DNA from: a virus
IMG/VR virus record: IMGVR_UViG_3300029985_000693
Coordinates: 61,961 to 125,960 of that record
Length of the DNA: 64,000 bases
Strand: one strand, 5' to 3'
Position 1 is the stretch's first letter, and each line of letters begins with the position of its first letter. Of this stretch, positions 1 through 64,000 are shown one piece after another. A model generated the notes under the pieces. That model saw only the letters and a list, made by a program, of their open reading frames with translations. It made no database searches and was not told the DNA's origin. The position numbers and the translations under genes were made by a program.

Positions 1-315
1 CATGTGAGCTATATTGTTTACATCAAAACGTCCCTTAACGAAGTTAGGAATAGACTTACCCATATCGACGTAAAACTGATTTGCATCAAACACCAGCGTA
101 TCTACCGAAGGCTCTACATCATCGGCAAATACAGGCGTAACCGCCTTAGCAATGAGACCACCGTATGAAGAACGTAAGTTCTTTAGCTCTTCCACAGATT
201 GGTTCTTACGCATGGTCCAAGCCGCACGAACGTTCAAGGGAACCTCATCCACATTCATAGTGCTGGCCTTGACAGCCAATTTGGCCTTGTCTACGATAAT
301 ATCTATTTTATCCAT
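1..315 (-). CDS. hypothetical protein, N-terminal part (runs off the window)
   Basis: An open frame starts at an ATG whose first base is 315 and continues leftwards to position 1 without a stop, giving 105 visible residues beginning MDKIDIIVDKAKLAVKAS. An AAAGGA ribosome-binding site lies a few bases upstream of the ATG. It is the third gene after the small genes at 541-954 and 339-548 and reads in the same direction, so the three are probably co-transcribed from the promoter at 1015-1043. No family was recognised. The visible part looks soluble and mixed alpha/beta. The C-terminus lies outside the window. Confidence 0.7.
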   Translation of the reverse strand, partial: MDKIDIIVDKAKLAVKASTMNVDEVPLNVRAAWTMRKNQSVEELKNLRSSYGGLIAKAVTPVFADDVEPSVDTLVFDANQFYVDMGKSIPNFVKGRFDVNNIAHM

Positions 316-338
316 TATTAGATTTTCCTTTAAACTAT

Positions 339-548
339 TTACGTAACCACTTGAAATAACTTAGCGAATGCAGTTTGGTCCAATACTTGAACAATACCAG
401 TTTCATGGTCCCTGACAACCCAGTCGCCAGGATTGGCGTTAAGTGCAAAACCAAAGGGGGTTTCGACTTGAATATAATCATCAACTTGATACGCTATTGC
501 CGGTGTAGGTTGATGTACCACCTGTAAATATACGATTTCTTTAGCCAT
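339..548 (-). CDS. small phage protein with PGDWVV motif
   Basis: A 69-residue protein. Its start overlaps the stop of the upstream gene by 8 nt (ATGGCTAA), and it is preceded by GGAAGAATAAAA as Shine-Dalgarno. The middle contains NPGDWVVRDHETG followed by a short hydrophobic C-terminal segment. This layout recalls the widespread small phage proteins with a PGDWI...G motif near a conserved C-terminus, whose function is unknown. The assignment to that group is by eye only. It is co-transcribed with its neighbours. Confidence 0.65.
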   Translation of the reverse strand: MAKEIVYLQVVHQPTPAIAYQVDDYIQVETPFGFALNANPGDWVVRDHETGIVQVLDQTAFAKLFQVVT

Positions 549-954
549 TTTTATTCTTCCTTTTTACCTTCAGCACGTCCGCTAGATTAAGAAGAGGAAA
601 CACAAGACGATCTGCTTGATTTTCGTCGTAATAAGCATGATCATTCGCCTCCATTACAAGGTCGGCAGCGGTTTCAAATGAAGTCGGATTGCGACTCCAA
701 GGCATTTGTTCGTCATGAAGGTAGTTAGCTTCCCACTTGACGTGACCAAGAGCGCAGCTTGGGCCAATGATCTTATCTTTTGAATCAACATTCAATAAAT
801 CATTAAATGAATAAAATGTATTATTTGAAACAATAGGTTCCTTTTTGAATTCCTGTCCAATGTCAAAATGCTTTACTTCCCCACTTGCACATTTTAACGC
901 TAGATTGCGCGCTGCTCGTGCCATTCGTGTACGGATCTTATCTTGTGTAGCCAT
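541..954 (-). CDS. hypothetical protein, 137 aa
   Basis: The protein has a basic N-terminus (MATQDKIRTRMARAARNLAL) and a hydrophilic C-terminal tail rich in lysine. No family was recognised. Its ribosome-binding site and ATG lie inside the left copy of a 53-bp direct repeat (951-1003) whose other copy (1101-1153) covers the 3' end of dnaE. The promoter at 1015-1043 sits just upstream. The gene therefore seems to have acquired its translation start together with duplicated dnaE sequence. Confidence 0.65.
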   Translation of the reverse strand: MATQDKIRTRMARAARNLALKCASGEVKHFDIGQEFKKEPIVSNNTFYSFNDLLNVDSKDKIIGPSCALGHVKWEANYLHDEQMPWSRNPTSFETAADLVMEANDHAYYDENQADRLVFPLLNLADVLKVKRKNKNG

Positions 955-1003
955 TTTTTATTCTTCCTTTTGGGTTATAGGTTCTCTTATTACATTGATT
1001 AAA
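951..1003. repeat. 53-bp direct repeat, left copy
   Basis: Identical base for base to 1101-1153. It contains the last codons of dnaE, an AGGAAGAAT ribosome-binding site and an ATG (read leftwards). In this copy the ATG starts the 137-residue gene at 541-954. The offset between copies is exactly 150 bp. Confidence 0.95.
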
Positions 1004-1014
1004 AACTTAACAAC

Positions 1015-1043
1015 AAGATACACTAAAAAAACTTACTTGTCAA
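1015..1043 (-). promoter_or_regulatory. sigma-70-type promoter for the 1-954 genes
   Basis: Read leftwards: TTGACA (1038-1043), 17-bp spacer, TATCTT (1015-1020). It lies between the two copies of the 53-bp repeat and points at the genes 954 to 1. The leader would be about 50 nt and contains the duplicated dnaE tail and ribosome-binding site. Confidence 0.65.
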
Positions 1044-1059
1044 GCAAGACGGGTGGATT

Positions 1060-1104
1060 TTAAATAATTTGCAGCATTAACACAAAATTATCAATATCTT
1101 CCAT
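1060..1104 (-). CDS. 14-codon ORF, likely remnant
   Basis: An ATG with a strong AGGAAGAAT ribosome-binding site inside the right repeat copy opens a frame of only 14 codons (MEDIDNFVLMLQII) before TAA. The start signals are as good as those of the 137-residue gene, so it may be translated. It looks like the truncated start of a former gene disrupted by the duplication, or a short leader peptide. Confidence 0.3.
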   Translation of the reverse strand: MEDIDNFVLMLQII

Positions 1105-1153
1105 TTTTTATTCTTCCTTTTGGGTTATAGGTTCTCTTATTACATTGATTAAA
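1101..1153. repeat. 53-bp direct repeat, right copy
   Basis: Identical to 951-1003. This copy spans the true 3' end of dnaE, its stop codon and the start signals of the 14-codon ORF. Confidence 0.95.
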
Positions 1154-4100
1154 TCAAGTGAAGGATCTTTCCCCTTCTTTGATTTAGTTAAAACAGCAAT
1201 AACTATACAGCCTGTCAAGTCTTTTTTGAAGGAAGATATTAACTCTCCTGTATTGTAATCTGGCCACTTTACCACTTTAATTTGTTGTCCAGCTACATCC
1301 AATACATACTCCGCAGCTTCCTTGGTTCCATGGTAAGTAAACAACCTATACTCCAAAACAACCGCCGCTACAGCCACTGTTGTCTTATTTGGCAATACGG
1401 GTAAATCTTCAAGCATAGACAAATAGGAGGGGTTAACAAACGGATATCGATCTAGGTAAACATACATCCGTTTTTCTTCATTCCTGGTAACATCCTGGAT
1501 TTTAGAATCTACCATAATAGGAAGAACAGATCCAGCAAAATAAGGCATAAGTTGTTTACGGTACTGGTATCGAGTCAAAGCGTCAAATTTAAGAAACTTT
1601 TGTTCTATTGATTTTTGTTTAGATCCAGTAATTAATGCTTTTTCTTGTTCATACAGTTGTAATTTAGACAATATGTCCATATTTTCAGGAAATAGAGAAT
1701 CAGCAATACCAGATATAATCAAATTATAAGCAACCTTGCGATTTATAGCAGAGTGAGCTTTTTTAATCTTTGGTGGTTCGTTAGGAGTGGAGAATAGGTC
1801 TATTTGTTTGGATTCCTTAACCTCTGGCTCTATTGTAGTTCCATTGGCAATACTTTCGTTTTCTATCTTTTGCAAGAAATCCTTAATATCAGTAAATGGA
1901 CCAAGCTTGGTCAATTCCAAATACGCCTTTTCTCCAACCCCCTCTAATAACCATAGCGGGGCTCTTAGTTTGTTTCCTTCTACGATAAAGCCAGAACCGG
2001 AGTATTTAATGTCCGGCAACAAAACAAAGCTAGAGCAATACTTCCAAAACTTTTCTTGTATTTCATTTCTATTAGAGTTGGAGAGAACAGCGCACCACCA
2101 CTGCAAGGGGTAGAAATGTTTTAAATAGGCAGTAGCGTAAGCCGTAACTGCATAGCAGCAGGCATGGGACTTGTTGAAAGAATAACGACTAGAAGTCACC
2201 AATTGCTCCCAGACCTTTTCTCCCACTTCTTCCCCAACCGTATCCTTGGCTCCACGCATGAAAATTTCTTTATCTTTAAGGACCTTTTCGGTGTTTTTCT
2301 TGGATGCATGACTACGGAACCCTTCGGCTTCTACCGATGTAGCCCTACCTACCTCTCGAAAAACCTTAGAGGCAGTTTCTTGGAATACCAAAACCCCGTA
2401 TGTATCGGGGGAAATATCTTGAAGTTCCTGAATCAAACCAATAGGTTTATCACCTTTGGCCCTTGCTACATATTCCTCCAACATGTTCCGAGATGTGGTT
2501 CCATCTGAAACAACAGCATCTAGTGTTCCTGGACGATCCAAAGCTGTAAATACAGCTATATCGGAAATACTGTTTATACCCATCTTTCCGTTTGATTTTT
2601 GAAAGTTGAATAACTGTAAGTATTTTTTCGCACCAGACGTGTTTAATTGAAAGACAGTTTCAGTTTTACCGTCTAATATATCTTTGAATACTTCATCTTT
2701 TTCTGGTAAATCCCATATATCATGTAAATTACCCTCTAAATCAGGAACAAGCCTAAAACCAGGAACCCTACGACCATTTAAGGTGTGATCGTTTAGGTAT
2801 TTAGGATCATTAGCTTGAATAATTTCTATACACTTAGAGATATCTTCCAATATCTTAATTACCAGGAAGTCTATCTTAATACCACCAGCCTCTTCTACCT
2901 CGTCTTTGGTCCATTGGGTTGCGGTAACTCCATCAATATTCATTGTAGGTAGGAAACTAGAGATAGGCATATCTCTGTCAGTGATTACATACCCTCCGGC
3001 GTGTACCCCTTTGCCCTTTACCAAAGATAGGGCAAGTTTTGCTGTTTCCCATGCTTCGGGATAATTCAATACAAACTCTTTAAGGGCTGGATCGGTGTCT
3101 ATAGCCCCTGGAACGAAGTCTTCATCCTTGGGTTGGTACCCAAACACATGGGCTTGGTCTGTAACGCCCTGAGGGGCATCCGCCATGCGTTTAGTCAAGG
3201 CATGGACCTCTTTAGAGACCTCACCGTAAAGAGCCCTACATACATCCTTAATAGCTGATTTCAAGCGGAGGGTACCATTTGTAGAAATCTTAGCTACATG
3301 GTTCTTACCAAACCTACGCTCTAGGAAGCCAGGACGACCTTCGGTGCCATCAAGAATATCTCTATTGAATAAATCATGGTCAATGTCAGGATAAGAACCG
3401 CCCTGGATACGATCTGGAGTAATAAATCGAGATAAAGACAAATCATCTTTAAATGGATCTACATGGGTAATACCCAATAGATAAGCAATAAATACGCCAG
3501 CTGCGCTGCCCCTTCCTGGACCAGTAAGAAGACGGGCCTTTTCATATTCAGACAAAACCTCTTCCTGCGTAAAGAAATATGGCAAGAAGTCAGTAACACC
3601 ATTCTTTTGTAGTAAAACAACCTCTTCCTTGAGACGTTCTACATATTTAGGGTTACTCCAGTCCATCCTTCCATGCTTACGGATCAACTCAAATAGATAC
3701 TTTACTGTATCGTGAGGATAGAATTGGGCTGGAAGTGACTTCTTATCTTGAAACTTAAAGTCCTTAAAACCAGAAGCCCAATTACGGCTATTCTCCACCC
3801 AAGAACGGAACTCATCCTCTTGTATCCCCATGTTTTGATTGAAAAATTCAAAACACTCGCTGGAGCTTTTACGCCAATAACCTTCTGAAAAGTGCCAATT
3901 GCCAGACTGTAATAGTCTAACCTTTTGAACAACCACATGTTCAGGAATAGCTACGTGGGAATCGTCTGATACTACAATTGGATCCCCATATTTTTTAGCT
4001 AAATCTATAACAAATTGATTGGCACCTATTTGCACGGCTCCATTGGGAGCGTATGGGGAGCATTCATTTTGTATGAATCCCTCCACCAGACGTATATTAT

Positions 4101-4935
4101 TAAAATGAAACGGCTCTTCTTCAGTCAAAACCTTATAACGAAAGGTTCCGACCAGCCTATAATCGGCTTGTTTGTCCTTGAAACGCTTAGCGAGCGTCTT
4201 TCCGTCAATTTCATGACGCTTTCCTTTTGCATCTAGGACCAAAAGACGTTTATTTGGATGCAACCGTTTTTCGGTACCATCTGGATTGATTAAATATAGA
4301 GATTCCTCCCAGTTAGTATCACATTTATGTGGAAATACTTCCACAATAAAGTTTCCAGGTTTAACAATAGACCGTAGCTTTTCGTAGTATTTAACAGCGA
4401 TATCTGGACGGTTCAGAGCAAGGTGGCCTTGAACAGCCCCAATTAAGCAGCTAGAGCCCATAGTCACGTTCTTGGACCCAAGCTCTTCAAGTTCTTCCCA
4501 GCCGAAGATCGGCTTCTTCTCAGATCCCCACGTTTCTGCCGTTTCGTCTGCAATTGAGATAAGACGTGCCGCTGTCTGGAAGGCTTCATAGTCCTTAAAA
4601 TGCATTGTTACGTGAAAGTATTTACGATAATCAATATACGATAATTGGTCTTTGGTTGGACCCTTTTCGGCTATTGTCTTGGATACACCCATAGACTTGA
4701 GAATTTCACACTCACGAGGGCGTAAATACGACTCCAAACCAAGTATTGGGGTAATCTTAGCCTTTTTAGCTAAATCGTAAATCTTGCGAACGCCAGCAAG
4801 AGTTCCATGGTCCGTAGTAGTAATATAGCCAGTGTTCAGGTCCAATTCTCTACGCAAAAAAGATTCTGGTGTTGAGCCAGAATCAAGAGAAAGGGTGTGA
4901 CAATGTGGTGTAACTAGTGGATCGAAATCTTTCAT
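1108..4935 (-). CDS. dnaE: DNA polymerase III alpha subunit (C-family, DnaE-type)
   Basis: A replicative DNA polymerase of 1275 residues, close to the bacterial DnaE length of about 1160. The N-terminal PHP domain is visible at residues 8-70 (TPHCHTLSLDSG, TTDHGTLAG). The palm holds GPGRGSAAG (about 471-479) and PDIDHD (about 515-520), matching the two adjacent catalytic aspartates of E. coli DnaE. KIDFLVIK (about 685) is the expected site of the third aspartate. YSFNKSHACCYA is the conserved block that follows. VHAGGYVIT is also family-typical. No separate epsilon or clamp gene is seen in the window. It has its own promoter at 4945-4973, with only 9 nt between the -10 box and the ATG. C-family polymerases are uncommon in phages, which mostly use A or B families. 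Its 3' end is duplicated at 951-1003. Confidence 0.95.
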   Translation of the reverse strand: MKDFDPLVTPHCHTLSLDSGSTPESFLRRELDLNTGYITTTDHGTLAGVRKIYDLAKKAKITPILGLESYLRPRECEILKSMGVSKTIAEKGPTKDQLSYIDYRKYFHVTMHFKDYEAFQTAARLISIADETAETWGSEKKPIFGWEELEELGSKNVTMGSSCLIGAVQGHLALNRPDIAVKYYEKLRSIVKPGNFIVEVFPHKCDTNWEESLYLINPDGTEKRLHPNKRLLVLDAKGKRHEIDGKTLAKRFKDKQADYRLVGTFRYKVLTEEEPFHFNNIRLVEGFIQNECSPYAPNGAVQIGANQFVIDLAKKYGDPIVVSDDSHVAIPEHVVVQKVRLLQSGNWHFSEGYWRKSSSECFEFFNQNMGIQEDEFRSWVENSRNWASGFKDFKFQDKKSLPAQFYPHDTVKYLFELIRKHGRMDWSNPKYVERLKEEVVLLQKNGVTDFLPYFFTQEEVLSEYEKARLLTGPGRGSAAGVFIAYLLGITHVDPFKDDLSLSRFITPDRIQGGSYPDIDHDLFNRDILDGTEGRPGFLERRFGKNHVAKISTNGTLRLKSAIKDVCRALYGEVSKEVHALTKRMADAPQGVTDQAHVFGYQPKDEDFVPGAIDTDPALKEFVLNYPEAWETAKLALSLVKGKGVHAGGYVITDRDMPISSFLPTMNIDGVTATQWTKDEVEEAGGIKIDFLVIKILEDISKCIEIIQANDPKYLNDHTLNGRRVPGFRLVPDLEGNLHDIWDLPEKDEVFKDILDGKTETVFQLNTSGAKKYLQLFNFQKSNGKMGINSISDIAVFTALDRPGTLDAVVSDGTTSRNMLEEYVARAKGDKPIGLIQELQDISPDTYGVLVFQETASKVFREVGRATSVEAEGFRSHASKKNTEKVLKDKEIFMRGAKDTVGEEVGEKVWEQLVTSSRYSFNKSHACCYAVTAYATAYLKHFYPLQWWCAVLSNSNRNEIQEKFWKYCSSFVLLPDIKYSGSGFIVEGNKLRAPLWLLEGVGEKAYLELTKLGPFTDIKDFLQKIENESIANGTTIEPEVKESKQIDLFSTPNEPPKIKKAHSAINRKVAYNLIISGIADSLFPENMDILSKLQLYEQEKALITGSKQKSIEQKFLKFDALTRYQYRKQLMPYFAGSVLPIMVDSKIQDVTRNEEKRMYVYLDRYPFVNPSYLSMLEDLPVLPNKTTVAVAAVVLEYRLFTYHGTKEAAEYVLDVAGQQIKVVKWPDYNTGELISSFKKDLTGCIVIAVLTKSKKGKDPSLDLINVIREPITQKEE

Positions 4936-4944
4936 TGGTTAATC

Positions 4945-4973
4945 AATGTAGCACAACGACCAACACTAGTCAA
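4945..4973 (-). promoter_or_regulatory. sigma-70-type promoter of dnaE
   Basis: Read leftwards: TTGACT (4968-4973), 17-bp spacer, TACATT (4945-4950). The dnaE ATG is at 4935, only 9 nt after the -10 box, so the expected transcript has a leader of about 3 nt. There is no room for a Shine-Dalgarno sequence on the mRNA. Confidence 0.75.
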
Positions 4974-5408
4974 CTAACCATTGAGGAATCTTAAGAATCC
5001 ATGCAAAAAATCACTAATTCTATTGAATTCCAAAGAAACCAAAAACCACAAAGGAAAATAATGCCAATTAATCATACCTAGTATGCTTCCAGAACCTTTG
5101 TATTCCCAGGGGTTTCTATCTGTGAATCTTTTATAAATAAAAGCCCATATGAATTCAGAACTGTATATAACTAAAACATACAATATGGAGGTCAAAAACC
5201 AACCACAATGCATATTCACCTTAAGACACTCTAAGGCCATACCAGCTGTACTATATACAGGTATTACGCTAAGATGACTGTACGTTACAAAGTGTACATC
5301 TCTATGTTTTATATAGGATTTTAGACCGGTAAATAGGTTTTCAAGTAATAAACCTACAACCCCTATGGCCAGAGCGTGTTGTAGCCATAGAAGTTGCATA
5401 GGAATCAC
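4974..5408 (-). CDS. TMEM229-like four-helix membrane protein
   Basis: A 144-residue integral membrane protein with four hydrophobic segments (about residues 8-24, 42-62, 70-92, 112-132). Its order of features follows the TMEM229 / bacterial putative ABC-transporter CmpB group (PF06541): an N-terminal helix with a conserved Glu (LLLENLFTG), PVYSTAGMALE, a helix ending in a Glu (YSSEFIWAFIYKRF), then NPWEYKG in place of the usual PWDYS, and a last helix with WFLVSLEF. The match is by eye, and the function of that family is not settled. It is the last gene of the operon that runs down from the reductase. Its stop codon abuts the -35 box of the dnaE promoter. Confidence 0.55.
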   Translation of the reverse strand: MIPMQLLWLQHALAIGVVGLLLENLFTGLKSYIKHRDVHFVTYSHLSVIPVYSTAGMALECLKVNMHCGWFLTSILYVLVIYSSEFIWAFIYKRFTDRNPWEYKGSGSILGMINWHYFPLWFLVSLEFNRISDFLHGFLRFLNG

Positions 5409-5425
5409 CCTATGTTTAAATATTA

Positions 5426-5773
5426 CTAGAGATTTTTATGCAAATGAGGTAATGAAAGTAAAATAGTATTAAATAGTTTATCTATAGTGGGATCCCAAGA
5501 CTTTTCTACACTATTTTCCATGATTATTTGCTGTAGATAGGCTAGAAGGTCCAAAGCCTCCATTAAGGCATCAGCTCTGGCGTTACGACCATTAAAGGGC
5601 ATCAAAGGAACACCATACCTTTTAATTCCAACCTCATTACGCTCTACCATTAAATCTATAATAGATTCTGGAAGATCTACATTTCGGGCCTTTTCAAGAA
5701 CCTCATGCCAACAACTATTAAAATCAGCAGACTTATTGACTGGTTCTGGTTGGTCCAGACTATAAGCTTCCAC
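5426..5773 (-). CDS. MazG-like / all-alpha NTP pyrophosphohydrolase-like protein
   Basis: 115 residues. The central part reads ERNEVGIKRYGVPLMPFNG, then ARADALMEALDLLAYLQQ. This is the phage pattern of small all-alpha NTP-pyrophosphohydrolase-like proteins, in which an E..D helix (EALDLLAYL) is the presumed metal-binding element. Such enzymes hydrolyse nucleoside triphosphates and fit a nucleotide-metabolism operon. The first metal-binding helix is poorly defined here, so catalytic activity is uncertain. It overlaps the preceding gene's stop by 1 nt. Confidence 0.45.
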   Translation of the reverse strand: MEAYSLDQPEPVNKSADFNSCWHEVLEKARNVDLPESIIDLMVERNEVGIKRYGVPLMPFNGRNARADALMEALDLLAYLQQIIMENSVEKSWDPTIDKLFNTILLSLPHLHKNL

Positions 5774-5994
5774 TAAATAACTCCTAGGATTACCCTGAGT
5801 TTACTTACTATGTCTGAATATAATTCATCCAGGTCTTCAGTGGAAATAAGAAGACTTTGAGCTATAGTGTGATCTGGTATTGGACCATCAAAACGTTCAA
5901 TCATCTTATCCAAAGAATAACCATAACGTTTGCAGTACACGTAATCAGGATCGGTATGTATTTTTTCTCTTATCTCTTTAGGGTTTAAGGACAC
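5773..5994 (-). CDS. small conserved-looking phage protein
   Basis: The frame is open from an ATG at 6075, but that start would overlap the upstream gene by 98 nt. A GTG at 5994 gives a 73-residue protein overlapping by only 17 nt, and I chose it for that reason; neither has a strong ribosome-binding site. The sequence contains YVYCKRYGYSLDKMIERF, PDHTIAQSLLISTEDLDELY. This pattern is seen in small phage proteins whose predicted fold resembles helix-turn-helix (PDxxIAQxLxxTxxxxxxLY). The function is unknown. Confidence 0.5.
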   Translation of the reverse strand: MSLNPKEIREKIHTDPDYVYCKRYGYSLDKMIERFDGPIPDHTIAQSLLISTEDLDELYSDIVSKLRVILGVI

Positions 5995-6364
5995 TAGGGA
6001 CTCGAAACTGTAAAATCTTTGCGGTTGCGGGAGGAGGTTTGGACTTATTGATGCGTTCAAGTGTTTTAAGTTCATCCTCTATTTTCTTCTTTTGATTATT
6101 AGCCTGTTGACAATCTTGTTTGGTTTTAGCTAGGCATTCCTTGATTTTAATAATATCTTCCTTGGTCTTTAAGTACTCAAACATCTTGACTATCTTGGCG
6201 TCTTTCATGTTCCGATGGTGTTTTGTTAGCTTTTTCAGCTCAGAAACCAATTCAACTGAAAAAACAGACATTTTGGTTATAATGTCATTTACACCGCTAA
6301 GTTTGATATTTACGTCAAGTATATCTGAATCAATCTGTCCCATACCATTAATATTGGCAGTCAT
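5978..6364 (-). CDS. hypothetical coiled-coil protein, 128 aa
   Basis: It follows the phosphoesterase gene directly (stop at 6365, start at 6364). Residues about 45-110 are charged and heptad-like (ELKKLTKHHRNMKDAKIVKM, KKKIEDELKTLERINKSK), suggesting a coiled coil. The C-terminus is PPPATAKILQFRV. No family was recognised. Confidence 0.6.
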   Translation of the reverse strand: MTANINGMGQIDSDILDVNIKLSGVNDIITKMSVFSVELVSELKKLTKHHRNMKDAKIVKMFEYLKTKEDIIKIKECLAKTKQDCQQANNQKKKIEDELKTLERINKSKPPPATAKILQFRVPSVLKP

Positions 6365-7618
6365 CTAAGCTGGGAAACCGGGCCAAGCAGGTATAATGGA
6401 GTCCAAAGTAGTATCACGGTCTGTTTCTTCAGATACTTCAATAAACCTATAGTCGCCAAAGGGATGATCTGGGACTGATTCCCATAGAGTTTGACCATTG
6501 GCCATATCCATAGAACCTATAGATTGGGAGTAAGGATCCGGAGGAATAAGGGCTCCGTTTGTAATAATTACCTTGTGGGGTAGTCTTACTACCGAAGCTG
6601 TATGTACGTGCCCTACGGCAAACATATCATAAGACACACCCAACGGCTTAGCGGCATTTATCTTATTTGTTTGATTTTCCAATGATTTAATGTTGATATT
6701 ACTGGAAGGGAACCCTACATTGAGGACAGTATCACCGTGAGTTAAAAACAAATGAGAATTATGAATAGGTACATCTACGTATGGAGTTAGGGGTATATGG
6801 AACCTAACATTTGACAATCCAATCGTAGCCCTATAAACTCCATAGTATATATCCATTTCATTGGAATCCCACTTTTGGTCTACGCCCCGGTCTTTGTGAC
6901 GGGACTTATCTCTTCCGTGGTTACCAGTGGTACAATAGACATCAACCAATGGAAATTCCTTGCTAAATATCTTAACGGCTTTTTCTATTAGCCACATAGC
7001 CCTAGCAACCTGTTCTCTAACAGGAGCGCCCTGGCGAGGATCGTGTAGGCATCCTTGAATTATATCCCCTCCAAGCAATAAGTTTAACTTGGTTTCTTTT
7101 CGATATTGGGGCTTATAATTAACCGTCTCTAATATAACCTTTGAAAACCTACGAGCCTCTTCAGTCTTGCCATAAGGCAGGGGACATTCTGCTCCATTTA
7201 GGTCTGAACCGAAGTGGGTGTCAGATATAAACAGAGTAACCTCCCTGGTGGTCTTTACGTTGACCTTTTTGATATTAGGAGGGGTCCATTTATAATTTGA
7301 AAACCCCTTATCGATATAATTACAAAGATCTTCCCCTACTACTTGTCGGAAAATAGCCTCCTCTTTGGTCTTTTTGACTGTTTTTGCGGTTGTCTTGTCC
7401 CGTTTGGACTCTATGTCTGATTCGGTAATAGGAGTAAAAAGGGTATTTCTAAATTCATTGAACTTTTTGGAACCCAACTTGGACCAATATTCAATCAATG
7501 AATGATTATAACCGGTTTCGTTTTCCAGAATGTCTTTAAATTCCTTTAAAGTAATCCTGGATGGCTCTGTCGAATGAGCCAATATCAGTTTTTCTGTTAT
7601 TTTACGGGGTTGAGACAT
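6365..7618 (-). CDS. calcineurin-like metallophosphoesterase
   Basis: 417 residues. The full set of dimetal phosphoesterase motifs is present in order: SDTHFG (about 131), GGDIIQG (about 185), TGNHGRD (about 230), THGD (about 290) and GHVHTA (about 335). Asp, His and Asn ligands are all conserved. The approximately 120-residue N-terminal extension is predicted helical (REVTL begins the catalytic domain). Phages carry many such enzymes, and the substrate (nucleotide, nucleic acid or protein phosphate) cannot be told. The start codon overlaps the upstream stop by 1 nt (position 7618), so translation is probably coupled. Confidence 0.85.
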   Translation of the reverse strand: MSQPRKITEKLILAHSTEPSRITLKEFKDILENETGYNHSLIEYWSKLGSKKFNEFRNTLFTPITESDIESKRDKTTAKTVKKTKEEAIFRQVVGEDLCNYIDKGFSNYKWTPPNIKKVNVKTTREVTLFISDTHFGSDLNGAECPLPYGKTEEARRFSKVILETVNYKPQYRKETKLNLLLGGDIIQGCLHDPRQGAPVREQVARAMWLIEKAVKIFSKEFPLVDVYCTTGNHGRDKSRHKDRGVDQKWDSNEMDIYYGVYRATIGLSNVRFHIPLTPYVDVPIHNSHLFLTHGDTVLNVGFPSSNINIKSLENQTNKINAAKPLGVSYDMFAVGHVHTASVVRLPHKVIITNGALIPPDPYSQSIGSMDMANGQTLWESVPDHPFGDYRFIEVSEETDRDTTLDSIIPAWPGFPA

Positions 7619-8226
7619 TAAGCTACCGCCTGGGTTGATTCCTTACTGGCAGCAGCCTTCTGTAGAGCCTCTTGATCTACATCCCAAAGCTCTAGAACCT
7701 CGGTACGGACGCCCGGTTGAACACTGAAGGTGTCTCCAACCTTCTTTCCAGCAACGAGAGCCTTGTATTCGTCCTTAAAGTCTACAAACTTAGTTAGGGC
7801 AAAGCCAGGACCGATTACTTTCTCGGGTGTCGTCTCGGTAGCCTCAGCAACGTCTCGAGTGACAAGAAATGTTAATTCTGACACGCTCTCGGCAGTACGA
7901 ACCAGCCCCTGAGTCTTCCAACCCTCTAGCATGGCTTTTTGATTGTCAGCTTCAGTTTTAGCCTTGACTTCCCGATTTTCCTTAATACGATTGGAAATCA
8001 GATCGGCAATGTCACTTTTTAGAGTTGTACCGATAACTTCTACCATTGCTGTAATAATTTCAGATTGAAGACCAATGGCTTCTTTGTGATTCTTACTCAT
8101 CTTATTGAAGCCAGCTTGTGTTTGCTCTAATAGATTGACAACATCTTTTTGGACGCCCTCTAATTGTTGCTCTAGAGCTAGTTGCTTTGTTTTCATACCG
8201 CTGAAGGGGATTTTAGGTGAAGACAT
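7618..8226 (-). CDS. hypothetical protein with coiled-coil N-terminal half
   Basis: 202 residues. Residues 12-110 look like one long helix (KTKQLALEQQLEGVQKDVV, NRIKENREVKAKTEADNQKA). The C-terminal part is more globular and includes FKDEYKALVAGKKVGDTF, which superficially resembles the GreA/FKBP C-terminal fold. No confident family. It is operonic with the phosphoesterase downstream (1-nt overlap). Confidence 0.55.
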   Translation of the reverse strand: MSSPKIPFSGMKTKQLALEQQLEGVQKDVVNLLEQTQAGFNKMSKNHKEAIGLQSEIITAMVEVIGTTLKSDIADLISNRIKENREVKAKTEADNQKAMLEGWKTQGLVRTAESVSELTFLVTRDVAEATETTPEKVIGPGFALTKFVDFKDEYKALVAGKKVGDTFSVQPGVRTEVLELWDVDQEALQKAAASKESTQAVA

Positions 8227-8250
8227 TTTATTGGATTCCTTTGTTTTGGT

Positions 8251-9207
8251 TTATTCTTCTACTACATTACGAGTCATTCCACGTTGGACTAATCCAGCAA
8301 CGCTACTTTCAGCCACTCCAGAACGAAGACCTGGAACCGCTGACACATTTAAAGCAGCTATTCTTTGATTGTATTGAGTTTGAGCATGAGCACTTGCGTT
8401 TAAATTAGTTTCCCATTCCTGTTTCGAAGGGGCTGGTTTCATTTGAGAGGTGTCGGTGGGGTATACTTGACCACTCTTGGTTACTTCTACTTCTTTTTCA
8501 TACACTTCATTAGTTTCTATATTATGGACTAAAGCCTTCCTGGTTTCAACTGTTTTTTTAAACTTGGCTTTAGGTGTTTTAACCTTAACGGGCTCAACAG
8601 GAGGATTTTTTGATTTCTTTTCCTTGACCATTTGAAGACCAGACTTAGTTTTTACCAAAATACGAGGAGGTTTAGTCTCCACCGATGGTGTTGGGGGAGG
8701 CAGGGTCTCTGGTTCTTTGACTGTGGGCTTCTTGGCTTTTGGTTTCTTAGGAGCGTCAGGAGGCTTGGGGGACATTTCGGGCTTCGGGGGTAGGCTTTGA
8801 GCCATGCTACTGGCGAACTGCACTATATTGGGCTCTGGAGGCTTAATTTCAGACATTGGAGAGGGGCTGGAACCCATGATCTTGGCGGCTAGGATCTTTA
8901 AAGCTAAAATCTCTTCCCTGGTAAGGCCACTATTGGTATCTTGCTGTTTTAGACCAAACAGACTTTCTATTTCTGATTTGGCAAAATTCTTAAGTTTGTC
9001 AGATATGTAAACGGTAATACGATTTTGCTCTTCAAATAATACAGTGTTGATAAACTCTTGTAAATACTTGATAATTTCTACTCTAGATTCTATTTCGGCA
9101 GCAAAATTTGTAGTTGTAGCATGAACAGGGACAACACCCCTAACCTGTGGCTTAATAGGTTGGGGTGTCTCCTCTTCTATTTCTGTGTCAAAAGCTGATT
9201 CGTTCAT
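8251..9207 (-). CDS. hypothetical protein with Pro/Lys-rich linker
   Basis: 318 residues with three parts. The first is an acidic N-terminus and helical region (1-125). The second is a long low-complexity middle rich in Pro and Lys (about 125-235, for example PPKPEMSPKPPDAPKKPKAK). The third is a small C-terminal region. The basic linker suggests a nucleic-acid-binding or tethering role, but nothing identifies a function. It lies in the reductase operon. Confidence 0.5.
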   Translation of the reverse strand: MNESAFDTEIEEETPQPIKPQVRGVVPVHATTTNFAAEIESRVEIIKYLQEFINTVLFEEQNRITVYISDKLKNFAKSEIESLFGLKQQDTNSGLTREEILALKILAAKIMGSSPSPMSEIKPPEPNIVQFASSMAQSLPPKPEMSPKPPDAPKKPKAKKPTVKEPETLPPPTPSVETKPPRILVKTKSGLQMVKEKKSKNPPVEPVKVKTPKAKFKKTVETRKALVHNIETNEVYEKEVEVTKSGQVYPTDTSQMKPAPSKQEWETNLNASAHAQTQYNQRIAALNVSAVPGLRSGVAESSVAGLVQRGMTRNVVEE

Positions 9208-9227
9208 CTAAATATACCCTATCAGAC

Positions 9228-9875
9228 TTACTTCTTAAAGTCAACATCTATTACCACGGGAGCATGGATAGGTCGGTAATACTCGTCTACGGAAGACACA
9301 TTGTAATAGGAGATCCCGTTTTGGTCTGTACTTCCACGACCCTCATGGATGTGACCAAAAACTACAACTTTTGGCTTAACCTCTTGTATTTTATAAAGCA
9401 AAGCCAAAGATCCTACACTTAAGCCACCATCACGTCCAACATAATCTAAAATACCATACGGCGGACCGTGACTAATTACAAGGTCGGTATCTGCACTCAT
9501 CGCTTCAAAATGTTTTGTAAGTTGAGTATCTGTACCCATAAAAGTCCAATTATAGAAATTGGGAGTATACGGAGTACCAAATATTTTAACACCATTTATT
9601 TCTATATTTTCATTAATTAGCAATTTAATACCAGCATCATTAAATTGTACTTTAGTCAAATCAGGAGCAGACTCAACAAATCTATCGTGATTACCAGGAA
9701 CACAAACTACACCATAGGTATAGTTTTGTTTTACAGAAGACATCCACTTTATAAAATAAAAAGTCTCTACATATGCTCCCCCTCCAGACCAATCCCCACA
9801 ATGAACCAAAAGATCTCCATGGGGTAGATCTTTGAGTTCATAGCCATGGGTATCACTTATTAATACTATTTTCAT
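9228..9875 (-). CDS. metallophosphoesterase, MPPED/239FB-like
   Basis: The frame is open from 9914, but the start at 9875 (MKIVLISDTHG) is chosen. It lies 2 nt after the reductase stop with AAGGACC as ribosome-binding site, whereas the earlier start would overlap the reductase. 215 residues. Motifs: SDTHG, HCGDW, PGNHDRF, ISHGPP and GHIHEGRG. The last is characteristic of the MPPED1/2 (239FB) branch. All metal ligands are present. The substrate is unknown; members are phosphodiesterases of cyclic nucleotides or nucleic acids. Confidence 0.8.
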   Translation of the reverse strand: MKIVLISDTHGYELKDLPHGDLLVHCGDWSGGGAYVETFYFIKWMSSVKQNYTYGVVCVPGNHDRFVESAPDLTKVQFNDAGIKLLINENIEINGVKIFGTPYTPNFYNWTFMGTDTQLTKHFEAMSADTDLVISHGPPYGILDYVGRDGGLSVGSLALLYKIQEVKPKVVVFGHIHEGRGSTDQNGISYYNVSSVDEYYRPIHAPVVIDVDFKK

Positions 9876-9877
9876 TT

Positions 9878-12820
9878 TTAGGTCCTTACGACTTCGCAAG
9901 CACCACCACCACATGCGACAGAGCCAGAGAAATCGGTATTGTTGTCCTCTTCTTTTACTTCTCTTAAATCTATTGACTTGACTAAAGAACTTAAAGTATT
10001 AAATGTATCTTCCGTGCAATCCTCAAAAGGCATTTGAACATAAGAAGAATTGTCGTAAGGAAGTAGGGAGATGCCAGCGTAATGATTACGATTATCCCAC
10101 ATATACTTACATACACCATCCCACTCTTCTTCCTTAACAGATACCGTACACGATACGTTGTGTTTATCAACTCCAGACACATGTCCTGCTGCCACCCAAT
10201 ACTTATTGTAAGCAATTGCTCGTTCCAGCAAATCCAGAGCAGACTCTTTCTCCCTTACAATAGCGTTACTTGGAGACATTTGAGGTATAGTAACTACGGT
10301 AGTATTTACCTCATTTTTTGCATCTTCACAAAGATCAGGAATAACCATTTGTAAATATTTTGTTAGAGCGTCGTCCTTTACCATCCTGATCCTGCGTAGG
10401 TAATAGGGTGAGTGGCGTGCATGGATTCCACTAGAACTACCCACAACGCAAGAACTAGAACCCTCCGGCTTGATTGTGGTGGTCCTGGCGGCTGGACGTA
10501 TACCAATAGCCTTGGCAATAGATTGATTGGTCTCCAACACCAGCTTGGCTCCTTCTTCTAGCCATTCATTTGTTACTATTCCATTGGCATCAGCAACTCC
10601 TGTTAATGAAACACCAATTAAGGCTTCATAATCTGTAATCTGCTTCCAAGCTTGACGTAGGTATGGGAAATCAGTATATGAAGCTTGCAATGTTCCAATA
10701 ATAGAAGCTGCCTTAACCCTATTAAGAAAATCTTGTTTGGTTTTAATACCAGTTTGATTTACTGAGGTGAGATTGCAAAATTGACCCCCAAAGACTTGAC
10801 CTACATCGGGTATATTCATTGAAGCATTTAATGATATTTCATGGCACTGTCCAATATGAATACCTATGCCAATCGATAGTGAATGACTGCCATCTACAGT
10901 ACAACAGTAAACTTTTTCATCCACACCATCATCAACTATAGAGACTATTTGATTATATTTATTTTTCAATGAATAGGTCGTGGTTTTATTAGAAAAAGAA
11001 ATAAGTCTCTCGAATTTAACCTGTTTGGCCAAACAAATAGAAGAACTTTGACTGATAGTTAAACGATAAGCGTCTTTAGAATCATACGCTCCATATCCAT
11101 CGTTAAAGTCTACTTTACATGCTTTTTTGGTTAACTTCAACTTACTTCTAACACCAATAGTCTTAAGAAGTGTTTGAAAATCAGAAAGCCACTGCTTGTT
11201 TATTGAAGTGATTTGATACATAAATCCATTACGAGTGTCACTTGAGGTTCCATCTGAATCCATGACTCCTGCGATAAAATCTAATTTAGACTGAAGATCC
11301 CAGACGAATACTTCTTTAGGTAGGGAGTGTTTGTATATAGTTGCCCAGTTTATAAGATCTTCTCGTCTTGGAGAAAGTCCCCTCATCCTCTTTCTGTTTT
11401 CACCAGAAGCAACAAAGTCTAAAGTGGAGACCTCATTATTTGTTTTGTCAGTATTGATGCAATCCAGCTCATTTGCTGATTTTAACAAGCGATCCTCACA
11501 TGCATACTTGGTATCATAAAGGTACAAAAGTGGTATAATACCATTACTCGCAGATCCGTCTCCAACTAGGAAACCTTTTAAATAGGCGGCTCTGGTTTTA
11601 ACATTTCCGTTATTTAAAATAACCGATGGCCATAACTTATTGCCAACAACTAAATCTTTAGCCTCTAAACGATCGCCGTTTTCCAATATAAAAGAGTGAT
11701 ATGGAGTTGTACGAACAATTGAACCATCTTGTAGTTCAATCTTCAACATCTTTTGGTTTTCTCCAGTTACGCGGAAGTTATCAACTGACTGCCATTCGAA
11801 ACCATTCCAGATATCTACTGTTTTACCTACCAAATCCTCAACCGGAAATGTTCCCTGTTTGGTAACAATAAGAGTACCAGCACCAAAACATGGATTAAAT
11901 CCAGTAACCAACGGATTACCAGACCACGAGAATCCAGGTTCACCAGAACCTGATTTACGACAAATATCAAATATATGGTAAAACTCATCCTTGGTAACTT
12001 CACCTCTAGGAAGGACGGCGCTGTTATTTGCACGGGCGCGATATGGGTGTTTCTCCCACCAGTTACCTGATTTAGACTTAAGCATCTCTTCATCGTCACG
12101 ACTGAATAAACAAATTAACGCGGCGCGTCTAATTCCCCCAGCAAGAACACAATCAGATCCAATACAAATAATATCGTGTACCTCTATTGGTTTAAGTTTA
12201 CGACCAACAGCCGCTTTGAGTCTTATTTCAATTTCCTTCAAGGCATGCTTGAGTGGCTCTGGACCAGGAGCCTTTGCACCCGTAGTGACAAGAGGACTAC
12301 CTTTTGCGCGAATCATACTAAAATCAAACTGAGGTTTTACTTTACGATAAAAGTAAGCATCCATCAAAGCATCAAGGGCCTGAGCCCATCCCTCTATTGA
12401 GTCGTGAACTGTAAAATATCCCTCATCCCGAGGAAGTTGGATTGTTGGTAGTTTAACTACATGTTCCTTTTGAACACTATATCCCACCCCAGTCCCAGAA
12501 AGCAGACAAAATAGAATTTCACCAAAAACTCTAGTATCATCTATGGCGGTAAAAGCACAATTAAACAGACGGAGGTTGTTCTTAAGTACACCTTGTCCCC
12601 CAAACTGCATCCCTCTCATAGACGTTAAGCACTCTTTGTCCAAAACAAATTCGAAGGCATTCATTATCTTCTTTGATAGTTTTGGGAACCTGTCCAAATG
12701 CATAACCATTGAACGATTAACAGTTTCCTCCCAAGTCTCTCTACGGGAAAGATGAGATAAATGCTTGGCGTATGTACGAAATGATACTATCTGGGATAGA
12801 AGTGCAGATGAATTGTCCAT
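9878..12820 (-). CDS. adenosylcobalamin-dependent (class II) ribonucleotide reductase, intein-containing
   Basis: It reduces ribonucleotides to deoxyribonucleotides for phage DNA synthesis. The 980-residue precursor contains a 348-residue intein (residues 311-658); the spliced enzyme is 632 residues. Exteins show SGTGVGYSVQ, the thiyl-radical motif NPC/HEIS split exactly by the intein, FCNL, and a C-terminal CGGGAC redox pair as in Lactobacillus leichmannii reductase. A monomeric class II enzyme needs no radical subunit, and no NrdB gene is seen here. The promoter at 12932-12960 drives tRNA-Trp and this gene; AAGGA precedes the ATG. Downstream genes are tightly packed. The class II assignment rests on similarity to the L. 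leichmannii type and is fairly firm. Confidence 0.92.
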   Translation of the reverse strand: MDNSSALLSQIVSFRTYAKHLSHLSRRETWEETVNRSMVMHLDRFPKLSKKIMNAFEFVLDKECLTSMRGMQFGGQGVLKNNLRLFNCAFTAIDDTRVFGEILFCLLSGTGVGYSVQKEHVVKLPTIQLPRDEGYFTVHDSIEGWAQALDALMDAYFYRKVKPQFDFSMIRAKGSPLVTTGAKAPGPEPLKHALKEIEIRLKAAVGRKLKPIEVHDIICIGSDCVLAGGIRRAALICLFSRDDEEMLKSKSGNWWEKHPYRARANNSAVLPRGEVTKDEFYHIFDICRKSGSGEPGFSWSGNPLVTGFNPCFGAGTLIVTKQGTFPVEDLVGKTVDIWNGFEWQSVDNFRVTGENQKMLKIELQDGSIVRTTPYHSFILENGDRLEAKDLVVGNKLWPSVILNNGNVKTRAAYLKGFLVGDGSASNGIIPLLYLYDTKYACEDRLLKSANELDCINTDKTNNEVSTLDFVASGENRKRMRGLSPRREDLINWATIYKHSLPKEVFVWDLQSKLDFIAGVMDSDGTSSDTRNGFMYQITSINKQWLSDFQTLLKTIGVRSKLKLTKKACKVDFNDGYGAYDSKDAYRLTISQSSSICLAKQVKFERLISFSNKTTTYSLKNKYNQIVSIVDDGVDEKVYCCTVDGSHSLSIGIGIHIGQCHEISLNASMNIPDVGQVFGGQFCNLTSVNQTGIKTKQDFLNRVKAASIIGTLQASYTDFPYLRQAWKQITDYEALIGVSLTGVADANGIVTNEWLEEGAKLVLETNQSIAKAIGIRPAARTTTIKPEGSSSCVVGSSSGIHARHSPYYLRRIRMVKDDALTKYLQMVIPDLCEDAKNEVNTTVVTIPQMSPSNAIVREKESALDLLERAIAYNKYWVAAGHVSGVDKHNVSCTVSVKEEEWDGVCKYMWDNRNHYAGISLLPYDNSSYVQMPFEDCTEDTFNTLSSLVKSIDLREVKEEDNNTDFSGSVACGGGACEVVRT
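10847..11890 (-). mobile_element. intein in ribonucleotide reductase with LAGLIDADG endonuclease
   Basis: It begins at Cys311 (CFGAGTLIVTKQGTFPVEDL, block A) and ends at Gln658 (GIGIHIGQ), followed by Cys659, the catalytic extein cysteine. Block B is TTPYHSFIL. Two LAGLIDADG-type motifs are present: LKGFLVGDGSA and FIAGVMDSDGT. The last residue is Gln instead of the usual Asn, with His two residues before it. Gln-ending inteins are known and can splice. Insertion in the codon-conserved NPC motif is typical of reductase inteins. Confidence 0.92.
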
Positions 12821-12834
12821 TTTTTCCTTGTAAT

Positions 12835-12910
12835 TGGCAGAGGGGGTTGGGATCGAACCAACTATTTACGCTTTTGGAGAGCGTCGTCTTACCGTTAAGA
12901 CTTCCCCTCT
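12835..12910 (-). tRNA. tRNA-Trp (CCA anticodon)
   Basis: Read leftwards, the gene folds as a full cloverleaf. The acceptor stem AGAGGGG/CCCCTCT is perfect. The D-stem is GTCT/AGAC. The anticodon stem is ACGCT/AGCGT with loop CTCCAAA (anticodon CCA). The T-stem is GTTGG/CCAAC with TTCGATC loop. The discriminator is G, and a 3' CCA is encoded at 12835-12837. It lies in the leader of the reductase transcript, 15 bp before its ATG. Confidence 0.95.
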
Positions 12911-12931
12911 ATTTGTGAGTGAGTTTAGATA

Positions 12932-12960
12932 ACATTATCACTTCGAAGAGAGTCAGTCAA
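12932..12960 (-). promoter_or_regulatory. sigma-70-type promoter of tRNA-Trp and reductase operon
   Basis: Read leftwards: TTGACT (12955-12960), 17-bp spacer, TAATGT (12932-12937). The tRNA 5' end is about 22 nt downstream of the -10 box. Confidence 0.7.
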
Positions 12961-12964
12961 GCCA

Positions 12965-13585
12965 TTATTTTCCTTGATTTATTTTAGCACCTTTTAGATA
13001 AGAAAGGGCTTGAAGGATCGCATCTGCTTCGTCATCCTGAGTACGACCCAAAGTTACACCAAATATCTTAAAAACTAAATCGACAGCAAGATGTTTCTTT
13101 GTAATCTTACCAGTAATACCTAGTTTCTTTTTATCTAAAGGCTTCCCATCTCTTTTTGCTTGGGATTTAGCCCTGGAAAGAGTTTGGTTTTGCTTACGTT
13201 GCTCTTTCGTTAGGGAAAGTCCGACCACTTTACGCCATTCGCTTGTGTCAATATATTGGACTTTATCTATAATATCCACATCCCAAAGAGCGTACAACAC
13301 AGAGTAATGGATGAAAGCGAGCAAAGTCTGAGAGTGTCTGTTCATCCCTCGGTTTAATTGCTCGATTACTATAATATCTGGATTACAGTCCGTAACTTTA
13401 TCAAATATATCTGTAGCTAAATCAAATACCCTCACGATGTTGTTTTTAGGATATTTTAATGTTTTATCTAGTTCCGGGGCTTCTATACGACCATAATCAA
13501 GCAACTTAGGCCCTACTGGAGTATCTTCCAGTAAGGCCCAACCTGCGCTAAGTGACAAATCTAAAGAAAGTACCTTAGTCCCCAT
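12965..13585 (-). CDS. RuvC-like Holliday junction resolvase
   Basis: 206 residues with an RNase H-like fold. Acidic motifs are in the RuvC order: LSLDLSLSAGWAL (first Asp, residue about 7-9), IIVIEQLNRG (Glu, about 75), and DDEADAILQALSYL (terminal Asp cluster, about 180). A basic insertion (RAKSQAKRDGKPLDKKKLG, about 138-156) replaces part of the usual helix. It probably cleaves branched DNA during replication or packaging. It is the last gene of the groEL-sbcC operon, 2 nt after the previous gene, and lies just upstream of the tRNA-Trp promoter. Confidence 0.8.
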   Translation of the reverse strand: MGTKVLSLDLSLSAGWALLEDTPVGPKLLDYGRIEAPELDKTLKYPKNNIVRVFDLATDIFDKVTDCNPDIIVIEQLNRGMNRHSQTLLAFIHYSVLYALWDVDIIDKVQYIDTSEWRKVVGLSLTKEQRKQNQTLSRAKSQAKRDGKPLDKKKLGITGKITKKHLAVDLVFKIFGVTLGRTQDDEADAILQALSYLKGAKINQGK

Positions 13586-13587
13586 TT

Positions 13588-14001
13588 TTATCCGAATTTA
13601 GATTCTACTATATAATTAATTTTTTCCTTTATTTCTTTAATGGAATCGGTATAGGGACCTTTTAGATTTGAAAGGTCGGCTTCTGCATCGGCAAGAGCAA
13701 CGTCGTTTGACATGGCATCTTGGTTGCTCCATTCCTCGCCTAGAATCTCCATCAGTTTGTCGGCCTTATTGTCATTACGAGCCTTCTGAGCAGCTAGTTT
13801 GTTTTGTTTGGTGACAAGCTTGTAAGGTCCAAATAGACGTTCTACCTCTAGACTGGCAGCTTGTAGTTCACAATCATTACGCATAGCGTCATGAACGCTG
13901 TTTAGTTCGATATAGAGACTAATGAGTTTCTTTTGCTTTTCAGCATCAGGCATTGAGTCTATGATTGTTTGAAACTCTTGGGATAGTTCAACTTTGGCCA
14001 T
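13588..14001 (-). CDS. hypothetical helical protein, 137 aa
   Basis: Charged and almost entirely helical by appearance (QKKLISLYIELNSVHDAM, DLSNLKGPYTDSIKEIKEKI). It sits between the small acidic protein at 14014 and the RuvC-like gene in the recombination operon. No family was recognised. Confidence 0.6.
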   Translation of the reverse strand: MAKVELSQEFQTIIDSMPDAEKQKKLISLYIELNSVHDAMRNDCELQAASLEVERLFGPYKLVTKQNKLAAQKARNDNKADKLMEILGEEWSNQDAMSNDVALADAEADLSNLKGPYTDSIKEIKEKINYIVESKFG

Positions 14002-14013
14002 TTTTAATACCTT

Positions 14014-14487
14014 TTAATTAAGGGTTACTTTTGAATCGTGGACGTTTTGGAAAAGTACTTCTAATTCTTTGATTTTACCATTAGTAAAAGCACACTTGGT
14101 GATACACAGCTTATGAGGGATGGTGTCATCTAAAGATGGGTCTTTTTCGGACTCTAGTTCAGATATTGATTTTAGCAATTTGTCCTTCAAAACAGACAGA
14201 TTTGTAATCTTGTCTTGACAAATGGTGTAATCAATAGCCTCTAGCTTTATCTCGTTACTAATGATCTTGTCCGAAACATAGTCACGAGCTGACTTGGCGT
14301 CTTGTTCTGTTTCAAACACCCTCATTATACAAATATTCAAATAAGAACCATCTGGTTTTTCTAAAGGAAGAAGCTCCACCATAGGTAGTTCGGAATAGCC
14401 CTTTTCGGGCTCATCTCCCTCCTTGTAAACTAAACCGACATACCAAAAATCATCTGGATGGCCAATTACTAGATTTTCATTATCCAA
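14014..14487 (-). CDS. hypothetical protein downstream of sbcC
   Basis: The frame is open to a TTG at 14562, which would overlap sbcC by 83 nt. A TTG at 14487 overlaps it by only 8 nt, with a GGGAAAAG stretch upstream, and is preferred. It gives 157 residues starting at LDNENLVIGHPDDFW. An ATG lies further inside. Features include FETEQDAKSARDYVSDK and a helical stretch SVLKDKLLKSISELESEK. No family was recognised. Tight coupling to sbcC suggests a role in the same process. Confidence 0.5.
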   Translation of the reverse strand: MDNENLVIGHPDDFWYVGLVYKEGDEPEKGYSELPMVELLPLEKPDGSYLNICIMRVFETEQDAKSARDYVSDKIISNEIKLEAIDYTICQDKITNLSVLKDKLLKSISELESEKDPSLDDTIPHKLCITKCAFTNGKIKELEVLFQNVHDSKVTLN

Positions 14488-16594
14488 TTTTACTTTTCCC
14501 ACTTTCGTTATATACGGTAATTGTTTGGTTGAAACGATCTTGATATTCTGAATCGTGCTCAATCAGTAAAAGCAACGTATCATGCGCAACAGTGACTGTC
14601 AAGAGTTCAATCAGAGCATCTTTTTCGGCCCTTCCTAGGCCAGTAAACACCTCATCCAGAACGATCCAGTTGAATTTGATGCCAACCCTTCGAGCGATTA
14701 CCTCCCTAACGGCTAGGTCTGAAACCAACTCTATTACAGATGATTGACCTCCAGAAAGTTCATTAAATGGTATTTTAACGCCTTGTAGGTCTACGATAGG
14801 GGTGATGGTCTTGCGTACTTTTCCTGTTTTGGCCACCTTATCCCCAAAACTGAAGTTTATATTAGATGTGTTTGGAACTTTTCCCAATAGGTTGTTGATT
14901 TCCATGGAGATTTCTTCTAATATTTGCTCAAAATAATAAGCAGGGAAACCATCCTTATGAACTATGGATAAAACGTCCTTTTCTATCTTGAGTATATTCT
15001 CTAATTGGTATTTTTCGTGGATTACGGATTGTATTTTGGCTTCCAATTCATTTACTGTAGCTAGTACACCTTGGATACGAGCCTTTTCTTTATCCAAAGA
15101 AAGGTTTTCGTATTGAAGGGTCCGCAAAAGCGACTCTTGTACCTTATATTGTTCTAATATACCATTTAATTGAACACCAAGAACCTTAGTTTCCTTGTCT
15201 TTTTGGACGGTAATCTCTTTTTGTTCAGCTAGGTATTTTTCTTGAGCCAAGATAATATCATCATCAAACTTTTTAATTATGTTCTGTTTAATGATTTCAA
15301 ATAAACTTCTATTCTCATTACGAGAAATCGTCCATTCATCTGTTTTCTTGGTAAGATCTAGTAATTCTTGTTCTAATTGGTATTTAGAGGGAGATAAATG
15401 TTCTAGTTGGTGTTTTTTTAACCTATTTAAATCATCTAATTGGGTATTTAATTTGTTTTTAAGATTATTTTGATTTAACTTTAGGTTTTCTATTTTTATA
15501 TTAATTGATTGTTTTTGTAAATCTGTAATGGGTTGTCCGCAGGCACCACAATTAACATCTGACTCCAGGTCTATAATTGTTAATTCTATATTTTTAATGT
15601 CTTTTTTGGTAGAATCAATCTCGTAGGAAATCTTATTTATCATCAAATTAGAATTTTCAATAGACTTGGATGTCTTTTGAATCTCATCATTAATAGTCTT
15701 ACTGTTAAAATCTATATTTTTGTATTGTACATCTAATTCATCTAGTTTTTGTTGTAAATTAATTAATTCAATAGATTCTTCTAATTGTTTCTTCTTGTTT
15801 TCAGATGAATTTTTGATAATCTCTCTGGATATATTGGCCACCTGAGACGCACGGTGGGTGTACATCTCGTCCACATCCCTCATTTTAGCTAAAAACAAAT
15901 CTTTCTCTATATTTAACATGTCTATTTGAGATACCAGCGTTGACATGTTATGTTCATTTTCTTCTATCTTTGAGTCTATATCCAGTATAGTCTTAGGATC
16001 TAGATTGTTAACCTTACGCAACATGTCAATTTGACCATTAAGATTATTAATCTGATTTTCTTTAACAAGTATTTGATTCTCTAACGATTTAATCGTATTA
16101 GAAGAAGTATCTGAGGCAGTATCAAAACTATTAATACCTAAAATCTCTGAAAGGAAGGTCTTTTTCTCTTCATCAGACAAACTCAAAAACATACCATTGG
16201 TACGTTGTGTACGGTAGGTAAGGTATTTAATGAGATTAGTGTTTATACCAAAGATTTGGGATAGCTTATCCTTCTTTTGAGCTACAGTACCATGAACGGT
16301 ACCCTCAAAAAACAATTCGGGGGTAGAGCCCCTGGTAGAAACAAGGGGAGAACCGTTCAATTCTAATTCTACGGAGCTATACCAAACGTCTGGGTCTATG
16401 TTGGATTTAAGGACTGTAGCCGATTTAGAACAATAATCCAACGAAAAAGCAAGTCCGTGGGTTAGATTGGACTTACCTACACCCGAAGAACCCTTAATAT
16501 GAAGAATGCCATTTTCTGGAAACTTTATGGTGGTCTTGTCGTAAAATGACCTAAAACCATACATTTCCAGTGATTTTAGTTTGGCTAGTTTCAT
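14480..16594 (-). CDS. SbcC/Rad50-like SMC ATPase (gp46-like)
   Basis: The ATPase subunit of the Mre11-Rad50 type nuclease complex. 704 residues. Walker A is GSSGVGKS (35-42). Long coiled-coil arms flank a zinc hook CGACGQPI (about 347-353). The ABC signature is LSGGQSS (about 612) and Walker B is WIVLDEVF (about 642). It is shorter than E. coli SbcC (1048), like phage gp46 proteins. Its likely partner, the SbcD-like nuclease, is 9 kb away at 25645-26664 on the other strand, not adjacent as is usual. It follows the FmdB-like gene with no gap. Confidence 0.93.
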   Translation of the reverse strand: MKLAKLKSLEMYGFRSFYDKTTIKFPENGILHIKGSSGVGKSNLTHGLAFSLDYCSKSATVLKSNIDPDVWYSSVELELNGSPLVSTRGSTPELFFEGTVHGTVAQKKDKLSQIFGINTNLIKYLTYRTQRTNGMFLSLSDEEKKTFLSEILGINSFDTASDTSSNTIKSLENQILVKENQINNLNGQIDMLRKVNNLDPKTILDIDSKIEENEHNMSTLVSQIDMLNIEKDLFLAKMRDVDEMYTHRASQVANISREIIKNSSENKKKQLEESIELINLQQKLDELDVQYKNIDFNSKTINDEIQKTSKSIENSNLMINKISYEIDSTKKDIKNIELTIIDLESDVNCGACGQPITDLQKQSINIKIENLKLNQNNLKNKLNTQLDDLNRLKKHQLEHLSPSKYQLEQELLDLTKKTDEWTISRNENRSLFEIIKQNIIKKFDDDIILAQEKYLAEQKEITVQKDKETKVLGVQLNGILEQYKVQESLLRTLQYENLSLDKEKARIQGVLATVNELEAKIQSVIHEKYQLENILKIEKDVLSIVHKDGFPAYYFEQILEEISMEINNLLGKVPNTSNINFSFGDKVAKTGKVRKTITPIVDLQGVKIPFNELSGGQSSVIELVSDLAVREVIARRVGIKFNWIVLDEVFTGLGRAEKDALIELLTVTVAHDTLLLLIEHDSEYQDRFNQTITVYNESGKSKIG

Positions 16595-16864
16595 TTACTC
16601 TTTAACCCCAGATCTATAGAAATCAGCATTTTCTATAGCGTCCTGCCTTGAACGCTCTTTTACTATTTCCTCAGCATCAACTAGACGCTCTATAGACCTT
16701 ACCATTAAACCGTTATCTAATACCTCTTTAGTAGAAGTAGTCAAGGGCTTGGGATCCCTTAATAGCAACTCACCGCAAAGTTTGCACAATACGGGGATTT
16801 CTTGAGGCAGTAAACGCCTGGAACTCTTTTGGCATTTAACGCACTGAAAATGATAAATAGGCAT
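16595..16864 (-). CDS. FmdB-like zinc-ribbon protein
   Basis: 89 residues starting MPIYHFQCVKCQKSSRRLL. CxxC (8-11) and CKLCG (27-31) pairs form a zinc ribbon of the FmdB/putative regulatory type, which typically begins MPxYxFxCxxC. The C-terminal half is helical and charged. It is fused into the operon between groEL and sbcC with no intergenic gaps. A regulatory role is possible but unproven. Confidence 0.75.
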   Translation of the reverse strand: MPIYHFQCVKCQKSSRRLLPQEIPVLCKLCGELLLRDPKPLTTSTKEVLDNGLMVRSIERLVDAEEIVKERSRQDAIENADFYRSGVKE

Positions 16865-18664
16865 TTAATCTTCTAAGGAAGTATTAGAAGACCGCTCGAA
16901 CGACAAAGCTTCCCTAGCCTCTTGGCGCTCTAGTTCTGCATCCCGATGATAAACTACACATCCCCCTAGGGTGCCTAACTGGCTGGCAATTGATAAACTA
17001 TTACGAACAGCCTCAAGCACAGCGGGAGTTGAATCAAGAAGACCAGCATCCTTAGCGTTTACCCATTCGTTAGCCATGCAATCATAAATACTGGCTGTTT
17101 TGCTTGTCTGATTGGAAGCATTACCAGTAAGAGTACGAATGTTAGCATCTACCTCTTCGTTATTTAGACCAATATTTGAATAAAGCCTACGAATAGGTTC
17201 TAGAAGGCTGGGAACCAGGATTTTATTAACTATATCCTTGTCTTGGTCATTTAGGTCTTTGATTTTAGGTAACTCAGTAGTGATTTTAGCTAAGGTCCAA
17301 CCACCCGCAGGAAGGCAACCATGAGAAAGAGCGCCCTGTACGGCCCTTACCGCATCTTCAGCCCTATCCTTCTTTTCACGGATCTCTCCACTAGAAGAAC
17401 CGGACACAATTAGACGAGCTATACCCCCTGTTATCTTGCCAATACGCTCCTCTATGATTGATTTGTCTAATTGAGACGAGGCTGACTTTGCTTGGGTTTT
17501 TAGTACATCCACCCTAGCTAAAACTAGCTCCTCATCACACTTACCAATAATAGTAGACTTGTTGCGATACATTTCAAACATAGAAACGTCGCCTCCACCA
17601 AAGATACATTCATCGAATTCTTCTATTTCTTGTTCTGGAAGCAATCCAGGTAGTGGTTCAGAAATAGGATTAAATACAACCGCTCCGGTAATTGCAGATA
17701 GGTCTTCCAGGAAATCTAATTGACCATTAGGCATTTGGCTTAGGGGAGCCACAACCGGTACGATCTTAAGACCGTTAGGAGCCTTGAAATTGGTAGCTAG
17801 GTTAGCTATTACGTTTTCAGAAAAACCAGTGGCAACCATCACTACGTTTGGTGATTTATTGTGTATTTGCCATTTATGTTCAAGTATTTGAGCCAGACCA
17901 ACAATTGACTGGATATCGTTAATTACACCAAAATACAGTACGAAAAAGGGACGTTCTAGCAAAACACGTTGATTTGTAGAGTCGTTTATGTATTCATGAT
18001 AGAATTTACCCATTGTATCCTCATAGCCACGAGGAATGGGAAATCCTTCTATTTTTTCTACTTTATACTCTGATTCACCGGAGATCTCAGAAATGGTCAC
18101 ATTACCATCGTCTCCTACAAGCTCGAAACACTTAATAACAGCATCGGCTAATTCTGAATCACCGTTAGCAGAAACCTTAGCAATGGAGTATTGGGTATCC
18201 TTGGCTACCTTGAAGGCTTGTTTCCTGACCAATGGTTCGATAGAGGTCTTAAATAGCCTCTCTAGGGTCCTAACAGCCTTCTGGGGACTGACCTTTGGGT
18301 TTTTGATACAGAACTCTTGTACGTTACGAACGATGCTCTCAGAGAGGATGGCGCAGGTAGTTGTACCATCACCAGCGTCATGCGCGGTTTTGGCAGCACC
18401 ATCTCTAGCCGCTTCCATAATAGCATGCTGGGTGGGATTTGAGAATCCAAGGCTTTTAAAGACAGTAACACCGTCTTTTGTTATAATGTTGGGCATGCCA
18501 ATTTCTTGACGCTCAATAATTACGACCTTACCGCCAGGACCAAGGGTTGAACCTACTATTTCAGAAATAGTAGCCATGGTATTTAATACCATTTGGTTCA
18601 AACCGTTGCGTACAGTTGTAACAGACTTAGGGGGAGACTTTACTTTAGAATATTGGGTAGCCAT
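16865..18664 (-). CDS. groEL: GroEL-type chaperonin (Cpn60)
   Basis: 599 residues, slightly longer than GroEL (about 548). Group I chaperonin landmarks: STLGPGGKVVII, ITKDGVTVFKSL, the ATP-binding HDAGDGTTT, ERIGKITGGIARL, and AGGWTLAKI near the C-terminal equatorial domain. It lacks the GGM-rich C-terminal tail and ends SFERSSNTSLED. It probably folds phage head proteins. It has an ideal promoter at 18676-18704 and starts the operon groEL-fmdB-sbcC-14014-13588-ruvC. A possible GroES partner is at 25257-25652. Confidence 0.95.
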   Translation of the reverse strand: MATQYSKVKSPPKSVTTVRNGLNQMVLNTMATISEIVGSTLGPGGKVVIIERQEIGMPNIITKDGVTVFKSLGFSNPTQHAIMEAARDGAAKTAHDAGDGTTTCAILSESIVRNVQEFCIKNPKVSPQKAVRTLERLFKTSIEPLVRKQAFKVAKDTQYSIAKVSANGDSELADAVIKCFELVGDDGNVTISEISGESEYKVEKIEGFPIPRGYEDTMGKFYHEYINDSTNQRVLLERPFFVLYFGVINDIQSIVGLAQILEHKWQIHNKSPNVVMVATGFSENVIANLATNFKAPNGLKIVPVVAPLSQMPNGQLDFLEDLSAITGAVVFNPISEPLPGLLPEQEIEEFDECIFGGGDVSMFEMYRNKSTIIGKCDEELVLARVDVLKTQAKSASSQLDKSIIEERIGKITGGIARLIVSGSSSGEIREKKDRAEDAVRAVQGALSHGCLPAGGWTLAKITTELPKIKDLNDQDKDIVNKILVPSLLEPIRRLYSNIGLNNEEVDANIRTLTGNASNQTSKTASIYDCMANEWVNAKDAGLLDSTPAVLEAVRNSLSIASQLGTLGGCVVYHRDAELERQEAREALSFERSSNTSLED

Positions 18665-18675
18665 TATTAAAAGGA

Positions 18676-18704
18676 ATTATAATACTAAAATACTACAATG
18701 TCAA
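18676..18704 (-). promoter_or_regulatory. consensus sigma-70 promoter of groEL operon
   Basis: Read leftwards it is a perfect consensus: TTGACA (18699-18704), 17-bp spacer, TATAAT (18676-18681). The groEL ATG at 18664 lies 11 nt beyond the -10 box, so the leader would be about 5 nt long without a Shine-Dalgarno sequence. Confidence 0.85.
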
Positions 18705-18720
18705 CATTAAAATACTACCG

Positions 18721-18906
18721 CTACCGCTTACCACTGAAGCGTTTTATTCTATTAATTAATGTTAGCAAATCTCCAGGGTATCTGTAATCACCATAATCAA
18801 AAGCTAAAAAGTTATACTCATAGTTAACTTCATATAAATAATCGTGAATATCTTTGGCTTCTTTTGGAGTTCTGGTTAAATAAGGTTCTTTTGGTTTAAT
18901 TGGCAT
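18721..18906 (-). CDS. hypothetical protein, 61 aa
   Basis: It starts directly after the AAA ATPase stop (TAAATG). The sequence is rich in Tyr, Asp and Lys (HDYLYEVNYEYNFLAFDYGD) and ends in a basic stretch. No family was recognised. It is translationally coupled to the ATPase by position. Confidence 0.55.
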   Translation of the reverse strand: MPIKPKEPYLTRTPKEAKDIHDYLYEVNYEYNFLAFDYGDYRYPGDLLTLINRIKRFSGKR

Positions 18907-19842
18907 TTAAAAAATATCCTTACTGAATCCTACCTTGGAATCGGTTGATTCTGACTTTGGTTTGTTCTTCAATGCTTTTATACGGGCTGCTACTTCGTGG
19001 AGTTCCCCACCCATACATTTAACAGAAACTACCAATTCCTTAATATGACCAAGACTAAAACCTTTAGTTAAACCAAGCCACTCTTGGTATTGTTCTTCTG
19101 TTAATTCATCTGTTAGCTTATACTTTAGGTATTGTAACTTTACATCATCATCTGGCAAGCCAAACTCAAGTCTCCTATCGAAACGGGAGGGACGGTCGGT
19201 GAGTCTACCATCTAACTTTTCTGGGTAATTTGTGGTAGCTATATTGACGGTATTGGCAACAGAAAATTGACCATCCAAAATAGCCAAAAGGTCTGCTTCG
19301 TTACCCTTTTCAATCATTGCGTCTATATCTTCCAAAAGCACCAATAAGGGGGTATCTTTGTTAACCTTACGTATATCCTGTAGGGCGTTTTTAAGATACC
19401 AAGCGTTATCAGCCATGAGAACGATTCCTCCGTTGCGGAAGAACTCTCTGGCTATTAAAGCAGTTATACTACTTTTACCACAACCAGGGGGACCATGTAA
19501 AAGATACCCACGTTTATGACTAAATCCATATTTAAGGTAAACTTCTTTTTTGGTGAAAAACTCCTGTATTTCTTGTAATATAATATTTACAGGTCCCTTT
19601 TCGGATACTATTAAATCATCCGTAGAAATCTTTATACTACGTAAGGAAACATTTGATAACCCATCTCCATCTACCGCTACGTAGTAACCAGGAGGAAGGG
19701 TTTCTTGTATACCCAAGGTACTACCCATCTCCATCCATTTTTCCAATGGACGCATTTTGGATTTATCCGGAACGGTTGACACCGATATGGTATCGTTGCC
19801 AAGGTAAATATACTTCGGTTCTTTTTTAGGGTTATCAGTCAT
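18907..19842 (-). CDS. AAA+ ATPase, BCS1-like
   Basis: 311 residues. Walker A is GPPGCGKS (117-124), Walker B is LLVLLEDIDAM, sensor region IATTNYPEKLDGRL, and arginine finger region DRPSRFDRRLEF. These are typical of the BCS1/Cdc48-like classical AAA clade that remodels proteins. The N-terminal 90 residues are unrelated to mitochondrial BCS1, and there is no membrane helix. It is transcribed with tRNA-Asn just upstream. The substrate is unknown; a role in phage assembly or replication remodelling is a guess. Confidence 0.85.
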   Translation of the reverse strand: MTDNPKKEPKYIYLGNDTISVSTVPDKSKMRPLEKWMEMGSTLGIQETLPPGYYVAVDGDGLSNVSLRSIKISTDDLIVSEKGPVNIILQEIQEFFTKKEVYLKYGFSHKRGYLLHGPPGCGKSSITALIAREFFRNGGIVLMADNAWYLKNALQDIRKVNKDTPLLVLLEDIDAMIEKGNEADLLAILDGQFSVANTVNIATTNYPEKLDGRLTDRPSRFDRRLEFGLPDDDVKLQYLKYKLTDELTEEQYQEWLGLTKGFSLGHIKELVVSVKCMGGELHEVAARIKALKNKPKSESTDSKVGFSKDIF

Positions 19843-19861
19843 TTTTTACCTATTTTAAATT

Positions 19862-19937
19862 TGGCTGTGGAGGATGGGGTTGAACCATCGACATTCGGAT
19901 TAACAGTCCGACGCTCTGCCAACTGAGCTACTCCACA
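19862..19937 (-). tRNA. tRNA-Asn (GTT anticodon)
   Basis: Read leftwards it forms a complete cloverleaf. Acceptor TGTGGAG/CTCCACA, D-arm with AGCTCAGTTGGCAGAGC, anticodon loop CTGTTAA (anticodon GTT), T-arm with GGTTCAACCCC, discriminator G and encoded CCA (19862-19864). It lies upstream of the AAA ATPase gene. Confidence 0.95.
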
Positions 19938-19951
19938 TTTTCTATAAAGAA

Positions 19952-19980
19952 CCTTAACATAGGTATCCTTGCGTTGTCAA
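19952..19980 (-). promoter_or_regulatory. probable promoter of tRNA-Asn
   Basis: Read leftwards: TTGACA (19975-19980), 17-bp spacer, TTAAGG (19952-19957). The -35 is perfect and the -10 is poor. It is placed right for the tRNA. Confidence 0.5.
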
Positions 19981-20517
19981 TCATTAAAAGTTACTTTACA
20001 TTACAACCGTTACGTATTTAGCTTTATCTCCCTTTCTTTACGTTAAGCAAATTCTATTGGGTTCCTTAGCAAGATAGGGTTTCTACGTTTACCGGTGTTT
20101 GGGTATTTACAGAGTTTAGGGCAGCTTATTCAGCTTTAATTGGCATTTACGGGGATTTACTGTTGTCTAATAGTATAGACATAGCTATTCATTGATTTAT
20201 CTTATTTGCTTTGGGTTGATAATTTTATTAGGTAAGGTTTCTTTAGAATCTATTTAGTTTAATTATCTTCTAAAGGGATCTATTTAGAACCAGGGGTTGC
20301 TTTTCTTATCTAATTAAGGTAAGGTTGTTTTTAACTTTTTCGAAGGTAACCGTTACGTTTGTTACCAAAGATGGAGAAGCCCTATTATACTGGTTTCAAA
20401 AAACGTGTCAAGACAATTCTTTAGTAACGGTACTTTTTGTTGTAAGTGCCCAAGGTTCCTACCGAAAAGTTACTTTTCTTCTTGACTTCTATTGAAAATA
20501 CCGGTAATATACCTTAT
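19981..20517. other. noncoding divergence region
   Basis: About 0.5 kb without a credible gene between the leftward tRNA/ATPase unit and the rightward kinase/helicase unit. It contains a leftward promoter (20384-20411). It has inverted GGTAAC/GTTACC arms at 20345-20366 enclosing AACCGTTACG. The same AACCGTTAC/GTAACGG word recurs near 20007 and 20422. There is a repeated TCTATTTAG at about 20250 and 20280. It could hold regulatory sites or an untranslated RNA; nothing decisive is visible. Confidence 0.5.
20384..20411 (-). promoter_or_regulatory. strong leftward promoter in the divergence region
   Basis: Read leftwards: TTGACA (20406-20411), 16-bp spacer, TATAAT (20384-20389). Both hexamers match consensus. 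The next gene downstream is tRNA-Asn about 440 nt away, so it would make a long untranslated leader or an independent small RNA. Confidence 0.65.
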
Positions 20518-21102
20518 ATGAACAACAAAAAGCCTTTACTGGTTAACTTTATAGGGGCTCCAGCCAGTGGTAAGACCACCGTAGCTGCCCTCACCTTCGG
20601 TGCTCTTAAGGAAGCTTCGGTACCCTGCGAACTGCTTACAGAGGTAGCGAGGAAACACATAGTTGGTCTTAAATATGTTAATAGGTGGAGCAATCCCCCC
20701 TGGAATGGTATTTTAACCGATAGAGACCAGAACGATATCTACATTGGCGAACTCTACCAAACAGAACGCTACGTTACGGTTTGTTCCCCAGAAACTGTTA
20801 TAATTAGTGATTCCAGTCCAATAAATGCTATTATTTATAACCGTAGGTTGTCTAGTGACAAAATCATAATTAACGACTGGTTAGCTTACTGTAATCCCTT
20901 GTTCTTCTACTCCACCCCGGTACCTAATAATTTGGACACCTTGGACTCCAACCGAGTCCACTCTATCGAACAAATACACAATGCAGACCGGGAGATCCCC
21001 GGAATTATAGAAGAGTTAGGGTTGGAAGTTATTACCCTTAATGGTAATTCCAACCAACGCCAACTTCAATGTCTTCATGCAATATATGACAGGTTGGCCT
21101 AA
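20518..21102 (+). CDS. P-loop nucleotide kinase-like protein
   Basis: The frame is open from a GTG at 20446, but the ATG at 20518 is preferred. It begins MNNKKPLLVNFIGAPASGKT, which puts the Walker A (GAPASGKT) at the usual place near the N-terminus. 194 residues. The DSS in VIISDSSPINAIIY is a plausible Walker B. The overall pattern fits NadR/deoxynucleotide kinase-like AAA domain proteins common in phages. The substrate cannot be stated. It lies 5 nt upstream of the helicase gene. Confidence 0.65.
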   Translation: MNNKKPLLVNFIGAPASGKTTVAALTFGALKEASVPCELLTEVARKHIVGLKYVNRWSNPPWNGILTDRDQNDIYIGELYQTERYVTVCSPETVIISDSSPINAIIYNRRLSSDKIIINDWLAYCNPLFFYSTPVPNNLDTLDSNRVHSIEQIHNADREIPGIIEELGLEVITLNGNSNQRQLQCLHAIYDRLA

Positions 21103-21107
21103 ACCAG

Positions 21108-22586
21108 TTGTTATCAATAGTAGAACCCACCAGGGTTAATATAGATGAAAACGCTCCCATAGATGCCATTCGTAAGTATTTGGCATTTAAAGACATGGGT
21201 GTTTTATATCAAATAAAACAATTTAAAGCCAACAAGTGGTTATTGAAGAAAATAACCAACGAAGAGTGGAGTGAACGCCTACACTCCCTAGAGGCTCAAG
21301 TTGACCGTTCTGCTTTGTTTGAAGACTCGAATGGGTACTACACCTATAGTGGTTTAGCTGAAGATTTATCCCAGCAGTTTGGGCTGCATTTAACCAATAC
21401 AATTAAATACACCAAACCAACTCCGTTGTCTTGGACCCATACTCCTCCAGATTTAAGGTACTTTCAAGAGGATGTAGTTAAGTTGTTTCTACAGCACAAA
21501 CACGCTGCGGTTAATCTTGCCGTAGGTATGGGGAAATCCTACATAGCCCTACATATAGCCCAAAGGCTAGGATTGAAAACCGTTGTAATGGTACCCTTTT
21601 CAGCTATAGCAAACCAATTGTACGCTACGTTCACTAAACATCTCGGTAAATATAGGGTGGGCATGTTTGGGGACGGTCGCAAGGACACCAGTAAACTCAT
21701 AACCATAGCCGTGGCTCAATCGTTGGTTAGGGTCGAGGAGGGAACACCCGAATGGGACGACCTGCAAGGGGTCAAGGTGCTCGTTTCAGATGAGTCCCAT
21801 ATGAACCCAGCCTCAACCCTGGAGGGTGTCTGTATGGGGCTCCTACGCAACGCAGAGTACCGTTTTGCTTTGTCTGGTACTCAGCTGCGTAGCGATGGTA
21901 GCGAAATTGTCCTTAAGGGTCTAGTAGGGCCTATTGTTTACAGTAAAAACATACAAGACGGAGTTAGAGAGGGTTTTCTAGCCAAACCCAAGTTTATTGT
22001 ATATCGCTATAACAGCCAAGATCCCTATCGCTCTGCCGATACCAACAAGATGACCCAAAAACATTTATACTTAAATCCGGATATAAACACCCTGGTTGCC
22101 AATATAGTAAACATCAGTTCTGGCAAGATGGGTCAGTCCGTTTTGGTGTTAATTGATGAGTTTGGTCAATTTAATATGATTTACCCTCAATTTACATCAA
22201 ATTTCAAATTTGCCCATGGGGGAGCCACCAAGGCCAACAAAAAACACATTCCTCCTGAATTCTGGAAATCAGAACCATTGGATTTAATTGAAGAATTTAA
22301 CCAGTTAAAGTTTCCGGTAATGGTTGGAACCTCTTGTTGCTCAACCGGAGCTGACTTTAAGGTGCCCAAAACCGTTATTTACCTAAGAGGGGGAAAGTCT
22401 GAAATAGATTTCACCCAAAGTCTAGGTAGAGGAGTAAGGAAATTTGATAATGGTACTTATAAGAAGGACTCCTTCACCTTTATTGATTTTTGGTGTCGGA
22501 ACGTACCAGCCTTGGATCGTCACGCTAAGGCCAGAATAGCTTATATGAAAGCTATTGGTGGGGATATAAAGATTATTGATATTTAA
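21108..22586 (+). CDS. SF2 DNA helicase, UvsW-like
   Basis: 492 residues starting at a TTG 5 nt after the kinase stop (the first in-frame ATG is 87 nt later). Helicase motifs: Walker A NLAVGMGKSYIAL (I), VLVSDESHM (DESH box, II), FALSGTQ (III), and FTQSLGRGVRK (VI). These define a superfamily 2 translocase like T4 UvsW, which unwinds branched DNA and helps recombination-dependent replication. Together with SbcCD and the RuvC-like resolvase this implies recombination-linked replication. Confidence 0.85.
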   Translation: MLSIVEPTRVNIDENAPIDAIRKYLAFKDMGVLYQIKQFKANKWLLKKITNEEWSERLHSLEAQVDRSALFEDSNGYYTYSGLAEDLSQQFGLHLTNTIKYTKPTPLSWTHTPPDLRYFQEDVVKLFLQHKHAAVNLAVGMGKSYIALHIAQRLGLKTVVMVPFSAIANQLYATFTKHLGKYRVGMFGDGRKDTSKLITIAVAQSLVRVEEGTPEWDDLQGVKVLVSDESHMNPASTLEGVCMGLLRNAEYRFALSGTQLRSDGSEIVLKGLVGPIVYSKNIQDGVREGFLAKPKFIVYRYNSQDPYRSADTNKMTQKHLYLNPDINTLVANIVNISSGKMGQSVLVLIDEFGQFNMIYPQFTSNFKFAHGGATKANKKHIPPEFWKSEPLDLIEEFNQLKFPVMVGTSCCSTGADFKVPKTVIYLRGGKSEIDFTQSLGRGVRKFDNGTYKKDSFTFIDFWCRNVPALDRHAKARIAYMKAIGGDIKIIDI

Positions 22587-22595
22587 ATAAGATAC

Positions 22596-22623
22596 TTGAC
22601 AATTGCTTTCTTTAGTATATACT
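22596..22623 (+). promoter_or_regulatory. sigma-70-type promoter
   Basis: TTGACA (22596-22601), 16-bp spacer, TATACT (22618-22623). The next ATG is at 22634, 10 nt after the -10 box, so the mRNA would again have an ultra-short leader. It drives the zinc-finger protein, sigma factor and probably downstream genes. Confidence 0.75.
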
Positions 22624-22633
22624 GGTAAAAAAA

Positions 22634-22981
22634 ATGAATATCGAACTAAAATTAATAGGTTATCACTTAACGGATGGTTCCAAGAAGGAATTTGAATGTC
22701 CTGGGTGTGGACTTTGGTATCCAACTAAAGAAAAAACCCTTAACTGTATCAAAAAGTTCCATTCAATGTCTAATGATTGGGAATACAAGAAGATAGAGGC
22801 TAATAATGGAGATATACTCCATATGGCTCAAGGCGTTGCTTCCAAGCCCAAATCAGAAGAAATTACCGATGAGTTCGACATAGTTAACAGTATGGCTAGT
22901 TCAGGAGAAGTTCCCCCAGAAGTAGTCAAAATACTCAAAAACCGTATACCTAAAAAGGCAACAAAAGGAAAGAACGAATAG
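22634..22981 (+). CDS. zinc-finger-like small protein
   Basis: 115 residues. KEFECPGCGLWYPTKEKTLN is followed by CIKKFH, giving a CxxC...C...H arrangement consistent with one zinc site (about residues 18-46). The remainder is acidic and helical, ending in a basic tail KKATKGKNE. It sits 6 nt ahead of the sigma factor gene, so it may act with it in transcription. No family was recognised. Confidence 0.6.
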   Translation: MNIELKLIGYHLTDGSKKEFECPGCGLWYPTKEKTLNCIKKFHSMSNDWEYKKIEANNGDILHMAQGVASKPKSEEITDEFDIVNSMASSGEVPPEVVKILKNRIPKKATKGKNE

Positions 22982-22987
22982 ATATTA

Positions 22988-25255
22988 ATGGCTTCATCTC
23001 AAGACCAGCATTTTGCTAACTTTCAAAAGATACTATCCTCCAAGATAGTTGCCTATGGAGAGCACCAAGGCTCTGAAAAGGACTTTATTAAGTCTCAAAA
23101 GAAGCAAGTTCTTAAGCTTTCAAAGCTGGAAGAGATGTTTCGTAAGGAACTATTACGAACTCCTCATGGTTTGCAGGTCTACATGGAATTTATCAACTTC
23201 ATTAGGGATGACCGAAAGAATATATTAGATGCCAGACCTTACTTTCGTATAAGACAAGACGTGTTCACCAAGAAGGTATCCCCAGCCTTACGAACCAGGG
23301 ATCCAAAGAACATACAAAAGTGTCATTTTAACTTTACCTTTATTTCATTTGCCATGAAATATGTAGTGTTATCACCCAATGACCCATTAACAGATATTTA
23401 CGAAGAACTTAAAGAAGTAAGGAATAAGCTAATAGAAGTGAACACACCTTTGGCAATAGCCAGAAGCAGCCAATTCTATCGTAAAACTAAAAGAAATCAC
23501 TTAACCCGCATGGACCTAATCCAGGTGGCGTTGGAAGGTTTGACTGCTGGAATAGACAAGTTTTGCGGTATTTACGACAATACCAAATACCGTCATATGC
23601 TTATAGGCAGAATTACGGGCAATCTAATTGAGGCTTATTGTATTGACGAAAACACAATATTAAACCCAATAGGCCAGCCTCCAAAGAAGATTTCAGAGTT
23701 TATTCCTGGTGATAAGATTTTAGGAATTGATGATTCTGGGGCTATTATAGAAACAGAAGTTGTAGCATTACACGATCATGGCGTCGTGGACGGCTATGAG
23801 GTTGAATTTGCCGATGGGTATAAGATAATATGCTCAAAAAATCACAAATTCCTTACAGAAGAAGGTCAAATCCCAATTCACGAAATAGTATCCAGAGGCT
23901 TGGGTGTGCTTTGTGAGCCCACCAATGAAAACTGGTGGTTGGACAACTCATTGCCAAATGGTTCTACCGTCCAAGAGAAAGATGTATGCTCACAAAAAAG
24001 TATGTCCAATCTGCAAAACACTGGTATACGAGACCCGGCGCTCGAATGGGCTGAAACTAACCTTACATCAAACTCTAACCGAAGGATGGAAAAGTCTGTG
24101 CGGTCAGACTTTTCGAACACGTCGATTGTTTTACAGTCACAGAAAAAACTGTCAGGTTTGTCAAAAAGCCATATTGGAGGGACTTGTCGCAAGGGCCAAG
24201 AATTGGCGGAACAAGAACATGGAACGTGTTCTAGAGCACATGCGGAATATTTCGATAGCATTTCAGGAGTCTTTACAAAAAAGACCAGACCTAAAATCGA
24301 AACACACAGAAAAGGTGAAACAAGCTTCCATGGAATGGAGGTCGAAGAATCCAGAGGAATTCATCCTCAACATGAAAAAAGCCTGGGCCGCTCAGAAACC
24401 ATCCAAGATGGAAGCGTGGTTACGGTCAAGCGGAACTATAACCTGGGACGATGTTCAAATCAGATGCGGAAAGGAAAGAAAGCAGGTGGACTTCGTTTCT
24501 CCGGATCACAAAATATGGGTAGAAGTGGATGGGAGCTTTCACTTCAAAGAAGTATCGACGAAGCCGTTGAAGCAGAGATTGCCAAAGATTCAGCAACGGG
24601 ATGCCATGTTGAAGACGGAGGCCCTATTGAGGAAAGATGTGACTTTGATCCGATTAGCGGCGGATTGTTTCTATGCGACTGGCATACTAAAAGAGCCTTG
24701 GAGGGTGTGGCTATCAAACATGCTCCTCTCACCTCGACCAGGGGTTTGGTGTTGCGGAAAGTTGTACGATTTAGCCCCATGGGCACAAGAAGGATGTACG
24801 ATCTTGAGGTCGCCCACCCCAAACATAACTTCCTTTTGCCTAACGGAATAGTTACTAGCAATTCCGAAACAATGGTTCATTTTTACCCAACAGACAAGAG
24901 AAAACTGTATAATGCAAACAAAGTAATGAATAAATGTCGTACAGAGGATTTTCAAGAAATATCTGCCAGGGTAAATGATTTAGCTAAAGAGCATTTATAC
25001 ACCACTACCCCAGAAGAAGTAACACATTTAGTGGCAGCTAGTAATCTAATTAATGCCGACTTCTCACCTCCCGCCCATTCCGGTGATAACCAAACCAAGA
25101 CTATACAAGATACGATGCAGTATGCCGATGTACCGGAAAAACAACCAGATATAGGTTATGAAGCACATGAATTGAGCGGCAAGTTAGCACAAGCAATACG
25201 CAAATTAACAGTATTTGAGCAAAAACTACTAAGACTCAAGGGAATGGAATTTTAA
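22988..25255 (+). CDS. phage sigma factor-like protein, intein-containing
   Basis: A 755-residue precursor with a 408-residue intein at residues 218-625; the spliced product is about 347 residues. Exteins carry a sigma-70 region 2-like pattern: NTPLAIARSSQFYRKTKRNH, MDLIQVALEGLTAGIDKF, then across the splice junction IEAY/SETMVHFYPTDKRK. This matches divergent sigma-like proteins of large phages, probably directing host RNA polymerase to a class of phage promoters. The C-terminus ends LTVFEQKLLRLKG. The intein sits in the most conserved stretch. The region-4 helix-turn-helix is not evident, so promoter recognition may be partial. Sigma identity is fairly but not fully certain. Confidence 0.75.
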   Translation: MASSQDQHFANFQKILSSKIVAYGEHQGSEKDFIKSQKKQVLKLSKLEEMFRKELLRTPHGLQVYMEFINFIRDDRKNILDARPYFRIRQDVFTKKVSPALRTRDPKNIQKCHFNFTFISFAMKYVVLSPNDPLTDIYEELKEVRNKLIEVNTPLAIARSSQFYRKTKRNHLTRMDLIQVALEGLTAGIDKFCGIYDNTKYRHMLIGRITGNLIEAYCIDENTILNPIGQPPKKISEFIPGDKILGIDDSGAIIETEVVALHDHGVVDGYEVEFADGYKIICSKNHKFLTEEGQIPIHEIVSRGLGVLCEPTNENWWLDNSLPNGSTVQEKDVCSQKSMSNLQNTGIRDPALEWAETNLTSNSNRRMEKSVRSDFSNTSIVLQSQKKLSGLSKSHIGGTCRKGQELAEQEHGTCSRAHAEYFDSISGVFTKKTRPKIETHRKGETSFHGMEVEESRGIHPQHEKSLGRSETIQDGSVVTVKRNYNLGRCSNQMRKGKKAGGLRFSGSQNMGRSGWELSLQRSIDEAVEAEIAKDSATGCHVEDGGPIEERCDFDPISGGLFLCDWHTKRALEGVAIKHAPLTSTRGLVLRKVVRFSPMGTRRMYDLEVAHPKHNFLLPNGIVTSNSETMVHFYPTDKRKLYNANKVMNKCRTEDFQEISARVNDLAKEHLYTTTPEEVTHLVAASNLINADFSPPAHSGDNQTKTIQDTMQYADVPEKQPDIGYEAHELSGKLAQAIRKLTVFEQKLLRLKGMEF
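23639..24862 (+). mobile_element. intein in sigma factor, with out-of-frame nested endonuclease
   Basis: The splicing domain is visible at both ends in the sigma frame. Cys218 starts block A (CIDENTILNPIG, EFIPGDKILGID). Block B is CSKNHKFLT. Blocks F/G are MYDLEVAHPKHNFLLPNGIV ending in Ser-Asn625, followed by Ser626. Between about residues 310 and 585 the sigma-frame sequence is hydrophilic, S/G/R/E-rich and shows no LAGLIDADG or HNH motif. In the same stretch the +1 frame encodes an EDxHD-type endonuclease. The sigma frame stays open throughout, so the precursor should be splicing-competent. Confidence 0.85.
23904..24851 (+). CDS. EDxHD/Vsr-like homing endonuclease, +1 frame, nested in the intein
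   Basis: It lies wholly inside the intein in the +1 frame; its TAG is 11 nt before the intein ends. The frame opens at 23889; possible starts are GTG 23904, ATG 23925, ATG 23958 or ATG 23985 (AAGAG just upstream), giving 289-315 residues. Domains: paired zinc-finger-like Cys/His (VCPICK, SHRKNCQVCQK), a NUMOD-like basic helical region (KHTEKVKQASMEWRSKNPEE, NMKKAWAAQKPSKMEAWL), and a nuclease core KQVDFVSPDHKIWVEVDGSF then H, RD in QQRDAMLKTEALL, VTLIRLAADCF. That is the E-x-D...H...D pattern of EDxHD homing endonucleases (Vsr fold). It probably cleaves intein-less sigma alleles. The tail overlapping intein blocks F/G is unlikely to be functional. Confidence 0.7.
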   Translation: MCFVSPPMKTGGWTTHCQMVLPSKRKMYAHKKVCPICKTLVYETRRSNGLKLTLHQTLTEGWKSLCGQTFRTRRLFYSHRKNCQVCQKAILEGLVARAKNWRNKNMERVLEHMRNISIAFQESLQKRPDLKSKHTEKVKQASMEWRSKNPEEFILNMKKAWAAQKPSKMEAWLRSSGTITWDDVQIRCGKERKQVDFVSPDHKIWVEVDGSFHFKEVSTKPLKQRLPKIQQRDAMLKTEALLRKDVTLIRLAADCFYATGILKEPWRVWLSNMLLSPRPGVWCCGKLYDLAPWAQEGCTILRSPTPNITSFCLTE

Positions 25256-25256
25256 T

Positions 25257-25652
25257 ATGGACAAACCTACTTTCGTTATAGATAATTTTACAGACGCAAC
25301 GCCTGCTCCGGAATGGTTTAAATCACCTGAAGGTCCAGTTAATGGACAAACCAAAACTGTAGCTTTTACAGTGAATGGACAAATAGCGGTAGAACCTTTT
25401 CAGGCCACCACGACCCTTAAGACTGTTAAGAGGGGTGGTTTGAGGGTGTTAGACCAAACAATTAGCCTTATTAAGACCAAAGCCGTATTTGACTACAAGG
25501 ATTCAGATCTAGAGGTTTGCAGAGGAGGAAGTATTTATCTCAAGGGGAATGTAGGATTCCAAGCTTGGGCCAAACAGGTTTATGAATACGAGGGGATTAA
25601 ATTCGTATTAGTTCCAAAGACTGAAATCGTAATGGTTAACAATAATGGCTAA
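25257..25652 (+). CDS. hypothetical beta-rich protein, possible GroES-like co-chaperonin
   Basis: 131 residues; its start is 1 nt after the sigma stop (TAATATG). The N-terminal 50 residues look flexible. Residues 60-128 are beta-rich: LRVLDQTISLIKTKA, EVCRGGSIYLKG, YEYEGIKFVLVPKTEIVMV. The order of a GD-like turn, an aromatic EG turn and a terminal I-MV strand resembles GroES/gp31 C-termini. The phage encodes GroEL, so a partner would make sense. The similarity is faint and could be coincidental. Confidence 0.4.
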   Translation: MDKPTFVIDNFTDATPAPEWFKSPEGPVNGQTKTVAFTVNGQIAVEPFQATTTLKTVKRGGLRVLDQTISLIKTKAVFDYKDSDLEVCRGGSIYLKGNVGFQAWAKQVYEYEGIKFVLVPKTEIVMVNNNG

Positions 25653-26664
25653 TTATTTAGTAGTTGGAGATTATCATGCGGTAGCTACGGAGTTGGACGA
25701 GTGCGCTCGTCTGATGGAGCGAATTTACAAACTCCAAGAAACCGATAAGTGGGATGGTATTGTATTCTTGGGAGACCAATATCACTCATTTGCTAATATA
25801 AACGCATATGTAATGGATTTTTGGACTAAATCATTTTCTGAACTAAAGACAAGATTTAAGGATGTGATAGCTCTGGTTGGTAATCACGACCAACCTGGAG
25901 ACAATACGGATGAAGTCAAGATCCACTCCATGATTCCTCATAAATCACAAATTACAGTAATAGATAAGCCAACTATTATAGATAATATGCTGTTTATGCC
26001 TTATTATCACAAGGAGGAAACTTGGTTGAATCACTATAATGAGCAAAATCACTCTTCATTTCATACAGTTGTAGCACATCAAACATTCCAAGGGTGCATG
26101 TACGAAAACGGATTTTACGCCAAAGATGGTTTTGGTGTAGAAAACGTCCAGCACAATATAATCAGCGGTCACATTCATAAATTCCAAGATCTACGTAACA
26201 ATCAACATCCATACAAAATGATTTATCCTGGAAGTCCCCGTTGGAGAAATGTCAGTGATACAAATGAAGGTAAATCTCTTTTTGATTTACATGTAAATCA
26301 GGATACTTTCCAACTAGCAGAAGCGTTAGATACAAATGAGGTTTGCTCTAAAATGCATCATATTGAGTTTGTCGAACCAGAAAGCACCAACAAGTTTCTT
26401 CCTAAAATTAAGGATAACGATAGGATTGTAGTGGATATTAAAGGTTCAGAAGCTTATATTAAGTCTGTTTTACCAGAAATATCTACCTGGGCTACTAGAA
26501 TCAGGGTGTTTCCACAAAATCAAAAGAAGGTAACCGTTTCCGAGCAAAAATCCATAGAGGAGAGCTTGAAGGATTTTCTTTCCAACATCAAGGCCCCCAA
26601 CGGAACACATCCAGACTGTTTATTAAGTAACGTAAAACGGAGGTTACATGCAGAGGAAGAATAG
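25645..26664 (+). CDS. SbcD/Mre11-like nuclease (gp47-like)
   Basis: 339 residues. Dimetal phosphoesterase motifs: VVGDYHA (VGD instead of the usual SDxH; His retained), FLGDQYHSF, LVGNHDQPG, VAHQTF and ISGHIHKF. The C-terminal region (about 235-339) is the capping domain. It is the expected catalytic partner of the SbcC/Rad50 ATPase at 14480-16594, giving end-processing nuclease activity. It overlaps the previous gene by 8 nt and the next by 17 nt. Confidence 0.82.
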   Translation: MANYLVVGDYHAVATELDECARLMERIYKLQETDKWDGIVFLGDQYHSFANINAYVMDFWTKSFSELKTRFKDVIALVGNHDQPGDNTDEVKIHSMIPHKSQITVIDKPTIIDNMLFMPYYHKEETWLNHYNEQNHSSFHTVVAHQTFQGCMYENGFYAKDGFGVENVQHNIISGHIHKFQDLRNNQHPYKMIYPGSPRWRNVSDTNEGKSLFDLHVNQDTFQLAEALDTNEVCSKMHHIEFVEPESTNKFLPKIKDNDRIVVDIKGSEAYIKSVLPEISTWATRIRVFPQNQKKVTVSEQKSIEESLKDFLSNIKAPNGTHPDCLLSNVKRRLHAEEE

Positions 26665-26995
26665 AGAAGAACCAGAAGTAACACCTCAAGCTAAAGAGAT
26701 TATTACCAAGATAAAATTGGCAATGGATCTCTTTAGACGTACAGGTGTCTTACACGATGTGCTAGCAGAACAATTAAAGCATTTATGTAGGTTTTATCTA
26801 TTGGACCAAATATCCAGACTAGACCGTCTTGAGTTGGATTACGATTTGGAGGATCCCGATTACCCAAGGAAGGTAATCTTTATAGTAAACTCACCTTCAA
26901 AAACCATTAAATGTCCGCCGTTATTAAAGAAATTCACTAAATACTTACTTGGTGAAGAGTTCAAAGTAATGGTAAAAGTAGAAAAGAAACCTTAA
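26648..26995 (+). CDS. hypothetical protein, 115 aa
   Basis: It overlaps the sbcD end by 17 nt. A basic N-terminus is followed by a helical segment (MDLFRRTGVLHDVLAEQLKH) and a beta region (RKVIFIVNSPSKTIKCPP). No family was recognised. It sits between sbcD and the putative small terminase. Confidence 0.5.
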   Translation: MQRKNREEPEVTPQAKEIITKIKLAMDLFRRTGVLHDVLAEQLKHLCRFYLLDQISRLDRLELDYDLEDPDYPRKVIFIVNSPSKTIKCPPLLKKFTKYLLGEEFKVMVKVEKKP

Positions 26996-26996
26996 A

Positions 26997-27695
26997 ATGA
27001 CCACCCTGACCCTCCCAGATTCAAAACTAGCTCTATTGAGCGAAGGTGAACTAAAGGAATACGAAGATTTCCAACAATCGTTCCAAATGCCGCTGGCATA
27101 CGATGTTGCGGAGGGATTCTACAAGACATTCGAAAAAGGTCGTACCTGCGAAGAGATATGCTCTGCAAACCTAGGTGTGGGGCTTGGATCTGTACTTGAC
27201 GCTAGGATTAGGTTTAATTGGGATGCCCGGCGTGGACGCTATGAGTCTATGTTGGAATCTACCATGAAGTCAAAGTCACTTCATTCTCAGGCTACTGCTC
27301 TGAGTTTCGTTTCAGATCTTATAAGTGTAACCCAAATGAAACACCAAGAAGCCATTAATAACTATATGGCCACCAAGGATCCTAAGTTCTTAGAAAATAC
27401 AATACAAATAACCAATGTTAGGGATTACAAATGCCTCGTGGAAATTCAAATGTTACTTTCTGGCCCTCCCGGTGGCCCCATACCGGTTCCCGGCAATACA
27501 GTTGTATATAATCAACAATTAGTAAATATGCCGGGAAATGGTCAGCCTCCCATTACGGTAACAATTGAACCCGAGGACCACCGTAAGTTCTTAGCCGAAA
27601 AGGCAGAAGAAATCAGCAAAGCAGACGAGGAGAGGGCTCGTGTAGCGGCAGCTGTAAGGAAACACAAAAAGAATGCAGAATCAGAGAATGGCTAG
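26997..27695 (+). CDS. putative terminase small subunit
   Basis: 232 residues, immediately upstream of the large terminase and overlapping its start. The N-terminal region has RTCEEICSANLGVGLGSV, which could be a helix-turn-helix. The centre is helical with MKHQEAINNYMATKDPKFLE. The C-terminus is charged (EERARVAAAVRKHKKN). Position and size fit a small terminase that recognises phage DNA, but no motif proves it. Confidence 0.45.
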   Translation: MTTLTLPDSKLALLSEGELKEYEDFQQSFQMPLAYDVAEGFYKTFEKGRTCEEICSANLGVGLGSVLDARIRFNWDARRGRYESMLESTMKSKSLHSQATALSFVSDLISVTQMKHQEAINNYMATKDPKFLENTIQITNVRDYKCLVEIQMLLSGPPGGPIPVPGNTVVYNQQLVNMPGNGQPPITVTIEPEDHRKFLAEKAEEISKADEERARVAAAVRKHKKNAESENG

Positions 27696-29631
27696 TAAGA
27701 AACCAGTTGCAATAGCCCCCGCAGACCCTCTTAATCAATCCAAAGAGCGTCGGTATCTGTTTGTTCCTTGCCAATCCAAGAAGGAACTCAAAAACTGGAT
27801 CCGAGTCTATTTGGGTTTAGATTATCCAGACGGAAGAGTAGATCCTTCTTCTAATTCAGATCCAATGAGTTTGCTTTGGGAATTATACAGTGCGGCTGTA
27901 GATCCAGACAGAGAATGGGAGCGTTTATTGGGGTATGCTTCACGATTCTCGTTTAAGACGCTATCCGCCTCTATTTTGGAGTTATTGTTTTTGATCCATC
28001 ATGGTCGCAACATAGCCCATATGGCTGCCCTAGAAGCTCAAGCCCAAAACTCTCAAGAATATATCAAGAAGTTCCTTAAATTACCTATATTTAATGGATT
28101 CTTATTAAAAGATAACACTCGCGAGCTATTCTTTAGTCGTTACTTAGATCCAGTAACAAACATGTCCTTTACCGAAAAGGAAGTACCTCTCCTACCAACA
28201 GAAATAAGGGATAGGCTACAAAATTTAGTAAATTACATTAAAATCATTGTTGCCACTACGGCTTCAGCTAATGGTCTGCACACCAATCTGGTTGTATTGG
28301 ACGAAGTAGATCTTATAACAAATAAAGAAGCCTACAATGAAGCAAAACTCATACCAACCGAAGAAAAGGGTTTTAGACCTATAACTTTTTTGACTTCTAC
28401 CCGTAAATACTCTATTGGTTTAGTCCAAAAAGAAATAGACGCAGCGGCTGAAACTGGTCTTGAGGTAAGACACTGGAATATTTTAGACGTTACCGAGCGT
28501 TGTACAGAGGCTAGACACCAACCAACCAAAACCAAACTACCTATATATCGTTCTCAGAAACTACTCAAGGCTATTTCAGAAGAAGACTTTGAGCGATTGG
28601 ATATAGCTTCCAAAGAAAAATACGTAAAAGATGAAGGGTATTGGGGGTGCTTGAATGAATGTAAGTTATTTGCTGCCTGCAAGGGGAACCTAGTCAAACA
28701 AACCAATGGTTCTTCTATATTGAAGTCTATTGGCCATATTATACAACAGTTCTCTATTAATGACCCAGAGAGAGCTAACGCTCAATTGCTTTGCAATAAA
28801 CCCTCCAAAGAGGGTATGATTTACCCAAATCTTGATGCAGAGATCCATTTTAAATCAGCCCAGCAAATTGCCAATATGATTACGGGGGAGGAGTTCCCAG
28901 AAAAATACACCCAAAAAGAACTAATAGGATTGGCTCAATCTCTAGATTGTAGATTCGTGTCTGGTATGGATCATGGCTATACCCATAACTTTGCGGTATG
29001 TACTGGATTCATATATGGTAATAAGTTATTTATGATTGATTCTTTTGCTGTTCCAGAACTAGAAATAAGCCAAAAGATCAATTTGTGCAACGATCGTATT
29101 AAACACCTAGACCCAACTATATATCCAGACCCAGCCGATCCGGGTTCCAGGAAGACTTTTATTAATCACGGATACAAATGTAAGGAATTCAAAAAAGGTC
29201 CCGGTTCTGTATTGGAGGGTATCAATGCAGTTAGAACCAAACTCATGCCCTCTTTAGGTAGGGAACCAGAGGTTTATTTCATTAAGGACAACGATGGTGT
29301 ATTGAATTTATTTGGAGATCTATCTAAATACCATTGGATCGTAGGTGTAGACGAAAAACCAACAGATGTTCCAGATGACGATAACGATGACAGTGCTGAT
29401 GCCTTTAGATATCTTATTATGAATGAGTTTCCACTCAAAAAGAAGAACAGAAACGCTTCGGAAGGCTCCGAATTACCCTATCTTTACCAAGAAAAGCCAA
29501 TTTCCGAGCCTACTGTTGAGAATTTCATCACAAATCGCCTAGAAGCACTGGGAGTTTCACGTTCAAATGAAGATTTAGACCAAAATACCAACAAAAACGA
29601 CTCCAAGTCTAGCATAAAGTGGAGATTTTAA
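27688..29631 (+). CDS. terminase large subunit
   Basis: The packaging motor ATPase/nuclease. The ATG at 27688 (MASKKPVAIA) is chosen over the one at 27673. 647 residues. The Walker A-like GYASRFSFKT (about residue 85-95) is a deviant form common in large terminases. Walker B is NLVVLDEVDLI, coupling motif FLTSTRKYS, and the nuclease acidic residues are in SGMDHGYT and DDSADAFRYLI. It anchors the packaging/head module followed by a virion protein and the portal. Confidence 0.9.
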   Translation: MASKKPVAIAPADPLNQSKERRYLFVPCQSKKELKNWIRVYLGLDYPDGRVDPSSNSDPMSLLWELYSAAVDPDREWERLLGYASRFSFKTLSASILELLFLIHHGRNIAHMAALEAQAQNSQEYIKKFLKLPIFNGFLLKDNTRELFFSRYLDPVTNMSFTEKEVPLLPTEIRDRLQNLVNYIKIIVATTASANGLHTNLVVLDEVDLITNKEAYNEAKLIPTEEKGFRPITFLTSTRKYSIGLVQKEIDAAAETGLEVRHWNILDVTERCTEARHQPTKTKLPIYRSQKLLKAISEEDFERLDIASKEKYVKDEGYWGCLNECKLFAACKGNLVKQTNGSSILKSIGHIIQQFSINDPERANAQLLCNKPSKEGMIYPNLDAEIHFKSAQQIANMITGEEFPEKYTQKELIGLAQSLDCRFVSGMDHGYTHNFAVCTGFIYGNKLFMIDSFAVPELEISQKINLCNDRIKHLDPTIYPDPADPGSRKTFINHGYKCKEFKKGPGSVLEGINAVRTKLMPSLGREPEVYFIKDNDGVLNLFGDLSKYHWIVGVDEKPTDVPDDDNDDSADAFRYLIMNEFPLKKKNRNASEGSELPYLYQEKPISEPTVENFITNRLEALGVSRSNEDLDQNTNKNDSKSSIKWRF

Positions 29632-29669
29632 TCGTAAAATAGCCAAAAGGCCCGCAATTTTAAGGAAAT

Positions 29670-30641
29670 ATGGCTACTTTCAACGAACAATCCAATATTC
29701 AGTCGTTTTTCGACAACCCCAGAGCTATCCCCCAGCAATTTGCCTTTAATACTATTCAAAATATAGTAAATTTACCGGTAAATAATCCCACTGAGGTTAA
29801 TTTAACCGTTCAGGCTGGATCTACTCTTTCCGCTTTCAACACATCTGTAGCTACCTCTATAGATAGTACTACTGTTTTTAGTCTTTCTGCCAATCCAATC
29901 ATCTCTGGTACTTATAGATTTACCAACACGGGAGGTACGGCTCCTGCCTTTAGGACCGATAGGGGTCTTGCTCTTAACGGCCAAACCGCTTCTATTTCAA
30001 CCAATACAAATGGAAGTGTTACTTTTTCTATTGTAGCTGGCTCTTTGGCGGCTCTTCAGGTCGGTGATTCTCTATTCATCCCCGGATTGTCCACTGGAGA
30101 CGCTACGGGACCGTTTAATCCATCAAATGAGGGGCTTTGGACGGTTACCTCAACCGGAACCCTATCTGTTACCCTGGTGCGTCCTGGGACGTTCAGTGCG
30201 TACTCCCAAGCTGGAGTAGTTATAACCTCCAACAGTCAAGTCCTCGGGTACTCATCTACCGGTGTTCAAATTGGTAATTTAGTCGATATACTAAGTGGGT
30301 TCAACGCTTATACCACAGGTACCTACACTGTAAGTCAAGTAACTCCTGGTTGGGTAGAGGTACAATCAGCTCAAGCCCTTCCTCCTCAAACAGGGATTAT
30401 GCCCGGTGCTTCTGGAATGAATTTTTACAGTGGAGCTAAACGCTGGATTAGGGTTCAAGTTAATCAATCAGCCGCCTTACAGTTAAATGGAGATACCACC
30501 ATAGACACCCGTTTGGATCCAATTGTAATACAAGATGGTTCTCAATATGCCTTTATGGAAAAAATAGGTTCTGTATTCAGCCTATCAATTGTAAATCGCT
30601 CTCTTTATTCAATGGCAGTACGAATTATGAGTTTTGAATAA
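29670..30641 (+). CDS. virion structural protein, beta-rich
   Basis: 323 residues, rich in Ser, Thr, Gly and Asn and low in Lys, with repeated beta-strand-like segments (SLSANPIISGTYRFTNTGG, GTLSVTLVRPGTFS). It lies between the large terminase and the portal, and AAGGAAAT precedes the ATG. The composition is typical of phage decoration or fibre-like proteins. The specific role is unknown. Confidence 0.6.
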   Translation: MATFNEQSNIQSFFDNPRAIPQQFAFNTIQNIVNLPVNNPTEVNLTVQAGSTLSAFNTSVATSIDSTTVFSLSANPIISGTYRFTNTGGTAPAFRTDRGLALNGQTASISTNTNGSVTFSIVAGSLAALQVGDSLFIPGLSTGDATGPFNPSNEGLWTVTSTGTLSVTLVRPGTFSAYSQAGVVITSNSQVLGYSSTGVQIGNLVDILSGFNAYTTGTYTVSQVTPGWVEVQSAQALPPQTGIMPGASGMNFYSGAKRWIRVQVNQSAALQLNGDTTIDTRLDPIVIQDGSQYAFMEKIGSVFSLSIVNRSLYSMAVRIMSFE

Positions 30642-30653
30642 AGGATACCTACA

Positions 30654-32594
30654 ATGGCCAAGAAAAAACAACCAGAATTAAATGCCCTGGAAGAGGTTCT
30701 GAGTCTAAATAAGACAGAAGTTGGTCCTCATCTGGGGAAACGCTTAATTACTGCTTTGGAAAATACAGTAGAATCAGATGTTAAATCTGTTAATCGTATA
30801 GGTTTTACTGTAGATCCGGTATCTGAGTCCCAAAATTCTTACTCTACTATTTTCGTATACAAACCCCAATTCCTCTTAAGCGACATAATGCTTAAAAGGG
30901 TCGCCAGGGGAGATGAACTTGTAGCTGCCATAGCTACTGCCCGCTCAAACATGCTTGGTAGCTTTGGAGCACCAAGGGCGGATCGGTTTTCGTTTGGTCA
31001 TAAAATTGTAATTAAACCAGAACTGGCCCATGAGTTAGATCAAGACACAAAGGATGGTTTAAAGAAAAAGGTAGACGTTGTTGTTGATAAATTGGTAAAA
31101 TGCGGTTCAGATCTTAAGGATGGAGACCATCTAAGCCTACGAGAGTTCCTGCACATCCAAGCTCGCTCAGCCATTATTTTGGGTAGATTTGCTACGGAGC
31201 GCATTTACAGGGATAATCCTTTTACTAATAAGAAGGAATTCTTCGCCTTCCGCCCTATAGATGCGGGCACTATATATGTAGCTACCAATCAACAACGGGC
31301 AGCAGCTAAGATCCGGGAAGAAGCCCGCAAGACCCTTAAAAGACTACGTAGGGACAAGCATATAGATGAAACTTTCGAAATAGACCGTTTCGAAAACGAT
31401 GAATATAAATGGATTCAAGTAATTAACAATCAACCCAAACAAGCATTTACTGATGATGAGTGCTGTGTAATTAATTGCTATCCCGTTCAAGACTTTGAGT
31501 TGTGCGGGTATCCCTTAACTCCTATAGATACGGTTATTTCGGCTATTACCACTCACATTAATATCTCTGTATGGAATAAAGGCTATTTCCAGAACGGAAG
31601 AGCCAGCAGGGGTATGTTGGTTATTAAATCGGACGATGTTACAGAGCGGGAAGTTGGCTTGATTAGACAGCAATTCCAAGCCTCTATTAATGGGGCCAGC
31701 GCAGCCTTCCGTATGCCTGTCTTTGGCGTTCCTGAAAAGTCGGATATCAACTGGATGCCAATTGATGCTGGCTCTAGGGATATGGAATTTCAATACCTTT
31801 CAGACTCCAATGCCCGTACTATCTTGTCTGCCTTTCAAATCTCTCCGGAAGAAATTCCAGGTCTGGCCCATCTTTCCAGGGGTAGCAGTGCTCAAGACAC
31901 CTCTGAATCTAATGGCGAATACATGCTTACCGCTCATAGAGATGTAGGCTTGCGCCCCCTGGTAAACATCTTTGAGACTTTCTTGAATGAACAAATCCTA
32001 CCCCTTCTAGACGAAGAGGTAGCTCGCTATTGTACAGTTAAATTACTAGGATTAGAAGCCGATACCGCCGAAAAGGAATCAGTACGATTCCAAACTGACG
32101 GCCCCATCCACATGGAGTATGATGAGATCCTACAACGGGTAGAGAAACCTACTGTTGGTAAGGAATGGGGAGGTAAATTCCCTCTAAATCCTCAATGGCA
32201 GTCAATTATAGATAAATATCTATATGTGGATGAAATTCGTACACATTTCTTTGGATTGCCCCCAGATCCAAATTTCCACTACGTAAGGGACCCTTATAAT
32301 TTTCAATTTCTCCAGTTTAATTTCCAAAAACAACAAATGGAAATGCAAATGAAAATGCAGGAACAAGCAATGGCCGAACAGGGAGCCCAAGCCCCTTCTT
32401 CTCCAGCAGGCGGGAGTATGAGCCCCACACCCCCTGGAGAAGAAGGAGTGAATGCACAAAACCTACCTAAAACCAAGGATCCCAACTATGTCAATGCCCA
32501 AAATGAAAAACCCAATATGGCAGTAAATGCCACAGAGGGTCAACTTTCAGAAGCTGCGGGGAAAGCAGGAGAAGCTTTTGGAGCTAAACCCTAA
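30654..32594 (+). CDS. portal protein
   Basis: 646 residues. It forms the dodecameric vertex for DNA entry. Portal-like features: IATARSNMLGSFG near residue 100, an N-terminal wing, the stretch VISAITTHINISVWNKGYF, RGMLVIKSDDVTE, and FQISPEEIPGLAHLSRG (about 398-415), which is a common myophage portal block. The C-terminus is a Met/Gln-rich helix (QKQQMEMQMKMQEQAM) followed by a Pro/Gly-rich tail. Position after the terminase supports it. Confidence 0.85.
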   Translation: MAKKKQPELNALEEVLSLNKTEVGPHLGKRLITALENTVESDVKSVNRIGFTVDPVSESQNSYSTIFVYKPQFLLSDIMLKRVARGDELVAAIATARSNMLGSFGAPRADRFSFGHKIVIKPELAHELDQDTKDGLKKKVDVVVDKLVKCGSDLKDGDHLSLREFLHIQARSAIILGRFATERIYRDNPFTNKKEFFAFRPIDAGTIYVATNQQRAAAKIREEARKTLKRLRRDKHIDETFEIDRFENDEYKWIQVINNQPKQAFTDDECCVINCYPVQDFELCGYPLTPIDTVISAITTHINISVWNKGYFQNGRASRGMLVIKSDDVTEREVGLIRQQFQASINGASAAFRMPVFGVPEKSDINWMPIDAGSRDMEFQYLSDSNARTILSAFQISPEEIPGLAHLSRGSSAQDTSESNGEYMLTAHRDVGLRPLVNIFETFLNEQILPLLDEEVARYCTVKLLGLEADTAEKESVRFQTDGPIHMEYDEILQRVEKPTVGKEWGGKFPLNPQWQSIIDKYLYVDEIRTHFFGLPPDPNFHYVRDPYNFQFLQFNFQKQQMEMQMKMQEQAMAEQGAQAPSSPAGGSMSPTPPGEEGVNAQNLPKTKDPNYVNAQNEKPNMAVNATEGQLSEAAGKAGEAFGAKP

Positions 32595-32821
32595 TAACCT
32601 TGAATGGTGCCATCCCCGATATATAATTCCCTACCTGCGGTGGTTGTTACCCTGTGGGGGTCGTAGGGATTATTGAATGGATTATAGGTGGTTTCTCCAG
32701 CCAAAATCCAAACACTAGGTATATTTTGTGTGTATTGGGATTGAATTAGTCTCTGACATTCCTCTGCGGTTCCTTCGGCATCAACAATCGTACCGTCTGT
32801 TTTGGTTATTTTGATTTTCAT
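32591..32821 (-). CDS. hypothetical protein, 76 aa
   Basis: It converges with the portal gene and overlaps its stop by 4 nt. Begins MKIKITKTDGTIVDAEGTAE, a beta-hairpin-like start, and ends TTAGRELYIGDGTIQGY. No family was recognised. It is the last gene of a leftward group of small genes. Confidence 0.55.
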   Translation of the reverse strand: MKIKITKTDGTIVDAEGTAEECQRLIQSQYTQNIPSVWILAGETTYNPFNNPYDPHRVTTTAGRELYIGDGTIQGY

Positions 32822-32828
32822 AAGTTCC

Positions 32829-32999
32829 CTAAGCCTCTTCCATATAATAGTTATCTAAAGCGTCGAATTCTTCTTGATTGAATGTATTGTAAAGAGCATC
32901 CATCTGATTGGATAATTCTTCCATTTCATCCATATCCTCGCTTTGATTGGATTTATTTAATAAATTAATATACTTTACAACCTTGTCAGGGTAAGACAT
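32829..32999 (-). CDS. hypothetical acidic protein, 56 aa
   Basis: It opens with ATG at 32999 (MSYPDKVVKYINLLNKSN) and ends at TAG 32829-32831. It overlaps the end of the 152-residue gene by 14 nt. The protein is acidic and helical (EDMDEMEELSNQMDAL) and may be a small regulator or anti-host factor; that is a guess. Upstream TATAGGAGCGCACA gives a good ribosome-binding site. Confidence 0.6.
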   Translation of the reverse strand: MSYPDKVVKYINLLNKSNQSEDMDEMEELSNQMDALYNTFNQEEFDALDNYYMEEA

Positions 33000-33444
33000 T
33001 GTGCGCTCCTATATACATTTGGGATAATACTGATTTAACCTTATTTCTGCCAGATAGAACCCTTATGTAGGGTATAAATAGGGATTCTATGACTAATTCT
33101 TTTGATGGTAGGTGCTTATCACCCTGGTCTCGCTCACCACAAGCCATACTTATATTTAACTTGATTTCTGGAGTAAAATCTAGGTGAAACTCATCGTTGT
33201 CTATATCTAGACGTTCGGATGTTTCATATATAATATTCATGCTCAAACACAAGGTATGGTCTCCAGACTTTTCCAGCACTCCATACCCAATAATCCTATC
33301 ATCATATCCAAGGATTTTAATTAAATCAGAGTTAAACTTTGTAACGTAAGTTACATTTATACCAAATTCATTAAAAGGAATGACTATATTCCTCATTTCT
33401 TTGATTTTGGCTCTAGATAGGTCGAAGGCTTCGTTGGAGTTCAT
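32986..33444 (-). CDS. hypothetical protein, 152 aa
   Basis: Mixed alpha/beta protein with no recognised motif (NIVIPFNEFGINVTYV, DFTPEIKLNISMACGE). It is part of a tightly packed run of leftward genes with 3-nt spacing to its upstream neighbour. Confidence 0.55.
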   Translation of the reverse strand: MNSNEAFDLSRAKIKEMRNIVIPFNEFGINVTYVTKFNSDLIKILGYDDRIIGYGVLEKSGDHTLCLSMNIIYETSERLDIDNDEFHLDFTPEIKLNISMACGERDQGDKHLPSKELVIESLFIPYIRVLSGRNKVKSVLSQMYIGAHNVLP

Positions 33445-33447
33445 TGG

Positions 33448-33849
33448 TTACACGTAGTTTTTAGTGGTTTCATTTAACACATTGATATCTACATCTGGAT
33501 TGGGAAGTAATTTAGCTATAATTTGAACTATTAGATCTACTTCTTGCTGAAAGATAGCATCCTTTTCCAAATCTTTCAACAGGTCGGTACGTATGTAGTC
33601 TGGATCTACTTCTCCCAGGAAGGTGACAGCATCCAACGGAAACCCTTCCTTGATAGCCCTGGCAGCTAAAACAACCAAGGTCAAATTGTAATCTCCATAC
33701 AAAATGGAACCCTCCAGATACCCTTCTTGTAGTTGTTTGAAGATAATTTGGTTTAATTCTTGCTTTGTTTCTAGTTCTTTACGGCTCTTGGTGAAGGGGA
33801 CTATATCTTTTAGTATTTTTAGTATATCAAAATGAGGATTTACGGCCAT
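33448..33849 (-). CDS. hypothetical protein, 133 aa
   Basis: Acidic and helical, with IILGEVDP-like and LVVLAARAIKEGFPLD segments. It overlaps the upstream small gene by 10 nt. No family was recognised. Confidence 0.55.
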   Translation of the reverse strand: MAVNPHFDILKILKDIVPFTKSRKELETKQELNQIIFKQLQEGYLEGSILYGDYNLTLVVLAARAIKEGFPLDAVTFLGEVDPDYIRTDLLKDLEKDAIFQQEVDLIVQIIAKLLPNPDVDINVLNETTKNYV

Positions 33850-34028
33850 TCTTGTTCCCGTTCCAATTCTTCGTTATCCCACTCTTGTAATTCTTTGTTG
33901 TAGGTCTTTATATTCAATATACGATTAATTTCTAATTCGTAATGCTCCATAGTAATAGACCCCCTCTTTAGGGCTTCGGATATACTAAGCAACTCTTCAT
34001 TTAGAGTTGATTGTTTCTGGTTTTTCAT
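33840..34028 (-). CDS. hypothetical small protein, 62 aa
   Basis: The start at 34028 (MKNQKQSTLNEELLSISEAL) is chosen over 34043 because AGAGGC lies just upstream. Helical and highly charged, ending EELEREQEWP. It overlaps the neighbouring 51-residue membrane-protein gene in another frame (33997-34152). Confidence 0.5.
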   Translation of the reverse strand: MKNQKQSTLNEELLSISEALKRGSITMEHYELEINRILNIKTYNKELQEWDNEELEREQEWP

Positions 34029-34152
34029 TATGCCTCTTGACAAACAAAATTACCAATAAGTAAAAAGCTATAAATGGGGTGGTAACAGCCAGGGAAATTA
34101 CTCCTGTAGCTAACATTAACCACATCATAATTACTACTAGATCCCAATCCAT
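33997..34152 (-). CDS. small two-helix membrane protein, 51 aa
   Basis: ATG at 34152 overlaps the stop of the upstream gene (TAATG). The product starts MDWDLVVIMMWLMLATGV and has two hydrophobic segments (about 4-22 and 25-38) followed by a charged tail (KRHNEKPETINSK). The last 32 nt overlap the 62-residue gene. Size and topology would suit a holin or other small membrane effector, but there is no endolysin nearby to support that. Confidence 0.5.
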   Translation of the reverse strand: MDWDLVVIMMWLMLATGVISLAVTTPFIAFYLLVILFVKRHNEKPETINSK

Positions 34153-34595
34153 TATTCACCCTTTAAAATTGCAATTTGTTTCTTTAGTTCCTGGTTTTCC
34201 AATTTCAATTGGTCTCTTTCTACTAATAAGGGTAAGTCTGGGGTATATTTAAGTAAATGTCCATTAGACCATACCTCATCTGGAGTGTTTGAAGTTAACG
34301 GTTCACCTGTTCTTCGTTCTATTACCCACTTAATTAATCCAGTATAACCGTCTTTTTCTATGATTTTAACCAAAGCAGGCGCGTCCATATAGTCTATTGA
34401 TTCACAATCAGCGCATCCCCAGGCAAAAACATCATTTACCAATAGACCTAAACTTGGAACCCCATTATTCCATCCAGGAAGTCCAATCAGTACATGGTTT
34501 ATGTCTTTTGTTCCACTTAAGAACGCATATTCATTTGCGCATAGCAAGTGGGCTGCCTCCAGCCATTTAACTCTTTCTTCTAGACTATTTTGCAT
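34152..34595 (-). CDS. hypothetical protein, 147 aa
   Basis: It contains PGWNNGVPSLGLLVNDVFAW, then GCADCESIDYMDAPALVKII, WVIERRTGEPL and a C-terminal coiled coil (RDQLKLENQELKKQIAILKG). The CADC/WVIERRxGEPL pattern is found in small phage proteins of unknown function. It overlaps the next upstream gene by 11 nt. Confidence 0.6.
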   Translation of the reverse strand: MQNSLEERVKWLEAAHLLCANEYAFLSGTKDINHVLIGLPGWNNGVPSLGLLVNDVFAWGCADCESIDYMDAPALVKIIEKDGYTGLIKWVIERRTGEPLTSNTPDEVWSNGHLLKYTPDLPLLVERDQLKLENQELKKQIAILKGE

Positions 34596-34863
34596 ATGTC
34601 TTTTGATGATTCGAGCAGTTCAATAGGTCGGCAGCGTATTTTACTCTGCTCTGCCTACACTCATCTATGTACTTACTGGCCATAGACATGGTTTTGGAGT
34701 CCTCTTCTAATTGTTGACCGCATGTCTTTATCGTTAGAGTGTATTGATCCATTCCCTGTACGTAGAGTTTGATAGATTTGTCGTAATTATGGATAGTTAA
34801 TTGTTGAGCTATTATGATAAGTAGAAAGCTGATTATAATAATACTTTTAAGATATTTTAACAT
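34585..34863 (-). CDS. membrane-anchored protein with external cysteines, 92 aa
   Basis: The N-terminal 22 residues (LKSIIIISFLLIIIAQQ) form a signal anchor. The remainder is soluble, helical, and contains three Cys (TCGQQ, DECRQS, LNCSNH). This could be a spanin-like or periplasmic protein, but no lysis gene is seen nearby. Located just downstream of thyX. Confidence 0.55.
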   Translation of the reverse strand: MLKYLKSIIIISFLLIIIAQQLTIHNYDKSIKLYVQGMDQYTLTIKTCGQQLEEDSKTMSMASKYIDECRQSRVKYAADLLNCSNHQKTYAK

Positions 34864-34864
34864 A

Positions 34865-35698
34865 TTATAAACCTATAATTCCAGGGTAATTGGTGCGATT
34901 TTCGTTGGGAATGGTTTGACGGTAAGACTTCCAGCCCGTAAATGGGCCATGGCGCTCTGTGGGTTCTACGGGGGTTAGACTATGCTCTAAGGGTGAAAAG
35001 TGACCATTTGTGACTAGACTGCTAAATGTGGAACGGTCTTTTTCAATTACGGGTGAATTTGAGTCGTGGTTTTCATAGCTGACCCTAGCACACCTAGCAA
35101 CACAGCATTCTATTGCTATTTCAAGGGGCAGGGACGCCCTTTCTAGCTCTGTTACATAGGGAAGGTGCCAATCCCCTGGTTTAACCAAGCGCGGCTGGCT
35201 GGCCTTGGCTGCGTCCGCCATCATGTATGCCAATTCCATGAATTCTGGCTGAGCGTCTGGATGGCACCGTTGCCATAGAAGATTGGACAGTTCCGTAGTG
35301 GTATATATTTGCTTTGTATACGAAAACGTATCCAACGGTCTGGAAGCAGTTTGCTTGTGTATTCCCAGCTTTTGTAGGTTTTCTACAGTTTTAGCAGTAT
35401 ATTCAATCAAATCTTCCCAAATTCCCTTGGCTTGGTTTTGTGTTTGAGGATCCACTTCTTCCCTAGCGGACATTCCGGGTTGATTTTTACCCCAATGATT
35501 CGGAATGAAGGGATTTGAACGTACAGAAGATAATCGTTTGTGCAAGGGTACAGCCCTAGATGAGGCTGTATTCCTTGCAGCCATACGATATGTGTTGATT
35601 TCTGGTAGAATTAGTCTTGGGAACGACAACTCCAAGGTAATAACCCTAATCCCTTGTTCAGATACACTATCCTGTATTACCTTGGAGTATGTAGACAT
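34865..35698 (-). CDS. thyX: FAD-dependent thymidylate synthase, ThyX-like
   Basis: It makes dTMP from dUMP using flavin. The ATG at 35698 (MSTYSKVIQDSVSEQG) is chosen because it overlaps the upstream stop (TAATG); the frame is open further but would overlap that gene. 277 residues. The ThyX-motif region reads NTYRMAARNTASSRAVP, the phage form of RHRxxSxNExSxRY, followed by NPFIPNHWGKNQPG and, near the end, HFSPLEHSLTP. The replaced RHR residues mean the active site differs from the canonical motif, as in many phage ThyX homologues. Confidence 0.82.
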   Translation of the reverse strand: MSTYSKVIQDSVSEQGIRVITLELSFPRLILPEINTYRMAARNTASSRAVPLHKRLSSVRSNPFIPNHWGKNQPGMSAREEVDPQTQNQAKGIWEDLIEYTAKTVENLQKLGIHKQTASRPLDTFSYTKQIYTTTELSNLLWQRCHPDAQPEFMELAYMMADAAKASQPRLVKPGDWHLPYVTELERASLPLEIAIECCVARCARVSYENHDSNSPVIEKDRSTFSSLVTNGHFSPLEHSLTPVEPTERHGPFTGWKSYRQTIPNENRTNYPGIIGL

Positions 35699-36075
35699 TA
35701 TTTGCCTGCGTCTGTACCTGCGCCTGAAACACCGGCATCTACAGTTACGGGTGTAGGGGGAGGAGGAACAGGAGTCGGGGGCGTGTTCGAGCAGCAAAGG
35801 CAGTTTAGTACCGCTGTTTCCTTTCCAGCCGTTCCAGCCTTGGTTGTTAGATAGTTACCCGAAAATCCATCCAAACAAACCGGAGCCTCATTTAGACCCT
35901 TTTCAGACCAACTCCAACCGCATTGATTGGGTACGTAACATACGTTGGCCGGAGGGCGTGTTTCTACCTTAGAAACTGTGGCGTTCGGAACGTTCCGAGT
36001 GCCGTATTTGTAACTAACGACTCCAACTAAGCTGATTGAAACTACCACAAGTGCCGTTAATACCTTATTATTCAT
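35698..36075 (-). CDS. exported or membrane-anchored Cys-rich protein
   Basis: 125 residues. The N-terminus MNNKVLTALVVVSISLVGVV is a signal or anchor sequence. The mature part contains paired cysteines (VCYVPNQCGW, VCLDGF, LNCLCCSN) and a Pro-rich then Gly/Ala-rich tail. It is probably outside the cytoplasm. It overlaps its upstream neighbour by 8 nt and thyX by 1 nt. Confidence 0.55.
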   Translation of the reverse strand: MNNKVLTALVVVSISLVGVVSYKYGTRNVPNATVSKVETRPPANVCYVPNQCGWSWSEKGLNEAPVCLDGFSGNYLTTKAGTAGKETAVLNCLCCSNTPPTPVPPPPTPVTVDAGVSGAGTDAGK

Positions 36076-36955
36076 GTTTGTTATCCTTTTGGTTGTTTGT
36101 GTTGGAAACCTTGAACTTCTTCATGACGAAAATAGCTACCTTCAGACACCCTATCACAAATCGACGGGCCATTCTACTGAAAAAGTTAGGGGTGTAGGGA
36201 ACTACTGCTTGGGTTTGAGTTTTATCCAAACCGTCATTTAGTATTCCGGTTTGAATTAGGAATTTAACCCTATCTTCAGTTTGCCGAGTTGTAGACTGAA
36301 GTAGGGCCTTACTCACCTCATCTGTAGGCTGGGGCCACGGAATCATAGCATTGATATCAGCAGGAAGCACTTGTTTGTTGCGTTCCCTTATTTGGGAATA
36401 TGATTTAAATAGAGTCTCGCTGCTAAATATGTTTCGAGTTGGCTTGTTTCCCTTATCGAACAGTTCCCGGCCAATATCTCCATCTAAAACAGCCAAACCC
36501 GTGTCTTCCGCCTTTTGTAGATCTTGTACCGGTACAAACACAAAGGTAAACATGGCCGACCTAGCAGGTTTGGGAAAATCAACATAAGCTAGTCTTATGT
36601 AACTGGGAGGAGCCATGCACCCAATAAAAGGAACCTGACGATAGAACTCATTTACAATGCTGGCGAATTCTTCCTTTTCCGATTCGGTAGGAGGGTAATT
36701 GGCCAAAAAGCTTAAATATACCAACCGATACTCTTTTGTGTCTATAAAAAGAGAATCATTGGTGTTTTTGACATTATATACTTTCTTTAGTTCATTTTTT
36801 ACAACTGGACTAAATAGGTCTAAATTCAAAGGAAATAAGGTTAGGGGTCCCGGAGGTGACACCGCAATATCAGAAACGATATCTGCGGCCCCCTTCTCCA
36901 AGGATTCTATTGTTGATTTAAATTGTTCTTCATTTAATTGATTGGTATTTTTCAT
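36068..36955 (-). CDS. hypothetical protein with C-terminal hydrophobic segment
   Basis: Start at 36955 (MKNTNQLNEEQFKSTIESLE). The in-frame ATG at 36973 is rejected because it lies within the -10 region of the promoter at 36964-36992. 295 residues. There are no known motifs. Residues about 262-285 (RRFVIGCLKVAIFVMKKF) may be a membrane helix. It heads the leftward operon that contains thyX. Predicted leader is about 2 nt. Confidence 0.55.
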   Translation of the reverse strand: MKNTNQLNEEQFKSTIESLEKGAADIVSDIAVSPPGPLTLFPLNLDLFSPVVKNELKKVYNVKNTNDSLFIDTKEYRLVYLSFLANYPPTESEKEEFASIVNEFYRQVPFIGCMAPPSYIRLAYVDFPKPARSAMFTFVFVPVQDLQKAEDTGLAVLDGDIGRELFDKGNKPTRNIFSSETLFKSYSQIRERNKQVLPADINAMIPWPQPTDEVSKALLQSTTRQTEDRVKFLIQTGILNDGLDKTQTQAVVPYTPNFFSRMARRFVIGCLKVAIFVMKKFKVSNTNNQKDNKHE

Positions 36956-36963
36956 AGAACAGA

Positions 36964-36992
36964 ACAATACCATACGGTTTTGGGGTTGTCAA
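36964..36992 (-). promoter_or_regulatory. sigma-70-type promoter of the thyX operon
   Basis: Read leftwards: TTGACA (36987-36992), 17-bp spacer, TATTGT (36964-36969). The ATG at 36955 is 8 nt after the -10 box, so the transcript is nearly leaderless. Confidence 0.75.
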
Positions 36993-37032
36993 GTGGGCTC
37001 TGTTGGAATATTATTGTATGCATAATTCTATA

Positions 37033-38997
37033 TCATATCGTTTTCTTCCACAACCATCGGTCTTTACCGCAATCCCAAATACGGTTTAGGCCCATGATCT
37101 GTGTTGCCTCCGTCTCAGTCATTCCGTCTGGACATCCGATCTTTTCCTTGCGGTATTTACTTTTGTGCTTACGAAACGTGTCACTACCAGACTTGACATA
37201 AGAATAATCTGGTAGAGATGTATCTGTTAACACAAAATTTGCATTTTTATACATATTCCCTTGCGACCACCGTTTATCTGAAAAACTAACAATATCAGTT
37301 ACATTGTTATTTTTAACAAAGTTAGACATCAATCGATCGAATCCGCCTGTTACTGCATATCCTATTTTGACACAATATCTATTTAATTCCCAAAAACCCG
37401 GTACCGAATAACCCTTTCTTTCCGGAGAGGAGGGTGAAAATGTCATGGCTGCTATAATCTCCCCATCCACCTCTAATACATATGGATTCCTGACGATATC
37501 TATTGATTGTATGTGATTTTCTTTGATAAATTCGGACACCTTGGCCGGATCTCCCGGTTTGACTATTCCATCTCTGGCACCAATACGCTTTATGTCTTTA
37601 TGTTTTAATATGGCTTTAATATATCCTATAACTTGTTCTCTTTTTGTTAGCCACTCATCCGCAAATATGGTAATTAATCGTATACCTTTTGCTTCTGCTG
37701 ACTTTAATTTATCTAAATGCCTATTCTTTGCATTCGGCTTGGCGTCGCTGTGCCAATATAGTCCGCAGTATTCAATTGCTACATTTTGTTCTGGTATGTA
37801 AATATCTAATTCTTTCCCATTGTCAAGAACACTTCTTGTCTTTTGAACATTATAACCTAAATCTTGTAGTAATTTTGCTATGTTACGCTCTTCTCTACTT
37901 TGTTCACAACCACAAGACTGTGCCCGTTCATAGGCTATTTCCCATAGCACAGCGGTAAACAAAGATCCACAAAAACACCTGAGTTCCACTCTTTCTGACA
38001 TAGACGGAACGCGATCCGTATCTATGCGCTCCCCAACCAAAAGGAATTCTTTGTTTTTTGCTGACTGTCTGATGTCGCCCCAAGTGTATTTAGAGTCGCG
38101 CTGCATGTTGTTTTTGCGCGCTTCCTCGTCCAGTAGAATTTCACGTTTTACGCACTCCCTGGTTACGACTCCCTTGTCAATTCCAAAAAAGTCAGCAATT
38201 TCCTGACAGCTCTTTTTATCAACTAGTCGCATATTCGCTATAGCATCTAGGGTTGTCCTAGAACACGGAAGAAATACATGATCTTTTTGACTTTGACTTA
38301 GAGTTATCCCCTGTGTAGATAGGGACCATTTTATTTGTCCTAAACTATAACCGGTTTCTTTGGATATTTCTGGTATAGTTAATGGTTTATTTGTATCTCG
38401 TAGCAATCTAATAGCAGTATTAATTTCTTCTCGATTATCGTCAACCAAAATAGCACTTAATTGAGTTTTGTCTAACAATACACCCTCGTTACGACAAATA
38501 TATTCAACGGTATCTTCTGATTGACCAGTCAGCATCGCAATTTCATAATATGAAGGAGTGTTTTTTTGTTTTCTGTAATCTGTTATAATTTTTCTAAGCT
38601 CATCAGAGTAAATTCTGCGAACTTCGCTCTGTCCTTGTTTGCTTAGATAAAATCCATTGTCGCTACAAATGGTACGCACCTTGTTTTCGTGTAATCCCAA
38701 AATGGTAGCGATTGATTTTTCAGAGCAATTGGAGTCTTTTAACTGCTTGATTTTGTTTATTGTTTCTTGTGAAACTGGTGTGTAATCGTGGGTAAGTCTT
38801 CCTTTGTGTATGTTTTCTCTGCGTGCTTCCTTGCTTAATTTAGCTCCATTTCTAGTAGATAGTTTATTTACCTGAGAAACAGTCAATCCAAGCGTAACGG
38901 CTATTTCTTTGGCTGTTTTTCCTTCTTTTTTTTGTCGTATAATTTCTGATTTAATTTCTGGTGAAGCTCGATACCGTTGTCCTGTGCTCTGTGTCAT
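37033..38997 (-). CDS. large Vsr/EDxHD-type homing endonuclease with HTH repeats
   Basis: 654 residues. The N-terminal approximately 300 residues consist of repeated helix-turn-helix-like units (GKTAKEIAVTLGLTVSQVNK, CSEKSIATILGLHENKVRT, LTIPEISKETGYSLGQIKW, KSCQEIADFFGIDKGVV), presumably for DNA site binding. A Cys pair (RCFCG, SCGCEQS) may bind zinc. The nuclease core is ELDIYIPEQNVAIEYCGLYW then H, with KGIRLITIFADEW, as in Hef-like phage homing enzymes. The C-terminal part (LNRYCVKIGYAVTGGFDRLM, SFSDKRWSQGNMY) is the domain commonly attached to these proteins. It is a free-standing selfish gene between the thyX operon and the capsid gene. Confidence 0.82.
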   Translation of the reverse strand: MTQSTGQRYRASPEIKSEIIRQKKEGKTAKEIAVTLGLTVSQVNKLSTRNGAKLSKEARRENIHKGRLTHDYTPVSQETINKIKQLKDSNCSEKSIATILGLHENKVRTICSDNGFYLSKQGQSEVRRIYSDELRKIITDYRKQKNTPSYYEIAMLTGQSEDTVEYICRNEGVLLDKTQLSAILVDDNREEINTAIRLLRDTNKPLTIPEISKETGYSLGQIKWSLSTQGITLSQSQKDHVFLPCSRTTLDAIANMRLVDKKSCQEIADFFGIDKGVVTRECVKREILLDEEARKNNMQRDSKYTWGDIRQSAKNKEFLLVGERIDTDRVPSMSERVELRCFCGSLFTAVLWEIAYERAQSCGCEQSREERNIAKLLQDLGYNVQKTRSVLDNGKELDIYIPEQNVAIEYCGLYWHSDAKPNAKNRHLDKLKSAEAKGIRLITIFADEWLTKREQVIGYIKAILKHKDIKRIGARDGIVKPGDPAKVSEFIKENHIQSIDIVRNPYVLEVDGEIIAAMTFSPSSPERKGYSVPGFWELNRYCVKIGYAVTGGFDRLMSNFVKNNNVTDIVSFSDKRWSQGNMYKNANFVLTDTSLPDYSYVKSGSDTFRKHKSKYRKEKIGCPDGMTETEATQIMGLNRIWDCGKDRWLWKKTI

Positions 38998-39051
38998 GTT
39001 GTTCCCATGTCTGATAGTTGTTTGTACAAATATTTTATTTTTATGATTTCA

Positions 39052-39080
39052 ATAGTAACAAAACTGAAATGTCCTGTCAA
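39052..39080 (-). promoter_or_regulatory. sigma-70-type promoter of the homing endonuclease
   Basis: Read leftwards: TTGACA (39075-39080), 17-bp spacer, TACTAT (39052-39057). The leader is about 48 nt. It directly abuts the terminator of the capsid operon. Confidence 0.7.
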
Positions 39081-39118
39081 GACAAAAGAAAACCCCGGTA
39101 CTTTTTAGGGTGCCGGGG
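39081..39118 (-). terminator. Rho-independent terminator after the major capsid gene
   Basis: Read leftwards: a 9-bp stem CCCCGGCAC / GTACCGGGG (one G-U pair) with loop CCTAAAAA (39093-39118), followed by TTTTCTTTTGTC. It ends the leftward head operon 25 bp after the capsid stop. Confidence 0.88.
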
Positions 39119-39143
39119 CAATCTAATTACTTGATTTTAATGG

Positions 39144-40535
39144 TTAAAATGTTGAAGCGATATTATCAAGCAACACATTCTTGCGGGGCTGATAGCCTCG
39201 AACGCAGAGGAAGCGGAAATGACCCTCAGGTTGGGATAAGTCAGTTACCGCTAGCTTTACTCGGCTGTATGGGCTTAGTTCGGCAAAGTCCCACGTATCT
39301 GATTGGAACGCAGTACCAGTAACGAAACCAGGGATACGATTGCCTAGGTCCGTAAAGGTTACAGTGGTCGCACCAGGGGTTACCGCTACGTTACCAATGA
39401 ACTTGAACGTTGAACCACCGGCCGCAGTACGGAATACGCGGCAGAACTTAACCGGTTGCGTAACAGTGATTACAGAGGCTACTTGCTGACCGGCCGCAGT
39501 GATGGTCGCAGTAATGGCAGGTGATAGAACTGATTCACCAATTTCATTAACTGAGGTCGCCTTGTATTGGTAAACATCGCCCGCATTGAACGCCGTGCTG
39601 CCTGACGTAATGCTCGCAGCGCCCATGGAAGGAGCCGCAGGGCTGTTCGCACGAGTCGGATCAGGACCAGTACGGCCTGAGAGGAAGCGTGACGCGGTTA
39701 GACGCATCGTGCCACCTGAAACCCATTGCCTACGTAGATCCGCCCCGGTCGCGTCTTGAGGTGAGTTCGCTAAGATAATGCGTTCTTTGCCTAGAGCGAT
39801 CTTGTTGTACGCTGATAGCGTCTTTGGATCTAGGAGGAATTCATCGGCTGAACCCATGTTCATCGCTGAACGAACTGAGCAGTCCTCTAGGTTGGTTTGC
39901 TGTAGAACCGTGCCGCATTGTAGAACTACCGTGTCATCGGAACCATACGCACCGAACATGAGGTCGTGGGCGTTACGTTGTGAGTCTGATTGACGAACTT
40001 GAACGGTAACACCGCTCATATTCGCTAGGGACGGGATAGCGTTCGGGTTACCATCAAATACGCCCGCATTGCTAAAGTCGTCCTTGCCGCGCCAACCGTC
40101 GAACTCGATATCGCCAGCGATTTTCTTGGTCGCATCTGACGCAGCGCGTTCCTCGTTGCCCTTGCCATCGACCGTATCAACTAGCGTCGCTTGGAGGGTA
40201 ACCCTACGAATTGAGGAGTAGTAGCTCATAGGATAAACGATACGAACGAACGAGCTTACTTCCTCTTGACCGATCGCACCTTCGATTACAGCTGAACCAC
40301 CAAAGATACCGTAGCTTAGTTGACGATCAAACTGAGCGGTAGTAGCCTTAATCGGCTTAACTTTGAGTAGCTTCTGGAGACGAATCGCATCGTCACCGAA
40401 AGTAACTACATGCATTACGTCCGAAAGGTCTTCGCGTTGTAGCGCGGCACCTTGGGTTAGAGTGGAAGGAGCGGCATTGTAATTGCCCGCTTCTAGGGCT
40501 TTCGTTAGATCCATTAAAGTTTGAAGTGCGTCCAT
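39144..40535 (-). CDS. major capsid protein
   Basis: 463 residues. The N-terminal segment (KALEAGNYNAAPSTLTQG) is followed by AALQREDLSDV and a HK97-type pattern (FDRQLSYGIFGGSAVIEGAI, FVRIVYPMSYYSS). An Ig/FN3-like insertion is visible at about 300-400 (VYQYKATSVNEIGESVLSP, FCRVFRTAAGGSTFKFIG). The codon usage is visibly optimised and GC-richer than its neighbours, as expected for the most abundant protein. It is followed by a strong terminator and preceded by a scaffold-like gene. The N-terminal segment is shared with the protease at 43442. Confidence 0.85.
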   Translation of the reverse strand: MDALQTLMDLTKALEAGNYNAAPSTLTQGAALQREDLSDVMHVVTFGDDAIRLQKLLKVKPIKATTAQFDRQLSYGIFGGSAVIEGAIGQEEVSSFVRIVYPMSYYSSIRRVTLQATLVDTVDGKGNEERAASDATKKIAGDIEFDGWRGKDDFSNAGVFDGNPNAIPSLANMSGVTVQVRQSDSQRNAHDLMFGAYGSDDTVVLQCGTVLQQTNLEDCSVRSAMNMGSADEFLLDPKTLSAYNKIALGKERIILANSPQDATGADLRRQWVSGGTMRLTASRFLSGRTGPDPTRANSPAAPSMGAASITSGSTAFNAGDVYQYKATSVNEIGESVLSPAITATITAAGQQVASVITVTQPVKFCRVFRTAAGGSTFKFIGNVAVTPGATTVTFTDLGNRIPGFVTGTAFQSDTWDFAELSPYSRVKLAVTDLSQPEGHFRFLCVRGYQPRKNVLLDNIASTF

Positions 40536-40575
40536 GATATTTCCTTTGTTCCTTTATTAGAGGTGTATTGCTAAA

Positions 40576-41478
40576 TTATGACAACAGATGCTTAATTGCT
40601 GAAACGTCGATTTCGCCTAAGAAGTAATGCATGACCGTATCTAATTCGTGTTTAGATAGGTTTCCTGATTCTACTTTCTTGTTAAGAGCAGTACGTATTT
40701 CGCTCTTGCTAAGCGTAGGGACTTCTTCGGGCGTCTTAACGTCTATACCAGTAAATGACTTACGCATCGGCTGGGTGATCTTGTTAATGGCATTAATCGC
40801 CATATCTAAGGTCTTGGAGAGGTCAACAACCTTGGTCTCTAATTCTTTATTAGATTTCTTTAGGTCGTTAATTTCCGTTTCTGATTTCATTGCTGGAGCC
40901 GGAGCCGGAGCAGCCGCAGGAGCAGCAGGAGCCGCCGCAGGGGCTGGAGCGGGAGTGCCGCCCATACCTTGAGGAGCCGGAGCCGCTGATTGCGCCATTT
41001 TGGCTTCAATAACTTGCTTGATAGCCATAAAGTGGGCTTCTAGGCTTTGTGGGTCTAGTTTTCCATATTCGGCTGATAGTTGTTCCGGGGTAACACCCTG
41101 ATCTTGCGCAGGATCTTGCCCAGGGGCCGGAGGTAGACCCGCATCAGGCGTCATTCCGGTGTCGGCAATGGCGTTATTCGGATCTTCTGAAGGCCCCGCG
41201 TCCGGAGGACCACCGGCACCACAAGTGGGGCAAGCAGATCCCCCAGCCGGAGCTTCTGATTCACTAGCCGGAGGAGCACTAGGAGAAGGACTCGGAGCTT
41301 CCGCAGTCTCGCTAGCTTCGTCAGGAGAACCTTCAGACGGAGCGCCAGCCCCATCCTCGTCCTTGGCTAAGGCCGCAGTTCCTTCGCTTTGGCTCTTTTT
41401 GAGAGCATCAGCGAAGAGATTGTGGGCCTCCTTAACGAGCGTATCAAGCTCTGATTTAGTAATATTTTCGAAATCCAT
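40576..41478 (-). CDS. probable head scaffold protein, Ala/Pro-rich
   Basis: 300 residues. An acidic, Ser/Pro/Ala-rich first half (SEAPAGGSACPTCGAGG contains a CxxC) is followed by low-complexity Ala-Pro repeats (about 165-195). A coiled coil comes next (EINDLKKSNKELETKVVDL). The C-terminal helical domain ends SAIKHLLS. The position directly before the capsid gene and this composition fit a scaffolding protein. Codon bias is like the capsid gene. Confidence 0.6.
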   Translation of the reverse strand: MDFENITKSELDTLVKEAHNLFADALKKSQSEGTAALAKDEDGAGAPSEGSPDEASETAEAPSPSPSAPPASESEAPAGGSACPTCGAGGPPDAGPSEDPNNAIADTGMTPDAGLPPAPGQDPAQDQGVTPEQLSAEYGKLDPQSLEAHFMAIKQVIEAKMAQSAAPAPQGMGGTPAPAPAAAPAAPAAAPAPAPAMKSETEINDLKKSNKELETKVVDLSKTLDMAINAINKITQPMRKSFTGIDVKTPEEVPTLSKSEIRTALNKKVESGNLSKHELDTVMHYFLGEIDVSAIKHLLS

Positions 41479-41505
41479 ATATACCTTTCTTTTCCGTAGC
41501 TTTTA

Positions 41506-42030
41506 TTAGCTTTGGTTGGTGAGAGGATTGTATTGATCGATAACGAAGGAGGGTGAGAGTTGCGTGGCGGCTAGTACGTTGGCTGGGGTTGGAGCAGTTC
41601 CGGCCGTGGTTAGAACGAGCGTAACGCGCATGCCAGTTCCAATGCAGTCACCGATAACTTGTAGACGAGCAGCTTCGTTGGTCCAAATGGTGTTATTGCT
41701 GGTGTGGTAGTTTTCGAAACCCATTAGGAGTTGGTGAGGCGTATATACTTCCTGCGCGTTGCCAATTGAGTTGTTCCAAACGTTTGACGCAACGCCCGTG
41801 GTGAGATTTAATTGCTCTGGTAGGAGGATGAGTGACGCTGAGTTGCTATTGCTGCCTGAAGCTTGGGTACCAATTAGGACCGCAGGCTGAACTGAGCCAG
41901 GGCCGCTACCAACAGTAATGGTAGTATTGGTTACAGTGATATTCGCCCCGGATGAGCCTTGGCCTTGTAGGCGAAGGCTTAGGTCGTTGGCTAGCTGAGC
42001 AGCTACGTTCATTGCTTTAAAAGTGGCCAT
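41506..42030 (-). CDS. head structural protein, possibly decoration protein
   Basis: 174 residues, Thr/Ser/Asn-rich and beta-like (SGANITVTNTTITVGSGPG), with capsid-like codon bias, suggesting high expression. It opens the three-gene leftward head operon. A decoration or minor capsid role is inferred from position only. Confidence 0.55.
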   Translation of the reverse strand: MATFKAMNVAAQLANDLSLRLQGQGSSGANITVTNTTITVGSGPGSVQPAVLIGTQASGSNSNSASLILLPEQLNLTTGVASNVWNNSIGNAQEVYTPHQLLMGFENYHTSNNTIWTNEAARLQVIGDCIGTGMRVTLVLTTAGTAPTPANVLAATQLSPSFVIDQYNPLTNQS

Positions 42031-42127
42031 AATAGTGTTTTCCTTTAGAAAGTGTGGTTAGGGCTTCTTGCTTACCCTGACCTACAACATAAGTTTGAGA
42101 TATAATTAGGGAAACAATTTTAGTAAC

Positions 42128-42523
42128 ATGGAAAAAACATACCCCCAAACCAAGATTTGTGTTATTTGCAAAAGAGAATTAGACACCAAGAAGGATTTTT
42201 ACGTAAGAGATATTGATTCTAGTTGCCCTAGAAGTGAGTGTAAGGCTTGCTTTATTATCAATAAGAGAATGCGCAAATATAATAAGTTTTGTTCAGAGTG
42301 TCATCTACCGTGCCGTCCAAAACGTAACGGTAAATGCTATAAATGCAACAAAAGACAAGGGCTACGAGAATGCTCCCGGTGCTTTCAGTTGCTTTCTTAT
42401 TATTTGAGCTTTTACAAGGATAGGGGTTCTGTATGCAAAAAATGCTATCTAAAGGGTCTAAGGAAGACTCGTAAGAAGGATGCTTTTGAACAGTTCTATG
42501 AAATACTATCCAAGTTTATGTAG
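42128..42523 (+). CDS. multi-CxxC zinc-binding protein
   Basis: 131 residues, with Cys pairs CVICK (11-15), CKACF, FCSECHLPC, CYKCN, ECSRCF and CKKCY giving at least three possible zinc sites. It is highly basic. It lies in rightward orientation between two leftward head genes, with a TATAAT at 42101-42106 upstream but no good -35. The many CxxC knuckles recall HNH-associated or recombination endonuclease VII-like zinc domains, though no nuclease motif is visible. It may be a moron. Confidence 0.65.
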   Translation: MEKTYPQTKICVICKRELDTKKDFYVRDIDSSCPRSECKACFIINKRMRKYNKFCSECHLPCRPKRNGKCYKCNKRQGLRECSRCFQLLSYYLSFYKDRGSVCKKCYLKGLRKTRKKDAFEQFYEILSKFM

Positions 42524-42527
42524 GTGT

Positions 42528-43388
42528 TTATCCCACATCTGAGGCAAAATTGGTTAATGTGTACAGAGATTTAATTCTACGCATTATATCGTCGTATTGT
42601 TTAGACATGTTATCTATGGCGTTCTGATAAACCTGGGGTCCAGATGAGGATGTACTTTGATTCATCCCATCCAACCCTAACGATTGACTATTAACCAAAG
42701 CCCTAGTGGCTTGTAATTGTTGTAGAATTAGACAAGAAGCCTTTAGTCCTATAGCTTCATTAAGGATGTTTGGAACCAAACTGTCAGGAAAACCGACAGT
42801 ATACTCAACGTAGAAATAGTTGGTCAGCCAGCTGTTACCAGCCAAGCCATTACCCAGCCAAAAGATACCCCCTCCAGCCCCATTGTTATTGGTAGCGAAT
42901 TGACCCTGAGAATAAACTCCAACCCCTATGGCTGTAAGCGATACCACTCCAGCGTATAACATCGAAGTATCTATCCACTCGTTAGGGAATATGTATTGGT
43001 CTATTTCTTGTCCACCGATACGAATAGACAATTGCTTAATGCTATTTACTGGCAAAGACTTTAACTTCATGTAGTTTTGTGTTTTAAATAACTGATAATC
43101 ATATGGTAACTTATCGGTCATTTGCTTTTCCATTATATTTAGACCAGTGGCTTCTATAATGGAAATTGCCCTTTCGATCTGTTTAAATATAATAGTGTCC
43201 GACATCGCTTGTTTTTGTCCGGTAGTTGGATTTGGGAACGGTGAAACTAATGGGATCCCCCAAAGATACTCATCCCTTATTTGTTGGGCGGTGATTAATG
43301 GACCGCAATTGCTAAAACCACTGGAATTAACCTCTCCAGGTTGAAACAAACTACCTAATGATGGCTTAGCACCTTGTTGATTGGACAT
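42528..43388 (-). CDS. head-tail connector/neck-like structural protein
   Basis: 286 residues with aromatic-rich motifs ITAQQIRDEYLWGIPL, EATGLNIMEKQMTDKLPYDY and YFYVEYTVGFPDSLVPNILN. The last resembles phage head completion/adaptor proteins (the gp6/gp15-like YxVxYxxGF...P..l..Ai). It probably sits at the portal-tail interface. It is read leftwards, with 53 bp separating it from the divergent protease gene. Confidence 0.6.
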   Translation of the reverse strand: MSNQQGAKPSLGSLFQPGEVNSSGFSNCGPLITAQQIRDEYLWGIPLVSPFPNPTTGQKQAMSDTIIFKQIERAISIIEATGLNIMEKQMTDKLPYDYQLFKTQNYMKLKSLPVNSIKQLSIRIGGQEIDQYIFPNEWIDTSMLYAGVVSLTAIGVGVYSQGQFATNNNGAGGGIFWLGNGLAGNSWLTNYFYVEYTVGFPDSLVPNILNEAIGLKASCLILQQLQATRALVNSQSLGLDGMNQSTSSSGPQVYQNAIDNMSKQYDDIMRRIKSLYTLTNFASDVG

Positions 43389-43441
43389 ATTTAATTAAAA
43401 TTGCTATTTGCTACAAAAGGTGAGGTAATTTTATATGTAAA

Positions 43442-45370
43442 ATGGACAAACACAACAACCAGACCATGGATAATTCCCAATCTCAACCCACAAACAAAAA
43501 TTTATCCATGATTATAGATGGACTAGTATCTGTAGAGTCGCCCGATAAGAGTGCAGAAACACTTTCTATCGAAGGGGCCGACATCTCTTCTCTTGTTGGT
43601 GGATCTCTCAACAGAGAGCATGCCGATACTAAAGAGTTTGGTTTTTCCTCTGTTGTCGGAAAGTGTATATATGCAGTAAAATTAATAAAAAGAACCGATT
43701 GTTCCAACGATAGAGAATTAAGTTTTTGGGATAAATGGGAATTACCGTGCATTTACGCAAAGTTTAGATTGTTCAATGATCACGAAGAATCTCTCGCTGC
43801 ACAGTCTATCATTAGGGATAGTTTTATTAACAATGAATCTCTTCCCGGCCTTTCAATAGAAGGAAAAACAATTAAACAAGAAGGCTCCATATTAAAATCC
43901 ACAATTGCTAGGGATGTTGCTTTAACCTTTAAACCAGCCAACGCAGCTTGTATAACTGGTGTTTTAGAGGATCCAGTTATTGGCTATAAATACCAAGAAG
44001 TAGAAGAAGAGGAACTAGGTAAATCCCTAGAGGCTGGTAATTGTAATTCGGCTCCCGGAACCCTTACTCAGGGAGCGGCCCTACAAAGAGAATCCATAGG
44101 GAATAAGGTAGCCAAGGTTAAGGTACCCAAGGGTTGGAAAGACATTTACAAAAAACTTTCTGTTAAATATGGAGTTCAAAAAGCCCTGGAAGCTGTAATG
44201 GAAGCTTCTAGTACCCAAAAATCAGAATTAAAGGTAGAATCGGTGGTCTCCAATCTTCCTACCGTAGAGGCATCCCCCTTGCTTTTGAAGTTCGAAAGTG
44301 ATATCGTAGAATTTAAACAAGTGGTTTTGGACCTTGGTCGGCTAATTAAGGCTGAAAAGGATTCATCTCCAGTAATAACTATGCGTGACAATCCGGAAAT
44401 CAAATATAAGGTCCTAGGGGAAGACCCCAACTTTTATTACCTAAAACACTATAAGGATGAAGGTATTCCTGGTAACATAACTAAGGTCCGTAGGTTTGCT
44501 ATCGACCAATTCTTTGATACCTCCAATCTACCCAAGAATCACACTGAGACTTCTACCGATGATGCGGTAACCAAGTTTACTCATTCTGCCAACCAATTAT
44601 CTTTGTTAAATGGTATTAATCTAACATCCAAGACCAAGCCTCCAGAGCACTACAGGGAGGGTGTAAATAGTAATTACCCAGATAAACCATTTTGGACTAA
44701 GAACAAAAACAAACAAGCGGTATATATCAAAAACAACATATCCGACATTCCCAATCAGGCTGAACATGAAGGTATTTATAACCTATTTGGTCATAAGTAT
44801 TTTGGCTTGGGAGAACACTTACCGGTAGTTTCTGTATTCAAACACCCAATTACAGGAGTTAACACTTTGGCTGTCGAAGGTATCCCTAACGTTAGCCATC
44901 TACGCAAATACCATGACGATGAAAAGAACACAGACGCTCCGGTATTGGATCATTGTGACTGTCTAGCCCACAACGGTTCTAATGGCAATTTAGATCGCCT
45001 ATTTCTAGCGGATTGGTTGCTTGGAAAACAAGACCGCTCTCGTATGAATATGCTATTTAATAATAAAGATACCTCTAAATTGCATATAATCGATAATTCC
45101 AATCTCTTTACTCCAACAAAAGAGTTAACCCAAACCGGAATATATCCCAAGTACTCTATGTACTACGATAGGGTGAATCCAGCTTTCAACAAAGAAACCC
45201 TTCCTTGGTTTCAAGGACTCAACCTCCCATCCATGATAGCTGATTTAGGTAAGATGGGTGTTAGCCATGATCAAATAGCTGGGGTTATGTCTAGATACGC
45301 TCAAGCAGCCAAAGCACTATCCGATCCACAAGGTAGCCGTAGTAAGCTTTGGCATGGAGGCTACACCTAA
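43442..45370 (+). CDS. capsid maturation protease fused to a kinase-like domain
   Basis: 642 residues. The N-terminal 1-190 resembles prohead serine proteases: a His in SLNREHADTKEFG, a Ser in SLPGLSIEGKTIK, and the conserved ending DVALTFKPANAACITGVL. Residues about 194-217 repeat the capsid N-terminal segment (KSLEAGNCNSAP, TLTQGAALQRES). The C-terminal about 330-600 looks like a HipA/PI3-4-kinase-type fold: the catalytic-loop-like FLADWLLGKQDRSRMNMLF followed by LHIIDNSNLFTP. The protease would trim head proteins; the kinase-like part may modify host or virion proteins. The Asp and Asn of the loop are present, so activity is plausible. Confidence 0.7.
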   Translation: MDKHNNQTMDNSQSQPTNKNLSMIIDGLVSVESPDKSAETLSIEGADISSLVGGSLNREHADTKEFGFSSVVGKCIYAVKLIKRTDCSNDRELSFWDKWELPCIYAKFRLFNDHEESLAAQSIIRDSFINNESLPGLSIEGKTIKQEGSILKSTIARDVALTFKPANAACITGVLEDPVIGYKYQEVEEEELGKSLEAGNCNSAPGTLTQGAALQRESIGNKVAKVKVPKGWKDIYKKLSVKYGVQKALEAVMEASSTQKSELKVESVVSNLPTVEASPLLLKFESDIVEFKQVVLDLGRLIKAEKDSSPVITMRDNPEIKYKVLGEDPNFYYLKHYKDEGIPGNITKVRRFAIDQFFDTSNLPKNHTETSTDDAVTKFTHSANQLSLLNGINLTSKTKPPEHYREGVNSNYPDKPFWTKNKNKQAVYIKNNISDIPNQAEHEGIYNLFGHKYFGLGEHLPVVSVFKHPITGVNTLAVEGIPNVSHLRKYHDDEKNTDAPVLDHCDCLAHNGSNGNLDRLFLADWLLGKQDRSRMNMLFNNKDTSKLHIIDNSNLFTPTKELTQTGIYPKYSMYYDRVNPAFNKETLPWFQGLNLPSMIADLGKMGVSHDQIAGVMSRYAQAAKALSDPQGSRSKLWHGGYT

Positions 45371-45371
45371 T

Positions 45372-45842
45372 ATGCAAATCTTTAATATTCACAGAATCCA
45401 TATAAATCCAGAAGGTGAAACCCAGCGACAATTAGTAGGTAAATACTCATTGGATAATGGGTTGTTTAACGTATTGGAAGACCATGAGGGTGTTTTCGAT
45501 GGAGCCCAAAGTGGCGGTCAAGTAACTCCAGACCTACAAGCCACTTTAGATGGTTTTAACTCCAGCTCCTATTATCAAACTGAAGATATAGACAGTATGG
45601 AGTATAAGCTAGGGGAAATACCAGAAAGCACCGTTACCGATTTAGCCCACCTACATAACGATATGTTGGCTAAAAATCCCACCCAGGAATTTACACTGGC
45701 CAGAGACGGTAAAGCCTACAAATTATGCTATAATCATGCCTTGGGTACCTTTACCATAAATAATAGTAGCGCCACTCCAGAAGAAATAGACTCCATCCTA
45801 GAAGAGGTACGTTCCGGTAGAGCAGCTTTAGAGGGTCTATAA
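45372..45842 (+). CDS. hypothetical protein, 156 aa
   Basis: The ATG at 45372 is 1 nt after the previous stop, with GGAGG about 10 nt upstream. The sequence begins MQIFNIHRIHINPEGE. Residues include LVGKYSLDNGLFNVLEDHEG and a C-terminal region EEVRSGRAALEGL. It probably belongs with the protease/GGDEF genes in one transcript. No family was recognised. Confidence 0.6.
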   Translation: MQIFNIHRIHINPEGETQRQLVGKYSLDNGLFNVLEDHEGVFDGAQSGGQVTPDLQATLDGFNSSSYYQTEDIDSMEYKLGEIPESTVTDLAHLHNDMLAKNPTQEFTLARDGKAYKLCYNHALGTFTINNSSATPEEIDSILEEVRSGRAALEGL

Positions 45843-45844
45843 TT

Positions 45845-46972
45845 ATGAATTGGTTAGATGATTTAATAAAAAACAATCCTACCTTCAAGGAATCACTAGA
45901 AAATCTAGGGGGTTCGGGAGGGGGAGTGTCTTCAGATGATGTTCAAAGACTTAATAATCATCTAAATACAGACACGCTTACTGGTCTTGGCAACCGTAAG
46001 GCTTATAACGAACATATATCCAAAAATCCAGAAGGATTCCACATACACATAGAAGGCAACGATCACGGGCATTTAACTAAAACCCATGGGATTGGCCCAT
46101 CTGAAGACGCCTTAAAAGCCTACGCTACGTCTGCCCAATCGGCGATGGACACTATGGTTGGCAGAGGTAAGGGAAAACTATTTAGATTGGAAGGTGATAA
46201 GTTCGTAGCCCACATCCCTACCGAAGCTGAAGCTCATTCATTTGTAAGAGCTTTCAGGAATCATCTAGAGTCCCATCCTCCTGTCATGGGAACCCACAAT
46301 ATGGCTGCTACGATTGGGATTGGTTCTAACCAACTAGAAGCATCTGGAGCCTTGAAAGAAGCCAAGGCGGACCGTAAGGCTATGGGTTACGAAAAGGGTA
46401 GTTCTAAAACCCACATCAAAATTCATGGTTCTGATATTTATAAATCAGAATCAGAATTTCCGGATTTACAGAAAATGGCCATCAAGGGCTTGGCTCCTGG
46501 ACCTCAGGTCCAACAAGATATCTACGATTATTCCCACCTACTAACTCCAGCCCATAGGGCTTCTGGCTATAAAGTACAGCTTAAGTCTAGACGAGTAGGT
46601 CATGGTAGGCATACGTTGGAGTCCAACATCTTCCATAACGAGATCCCAGTTGGATTCGCTTCTTCTTTCATGGAACCAGACCATTTAGGGCGTCCAGCCG
46701 TCAATATAGAGCACTCCAACATAGAGCCTGAACACCAACGTAAGGGTCTTGGAGTAGCGGCATACGAAGCCCTATTGACTCATGGCCATCATAAGCTTGG
46801 AGCTACCAGGGTTGCAGGAGACATACATTCCACCTCTGCCTCTGGAGTCCACCAAAAGCTTTCCGACAAGCACGGTATGGACTATAAACCTCAAGATAAC
46901 CCGAATAAGTTTCACGATCAAACGGGTCCTTACGACAACAGATTCTCAGAATATAATTATCCCATAAAGTAG
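45845..46972 (+). CDS. degenerate GGDEF-like domain fused to GNAT acetyltransferase
   Basis: 375 residues. The N-terminal half keeps the outline of a diguanylate cyclase: TLTGLGNRKAYNEHI, then GNDHGHLTKTHG at the FKxxND..GH position, GPSEDALKAYA for GDxxL, and LFRLEGDKFVAHIP in place of R.GGDEF. The signature is altered to EGDKF, so cyclase activity is doubtful; c-di-GMP/GTP binding or a structural role is possible. The C-terminal half has a GNAT core (VGFASSFMEPD, NIEPEHQRKGLGVAAYEALL). A GGDEF-GNAT fusion in a head-gene region is unusual. Confidence 0.68.
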   Translation: MNWLDDLIKNNPTFKESLENLGGSGGGVSSDDVQRLNNHLNTDTLTGLGNRKAYNEHISKNPEGFHIHIEGNDHGHLTKTHGIGPSEDALKAYATSAQSAMDTMVGRGKGKLFRLEGDKFVAHIPTEAEAHSFVRAFRNHLESHPPVMGTHNMAATIGIGSNQLEASGALKEAKADRKAMGYEKGSSKTHIKIHGSDIYKSESEFPDLQKMAIKGLAPGPQVQQDIYDYSHLLTPAHRASGYKVQLKSRRVGHGRHTLESNIFHNEIPVGFASSFMEPDHLGRPAVNIEHSNIEPEHQRKGLGVAAYEALLTHGHHKLGATRVAGDIHSTSASGVHQKLSDKHGMDYKPQDNPNKFHDQTGPYDNRFSEYNYPIK

Positions 46973-46977
46973 GTTAA

Positions 46978-47148
46978 ATGGAATTTAACAAAAGATTGTT
47001 CAAGTCCTTTAGATTTTGTAAACACGATTGGATTGAAGAACATACCGAGTTGGAGTATTTAAAATATAGGGAAGAATTGTTATTTGATTGCGATCTTTGT
47101 AAAAAAACTGTAGTGTACAATCTTAAGGCCAGGGAATCCCGAGAGTAA
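46978..47148 (+). CDS. CxH...CxxC micro zinc protein, orphan copy
   Basis: 56 residues: FRFCKHDW near the N-terminus and CDLCKKTVVYN near the C-terminus. It matches the family found in tandem at 49441-52410, but lies 2.3 kb upstream of it between the GNAT and TTG-start genes. This suggests a dispersed member. No promoter of its own is visible. Confidence 0.65.
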   Translation: MEFNKRLFKSFRFCKHDWIEEHTELEYLKYREELLFDCDLCKKTVVYNLKARESRE

Positions 47149-47173
47149 TTTTAGGGGTAACCTAAGAGGACTC

Positions 47174-48079
47174 TTGGATACCATAAAAGCCCCAAATACA
47201 TTAAAGTACTATTCCGATGATATTTCCGATAAAGAAATAGCTGAAGGTCTAGAAGATGAGCATCCTTTGGTGGTGTTGGCTGCTCGTAAGGCTCAAGCCA
47301 AGCGTAAGGGGATTGGGTTCGTCCACGGTTTGAATATAACGCACAGCGTTGTATCTGTTGGGGGAAAACACCTAGACCAAATATTCCTACACGCTCCGGT
47401 TGGATTCTCTGAGGATCCTGTAGTTCAAAAGGTAATGGCTAACTACAACCAAAAGTTCCATCACTTTAACCCTCATTTCGATGGGACGGTTTTGGGTTAT
47501 GTTACGTATGGGGATGGAATGGTTCATTTTGCTAGCTTCCCATTCTTGGATACCAATACCGTGGATCCTGTTTATGAGTTTATGGGTATTACCCAACCCT
47601 ACCTAAACAACGAATTTACGGGGATCTTACGTACCGGAGTTTCTGATTACCTAGGTATAAAGCCAGAAGACCTAACCGGTTATATTGAAAATATCCTTAG
47701 TGGATACCTAGGGACTTTCATTTCTATTCCATCCAGTAATGACCATTTAACTAATTATTTGATTGCCACCGTACCTTTAAAGGGAGAGCAGTGGGATACA
47801 ATGAACAAACTTTCCCTGTATTCGGATGTTGGTTCAAACATGGAGTTGTTCCAAACCATGTTCAAGTATCTATTTGACGAGTCTTACCAGAAAGAGATAA
47901 CCGATAAGGCTGTTAATGGGACCAATGGGTGGGATACTTACCTACGTACCGCCTGGATCATGCTTCAATCCCGTCTAGCCTCCATCTCCAAAGAAGAGAT
48001 TGAATATTATGAACAAAACAATGGGGCTTGTAATTTCTACAATCCCGAAGTAACTGTAAGTCCAATGAAAGAAGAATAA
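47174..48079 (+). CDS. hypothetical protein, 301 aa
   Basis: It starts at TTG 47174 with a strong AAGAGGA ribosome-binding site 3 nt upstream; there is no competing ATG. Begins (M)DTIKAPNTLKYYSDDISD. It contains LDQIFLHAPVGFSEDPVVQK, GDGMVHFASFPFLDTN, and a C-terminal helical region. No family was recognised. It may be a virion or regulatory protein. Confidence 0.6.
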   Translation: MDTIKAPNTLKYYSDDISDKEIAEGLEDEHPLVVLAARKAQAKRKGIGFVHGLNITHSVVSVGGKHLDQIFLHAPVGFSEDPVVQKVMANYNQKFHHFNPHFDGTVLGYVTYGDGMVHFASFPFLDTNTVDPVYEFMGITQPYLNNEFTGILRTGVSDYLGIKPEDLTGYIENILSGYLGTFISIPSSNDHLTNYLIATVPLKGEQWDTMNKLSLYSDVGSNMELFQTMFKYLFDESYQKEITDKAVNGTNGWDTYLRTAWIMLQSRLASISKEEIEYYEQNNGACNFYNPEVTVSPMKEE

Positions 48080-48083
48080 ATAT

Positions 48084-48377
48084 ATGTTTAAAATAGGCCG
48101 CGCTACATTTTGTGATTCTTGTGGTAATATACGTTTAACTAAGGTTTTAAACCAAGGCAAGACCAATCACCACGAAATGCTATTGGGGCGATTTGATCGT
48201 CACTCAATTATCCATCAAGAACCAAGCGAATTCCCATATACTTGCTTGGACTGCAAGAAGGTTGTCACCGACCCAAACGCTCCGGCTCCAGTGGTGGCTC
48301 CAGTGGTAACCAAGGTCTCCGTAAAGACCCCAGAACCGGTTATCCACCTAGCTCCTGAAGATGAAATCAAGGAATAA
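48084..48377 (+). CDS. zinc-ribbon protein with Pro/Val-rich tail
   Basis: 97 residues. Two pairs, FCDSCGNIRL (about 10-14) and TCLDCKKVV (about 54-57), make a zinc ribbon. The C-terminal 40 residues are a low-complexity PAPVVAPVV tail. It is distinct from the CxH...CxxC family. It ends convergently with the next leftward gene. Confidence 0.65.
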   Translation: MFKIGRATFCDSCGNIRLTKVLNQGKTNHHEMLLGRFDRHSIIHQEPSEFPYTCLDCKKVVTDPNAPAPVVAPVVTKVSVKTPEPVIHLAPEDEIKE

Positions 48378-48713
48378 CTAGGTTGTTGGTTTTACAGTAA
48401 AATCAATTAAATCTGAATAAATACTATTTAAGGCTTCGGCGTCCAGCCGGGGCCTTTCTAGTTCCAGGAAGGTCTCTTCATCCAGTAGTACTACCTCCCT
48501 AGTAAGTTTCTTGGGAATGTCGTCTAGATTTAGGTGTATAATATACATTTCTGACTTAGCTGCATCCAAATCTACCACGTTTACTATAACCAAGCTCTGG
48601 TCTACCATAGGATCTACCCATACCGTATATCGAGAAGGATCCGCTCTGGTTAAAACAGAGTCCATAATTGCATCTACCTTGCCGTGCCAACTACCCTTCT
48701 TTACGTCTAGCAT
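48378..48713 (-). CDS. hypothetical protein, 111 aa
   Basis: Acidic alpha/beta protein (YTVWVDPMVDQSLVIVNVVD, IIHLNLDDIPKKLTREVVLL), directly downstream of the mazG gene with a 2-nt gap, so co-transcribed. No family was recognised. Confidence 0.6.
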   Translation of the reverse strand: MLDVKKGSWHGKVDAIMDSVLTRADPSRYTVWVDPMVDQSLVIVNVVDLDAAKSEMYIIHLNLDDIPKKLTREVVLLDEETFLELERPRLDAEALNSIYSDLIDFTVKPTT

Positions 48714-48715
48714 AT

Positions 48716-49354
48716 TTAAATTACTCCAAATAGATCTAACTGGGAGGGGTGTTTATCACTAATAAAAGACTCCAGTCGTCCCGGATACCGTTCGAACAGC
48801 TTCCGGGATGTAGCCGTTAGGGCAGTTTCGTAAGCAAAGCCAGACATATTGCAAAGGTCCGACAAACCAAACAGTACATTGCGTAGAGCGATTTCGACGG
48901 GTTCCCGGATATCCTGTTCTGTTTTGTTGCCGTGAAAGAGGAACTTCTTGACGGACTCTCCGGCGTCCTTGGCGTTGTTGAGGACGTAGTTCAGCCTGTC
49001 CCTGAAGCCATCTTGGTTGCTGGATGGGTCTAGTGCGTTGTTGTGTTTCTCTAGGTAGGTGCGGGTGTACTCACCCATCGGCTGTAGCCCTAGCTCCCGT
49101 TGTAGGTTGGCCACGTACCAAGTGACATCCCCTATTTCCAGTTGGGCCGGTAAGAACTCTTGGGGTTTGGCGTTCATTGGGGTCATGTACTTGTACCCAT
49201 CGAAATAGGCCCCGTGTAGTTCGATAGCTTCATCCACCAGCCCTAGCGCAAAGTTGGCTAGTTTTTCGCGGTGCGTCAAAGTCAAATTAACGGTGATTCC
49301 GGATTTAATGTAAAAATCTTCATAGAAGTGTTCTGCTAGAGTTGGAATTTTCAT
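48716..49354 (-). CDS. mazG: MazG-superfamily nucleotide pyrophosphohydrolase
   Basis: Start at 49354 (MKIPTLAEHFYEDF), 7 nt after a -10 box; the frame extends upstream but the promoter excludes that. 212 residues. MazG metal-binding helices: LVDEAIELHGAY and QLEIGDVTWYVANLQREL (E..ELxG...E.GDxxWY). It hydrolyses nucleoside triphosphates; phage MazG can lower ppGpp or dNTP levels, but the substrate here is unknown. The residues after about 120 are a longer extension than in typical MazG. Confidence 0.78.
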   Translation of the reverse strand: MKIPTLAEHFYEDFYIKSGITVNLTLTHREKLANFALGLVDEAIELHGAYFDGYKYMTPMNAKPQEFLPAQLEIGDVTWYVANLQRELGLQPMGEYTRTYLEKHNNALDPSSNQDGFRDRLNYVLNNAKDAGESVKKFLFHGNKTEQDIREPVEIALRNVLFGLSDLCNMSGFAYETALTATSRKLFERYPGRLESFISDKHPSQLDLFGVI

Positions 49355-49361
49355 GGTCCCC

Positions 49362-49390
49362 ACTCTACCAAAGAGAGTAAGAGGTGTCAA
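49362..49390 (-). promoter_or_regulatory. sigma-70-type promoter of mazG (leftward)
   Basis: Read leftwards: TTGACA (49385-49390), 17-bp spacer, TAGAGT (49362-49367). The ATG at 49354 is 7 nt after the -10 box, so the leader is about 1 nt. Confidence 0.78.
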
Positions 49391-49395
49391 GGGGG

Positions 49396-49424
49396 TTGCA
49401 AAAAATCGTTAGGTGTGTTAGATT
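49396..49424 (+). promoter_or_regulatory. promoter of the CxH...CxxC array (rightward)
   Basis: TTGCAA (49396-49401), 17-bp spacer, TAGATT (49419-49424). Leader about 10 nt, followed by TTGGAGTGAA as ribosome-binding site and ATG 49441. It is back-to-back with the mazG promoter; the -35 elements are 5 bp apart. Confidence 0.6.
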
Positions 49425-49440
49425 CAAACATTGGAGTGAA

Positions 49441-49647
49441 ATGAAAAGACTATACTTTTATTTACGCTTGTGTAGGCATAAACCTACATATCTTTCTTTG
49501 TTAGAGACAGATGCCAGTACCGCCTGGATCACATGTAAGGATTGCTGTGACAATATAATTGGCTATTATAGGTTTGATTTTACAAATAGGTGCATCAAAA
49601 GGGTTAAAAGCTACTTACAAGGAAAGGGTGAAAAGTCAGGAGAATGA
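49441..49647 (+). CDS. CxH...CxxC micro zinc protein 1
   Basis: 68 residues: LRLCRHKPTY then TCKDCCDNIIGYYRFDFTN. It has the strongest ribosome-binding site in the array (GGAGTG) and is first in the transcript. The C-terminal part is basic. Start ATG 49441 is chosen rather than upstream open frame because of promoter and ribosome-binding site. Confidence 0.75.
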   Translation: MKRLYFYLRLCRHKPTYLSLLETDASTAWITCKDCCDNIIGYYRFDFTNRCIKRVKSYLQGKGEKSGE

Positions 49648-49829
49648 ATAAAGTATTAATAATACAGCCCTGTAAGCACAATAAGTTGATAAACTATACA
49701 GACTCAGAAGTATATTGGGCTGCTATGGAATGTATAGCTTGTGATAGATACTACTTTTTCAACTTTTTAACCAGACAGCTTATTTTTGAAGAACCCAAAG
49801 GTGTTGGTTGGTATAGAGTAAGAAAATGA
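49644..49829 (+). CDS. CxH...CxxC micro zinc protein 2
   Basis: 61 residues: IIQPCKHNKLIN, 20 residues, ECIACDRYYFFNFLTRQLIF. It shows the shared tail pattern CxxC-x-x-YF-F-x-x-x-TR. Overlaps its upstream neighbour by 4 nt (ATGA), indicating coupled translation. Confidence 0.75.
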   Translation: MNKVLIIQPCKHNKLINYTDSEVYWAAMECIACDRYYFFNFLTRQLIFEEPKGVGWYRVRK

Positions 49830-50170
49830 TTAAAAATCCCATTTATGTACGTCCATGTAAGCACAACACCTACTCTGGTGTAGGTTACTACATAATAGAC
49901 AACCAATTAAGCTACGAGTGCGAACAATGCACTATGTTTTTTCAAAAGAAGGATCATAGAGTTGACCTTATATATTACGCTTTTACAGGAGAAAGAAAAA
50001 TAAAACCAATAGTAAAATGGTGGAATGAAGGATATTTCACTTACACTACATGGGAACAATTTTTGTCTTGCCATAATAGACTTCGGAATAAGTTGGAATA
50101 TTATCTGTTTAAAATTTTGTACTTTTTGGCTAGATTCTTCTGGGTCATTATTGATAACGATTTTTTTTAG
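49826..50170 (+). CDS. CxH...CxxC micro zinc protein 3, with hydrophobic tail
   Basis: 114 residues, the longest member. YVRPCKHNTYSG and ECEQCTMFF form the zinc motif. The C-terminal segment YYLFKILYFLARFFWVII is hydrophobic and could be a membrane helix. 4-nt ATGA overlap with gene 2. Confidence 0.7.
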   Translation: MIKNPIYVRPCKHNTYSGVGYYIIDNQLSYECEQCTMFFQKKDHRVDLIYYAFTGERKIKPIVKWWNEGYFTYTTWEQFLSCHNRLRNKLEYYLFKILYFLARFFWVIIDNDFF

Positions 50171-50196
50171 GATACCATCCTACCTAGACCTACATC

Positions 50197-50430
50197 ATGA
50201 TAAATACAATCAAAGAATTTAACATCTACTTCCGGTTCTGCAAACACATCTTTGGATATACTTGTTATTTGTCCAAAGAAAACTTCCTGTTTCAAGGTAA
50301 GAGTGAACCTATAATAAGAAGATGGGTGTTTTGTAATGATTGCAAAAAATACTTTACCATTAATGAACGGCTTGTGATTCCCAACAGAATTACCAAAAAG
50401 TCTAACCTTCTAGATTCGGTACTGGGTTAA
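50197..50430 (+). CDS. CxH...CxxC micro zinc protein 4
   Basis: 77 residues: YFRFCKHIFGYTCYL and VFCNDCKKYFTINER. Separated by 26 bp from gene 3. Tail basic. Confidence 0.72.
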   Translation: MINTIKEFNIYFRFCKHIFGYTCYLSKENFLFQGKSEPIIRRWVFCNDCKKYFTINERLVIPNRITKKSNLLDSVLG

Positions 50431-50577
50431 ATGAGATCTTTCTACTATATACGTGTATGTAGGTCGTGCGTATATTCCAATAATGTATTTGACTATTTTT
50501 GCTGTATACATTGCAAACTGGATCATGTAATTAGGGATAGAATTGTTGAAAATATTGAATGTGGAGTCTGGATATGA
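50431..50577 (+). CDS. CxxC...CxxC micro zinc protein 5 (variant)
   Basis: 48 residues starting directly after the TAA of gene 4. IRVCRSCVYSN replaces the usual CxH by CxxC; the second pair is CCIHCKLDHVI. It shares the family outline but has lost the His. RBS is weak; translation could be coupled. Confidence 0.55.
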   Translation: MRSFYYIRVCRSCVYSNNVFDYFCCIHCKLDHVIRDRIVENIECGVWI

Positions 50578-50608
50578 AAAACACCCTTGTGTATTCTATT
50601 GGTACCAC

Positions 50609-50809
50609 ATGAAAACCCATCCCTATTACCGTCCTTGCCCACATGTACATACATACGACTCTGGTAAATACGGAAAGTTCTTTTCCAACCCATTAAGTGA
50701 ATGTATGTATTGCAATCTGAGTCTAATAGCTAACGATAGGGCTGTTTATACTATAGATTTGTACTCCGATGATTACGATGATTTCGAAGAAGATGGTTCC
50801 ATATTGTGA
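50609..50809 (+). CDS. CxH...CxxC micro zinc protein 6
   Basis: 66 residues from ATG 50609 (MKTHPYYRPCPHVHTYD), with ECMYCNLSLIANDRA and an acidic tail DDYDDFEEDGS. A longer in-frame start at 50543 would overlap gene 5. Its clear paralogue is gene 11 (51452). Confidence 0.68.
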   Translation: MKTHPYYRPCPHVHTYDSGKYGKFFSNPLSECMYCNLSLIANDRAVYTIDLYSDDYDDFEEDGSIL

Positions 50810-50964
50810 AATATAAATTACCCTATTACAGACCTTGCAAACACTCCCAAGGAATAATGAAGTCTTGCTCAACCTGCTCAGTCTACTTGTTGGATAGAGT
50901 TTGTCATAAAATAGTCAACTTTTCTAATTGGACCGGAATGGGACCGCTTAATTCGGGCAAATAA
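50806..50964 (+). CDS. CxH...CxxC micro zinc protein 7
   Basis: 52 residues from GTG 50806 overlapping the previous stop (GTGA). YYRPCKHSQGIMKSCSTCSV has an unusually short CxH to CxxC spacing (7 residues). Confidence 0.6.
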   Translation: MKYKLPYYRPCKHSQGIMKSCSTCSVYLLDRVCHKIVNFSNWTGMGPLNSGK

Positions 50965-50965
50965 T

Positions 50966-51136
50966 ATGAAAAACGTACTATTTGTAAGACCATGTAGGCA
51001 TTTGTACGATACAGATAATTACGCTTCTTGGGAAGGTATGGGGTGTTCTGATTGTAGAATAAGGTATTATTTCGATTATACAAACCGATACCTTTCCTTC
51101 CGTAAATACAGAATAATACTCCGGAATACCAAATGA
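50966..51136 (+). CDS. CxH...CxxC micro zinc protein 8
   Basis: 56 residues: FVRPCRHLYDTDNYASWEG then GCSDCRIRYYFDYTNRYLSF. 1 nt after the previous stop. Paralogue of gene 12 (51639), which keeps CRHLYD and the CRI(R/V)YFF tail. Confidence 0.72.
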   Translation: MKNVLFVRPCRHLYDTDNYASWEGMGCSDCRIRYYFDYTNRYLSFRKYRIILRNTK

Positions 51137-51312
51137 AATACAACTTTTACACTAGATACTGCCCTCACTATTTCAATGCATACGAAGATGAAGATGAATA
51201 CGATTTATTGGCACTAATATGCTGTGGTTATTGCGGAGTACTCCACTACCAATTTAAACTCTCCAGCCGAACCCTGATCGTATCCAAATGCGATTATTTG
51301 GGCGATGAATGA
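51133..51312 (+). CDS. CxH...CxxC micro zinc protein 9
   Basis: 59 residues: YTRYCPHYFNAYEDEDEYD, ICCGYCGVLHYQFKLSSRTL, ending VSKCDYLGDE. ATGA overlap with gene 8. Paralogue of gene 13 (51815). Confidence 0.72.
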   Translation: MKYNFYTRYCPHYFNAYEDEDEYDLLALICCGYCGVLHYQFKLSSRTLIVSKCDYLGDE

Positions 51313-51337
51313 TATTTTGGGATTTTGATAGAGACAA

Positions 51338-51430
51338 ATGAATAATATAATATCTAAATACTATAAGTCCTTCCCTTACGTAAGATTTTTGGGTCACTAT
51401 GCCCGACTCTTAACCTCAATACTGGCCTAA
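51338..51430 (+). pseudogene. decayed CxH...CxxC gene 10
   Basis: 30 residues: MNNIISKYYKSFPYVRFLGH. It aligns with the start of gene 14 (YYKYKPYVRFCGH) but the Cys is lost and the frame stops before any CxxC. It is probably a degenerate copy from the block duplication. Confidence 0.5.
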
Positions 51431-51451
51431 ACCCCTGGATTAAGCCTTGCT

Positions 51452-51679
51452 ATGTATAACAAAACCAACCTACCCTATTACCGTCCTTGCCCCCATACAT
51501 ATACCTATGATACGATTAGATATAATAAGTTCTGTTTAAATCCCTTAAGAGATTGTACGTATTGCTCCACCTCCCTAACTGTTAACGAAAGGAATGTTGA
51601 AGCCATGGAACTATACAACAAATACTACTACGAAGAGGATGAAATTGAAATACAATTTACCTTATGTAAGACAATGTAG
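51452..51679 (+). CDS. CxH...CxxC micro zinc protein 11
   Basis: 75 residues: LPYYRPCPHTYTYDT and DCTYCSTSLTVNERN, acidic tail. Paralogue of gene 6 with the same YYRPCPH-x-TYD start. Its 3' end overlaps gene 12 in another frame. Confidence 0.7.
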   Translation: MYNKTNLPYYRPCPHTYTYDTIRYNKFCLNPLRDCTYCSTSLTVNERNVEAMELYNKYYYEEDEIEIQFTLCKTM

Positions 51680-51818
51680 GCATCTATACGATCCAATTCT
51701 GTTCTACCTATACGAAGTAGGTGCGTCGTGCCGTGATTGTCGAATCGTATACTTTTTCAACGATACAACCCGACAACAGGATAGCCGTAAATACCTACCT
51801 ATACCCAAAAACCAATGA
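51639..51818 (+). CDS. CxH...CxxC micro zinc protein 12
   Basis: 59 residues from ATG 51639 (MKLKYNLPYVRQCRHLYDP), SCRDCRIVYFFNDTTRQQ, basic tail. Overlaps gene 11 by 41 nt. Paralogue of gene 8. Confidence 0.68.
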   Translation: MKLKYNLPYVRQCRHLYDPILFYLYEVGASCRDCRIVYFFNDTTRQQDSRKYLPIPKNQ

Positions 51819-52045
51819 AATATACTTTTTATACCAGATATTGCCCTCATTCCTATAATGCCCCTAAAGATGTCCATATATGCGATTTATTGGAAATGTA
51901 TTGTTGCACCCCTTGCGGGGAATCCCATTTCCTATTTAGACTCACCGACCGAACCTTAATTACTACCAAATGTGATTTTTACAACCAAGAGGAAACAAAC
52001 CGTATCCCTATCCCCGACCTCTTACAGTTTTTAAACACACCTTAA
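51815..52045 (+). CDS. CxH...CxxC micro zinc protein 13
   Basis: 76 residues: YTRYCPHSYNAPKDVHICD, YCCTPCGESHFLFRLTDRTL, TTKCDFYNQEE. ATGA overlap with gene 12. Paralogue of gene 9; both keep a fifth Cys (KCD) near the C-terminus. Confidence 0.72.
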   Translation: MKYTFYTRYCPHSYNAPKDVHICDLLEMYCCTPCGESHFLFRLTDRTLITTKCDFYNQEETNRIPIPDLLQFLNTP

Positions 52046-52062
52046 TACCCTCTGAAAACCCA

Positions 52063-52227
52063 ATGTATAAACTATCCCCATACTATAAATACAAACCCTA
52101 CGTAAGGTTTTGCGGCCACCCCTCGATCTGCTTTTGGGATTCTTACTCCCACTTGTGCCTTATATGCCAAACACAAACAAGGTTTGATACAATTACCAGG
52201 GAAATAAGTTTTATAGAAAAATTATAA
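52063..52227 (+). CDS. CxH...CxxC micro zinc protein 14
   Basis: 54 residues: YVRFCGHPSICFWDSYSH then LCLICQTQTRFDTITREISF. Intact paralogue of the decayed gene 10. Confidence 0.68.
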   Translation: MYKLSPYYKYKPYVRFCGHPSICFWDSYSHLCLICQTQTRFDTITREISFIEKL

Positions 52228-52239
52228 TAAGGATCCTCC

Positions 52240-52410
52240 TTGAAACCAACCAAATCCCCCTTGTCCCAAAATTCCCCATACCGTCGCCCCTGCAAACACC
52301 TTTTCGTTGCCCTTAAATTACAAATCGAATTATGGCTACAAACAAACAATACTACCGTAGACGCTCTTTGTATGGTGAAAATGGAAGAACACCCGACCTT
52401 TCTTTTTTAG
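52240..52410 (+). pseudogene. decayed CxH...CxxC gene 15
   Basis: TTG-start frame of 56 codons after AAGGATCCTCC. It keeps PYRRPCKHLF but has no CxxC (only ALCMVK at the corresponding place). It is probably a degenerating last copy of the array. Confidence 0.4.
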
Positions 52411-52472
52411 ATATAAAATTTTTATAAAAAAAATTGGATTTAACTTAAAGGGACTACAGAGTAAATACCCCT

Positions 52473-52571
52473 GGTAACGGTTCCTTGGTAATGGTTCCTT
52501 GGTAATGGTTCTTAACGTAACGGTTCCTTGGTAACGGTTCCTTGGTAACGGTTCCTTGGTAACGGTTTTAT
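52473..52571. repeat. iteron array, seven 14-bp units
   Basis: Head-to-tail units with consensus GGTAACGGTTCCTT: 52473, 52487, 52501, 52516, 52530, 52544 and 52558 (the last partial). Units 2 and 3 have GGTAATGG. One extra base separates units 3 and 4. Such iterons commonly bind replication initiators or repressors. Confidence 0.93.
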
Positions 52572-52761
52572 TAGGGGAAAATTATCTTAAAAATTCCAGG
52601 TGTAATACGTAAAGTCCCCCCAAACCCCAAAACCCCCTATCCTACCCAGGGGAACCTCCCCGGATAGTATCACCTATACCCCCCCCCGTGATTACCCTGT
52701 AAGGAATAACCCCTAAGACTAAGGTCCAGGATCCTTGGCAAGGATCTTGCTTGGTAAACCC

Positions 52762-52857
52762 GGTATGTTTATTGCATAGGGGAACCGGCATGGTTATTGC
52801 TAGTGGTAGCGTGGCAACGATATTGCAAGGATCCTAATGGTATGGTTATTGCATAGG
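52762..52857. repeat. repeated GGTATGKTTATTGCATAGG boxes
   Basis: Two near-identical 19-bp boxes at 52762-52780 and 52839-52857 differ at one base (T/G). A partial third (GCATGGTTATTGC) lies at 52788-52800. Role unknown; possible binding sites. Confidence 0.7.
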
Positions 52858-52921
52858 GATTTCGTTGCTTGCAAGCCTTATGCCATATCATTAGCAATGG
52901 TTTCCCGGCTATGGTCCCTTT

Positions 52922-52945
52922 GGATTGTTCCACGTGGAACAATCC
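52922..52945. promoter_or_regulatory. 24-bp perfect palindrome with parS core
   Basis: The whole 24 bp is self-complementary. The inner 16 bp (52926-52941) read TGTTCCACGTGGAACA, which fits the chromosomal-type ParB binding site parS (consensus TGTTTCACGTGAAACA; the CC/GG form also occurs in bacteria). No parA or parB gene is in this window. It may recruit host or phage ParB. Confidence 0.7.
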
Positions 52946-53036
52946 TGCGCGTGCGCATGTGTGTGTATGTGGATGTGAGTGTATGCCCACATCTATATAT
53001 GGTGTGTCGTACCCAAGACCTAGGTCTCAAGCTTTC

Positions 53037-53079
53037 TGGGGATAACCTGTTAGTAAGCTGTTAGTAAGCCTGTGGATAA
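53037..53079. promoter_or_regulatory. DnaA-box pair flanking an 11-bp tandem repeat
   Basis: TGTGGATAA at 53071-53079 is a perfect DnaA box (reverse complement TTATCCACA). TGGGGATAA at 53037-53045 differs at one base. Between them CTGTTAGTAAG occurs twice in tandem (53047-53057, 53058-53068). The arrangement resembles bacterial/plasmid origin modules. Confidence 0.6.
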
Positions 53080-53324
53080 CTTTTGGCACGGATCTTGTCT
53101 AGGCGTTTTCAGCGTCTGGACGGGATAGAGCCTAGGGATCCTCGGGCCGCGCTAGGAAGGGCGGATCCGCTCGTTTAATTGGCATTTAGCGCAAAGCGTC
53201 ATTTAATCCGACTTTAGTCTTATTTTTGAGACCCTAAGCAAGATCCTTGCCAAAGAGTCTAAGCTATGTCGGCACGTTTGTTGCTACGCGCGCGGGCGCT
53301 TGATCCTTTGGTAAGGGATTAGAA

Positions 53325-53341
53325 TTTCCCCTACGGGGAGA
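53325..53341. repeat. hairpin repeat TTTCCCCTACGGGGAGA, copy 1
   Basis: TCCCC-TA-CGGGGA can form a tight hairpin. The identical 17 bp recur at 53577-53593, each followed by (A/G)A-CGTTCG-like sequence. Function unknown. Confidence 0.85.
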
Positions 53342-53576
53342 AACCGTTCGTTTGAGACGACGACGCATTGCGTCAAGAGTTTTACGTTAGGGGAATTCGA
53401 GGATTCCTCTAGCGGTCTAACCCCTTGAATTCCTTACTGTACAGTTTCACTACAGACTATGACAACCTTGTCCTAGTGACTTTTCTCAATGGTTTCATAC
53501 AGTTAACCCTTTTTAGACCTTAGTCCTATGATCCAAGCGTCTCGATCCTGTCTGTTTTGCTGTACCATTTGGATCG

Positions 53577-53593
53577 TTTCCCCTACGGGGAGA
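53577..53593. repeat. hairpin repeat TTTCCCCTACGGGGAGA, copy 2
   Basis: Identical to 53325-53341; lies 230 bp upstream of the DUF932 gene. Confidence 0.85.
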
Positions 53594-53729
53594 GATCGTT
53601 CGATCCCATTGTAATCATTACACTTTTTTCCCCGCCCTGTTTTGGCGTAACGCTTGGCATGGCCGCTGCATAATAGGCCATTATCTCAGTTTGGTTCGCT
53701 CCTCTCTCTCTCCGAGGCGTTTCCCCTCT

Positions 53730-53809
53730 CCCCGCTGTTTCCCTCTACAGAAAAAGGATTGACGGCCCCCTTCTTCTCTGGTACAACCTTCCCCGCTGTT
53801 TCCCTCTAC
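53730..53809. repeat. 19-bp direct repeat upstream of DUF932
   Basis: CCCCGCTGTTTCCCTCTAC occurs at 53730-53748 and 53791-53809, each followed by an A/G-rich AAAAGGAT stretch. The first precedes the promoter and the second the ribosome-binding site. It may arise from a short tandem duplication. Confidence 0.85.
53759..53787 (+). promoter_or_regulatory. probable promoter of DUF932 gene
   Basis: TTGACG (53759-53764), 17-bp spacer, TACAAC (53782-53787). A leader of about 32 nt contains AAGGATCCTCCCC before ATG 53826. Confidence 0.55.
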
Positions 53810-53825
53810 GAAAAGGATCCTCCCC

Positions 53826-55037
53826 ATGATCTCCACCGATACCGATATTGATTTCGCTGGCCTCACTCCCACCGAGACGCCGATCGCCTCGGATCCGGCC
53901 CCCATGGCCGATCTGGATCTCATTGAGTACGTTTCCCCTTCCGATCCGCACGTGATCATTCCCGAGATCGTCTCCACGCCTAACACCGTCTTGGATCACT
54001 CGGTCGGTTTCGGTCGCGTCGATGGCGATGAGCGCGCCGCGCTGGACACTGGAACCGTCCAGTTCGTGAGTTCGACCACCACGTCAACGGATCTGGCGGG
54101 AAACAGCACGGCCAGCGTTCAAACGATGGGTATGGTCGCAGGGGGCGCGCGCGAGATCCTGGCCAAGGCGGATCTGGCCTTTACCGTCGAAAGCGCGCCG
54201 ATCTACACGTTGCGCGGAGGTCTTCCCGTCCAGATCGAAGGCAAAAAGGCGCTTGTCCGCACCGATACCGAGGAACCGGTCGGACTGGCAGGCGATGGGC
54301 GCGGGATCATTCAGTACGGGGAATGGGGCGAGGTGGTGGATATGCTGATCGAACGCGCGAATGGCGAATTGTCGTTTGCTAACGCGATCAAACTGGACAA
54401 CGGCGGGGCCATGGTTATGCAGATGGCCCGCAAGGGGAGCGTGGGGCGCTATGACGTTAAGGACATGATCACGTTGATCACGTCCCACAACGGTCGTTTC
54501 GCTGCCACGTTGGGATTTTCCCGCACCATGGTCGTTTGCGATAACACGCTCGCGCATGCTCTCCACGAGGCAAAAAACGGGATCAAACTGAAGCACACCC
54601 GCCACGTTGCAGAGCGGTTCTCGCTCATTGCGGATGCACTCGAGATGTCGAAGGCGTATGCGGGCGCGCTGGATAATCACACGCTCCGGATGATGGGCCA
54701 AAAGATGACCGATGATCAGATGGTGCGGCTTGCGTCGAAACTGATCCCTTCCGATAGCGCCCGCGCGGAGGGTATGCGTGAAAAGCTGATCAGTGCGTGG
54801 ACTACCGCGCCCGGAGCGGCTCCGGGGACGCGCTGGGGCGGATTGCAAGCGGTTACGTACTACACCTCCCACCTCATGGGATCGCGTGACACTGGACGCG
54901 CAGCGCAAGCCGCGAAATTTGAATCGCAATACATGGGAGCCGCGCAAAAGTTTTCGCAGAGCGGTTTTGACGTTCTGACGGACGATCGGGAATTCGAGGG
55001 ACTGGCCAACGTGCAGATCGTCCGTCGCGCTCTATAG
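53826..55037 (+). CDS. DUF932 phage/plasmid-type protein
   Basis: 403 residues. The central part reads VGLAGDGRGIIQYGEWGEVV, LDNGGAMVMQMARKG, TLGFSRTMVVCDNTLAHALH, followed by a helical region and YYTSHLMGS near the C-terminus. This is the DUF932 pattern (conserved C-x-N-x-L and a following His) common on plasmids and large phages, with unknown biochemical role. The gene is much more GC-rich than those to its left, suggesting a different origin or expression class. Confidence 0.75.
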   Translation: MISTDTDIDFAGLTPTETPIASDPAPMADLDLIEYVSPSDPHVIIPEIVSTPNTVLDHSVGFGRVDGDERAALDTGTVQFVSSTTTSTDLAGNSTASVQTMGMVAGGAREILAKADLAFTVESAPIYTLRGGLPVQIEGKKALVRTDTEEPVGLAGDGRGIIQYGEWGEVVDMLIERANGELSFANAIKLDNGGAMVMQMARKGSVGRYDVKDMITLITSHNGRFAATLGFSRTMVVCDNTLAHALHEAKNGIKLKHTRHVAERFSLIADALEMSKAYAGALDNHTLRMMGQKMTDDQMVRLASKLIPSDSARAEGMREKLISAWTTAPGAAPGTRWGGLQAVTYYTSHLMGSRDTGRAAQAAKFESQYMGAAQKFSQSGFDVLTDDREFEGLANVQIVRRAL

Positions 55038-55039
55038 TC

Positions 55040-55097
55040 GGCCGTTGTTAGGGTACCGAGGGGAGGGATCTTCCTCGCGGTACCTTGTAGAGCGGCC
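55040..55097 (+). promoter_or_regulatory. recurrent hairpin element, copy 1
   Basis: Outer stem GGCCG/CGGCC, inner stem GGTACCG...CGGTACC (55052-55084), with TTGTAGAG in the 3' internal loop (55085-55092). No T-run follows. It shares this design with copies at 55539, 56236 and 56905. It lies between DUF932 and the 70-residue gene. Confidence 0.6.
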
Positions 55098-55234
55098 CCA
55101 TCCTCATTATGAGCGCAGTGTTTTCAACCTATACCAATTGGACCTTCCCTCTGTTTGCGTTGCGCCTTGGCCTGTTTCCCGCTCTTCTCTGATACCGTTT
55201 TCAGTTTCCGTTAACCGCCATAAAGGAAAAACCC

Positions 55235-55447
55235 ATGAAAACACCGAAAGTCTCGAACGTGGATCTCTTTCAGCTGCTCAATATGGCTTTTTGCGAAGGA
55301 CAGGACGGAACGAAGTGGGAGGATCTGGCCTACACGTTCAGGTGCGCTCGCGATGATAAAGCTTTGGCCGACATGGGCGCTCGTTTCTTTGATGATGATT
55401 CCCTTGTCAACTTCTATGTACAGGTTAAGCTGGCTTTCGAGGAATAA
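55235..55447 (+). CDS. hypothetical protein, 70 aa
   Basis: ATG preceded by AAAGGAAAAACCC. Acidic helical protein (MKTPKVSNVDLFQLLNMAF, LVNFYVQVKLAFEE). No family was recognised. The GC-rich codon style matches DUF932. Confidence 0.6.
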   Translation: MKTPKVSNVDLFQLLNMAFCEGQDGTKWEDLAYTFRCARDDKALADMGARFFDDDSLVNFYVQVKLAFEE

Positions 55448-55529
55448 CCCATAAACAGGCGCTTAAACACGCTCGCGGCGGGATCCTCCCGATACTGCGC
55501 GTGTGTGTACAGGATATCGGCCGCATCCC

Positions 55530-55601
55530 ATAACGGTTAAAGGCTGTTGGGGTAGGTTAGGAGGATCCTCTTTTAACCTACCTTGTAGAGCTTTCAACCT
55601 T
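55530..55601 (+). promoter_or_regulatory. recurrent hairpin element, copy 2 (72-bp exact repeat)
   Basis: Identical over 72 bp to 56228-56299. Contains outer arms AAAGgCT/AGCTTT, inner stem GGTAGGTTA/TAACCTACC (55551-55582) around the palindrome GAGGATCCTC, and TTGTAGAG in the loop. It lies in the leader of the small ORF at 55631. Confidence 0.7.
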
Positions 55602-55630
55602 CCCCTTTTAACCCATAAAGGAAAAACCCC

Positions 55631-55759
55631 ATGCCTACCACCAACGGCCACATTAACAATCTGCGAGAGGCGACCGATCTGGATCGTGAAACCGCTACGT
55701 CCCACACTGCCTATTGGGATTGTTACGGATTGATTCCTCGTGCAAAACCTACCTTGTAG
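55631..55759 (+). CDS. hypothetical small protein, 42 aa
   Basis: ATG follows AAAGGAAAAACCCC. Product MPTTNGHINNLREATDLDRE..., ending in RAKPTL where the stop TAG lies inside a partial hairpin element (TTGTAG). The start codons resemble those after copy 3 (MPTT), so the ORF may be a truncated gene start created by duplication. Confidence 0.4.
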   Translation: MPTTNGHINNLREATDLDRETATSHTAYWDCYGLIPRAKPTL

Positions 55760-55803
55760 AGCTTTCAACCTTCCTTCTTTTAACCCATAAAGGAGAATCC
55801 ACA

Positions 55804-56238
55804 ATGGCAAACATTGGCGAGACAGACAGAAACGGATTCACGACAGTGCACGTAGAGGAGAGCGACGGCGTGTGGTATGATCTGGCGATCTCTCTGGACG
55901 AAGAGAGCGAGATTGATGGATCGTTCAGTGATAGCAGCGTTGCGGACTATGTGCGCGAACAGATTGCAGCAGGAAACCCATGGGCATGGTGCGTTGCCCG
56001 CGTCACCGCGCGAGCAGGCGAGGGGCGTGGAGTCGATTACCTCGGATCCTGCAGCTATAGGGATACTTCCGAGTTCGTTCAGCCCGGTGGTTATTTCGAC
56101 GATATGAAGCGGACGGCCCGGGCGGATCTCGTCTCGGAACTCAAACTCTCGGTAGATGTTGGCAACGCAGCGCGCGCCACGCTTGCGAAACTGTCAGGCA
56201 ACCCGGATCCCATCTACACGCTGCACGATAACGGTTAA
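55804..56238 (+). CDS. hypothetical protein of WAWC family
   Basis: 144 residues from ATG 55804 (AAAGGAG ribosome-binding site). Core: NPWAWCVARVTARAGEGRG, DYLGSCSYRD, GGYFDDMKRTAR. Paralogue of the gene at 58522-58911, which keeps WAWC, LGCCSF and YYKDMK. This is a phage protein group of unknown function. The stop lies within the next hairpin element. Confidence 0.65.
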   Translation: MANIGETDRNGFTTVHVEESDGVWYDLAISLDEESEIDGSFSDSSVADYVREQIAAGNPWAWCVARVTARAGEGRGVDYLGSCSYRDTSEFVQPGGYFDDMKRTARADLVSELKLSVDVGNAARATLAKLSGNPDPIYTLHDNG

Positions 56239-56299
56239 AGGCTGTTGGGGTAGGTTAGGAGGATCCTCTTTTAACCTACCTTGTAGAGCTTTCAACCTT
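56228..56299 (+). promoter_or_regulatory. recurrent hairpin element, copy 3
   Basis: Exact 72-bp repeat of copy 2, overlapping the end of the WAWC gene by 11 bp. Followed again by CCCATAAAGGAAAAACCCC and an ATGCCTACCAC start. Confidence 0.7.
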
Positions 56300-56352
56300 T
56301 TACCCCATAAAGGAAAAACCCCATGCCTACCACTACCAAAAGGATCACACCA

Positions 56353-56718
56353 ATGAAACCCAATTTTGAGATCATCGATCACGGCTGTGAACACGGCCAG
56401 TATTTCCAGGGGTGCGGCGTCTCTTTTACTCCCTTTTTGCATGTTGTCACCGGGGTAGCAGATACCCCGGCCGATGCACTCGAGGATGCTATCTCTAGTC
56501 TGTACGATCAGGCGGAACGGCCGGACGATGAAGCATTGACCGCGATCGAGGCGGAAGCGGCCGTCTTGATTGCTAACGCGCCTGCTACCGCACACAAGAA
56601 TTGCCACGAAGATTGCCGTCAATATTTTGACGGTACTGATGAACAGTTTGAACGCTCGCACGAAATGTGCGAAATTGCCTATCGGGTATCAATCCGCTTT
56701 GGACGAAAGGAAGGCTAA
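56353..56718 (+). CDS. hypothetical protein, 121 aa
   Basis: Start at 56353 (MKPNFEIIDHGCEHGQYFQG) with AAAAGGATCAC upstream; an ATG at 56323 adds ten residues resembling the duplicated leader. Contains GCGVSFTPFLHVVTGVADTP, ALEDAISSLYDQAE. This pattern recurs in small phage proteins, and the function is unknown. Confidence 0.6.
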   Translation: MKPNFEIIDHGCEHGQYFQGCGVSFTPFLHVVTGVADTPADALEDAISSLYDQAERPDDEALTAIEAEAAVLIANAPATAHKNCHEDCRQYFDGTDEQFERSHEMCEIAYRVSIRFGRKEG

Positions 56719-56723
56719 CCCGT

Positions 56724-56897
56724 ATGCGTATGCGGAACGGTAAAGCGCACCGGCTTTGCTCAAAAGGAAGCAATCCGACTCGAGGATGGTACAACCGCCA
56801 TGTAGTCAAGCGGATCACAGCTAAGGCTATGCGGCGTGCCGCTAAGCTGCTCAATGAGGATTGTCCGCGCATGGTCGGGATCGGATGGTGCTTTTAA
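56724..56897 (+). CDS. hypothetical basic protein, 57 aa
   Basis: ATG 56724 with GGAAGGC upstream. Very basic (MRMRNGKAHRLCSKGSNPTR, ITAKAMRRAAKLL), possibly nucleic-acid binding. No family was recognised. Confidence 0.5.
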   Translation: MRMRNGKAHRLCSKGSNPTRGWYNRHVVKRITAKAMRRAAKLLNEDCPRMVGIGWCF

Positions 56898-56904
56898 GTG
56901 TTTT

Positions 56905-56956
56905 AACCGCTGTTCGAGTAAGCCAGTGCTTTCTTGGCTTACTCTTTAGAGCGGTT
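56905..56956 (+). promoter_or_regulatory. recurrent hairpin element, copy 4
   Basis: Outer stem AACCGCT/AGCGGTT, GTTC spacer, inner stem GAGTAAGCCA/TGGCTTACTC (10 bp, loop GTGCTTTCT), TTTAG in the 3' internal loop before AGCGGTT. Stems are changed in sequence relative to copies 1-3 but the architecture is kept, suggesting selection on structure. Confidence 0.65.
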
Positions 56957-56989
56957 AACCTGTTTTAACTCTTTCCCCCGAGGTATCCC

Positions 56990-57553
56990 ATGGCTCTCAA
57001 CATCTTCGATTCATACAACAACAAGATCGTTTTGCCTAACGATATCAACGGATTAGACGTTACCGTTAAACAGTGGAAAGGATCTAAACATCGGCAATAC
57101 ATCGAACTTAAGGATCTGGACGGTCGCGCCATCATCCTGCTAAGTCCTGAGAATGCGGGAGATACGGGATACATACACGCGGGGGGCGCTTCTTACCGCA
57201 TCGCTGAAAACGGTTACAACGGCGATGCTGTTTGGCTTGGGCGCTGCGCTCCCCGCTATTTCGTATGCTTTGGGGAAGATCTAGAAGAAACGATCGAAAG
57301 CGCGGCGGAGTGGGCCGCTGACAACGCGCCCGGGTACCTAGTAGAGGATTCCCTTATCCATACGCTCTACAAAGAAGCCTTCGCGGAAGGATTGAGCGAA
57401 AGAGCCGCGCAAGAGCAAGCGACACAAGATATGATCTACACAGAATCGGGGTATATTGAATCCGAGGATCTAGGTGTTTTCAAGCCTAGCGCGGAAGTTT
57501 TGTCCGCTGCTACCGTTATCGGTAAAATGCTGCGCGCAGAAAGCGAGGGTTAA
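56990..57553 (+). CDS. hypothetical protein, 187 aa
   Basis: MALNIFDSYNNKIVLPNDIN at the N-terminus; beta-rich first half and a helical acidic second half (AAEWAADNAPGYLVEDSLIH, SAATVIGKMLRAESEG). No family was recognised. Confidence 0.6.
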   Translation: MALNIFDSYNNKIVLPNDINGLDVTVKQWKGSKHRQYIELKDLDGRAIILLSPENAGDTGYIHAGGASYRIAENGYNGDAVWLGRCAPRYFVCFGEDLEETIESAAEWAADNAPGYLVEDSLIHTLYKEAFAEGLSERAAQEQATQDMIYTESGYIESEDLGVFKPSAEVLSAATVIGKMLRAESEG

Positions 57554-57556
57554 ACA

Positions 57557-58012
57557 ATGGCAAACACTAGGGATTTTGTGGCGAAGTATGGGATCAAGGT
57601 GCAGGCCATCCGCACCGTTAGCAATCCGAATGCAACAAAAGGCGACTGGAACGACAAGGCGCGGCACTGGCTTTGTGTGTTGCATAGGGACTCGGGCCAA
57701 AGCGCCCCCGTGCAACGTCCTAACGGATCATGGGTTAAACAGCCGATCGCCCATACGATGCCAGTCTATTTCTCGCAAGGATCAGGCCACAAGCGGGAGC
57801 CCACTGCTTGGGACGTGCTCGATTGCCTTGCATCGGACGTATCCGGAGCGGATCAAGACTTCGGGGGATGGGCCGGTGATCTCGGTTACGACAAGGATTC
57901 AAGAGAAGCGGAACGCACGTTCAATACTATCAAGCAACAGTCGGTTGCGTTGGGGGAGTTTTTGGGCCGACCGCTTTTGTCAGAGCTTTTGACCGATTAT
58001 GAGGGTCTTTAA
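57557..58012 (+). CDS. conserved phage/plasmid-type hypothetical, 151 aa
   Basis: Contains DKARHWLCVLHRDSGQ, VYFSQGSGHKREPTAWDVLD, DFGGWAGDLGYDKDSREAER, EFLGRPLLSELL. This pattern (W-x-V-x-L...P...DVLdcL..D...F..W..elGyd.DS) is widespread in phages and plasmids, with unknown function. 3 nt after the preceding gene. Confidence 0.65.
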   Translation: MANTRDFVAKYGIKVQAIRTVSNPNATKGDWNDKARHWLCVLHRDSGQSAPVQRPNGSWVKQPIAHTMPVYFSQGSGHKREPTAWDVLDCLASDVSGADQDFGGWAGDLGYDKDSREAERTFNTIKQQSVALGEFLGRPLLSELLTDYEGL

Positions 58013-58078
58013 AAGCTAAAAAGCTTAGTTTTTACCATTAGTTAAACCCTCTTTACCCCTAAACCCGAGGCTTTCCCA

Positions 58079-58306
58079 ATGGAACCGCACGGAACGATCA
58101 TAGAAGGCCGCTTAAAAGGCACTCGCTGCGCTTTGGTGCGGGTTGTCGATCCTCCCGCGCCTTGCTCTGGTAGTGAGACGGTGCGCCTAGAAATGGTGGT
58201 GGTGCGAGTGTTTGACTGTGCGGATCCTAGCTTTTCGCCTGAATGGCCGATCCGCATTCCTCGTGCGCATGTTTTGCTTGACTCCGATGCACCGAAAGAA
58301 GGCTAA
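58079..58306 (+). CDS. hypothetical protein, 75 aa
   Basis: Small beta-like protein (GTIIEGRLKGTRCALVRVVD, LEMVVVRVFDCADP). The leader contains CTAAACCCGAGGCT, which also precedes the pentapeptide gene at 59413. No family was recognised. Confidence 0.5.
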   Translation: MEPHGTIIEGRLKGTRCALVRVVDPPAPCSGSETVRLEMVVVRVFDCADPSFSPEWPIRIPRAHVLLDSDAPKEG

Positions 58307-58311
58307 ACTAT

Positions 58312-58437
58312 ATGAAAGCATATGATATTGTCCGCCGATTCTACGGTTTAGACCCTATTGTTTCCGAGGATAAGCTGGTGGAAATGGTGGCAAACGACGG
58401 AAGAGGAGTGCAAGGAATGCGGGAGCGAAGAGCCTAA
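58312..58437 (+). pseudogene. possible frameshifted zinc-ribbon gene
   Basis: ATG 58312 opens a 41-codon frame (MKAYDIVRRFYGLDPIVSED). The +1 frame over 58376-58459 encodes WWKWWQTTEEECKECGSEEP and QCDNCA, a CxxC...CxxC ribbon ending in TAA. A one-base change near 58370-58380 would join the two. Either a frameshifted gene or two small overlapping ORFs. Confidence 0.35.
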
Positions 58438-58521
58438 CCATCAATGCGATAACTGCGCTTAAAATAGGTATGATTTAACACACATTAACCTACACTCTCT
58501 AACAAAAAGGTTATAGATTAT

Positions 58522-58911
58522 ATGGAACAATATCGCGAAACGGTTCATACCGAGGTTGTTAACGGTATCACTTATACTGTTGATTTAACGTCGGAATGGG
58601 AAAGGATGAAAAATCATTTTCCAGAACAAGAAGACGCAGAAATGATCGCGCGGCTCGAAGAGCGTTGTGACGATGGGGACATGTGGGCGTGGTGCGACAT
58701 AACCGTGACCGCATCATGCGAGGGATTCAAGGCTAGCGACAACCTCGGATGCTGCTCTTTTGATAACAAGGCTCAATTCTTAGCGGATGATTATTATAAA
58801 GATATGAAAGCGGGAGCTTTGTACGCTTTGCGTACCAACATTGAAAAGGTAGGAAAGGAACTGGCAGCGGCTCAAGTAGTGTTGGCAGCTAACGCACACT
58901 TGCCGGGTTAA
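58522..58911 (+). CDS. hypothetical protein of WAWC family, second copy
   Basis: 129 residues: MEQYRETVHTEVVNGITYTV, DMWAWCDITVTASCEGFKAS, LGCCSFDNKAQF, YYKDMKAGALYALRTNIE. Paralogue of 55804-56238. AAAAGG precedes the ATG at some distance. Function unknown. Confidence 0.65.
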   Translation: MEQYRETVHTEVVNGITYTVDLTSEWERMKNHFPEQEDAEMIARLEERCDDGDMWAWCDITVTASCEGFKASDNLGCCSFDNKAQFLADDYYKDMKAGALYALRTNIEKVGKELAAAQVVLAANAHLPG

Positions 58912-58958
58912 TTGGTAGTATATAAACCCCAATTACAATCGTTGAAAGGAACTATAAA

Positions 58959-59318
58959 ATGTCTTGTTTTGTTTGCACTCCCGAGCATATCTCCGCTATC
59001 GTAACAGCTAACTACGATCCAGGCTTCCGGGGAATGCCCGTCGAAGATGCTTTTCGCCTGCTCGAGGATGCTAATATCGCGGCCTATAACGCTCGCTATC
59101 GTGGAAATGACTCCTCGTCTCGGAACGTCTATCGGTACAAGCGAGAAGATCGTTTGCGTTCGCCTGTAGAAGTTATACGGTTGATCCACACGCTCGAGTA
59201 TCAGTGCAATAGAACATCGGAATGGAGCGTTAGCAAAGCATATGAGTTTTTGCAAGAGGCTAAAGATGCACAGATCCGGCGTCTAGAGGGATATGAATCC
59301 GCCCCCTATAGCATTTAG
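58959..59318 (+). CDS. hypothetical protein, 119 aa
   Basis: MSCFVCTPEHISAIVTANYD, then NIAAYNARYRGN and a helical C-terminal half. GAAAGGAACTATAAA upstream of ATG. Similar small proteins starting MSCFVC..H occur in large phages; function unknown. Confidence 0.6.
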   Translation: MSCFVCTPEHISAIVTANYDPGFRGMPVEDAFRLLEDANIAAYNARYRGNDSSSRNVYRYKREDRLRSPVEVIRLIHTLEYQCNRTSEWSVSKAYEFLQEAKDAQIRRLEGYESAPYSI

Positions 59319-59412
59319 ATATATCCTCGATTTGATCCGCTCCCAAAAAGCTTAGCGAAACCAAGTAGTTATCTTTTCAACCGCTGTTAACCCTAAACCC
59401 GAGGCTACCCGT

Positions 59413-59904
59413 ATGAGCGACTCCGAAGCATTGGCAACCTTGAAGCGATATCTGCGCGGCGCGAACCTGAACGGTGCGGACCTGTGCGACGCGAACCTGC
59501 GCAACGCGAACCTGCGCGACGCGAACCTGAGCGGTGCGGACCTGTGCGGTGCGAACCTGAGCGGTGCGAACCTGCGCGACGCGAACCTGAGCGACGCGGA
59601 CCTGAGCGGTGCGAACCTGTGCGACGCGGACCTGAGCGGTGCGGACCTGAGCGGTGCGAACCTGAGCGGTGCGAACCTGAGCGACGCGAACCTGTGCGGT
59701 GCGGACCTGAGCGGTGCGGCCCTGTGCGGCGCGGACCTGAGCAACGCGGCGGACCTGAGCATCGCGGACCTGAGCGGTGCGAACCTGAGCGGTGCGGACC
59801 TGAGCGACGCGCACCTGAGCGGTGCGGCCCTGCGCAACGCGGACCTGAGCGGCGCGTATTTTTACAACCACGGAACTCTCTACAAGGTCGCCTCGGCGAT
59901 CTAA
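59413..59904 (+). CDS. pentapeptide-repeat protein
   Basis: 163 residues; from about residue 17 to 150 nearly every fifth position follows A(N/D)L(S/C/R)(G/D) ([20 protein letters not shown]). It is predicted to form a right-handed quadrilateral beta-helix. Some family members mimic DNA and inhibit gyrase (Qnr, MfpA), but most have no known function. The DNA is a near-perfect 15-nt periodic repeat (GCGAACCTGAGCGGT-like) that keeps several other frames open as artefacts. Confidence 0.88.
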
Positions 59905-59937
59905 AAATCCGCCCGTCTAAGAGAAAGGTCTAAACCC

Positions 59938-60102
59938 ATGAAAACTGATAAAAGCTCGAAATGCACCTACTGCGCGATGGGTTTTAAGGCGAATGAATAC
60001 GGAAGGCACCCGGAAAGCCACGATCCAGAGCAGCGGCTTTGCCCTAAGTTCAGGGCAGAACAGGAACAACGCGACGCGGACGCTTTCGCTTCTCGCAACT
60101 AG
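59938..60102 (+). CDS. small zinc-finger-like protein, 54 aa
   Basis: ATG 59938 with GAGAAAGGTC upstream. Product KCTYCAMGFKANEYGRHPES with following H and LCPKF gives a C2HC/C2HHC-type cluster. The tail is acidic/basic mixed. Function unknown. Confidence 0.6.
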   Translation: MKTDKSSKCTYCAMGFKANEYGRHPESHDPEQRLCPKFRAEQEQRDADAFASRN

Positions 60103-60105
60103 AGC

Positions 60106-60134
60106 TTGACTTGCAAAAGGATCCGGGTCAAATA
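60106..60134 (+). promoter_or_regulatory. possible promoter upstream of the 173-aa gene
   Basis: TTGACT (60106-60111), 17-bp spacer, CAAATA (60129-60134). The -35 is good and the -10 weak. Leader about 40 nt with AAGGGG before ATG 60181. Confidence 0.35.
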
Positions 60135-60180
60135 GGCTTTAACGCTCTTAAAGGCGCTTTCTCTAACAAGGGGTAAACAA

Positions 60181-60702
60181 ATGGGATACATGTCCTTCCG
60201 AAACGCTACCAAGCAAGACATTATCTCTAAGATTTTGGGGGATAGTGGTTACACCATTTATGATCATTGCCTTAAGGGTAATGTGCTTTGGACTGTCCAG
60301 TCGCAAGCGTTGGTTTACGCACCGCGTTACATCGGTTGTTACATACTGGAAAGCCGCGAAGATGGATATGCTTATAAGGCTTTGAGCGAAGGTGATTACC
60401 CTTACTATTTCGATTGTCCCACATCCTTCTTCAAACAGGCCCCTACCCCCTATAACGAAAATGCGGTCAAGTGGCGCGCACGTTGCGAGTCCCTCCGGCA
60501 AGAGCTGAAGCGTGTTAAGGGGTCGCTGGCTATTGGCAATGTCGTTCCGTTGATCTTCGGATGCACGGTGGAGGGTTCCCCCGTTGCGTCTGTGCGAGTC
60601 GTTTCCGTTCGCCCTTTGATGGTTGAACGGCTGGACGTTCCAGGCGTGTTCAAGCTGCCCCGTAAGTTTATCGATACCAATGTCAATCGGACCGCTCTTT
60701 AA
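60181..60702 (+). CDS. conserved phage hypothetical, 173 aa (DUF6927-like)
   Basis: MGYMSFRNATKQDIISKILG, CLKGNVLWTVQSQA, CYILESREDGYAYKAL, PYYFDCPTSFF. This layout (TKxDxI..L...GNxLW.V...CYLL....YKDM.E...PYYYxCP) is seen in a widespread phage/plasmid group of unknown function. Assignment to DUF6927 is from memory of the pattern. Confidence 0.6.
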   Translation: MGYMSFRNATKQDIISKILGDSGYTIYDHCLKGNVLWTVQSQALVYAPRYIGCYILESREDGYAYKALSEGDYPYYFDCPTSFFKQAPTPYNENAVKWRARCESLRQELKRVKGSLAIGNVVPLIFGCTVEGSPVASVRVVSVRPLMVERLDVPGVFKLPRKFIDTNVNRTAL

Positions 60703-60724
60703 CCCTTACAAAAGGAAACACACC

Positions 60725-60988
60725 ATGCATCCCTTGCAACTCCTACTGGAAAACCAAGCTTTTTTTGAAGTCCGTTCCTACTCTGGACGTAGTATGTACG
60801 GGCGAAAGTGTCTAGGTGTAGAGTTTGATGGAAATAATGGCCTAGGACGTATCTTGGCGGCTATTATTTACGGTACTAATGATGATAATCGGGAGGATCT
60901 GGCGGATGCAGTAAAGAATACGTGTACTGATTCTATGGGGCTTGGGATTATCGTGTATTTCCCTAACGTGCCTTATACCGAGGAATAA
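60725..60988 (+). CDS. hypothetical protein, 87 aa
   Basis: ATG 60725 with AAAAGGAAACACACC upstream; the longer in-frame start would overlap the previous gene. MHPLQLLLENQAFFEVRSYS, LGRILAAIIYGTNDDN, GLGIIVYFPNVPYTEE. No family was recognised. Confidence 0.6.
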   Translation: MHPLQLLLENQAFFEVRSYSGRSMYGRKCLGVEFDGNNGLGRILAAIIYGTNDDNREDLADAVKNTCTDSMGLGIIVYFPNVPYTEE

Positions 60989-60994
60989 CCAGAT

Positions 60995-61081
60995 ATGACC
61001 CAAAACTGGATTAAAGATATACAAAACAATTCATGGATTGTAATACGTGCTGGTTTAAACGGTTATTTCCAATTTAGTTAA
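60995..61081 (+). CDS. very small ORF, 28 aa
   Basis: ATG 60995, 6 nt after the preceding stop, encodes MTQNWIKDIQNNSWIVIRAG plus eight residues. Ribosome-binding site GAGGAATAACC. May be a short coupled peptide; weak support. Confidence 0.3.
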   Translation: MTQNWIKDIQNNSWIVIRAGLNGYFQFS

Positions 61082-61122
61082 TAAATGGACTAAAGACAAT
61101 TTAGAGGAATGTTCGAAGAAAC

Positions 61123-61151
61123 TTGACAACGATCCGAAGATGCCCTAAAGT
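61123..61151 (+). promoter_or_regulatory. sigma-70-type promoter
   Basis: TTGACA (61123-61128), 17-bp spacer, TAAAGT (61146-61151). Drives the 80-residue gene at 61199 and probably the pentapeptide gene. Confidence 0.6.
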
Positions 61152-61198
61152 GGCTTTTCGATGTAAACACCTTTGACTTTGAGAAAGGATCCCCCCTA

Positions 61199-61441
61199 AT
61201 GGCTCGTCTGAAGGCTCACCAGAAGGTTTCCCGCGACTTCCAGCTTCGTCTTACCAAGGTGCGGCGCGACGCTCGTTATTGCGCTGAACGGTTCGATGCT
61301 GCGCGGGACTCGCGGGAGGCCAATACGTGGTGGCATGCAATGAAGGAAGCGCAAGCAGAGAGGGCATATTACGTTGAAATGCTCCATGCAATGAGGATTT
61401 ACCGGAAAATCGAGCGCAAGAAGCGGGTTGGTATCGGATAG
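61199..61441 (+). CDS. hypothetical basic helical protein, 80 aa
   Basis: GAAAGGATCC upstream of ATG. Arg/Lys/Ala-rich helices (MARLKAHQKVSRDFQLRLTK, AMKEAQAERAYYVEMLHAM). No family was recognised; possibly nucleic-acid binding. Confidence 0.55.
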   Translation: MARLKAHQKVSRDFQLRLTKVRRDARYCAERFDAARDSREANTWWHAMKEAQAERAYYVEMLHAMRIYRKIERKKRVGIG

Positions 61442-61478
61442 TCCGACTTTATATAAATGGCTTTTGTTGCGCGACCCA

Positions 61479-61511
61479 AGAAGAAGCCGAAGCTTATTAA
61501 ATAAAGGATAA
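61479..61511. repeat. 33-bp direct repeat, copy 1
   Basis: Identical to 62202-62234. It corresponds to the last codons, stop and downstream ribosome-binding site of the DUF5758-like ORF, here without the rest of the gene, so it marks a former or recombined copy upstream of the pentapeptide cassette. Confidence 0.9.
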
Positions 61512-61516
61512 TTCCC

Positions 61517-62026
61517 ATGAAAACCTACACGCAAAAAGAACTTTCCGAAACCCTCCGTTTGCATAAACTCTGGTTAGAAGGTAAGACCGAAGGTGTACAG
61601 GCCGATCTGTACGATGCCGATCTGTCCGGGGCCGATCTGTCCGGGGCCAATTTGACCGGGGCTAATTTGACCGGGGCCAATCTGTCCGGGGCTAATTTGA
61701 CCGGGGCCAATCTGTCCGGGGCTATTCTGACCGGGGCCGACCTGACCGGGGCCAATCTGACCGGGGCCGACCTGACCGGGGCCAATCTGGAAGGGGCCAA
61801 ATTGACCGGGGCCAATCTGTCCAGGGCCAATCTGTCCAAGGCCAATCTGTCCAAGGCCGATCTTACCGGGGCCAATCTGAGCGGGGCCAACGGTTTCCCA
61901 GAAGAGGAAATTGCCAAGCGTCAAATTGTACCGAAGGAAGGGGAGTTTATTGGTTACAAAAAGCTTGGAAACGGTACGGTGGCGAAGCTTTTGATTCCGG
62001 CCGGGGCCAAGCGCATCGGGGGATGA
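61517..62026 (+). CDS. pentapeptide-repeat protein with start of DUF5758-like domain
   Basis: 169 residues. N-terminus [20 protein letters not shown] is shared with the gene at 63638. Pentapeptide repeats ([15 protein letters not shown]) span about 30-130. The end reads [27 protein letters not shown], the beginning of the DUF5758-type domain found behind pentapeptides. The domain continues in the next ORF in another frame, with ATGA overlap. Either coupled two-part product, programmed frameshift, or mutation. Confidence 0.8.
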
Positions 62027-62223
62027 CCGATCGCAAGTGTCGGGCTGAGTTCGCAACGGTACTGGAAGGATCCGGCTTTTCCCGGTATGATTCTTCTTTT
62101 GAGTACCGTTGCGGGGAAACCGTTTATCCAACTACTGAAAATCCCTTCAACCCAGATCCTTTGGTGAAATGTTCTGGGGGGATCCATTTTTTTCTTACCC
62201 CAGAAGAAGCCGAAGCTTATTAA
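62023..62223 (+). CDS. second half of DUF5758-like domain
   Basis: 66 residues: [49 protein letters not shown]. This is the usual C-terminus (KRxxxTxRKCRAEyaxVL...CxxGIHFFxTxEEAexY) of pentapeptide proteins, separated from the preceding ORF by a frame change at GGGGGATGACC. Confidence 0.65.
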
Positions 62224-62234
62224 ATAAAGGATAA
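62202..62234. repeat. 33-bp direct repeat, copy 2
   Basis: Identical to 61479-61511; bounds the pentapeptide cassette on the right and abuts the truncated pentapeptide remnant. Confidence 0.9.
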
Positions 62235-62376
62235 GCTTTGGCTGGCTGGTAAGGCTGGAGGTGTACACGCCAATCTGAGCGGGGCCAACCTGATCAGGGC
62301 CAATCTGTACGGAGCCAAGGGTTTTCCACAAGAAGAAGTTTCCAAGCGTCAAATCGTATCAAAGGAAGGGGAATAG
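62233..62376 (+). pseudogene. truncated pentapeptide-repeat remnant
   Basis: In-frame [40 protein letters not shown] then IVSKEGE and TAG. It lacks the N-terminal [16 protein letters not shown] and the DUF5758 part. It starts right after the 33-bp repeat, so it looks like the product of recombination between pentapeptide copies. Confidence 0.7.
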
Positions 62377-62385
62377 GAATAACAA

Positions 62386-63111
62386 TTGGACTCTACTCTG
62401 TTTAAGCCTATCCATAAGCTTCGCAACACTTACCGACCCATTGCTAAGGAACTAGAAAAGGATATCATCCTTAAGGCTCAAGCAGGGGACAAGAAGTCTC
62501 GTGATTTACTGGTAAACAGTAATATGGGACTGGTCATTAAGGAAGCCCGCAAACAGGCTGGTAGGAAACTGGATATTAATGATTTGGTACAGGTTGGAGC
62601 AATGGCCCTATTGGAAACCATTGATAAGTTTGATACCAGTAAGGATTTGAAGTTTATTACCTACGCCAAGTGGCTGGTGGTAAGCCGTATGCAACGATAC
62701 CGGGCGGCTCAAAGCGGTATTGTTCATTACGATACCGATAAAACCCGGCAAGAAGGATATGGGGCTAAAAGGTCGGATCAAAGCCTAAATGAGATTTATT
62801 CCAATAGCAAAAAGAATGACATTGAAGGTGATGTGGAGTACCAAGACCTTTTAGTGTGTGATGAACCCACCCCAGAAGATAACGCTATTCGCTCTCAAAC
62901 AAATGGAGAGGTAGCCCTATTTATGGATAATCTTCAAAAGACCCTTACCCCTATGGAGAAAGAGTTTATTCCCCGTATTGGTGAAAAAGAGAAGAACAGG
63001 GTTCCGCTTCATGAAATCGGTAAAAAGTATGGGTATTGCCGGGAATCGGTACGACAAAAAGAGGCTAAACTGGTAGCTTGTTTGGCAAATGACCTTAAGG
63101 AATACGCATAA
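62386..63111 (+). CDS. sigma-70 family RNA polymerase sigma factor
   Basis: 241 residues from TTG 62386 (TAGGAATAAC upstream). Region 2: LVNSNMGLVIKEARKQAGRK, DINDLVQVGAMALLETIDKF, DLKFITYAKWLVVSRMQRY. Region 4: LTPMEKEFIPRI, VPLHEIGKKYGYCRESVRQK. It is a complete, compact sigma factor lacking region 1 and most of region 3. It probably redirects host RNA polymerase to a phage promoter class, distinct from the intein-bearing sigma-like protein at 22988. Confidence 0.88.
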   Translation: MDSTLFKPIHKLRNTYRPIAKELEKDIILKAQAGDKKSRDLLVNSNMGLVIKEARKQAGRKLDINDLVQVGAMALLETIDKFDTSKDLKFITYAKWLVVSRMQRYRAAQSGIVHYDTDKTRQEGYGAKRSDQSLNEIYSNSKKNDIEGDVEYQDLLVCDEPTPEDNAIRSQTNGEVALFMDNLQKTLTPMEKEFIPRIGEKEKNRVPLHEIGKKYGYCRESVRQKEAKLVACLANDLKEYA

Positions 63112-63197
63112 CAATCGGAACAAAAGGCTTGACACCATTTACGAGAAAACTCCCCGAAACGTAACAATTAAATAGGATTTATCTTCAAATCCCAAGC

Positions 63198-63226
63198 TTG
63201 ACACCTCGAAATGTTCGTGCTACATT
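63198..63226 (+). promoter_or_regulatory. sigma-70-type promoter
   Basis: TTGACA (63198-63203), 17-bp spacer, TACATT (63221-63226), 23 nt before ATG 63250 with GGAGGGG ribosome-binding site. Confidence 0.75.
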
Positions 63227-63249
63227 GGCAAGACAATGGAGGGGACGCA

Positions 63250-63615
63250 ATGGACATTTTGATTTTGGATGATGAAGATGTTAGACACTCTGAGTTCGCC
63301 AAGCGTTTTCGGGAGCATAACGTATTCCATACCAAGGATCCTTGGGAAGCTGTTTGCTGGATGAAGGAACGTAAGTTCGATTTGGTTTCTTTAGACCATG
63401 ACCTTAACTGGTTCGAGTTTACACCCTACAAGCAGGAGATCACTGGTACTGAGGTTGCACGTGCGATGCTTGCCCTTCCTGGCGAAAATAGGCCCGGTGA
63501 AATTCATATCCACAGTTGGAATCCAGATGGAGCGCGGCGGATGTTTCTGATTTTGAAAGAGGCCGGGTTTGTTCATATCATCCGCAACCCTTTTACTGCA
63601 ATTAAATCCATTTAG
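63250..63615 (+). CDS. cyclic-phosphate-type receiver domain protein
   Basis: 121 residues from ATG 63250 ([20 protein letters not shown]), chosen for the strong GGAGGGG site. Contains [25 protein letters not shown] and [18 protein letters not shown]. The LDDE...R start, SLDHDL and HSxNPxGA motifs match the cyclic-phosphate processing receiver-like family (cREC), proposed to act on RNA 2',3'-cyclic phosphates, rather than a phosphorylated response regulator. Function by family inference only. Confidence 0.7.
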
Positions 63616-63637
63616 CCCCATAAAAAGGACAATTCCC

Positions 63638-64000
63638 ATGAAAACCTACACGCAAAAAGAACTTTCCGAAACCCTCCGTTTGCATAAGCTTTGGTTAGAA
63701 GGTAAGGCTGGAGGTGTACTGGCCAATCTGTACGGGGCTATTCTGTCCGGGGCCAATCTGTCCGAGGCTATTCTGTCCGGGGCCGAACTGATCAGGGCCA
63801 AATTGACCGGGGCCAATCTGTCCGGGGCCGAACTGATCAGGGCCAATCTGTCCGGGGCCGAACTGATCAGGGCCAATCTGACCGGGGCCAAATTGACCGG
63901 GGCCAATCTGTCCGGGGCCAATCTGTCCGGGGCCAATCTGTCCGGGGCCGATCTGTACGGGGCCACACTGACCTGGGCCACACTGACCTGGGCCAAATTG
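63638..64000 (+). CDS. pentapeptide-repeat protein (runs off the window)
   Basis: Starts [20 protein letters not shown], nearly identical in DNA over about 55 bp to the start of the 61517 gene, then repeats such as [20 protein letters not shown]. Open to the window end (121 residues visible). A recent duplicate within the pentapeptide cluster. Confidence 0.85.

Follow-up and report, generated by a model that had tools for sequence, protein, structure and literature searches.

The window analysed here, a stretch of 64,000 nucleotides of viral DNA (positions 61,961 to 125,960 of IMG/VR record IMGVR_UViG_3300029985_000693), contains a sigma-factor-like phage gene whose frame carries a full intein. 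A second open reading frame (ORF), which lies in the +1 frame relative to the sigma frame, is nested inside this intein. The features of the locus are as follows.

22988–25255, plus strand: sigma-type gene with intein; frame open over 755 codons (755 amino acids)
22988–23638, plus strand: N-extein, phage sigma-factor-like gene (identity to Mx1; TIGR02937 and TIGR02980 sigma matches)
23639–24862, plus strand: whole intein, Cys218 to Asn625, complete and within the sigma-type frame
23639–23911, plus strand: N-terminal part of the intein splicing (Hint) domain with Cys1 and block B NHKFLT (PF14890; 2KEQ; related inteins L073, L075 and L076)
23893–23912, plus strand: putative ribosome-binding site of the nested nuclease gene (anti-Shine-Dalgarno duplex energy; equivalent sites elsewhere)
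23912–24742, plus strand: intein linker read in the sigma frame; open, without recognised domain, protein not conserved
23913–24851, plus strand: overprinted nuclease ORF in the +1 frame; open from 23889, stop codon 24849–24851, alternative GTG at 23904
23940–24164, plus strand: Cys/His-rich, probable zinc-finger DNA-binding part of the nuclease (near-invariant Cys/His columns)
24471–24659, plus strand: catalytic core of the nuclease, KQVDF..DHKIWVEVDGSFHF...QQRDAMLK...LIRL (phrog_559 and phrog_9084; profile-profile match; invariant residues)
24743–24862, plus strand: C-terminal part of the splicing domain with blocks F and G, ending in TSN (TIGR01443; related inteins)
24863–25255, plus strand: C-extein of the sigma-like gene, +1 residue Ser626 (joint compared with intein-free relatives)

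The assignment of a full intein to the sigma frame rests on splicing-domain matches and on an exact joint; splicing itself is inferred. The Pfam profile Intein_splicing (PF14890) covers residues 233–624 of the sigma frame with an E-value of 1.1e-6, a match that falls short of the curated cut-off of that family. TIGR01443 and TIGR01445 match the two intein ends, and the Npu DnaE mini-intein 2KEQ can be aligned to the splicing parts (E = 2.2e-8). The C-terminal splicing part is 66–73% identical to those of three related inteins. The sequence hallmarks of an intein are present, namely a nucleophile at position 1 (C1), the Hint blocks (block B NHKFLT, block F YDLEVAHPKHNFLLPNG), a C-terminal Asn at the end of TSN and a Ser at position +1. 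The penultimate residue of the intein is Ser, not His, and the same is found in Npu DnaE. Removal of Cys218 to Asn625 joins IEAY to SETMVHFYPTDKRK (the joint is also given as IEAY joined to SETMVHFYP), and this joint is colinear with 28 intein-free relatives, 27 of them metagenomic sigma relatives and the other from Myxococcus phage Mx1. None of these 28 sequences carries an insertion at the joint; the gene is interrupted exactly and empty alleles exist. Both exteins together show a mean identity of 41.5% to the putative sigma factor of phage Mx1, and few parts of the sigma-type protein are as well conserved as the 14 residues downstream of the joint. For the linker between the splicing parts, read in the sigma frame, no family match was obtained in Pfam, TIGR and PHROG profile searches.

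The +1 ORF lies wholly inside the intein. The nuclease body ends near 24722 and occupies the linker, and in its last 42 codons the ORF simply reads through the C-terminal splicing domain in the +1 frame. Profile searches of both frames gave intein matches in the sigma frame and homing-endonuclease matches in the +1 frame. The relatives of the +1 ORF are phage homing endonucleases (phrog_559, E = 1.5e-8), and phrog_9084, annotated as ‘homing endonuclease’, is matched as well. With an independent HMM of eight nuclease relatives, the +1 ORF was the top match in the six-frame translation of the window (E = 6.8e-10), and profile-profile comparison with 8 other phage and bacterial nucleases gave a probability of 93.3 (E = 2.8e-7). 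DUF559 and MTES_1575 were matched weakly. The motif D...E-x-D-G..H-F...R-D...K is intact in the window nuclease. In the 11 loci described below, D, E, D, G, H and F are invariant, the last D of the catalytic motif is kept in at least 90%, and the Cys/His columns C14, H27, C31 and H76 are almost invariant among the 11 aligned nucleases. A conserved catalytic D/E/D/H/D motif in a homing-endonuclease family, as would mark an EDxHD/Vsr-like nuclease, is present. Membership of the EDxHD family is inferred from the motif and the PHROG matches: in PDB searches, none of the solved EDxHD enzymes was matched by the nuclease profile at the sequence level. For the nuclease, AlphaFold gave only poor models (pLDDT 33 and 45, with 3 or 9 input sequences), and Foldseek with the low-confidence model gave no significant match. 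In 25 related phage records no nuclease relative was found except in the identical contig, and the only matches of the window nuclease to named phages were weak ones to three Bacillus phages. Charge-hydropathy analysis did not separate linker and nuclease, and the codon-usage likelihood, computed on the window alone, made no call on which frame came first.

The double-open frame is real and not a product of chance, because +1 open stretches reach at most 95 codons in 20 other window genes compared with 320 in the sigma-type gene, and because stop-free shuffles were never obtained. If the sigma protein is kept and synonymous codons are shuffled, 8.0 stops are expected in the +1 frame; keeping the nuclease protein, 12.2 stops are expected in the sigma frame. 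In 20,000 shuffles of either kind, the other frame was never free of stops. A second IMG/VR record matches the window without a difference over its full 51,612 bases; as it may stem from the same assembly, it was left out of the count of independent ones. The following claims of a prior sequence-only reading of the locus held: a complete intein from Cys218 to Asn625 in the sigma frame, a nuclease ORF inside it in the +1 frame, open from 23889 and with its stop at 24851, a sigma-frame linker free of motifs, and the improbability of two long open frames by chance. Its claim of an EDxHD/Vsr core rests on the motif and the PHROG matches alone, as no solved EDxHD enzyme was matched.

The first searches of viral contigs with proteins of the window returned only the identical contig. 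Related loci were found by using a Hint N-domain aligned to the Salmonella phage S16 intein, followed by two scans with nuclease alignments. These searches gave 14 records representing 11 distinct loci, the window included, with GC contents of 0.39–0.61. In all 11 loci, the nuclease lies in the +1 frame inside an intein that is open from its first residue to Asn-Ser. Three host genes are occupied:

Sigma gene: the window and L073/L074, in which the intein sits at the same site of a divergent sigma gene
DNA polymerase III alpha (DnaE): L075, L138, L139, L148, L151, L152 and L153/L155
A third gene: L137/L141 and L145

No in-frame or free-standing member of the nuclease clade was found in those viral-contig scans, and a long +1 or +2 ORF was present in 0 of 57 other Hint loci scanned, most of which are split inteins with a stop soon after the N-half. 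Since 11 distinct loci share the +1 arrangement, sequencing error is not a viable explanation, and the arrangement represents a real, apparently undescribed family. The nuclease tree groups by host gene, with the sigma and third-gene members forming one well-supported set (100/98) beside the DnaE members; midpoint rooting of this tree therefore suggests an origin in DnaE.

The DnaE intein L076 (2998 onward) is related to the family, but its linker is short and contains no nuclease, which it has probably lost. Contig 3300037520_002447 carries two family inteins, L151 (3718–4983) in DnaE and L137 (4730–5941) in another gene. The DnaE inteins L139, L152 and L153 begin with Thr instead of Cys or Ser, which is unusual for splicing. 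In L148 (3893–5041), the nuclease frame continues beyond the end of the intein into the C-extein before it reaches a stop.

Substitution patterns show that the nuclease protein is under purifying selection and that the host frame is merely kept open through the linker, while in the splicing domain selection acts on the host frame. Among the 55 pairs of the 11 loci, the nuclease is on average 37% identical compared with 20% for the host-frame linker (range 9–38%), and nuclease identity is the higher of the two in every pair. Divergence in the linker follows the order second < first < third position of nuclease codons in 54 of 55 pairs, and in each of the 55 variability is greatest at the third nuclease positions, which are the first positions of host codons. 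For the flanking Hint domain, it is the host codons that follow this order, in 55/55 pairs. NG86 pN/pS values for 15 pairs of six loci are 0.38–0.63 in the nuclease frame and 1.05–1.36 in the host-frame linker, where the ratio exceeds 1 in all 15 pairs; as synonymous sites are saturated at these distances, the values are to be read qualitatively. Nuclease codons ending in T are absent where they would create a host stop (0 of 981), compared with 607 of 2500 elsewhere. This count restates the openness of the host frame, and its value lies in showing that openness is not explained by base composition.

Regarding expression of the nuclease, internal initiation appears to be the likeliest route, as inferred from a conserved start and a Shine-Dalgarno-like site. 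In 8 of 11 loci (the window with GTG 23913, L073, L075, L137, L138, L139, L145 and L148), an ATG or GTG in the same alignment column (42/43) is accompanied by such a site. The anti-Shine-Dalgarno duplex energy is -7.2 kcal/mol at the window site, a value reached by 1.7% of sampled window positions, and -7.3 to -10.6 kcal/mol at the 7 others; all eight sites rank within the best 0–3% of sampled positions of the same locus. L153 has a strong Shine-Dalgarno-like site in another alignment column, the internal start of L151 is weak and that of L152 is not clear-cut. An internal start had previously been placed at 23904–23985; this is corrected here to the conserved GTG at 23913, rather than 23904 or 23982. 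RNA folding around the start was unremarkable (z -0.4 to -1.1), and promoter-like and TATAAATA sites occurred at chance level only.

Indications of mobility come from comparisons between loci. Of 1065 extein positions, 25 are different between L073 and L074, compared with 1 of 1218 intein positions (P = 6.5e-8). A recent spread of this intein seems likely, with only indirect evidence for homing, and double coding may contribute to the low divergence of the intein. Between the window and L073, the exteins are 32%, the Hint domains 60% and the nucleases 50% identical. L139 and L151 have DnaE exteins that are 93% identical, nucleases that are 56% identical and inteins at the same site with 56–65% identity; this pattern may point to the replacement of one intein allele by another.

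Taken together, our data indicate that the locus is very likely (probability roughly 0.88) a mobile intein with a separately encoded homing endonuclease, the gene of which lies in the +1 frame of the linker and has a translation start of its own. Splicing, expression of the nuclease and DNA cleavage are inferences. The sigma precursor would be translated through the entire insertion, and the splicing halves at both ends would excise the intein. A zinc-finger/Vsr-like nuclease would also be made from the same mRNA, by initiation at the internal GTG 23913 with a dedicated ribosome-binding site. As inferred from the nuclease family and the patchy distribution, this nuclease would cut intein-free alleles at the insertion site, and the element would be copied in by repair. 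As the substitution patterns show, what is selected in the linker is the nuclease protein and in the splicing domain the host frame, and the host frame of the linker only has to remain free of stops.

Four other explanations were considered. A +1 ribosomal frameshift could yield a nuclease fused to the N-extein and the N-terminal splicing part. The opening of the +1 frame at 23889, upstream of the conserved start, and the +1 relation in every locus would fit this explanation. However, a start in the same column with a Shine-Dalgarno-like site in 8/11 loci would not be needed for frameshifting, which makes it unlikely, although slippery sites were not systematically searched. It is still less probable that only the intein matters now, as a mini-intein whose long linker is passive and in which nothing but inertia keeps the nuclease frame open. 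The short linker of L076 shows that loss of the nuclease occurs, but the codon-position pattern in 54/55 pairs, the nuclease pN/pS of 0.38–0.63, the invariant motif residues and the recent spread inferred for the L073/L074 intein speak against inertia. A group I intron or other RNA-spliced element that carries the nuclease inside the intein gene can be practically ruled out. The nearest nuclease relatives, L037 and L038, do sit between two terminase gene pieces, like intron-encoded nucleases, but an Rfam search at E<=1 found no intron family, and in 11 loci the linker has no stop in the host frame, a feature for which an RNA-spliced element would have no need. Finally, a remnant of a normal intein whose in-frame nuclease was displaced by two compensating indels, real or sequencing errors, which was the alternative offered by the sequence-only reading, would account for the conserved nuclease homology and the intact intein ends but is already contradicted and as good as excluded, as ten further distinct loci show the same +1 nesting, the eleven together spanning GC contents of 0.39–0.61, a recent frame shift should leave about 12 host-frame stops where 0 are seen, purifying selection still acts on the nuclease frame between loci, and the scans revealed no in-frame member.

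The nested-nuclease reading can be compared with several known systems. Inteins are described as fused splicing and endonuclease proteins, or as split halves with a free-standing nuclease. The corresponding claim of the earlier reading, that the endonuclease of known inteins is in frame or lies beside split inteins, has to be qualified, since out-of-frame endonucleases are known in unspliced phage insertions. The ShiLan domain and the Pacc40 insertion, which are found in methylase genes of phages, carry an HNH endonuclease that is out of frame (Arsenault et al. 2025, PMC11855218), and another phage announcement uses the same out-of-frame term (PMC12613952). They share with the present family a phage insertion that is open in the host frame, a homing endonuclease in another frame with an internal start (GTG in ShiLan) and a patchy distribution. 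ShiLan has no splicing domain and is thought to remain in the protein (PMC11855218), whereas the family described here has a complete intein, a Vsr/EDxHD-like nuclease with the motif E-x-D-G..H instead of HNH, and a conserved start accompanied by a Shine-Dalgarno-like site, and it occupies three host genes as a single family. Fractured genes are reported to contain split inteins, the two halves of which are separated by a free-standing endonuclease (Dassa et al. 2009); we saw such arrangements in phage S16 UvsW, PM2, UFV01 and PspYZU05. There too, the endonuclease ORF lies between splicing halves, has its own start and is in another frame; in phage S16 it overlaps the C-half of the intein by 65 bases. 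In contrast, the intein frame here is unsplit and forms one continuous ORF through the nuclease in 11/11 loci. Canonical large inteins with in-frame LAGLIDADG or HNH endonucleases likewise hold the endonuclease between block B and block F, but here the nuclease is in the +1 frame and would be a separate polypeptide. Npu and other cyanobacterial DnaE inteins provide the closest solved splicing domain, with the same Ser-Asn end, and most members of our family are also in DnaE; the cyanobacterial inteins differ in being split and without a nuclease. I-Bth0305I and EDxHD homing endonucleases resemble our nuclease in the motif order D...E-x-D-G..H-F...D, a Cys/His DNA-binding part and the phage homing context, yet it could not be matched to the solved enzyme by sequence.

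The literature searched contained no description of an overprinted nuclease within an intact intein. A preprint on actinobacteriophage inteins with non-canonical architecture (Gosselin et al. 2025, 10.1101/2025.01.02.630785) lay outside that search and may hold a similar design. Three family nucleases had no relatives among named phages, which bears on a possible overlap with this preprint, and one family nuclease had none among plasmids.

On a bolder reading, which we regard as likely, the loci belong to a long-lived family of mobile inteins with an overprinted +1 endonuclease and its own conserved ribosome-binding site. The family probably has its origin in DNA polymerase III alpha, from where it would have reached sigma and further phage genes with a constant frame relation, so that splicing and homing are two proteins of one DNA. 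Such a family represents a third solution, kept over large sequence distances, in which the DNA is shared and the proteins are separate. It is also a plausible step between fused inteins and fractured genes, because a single stop codon in the linker, which is unconstrained, would be enough to divide the intein and would leave the nuclease intact. As one frame is constrained at the protein level and the other only kept open, the evolution of long overlapping genes becomes testable. Genome annotation pipelines would miss nucleases of this kind.

Some other features of the window deserve mention. On the minus strand, a class II ribonucleotide reductase gene (9878–12820) carries a canonical intein with an in-frame LAGLIDADG endonuclease; both intein designs are found in the same phage. 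Also on the minus strand, a 654-residue protein (37033–38997) is similar in one region to the same Vsr-like nuclease profile (E = 1.9e-7), a phage-encoded chaperonin of the Cpn60/TCP-1 type lies at 16865–18664 (E = 1.3e-38), and tRNA genes for tRNA-Trp and tRNA-Asn are located at 12835–12910 and 19862–19937.
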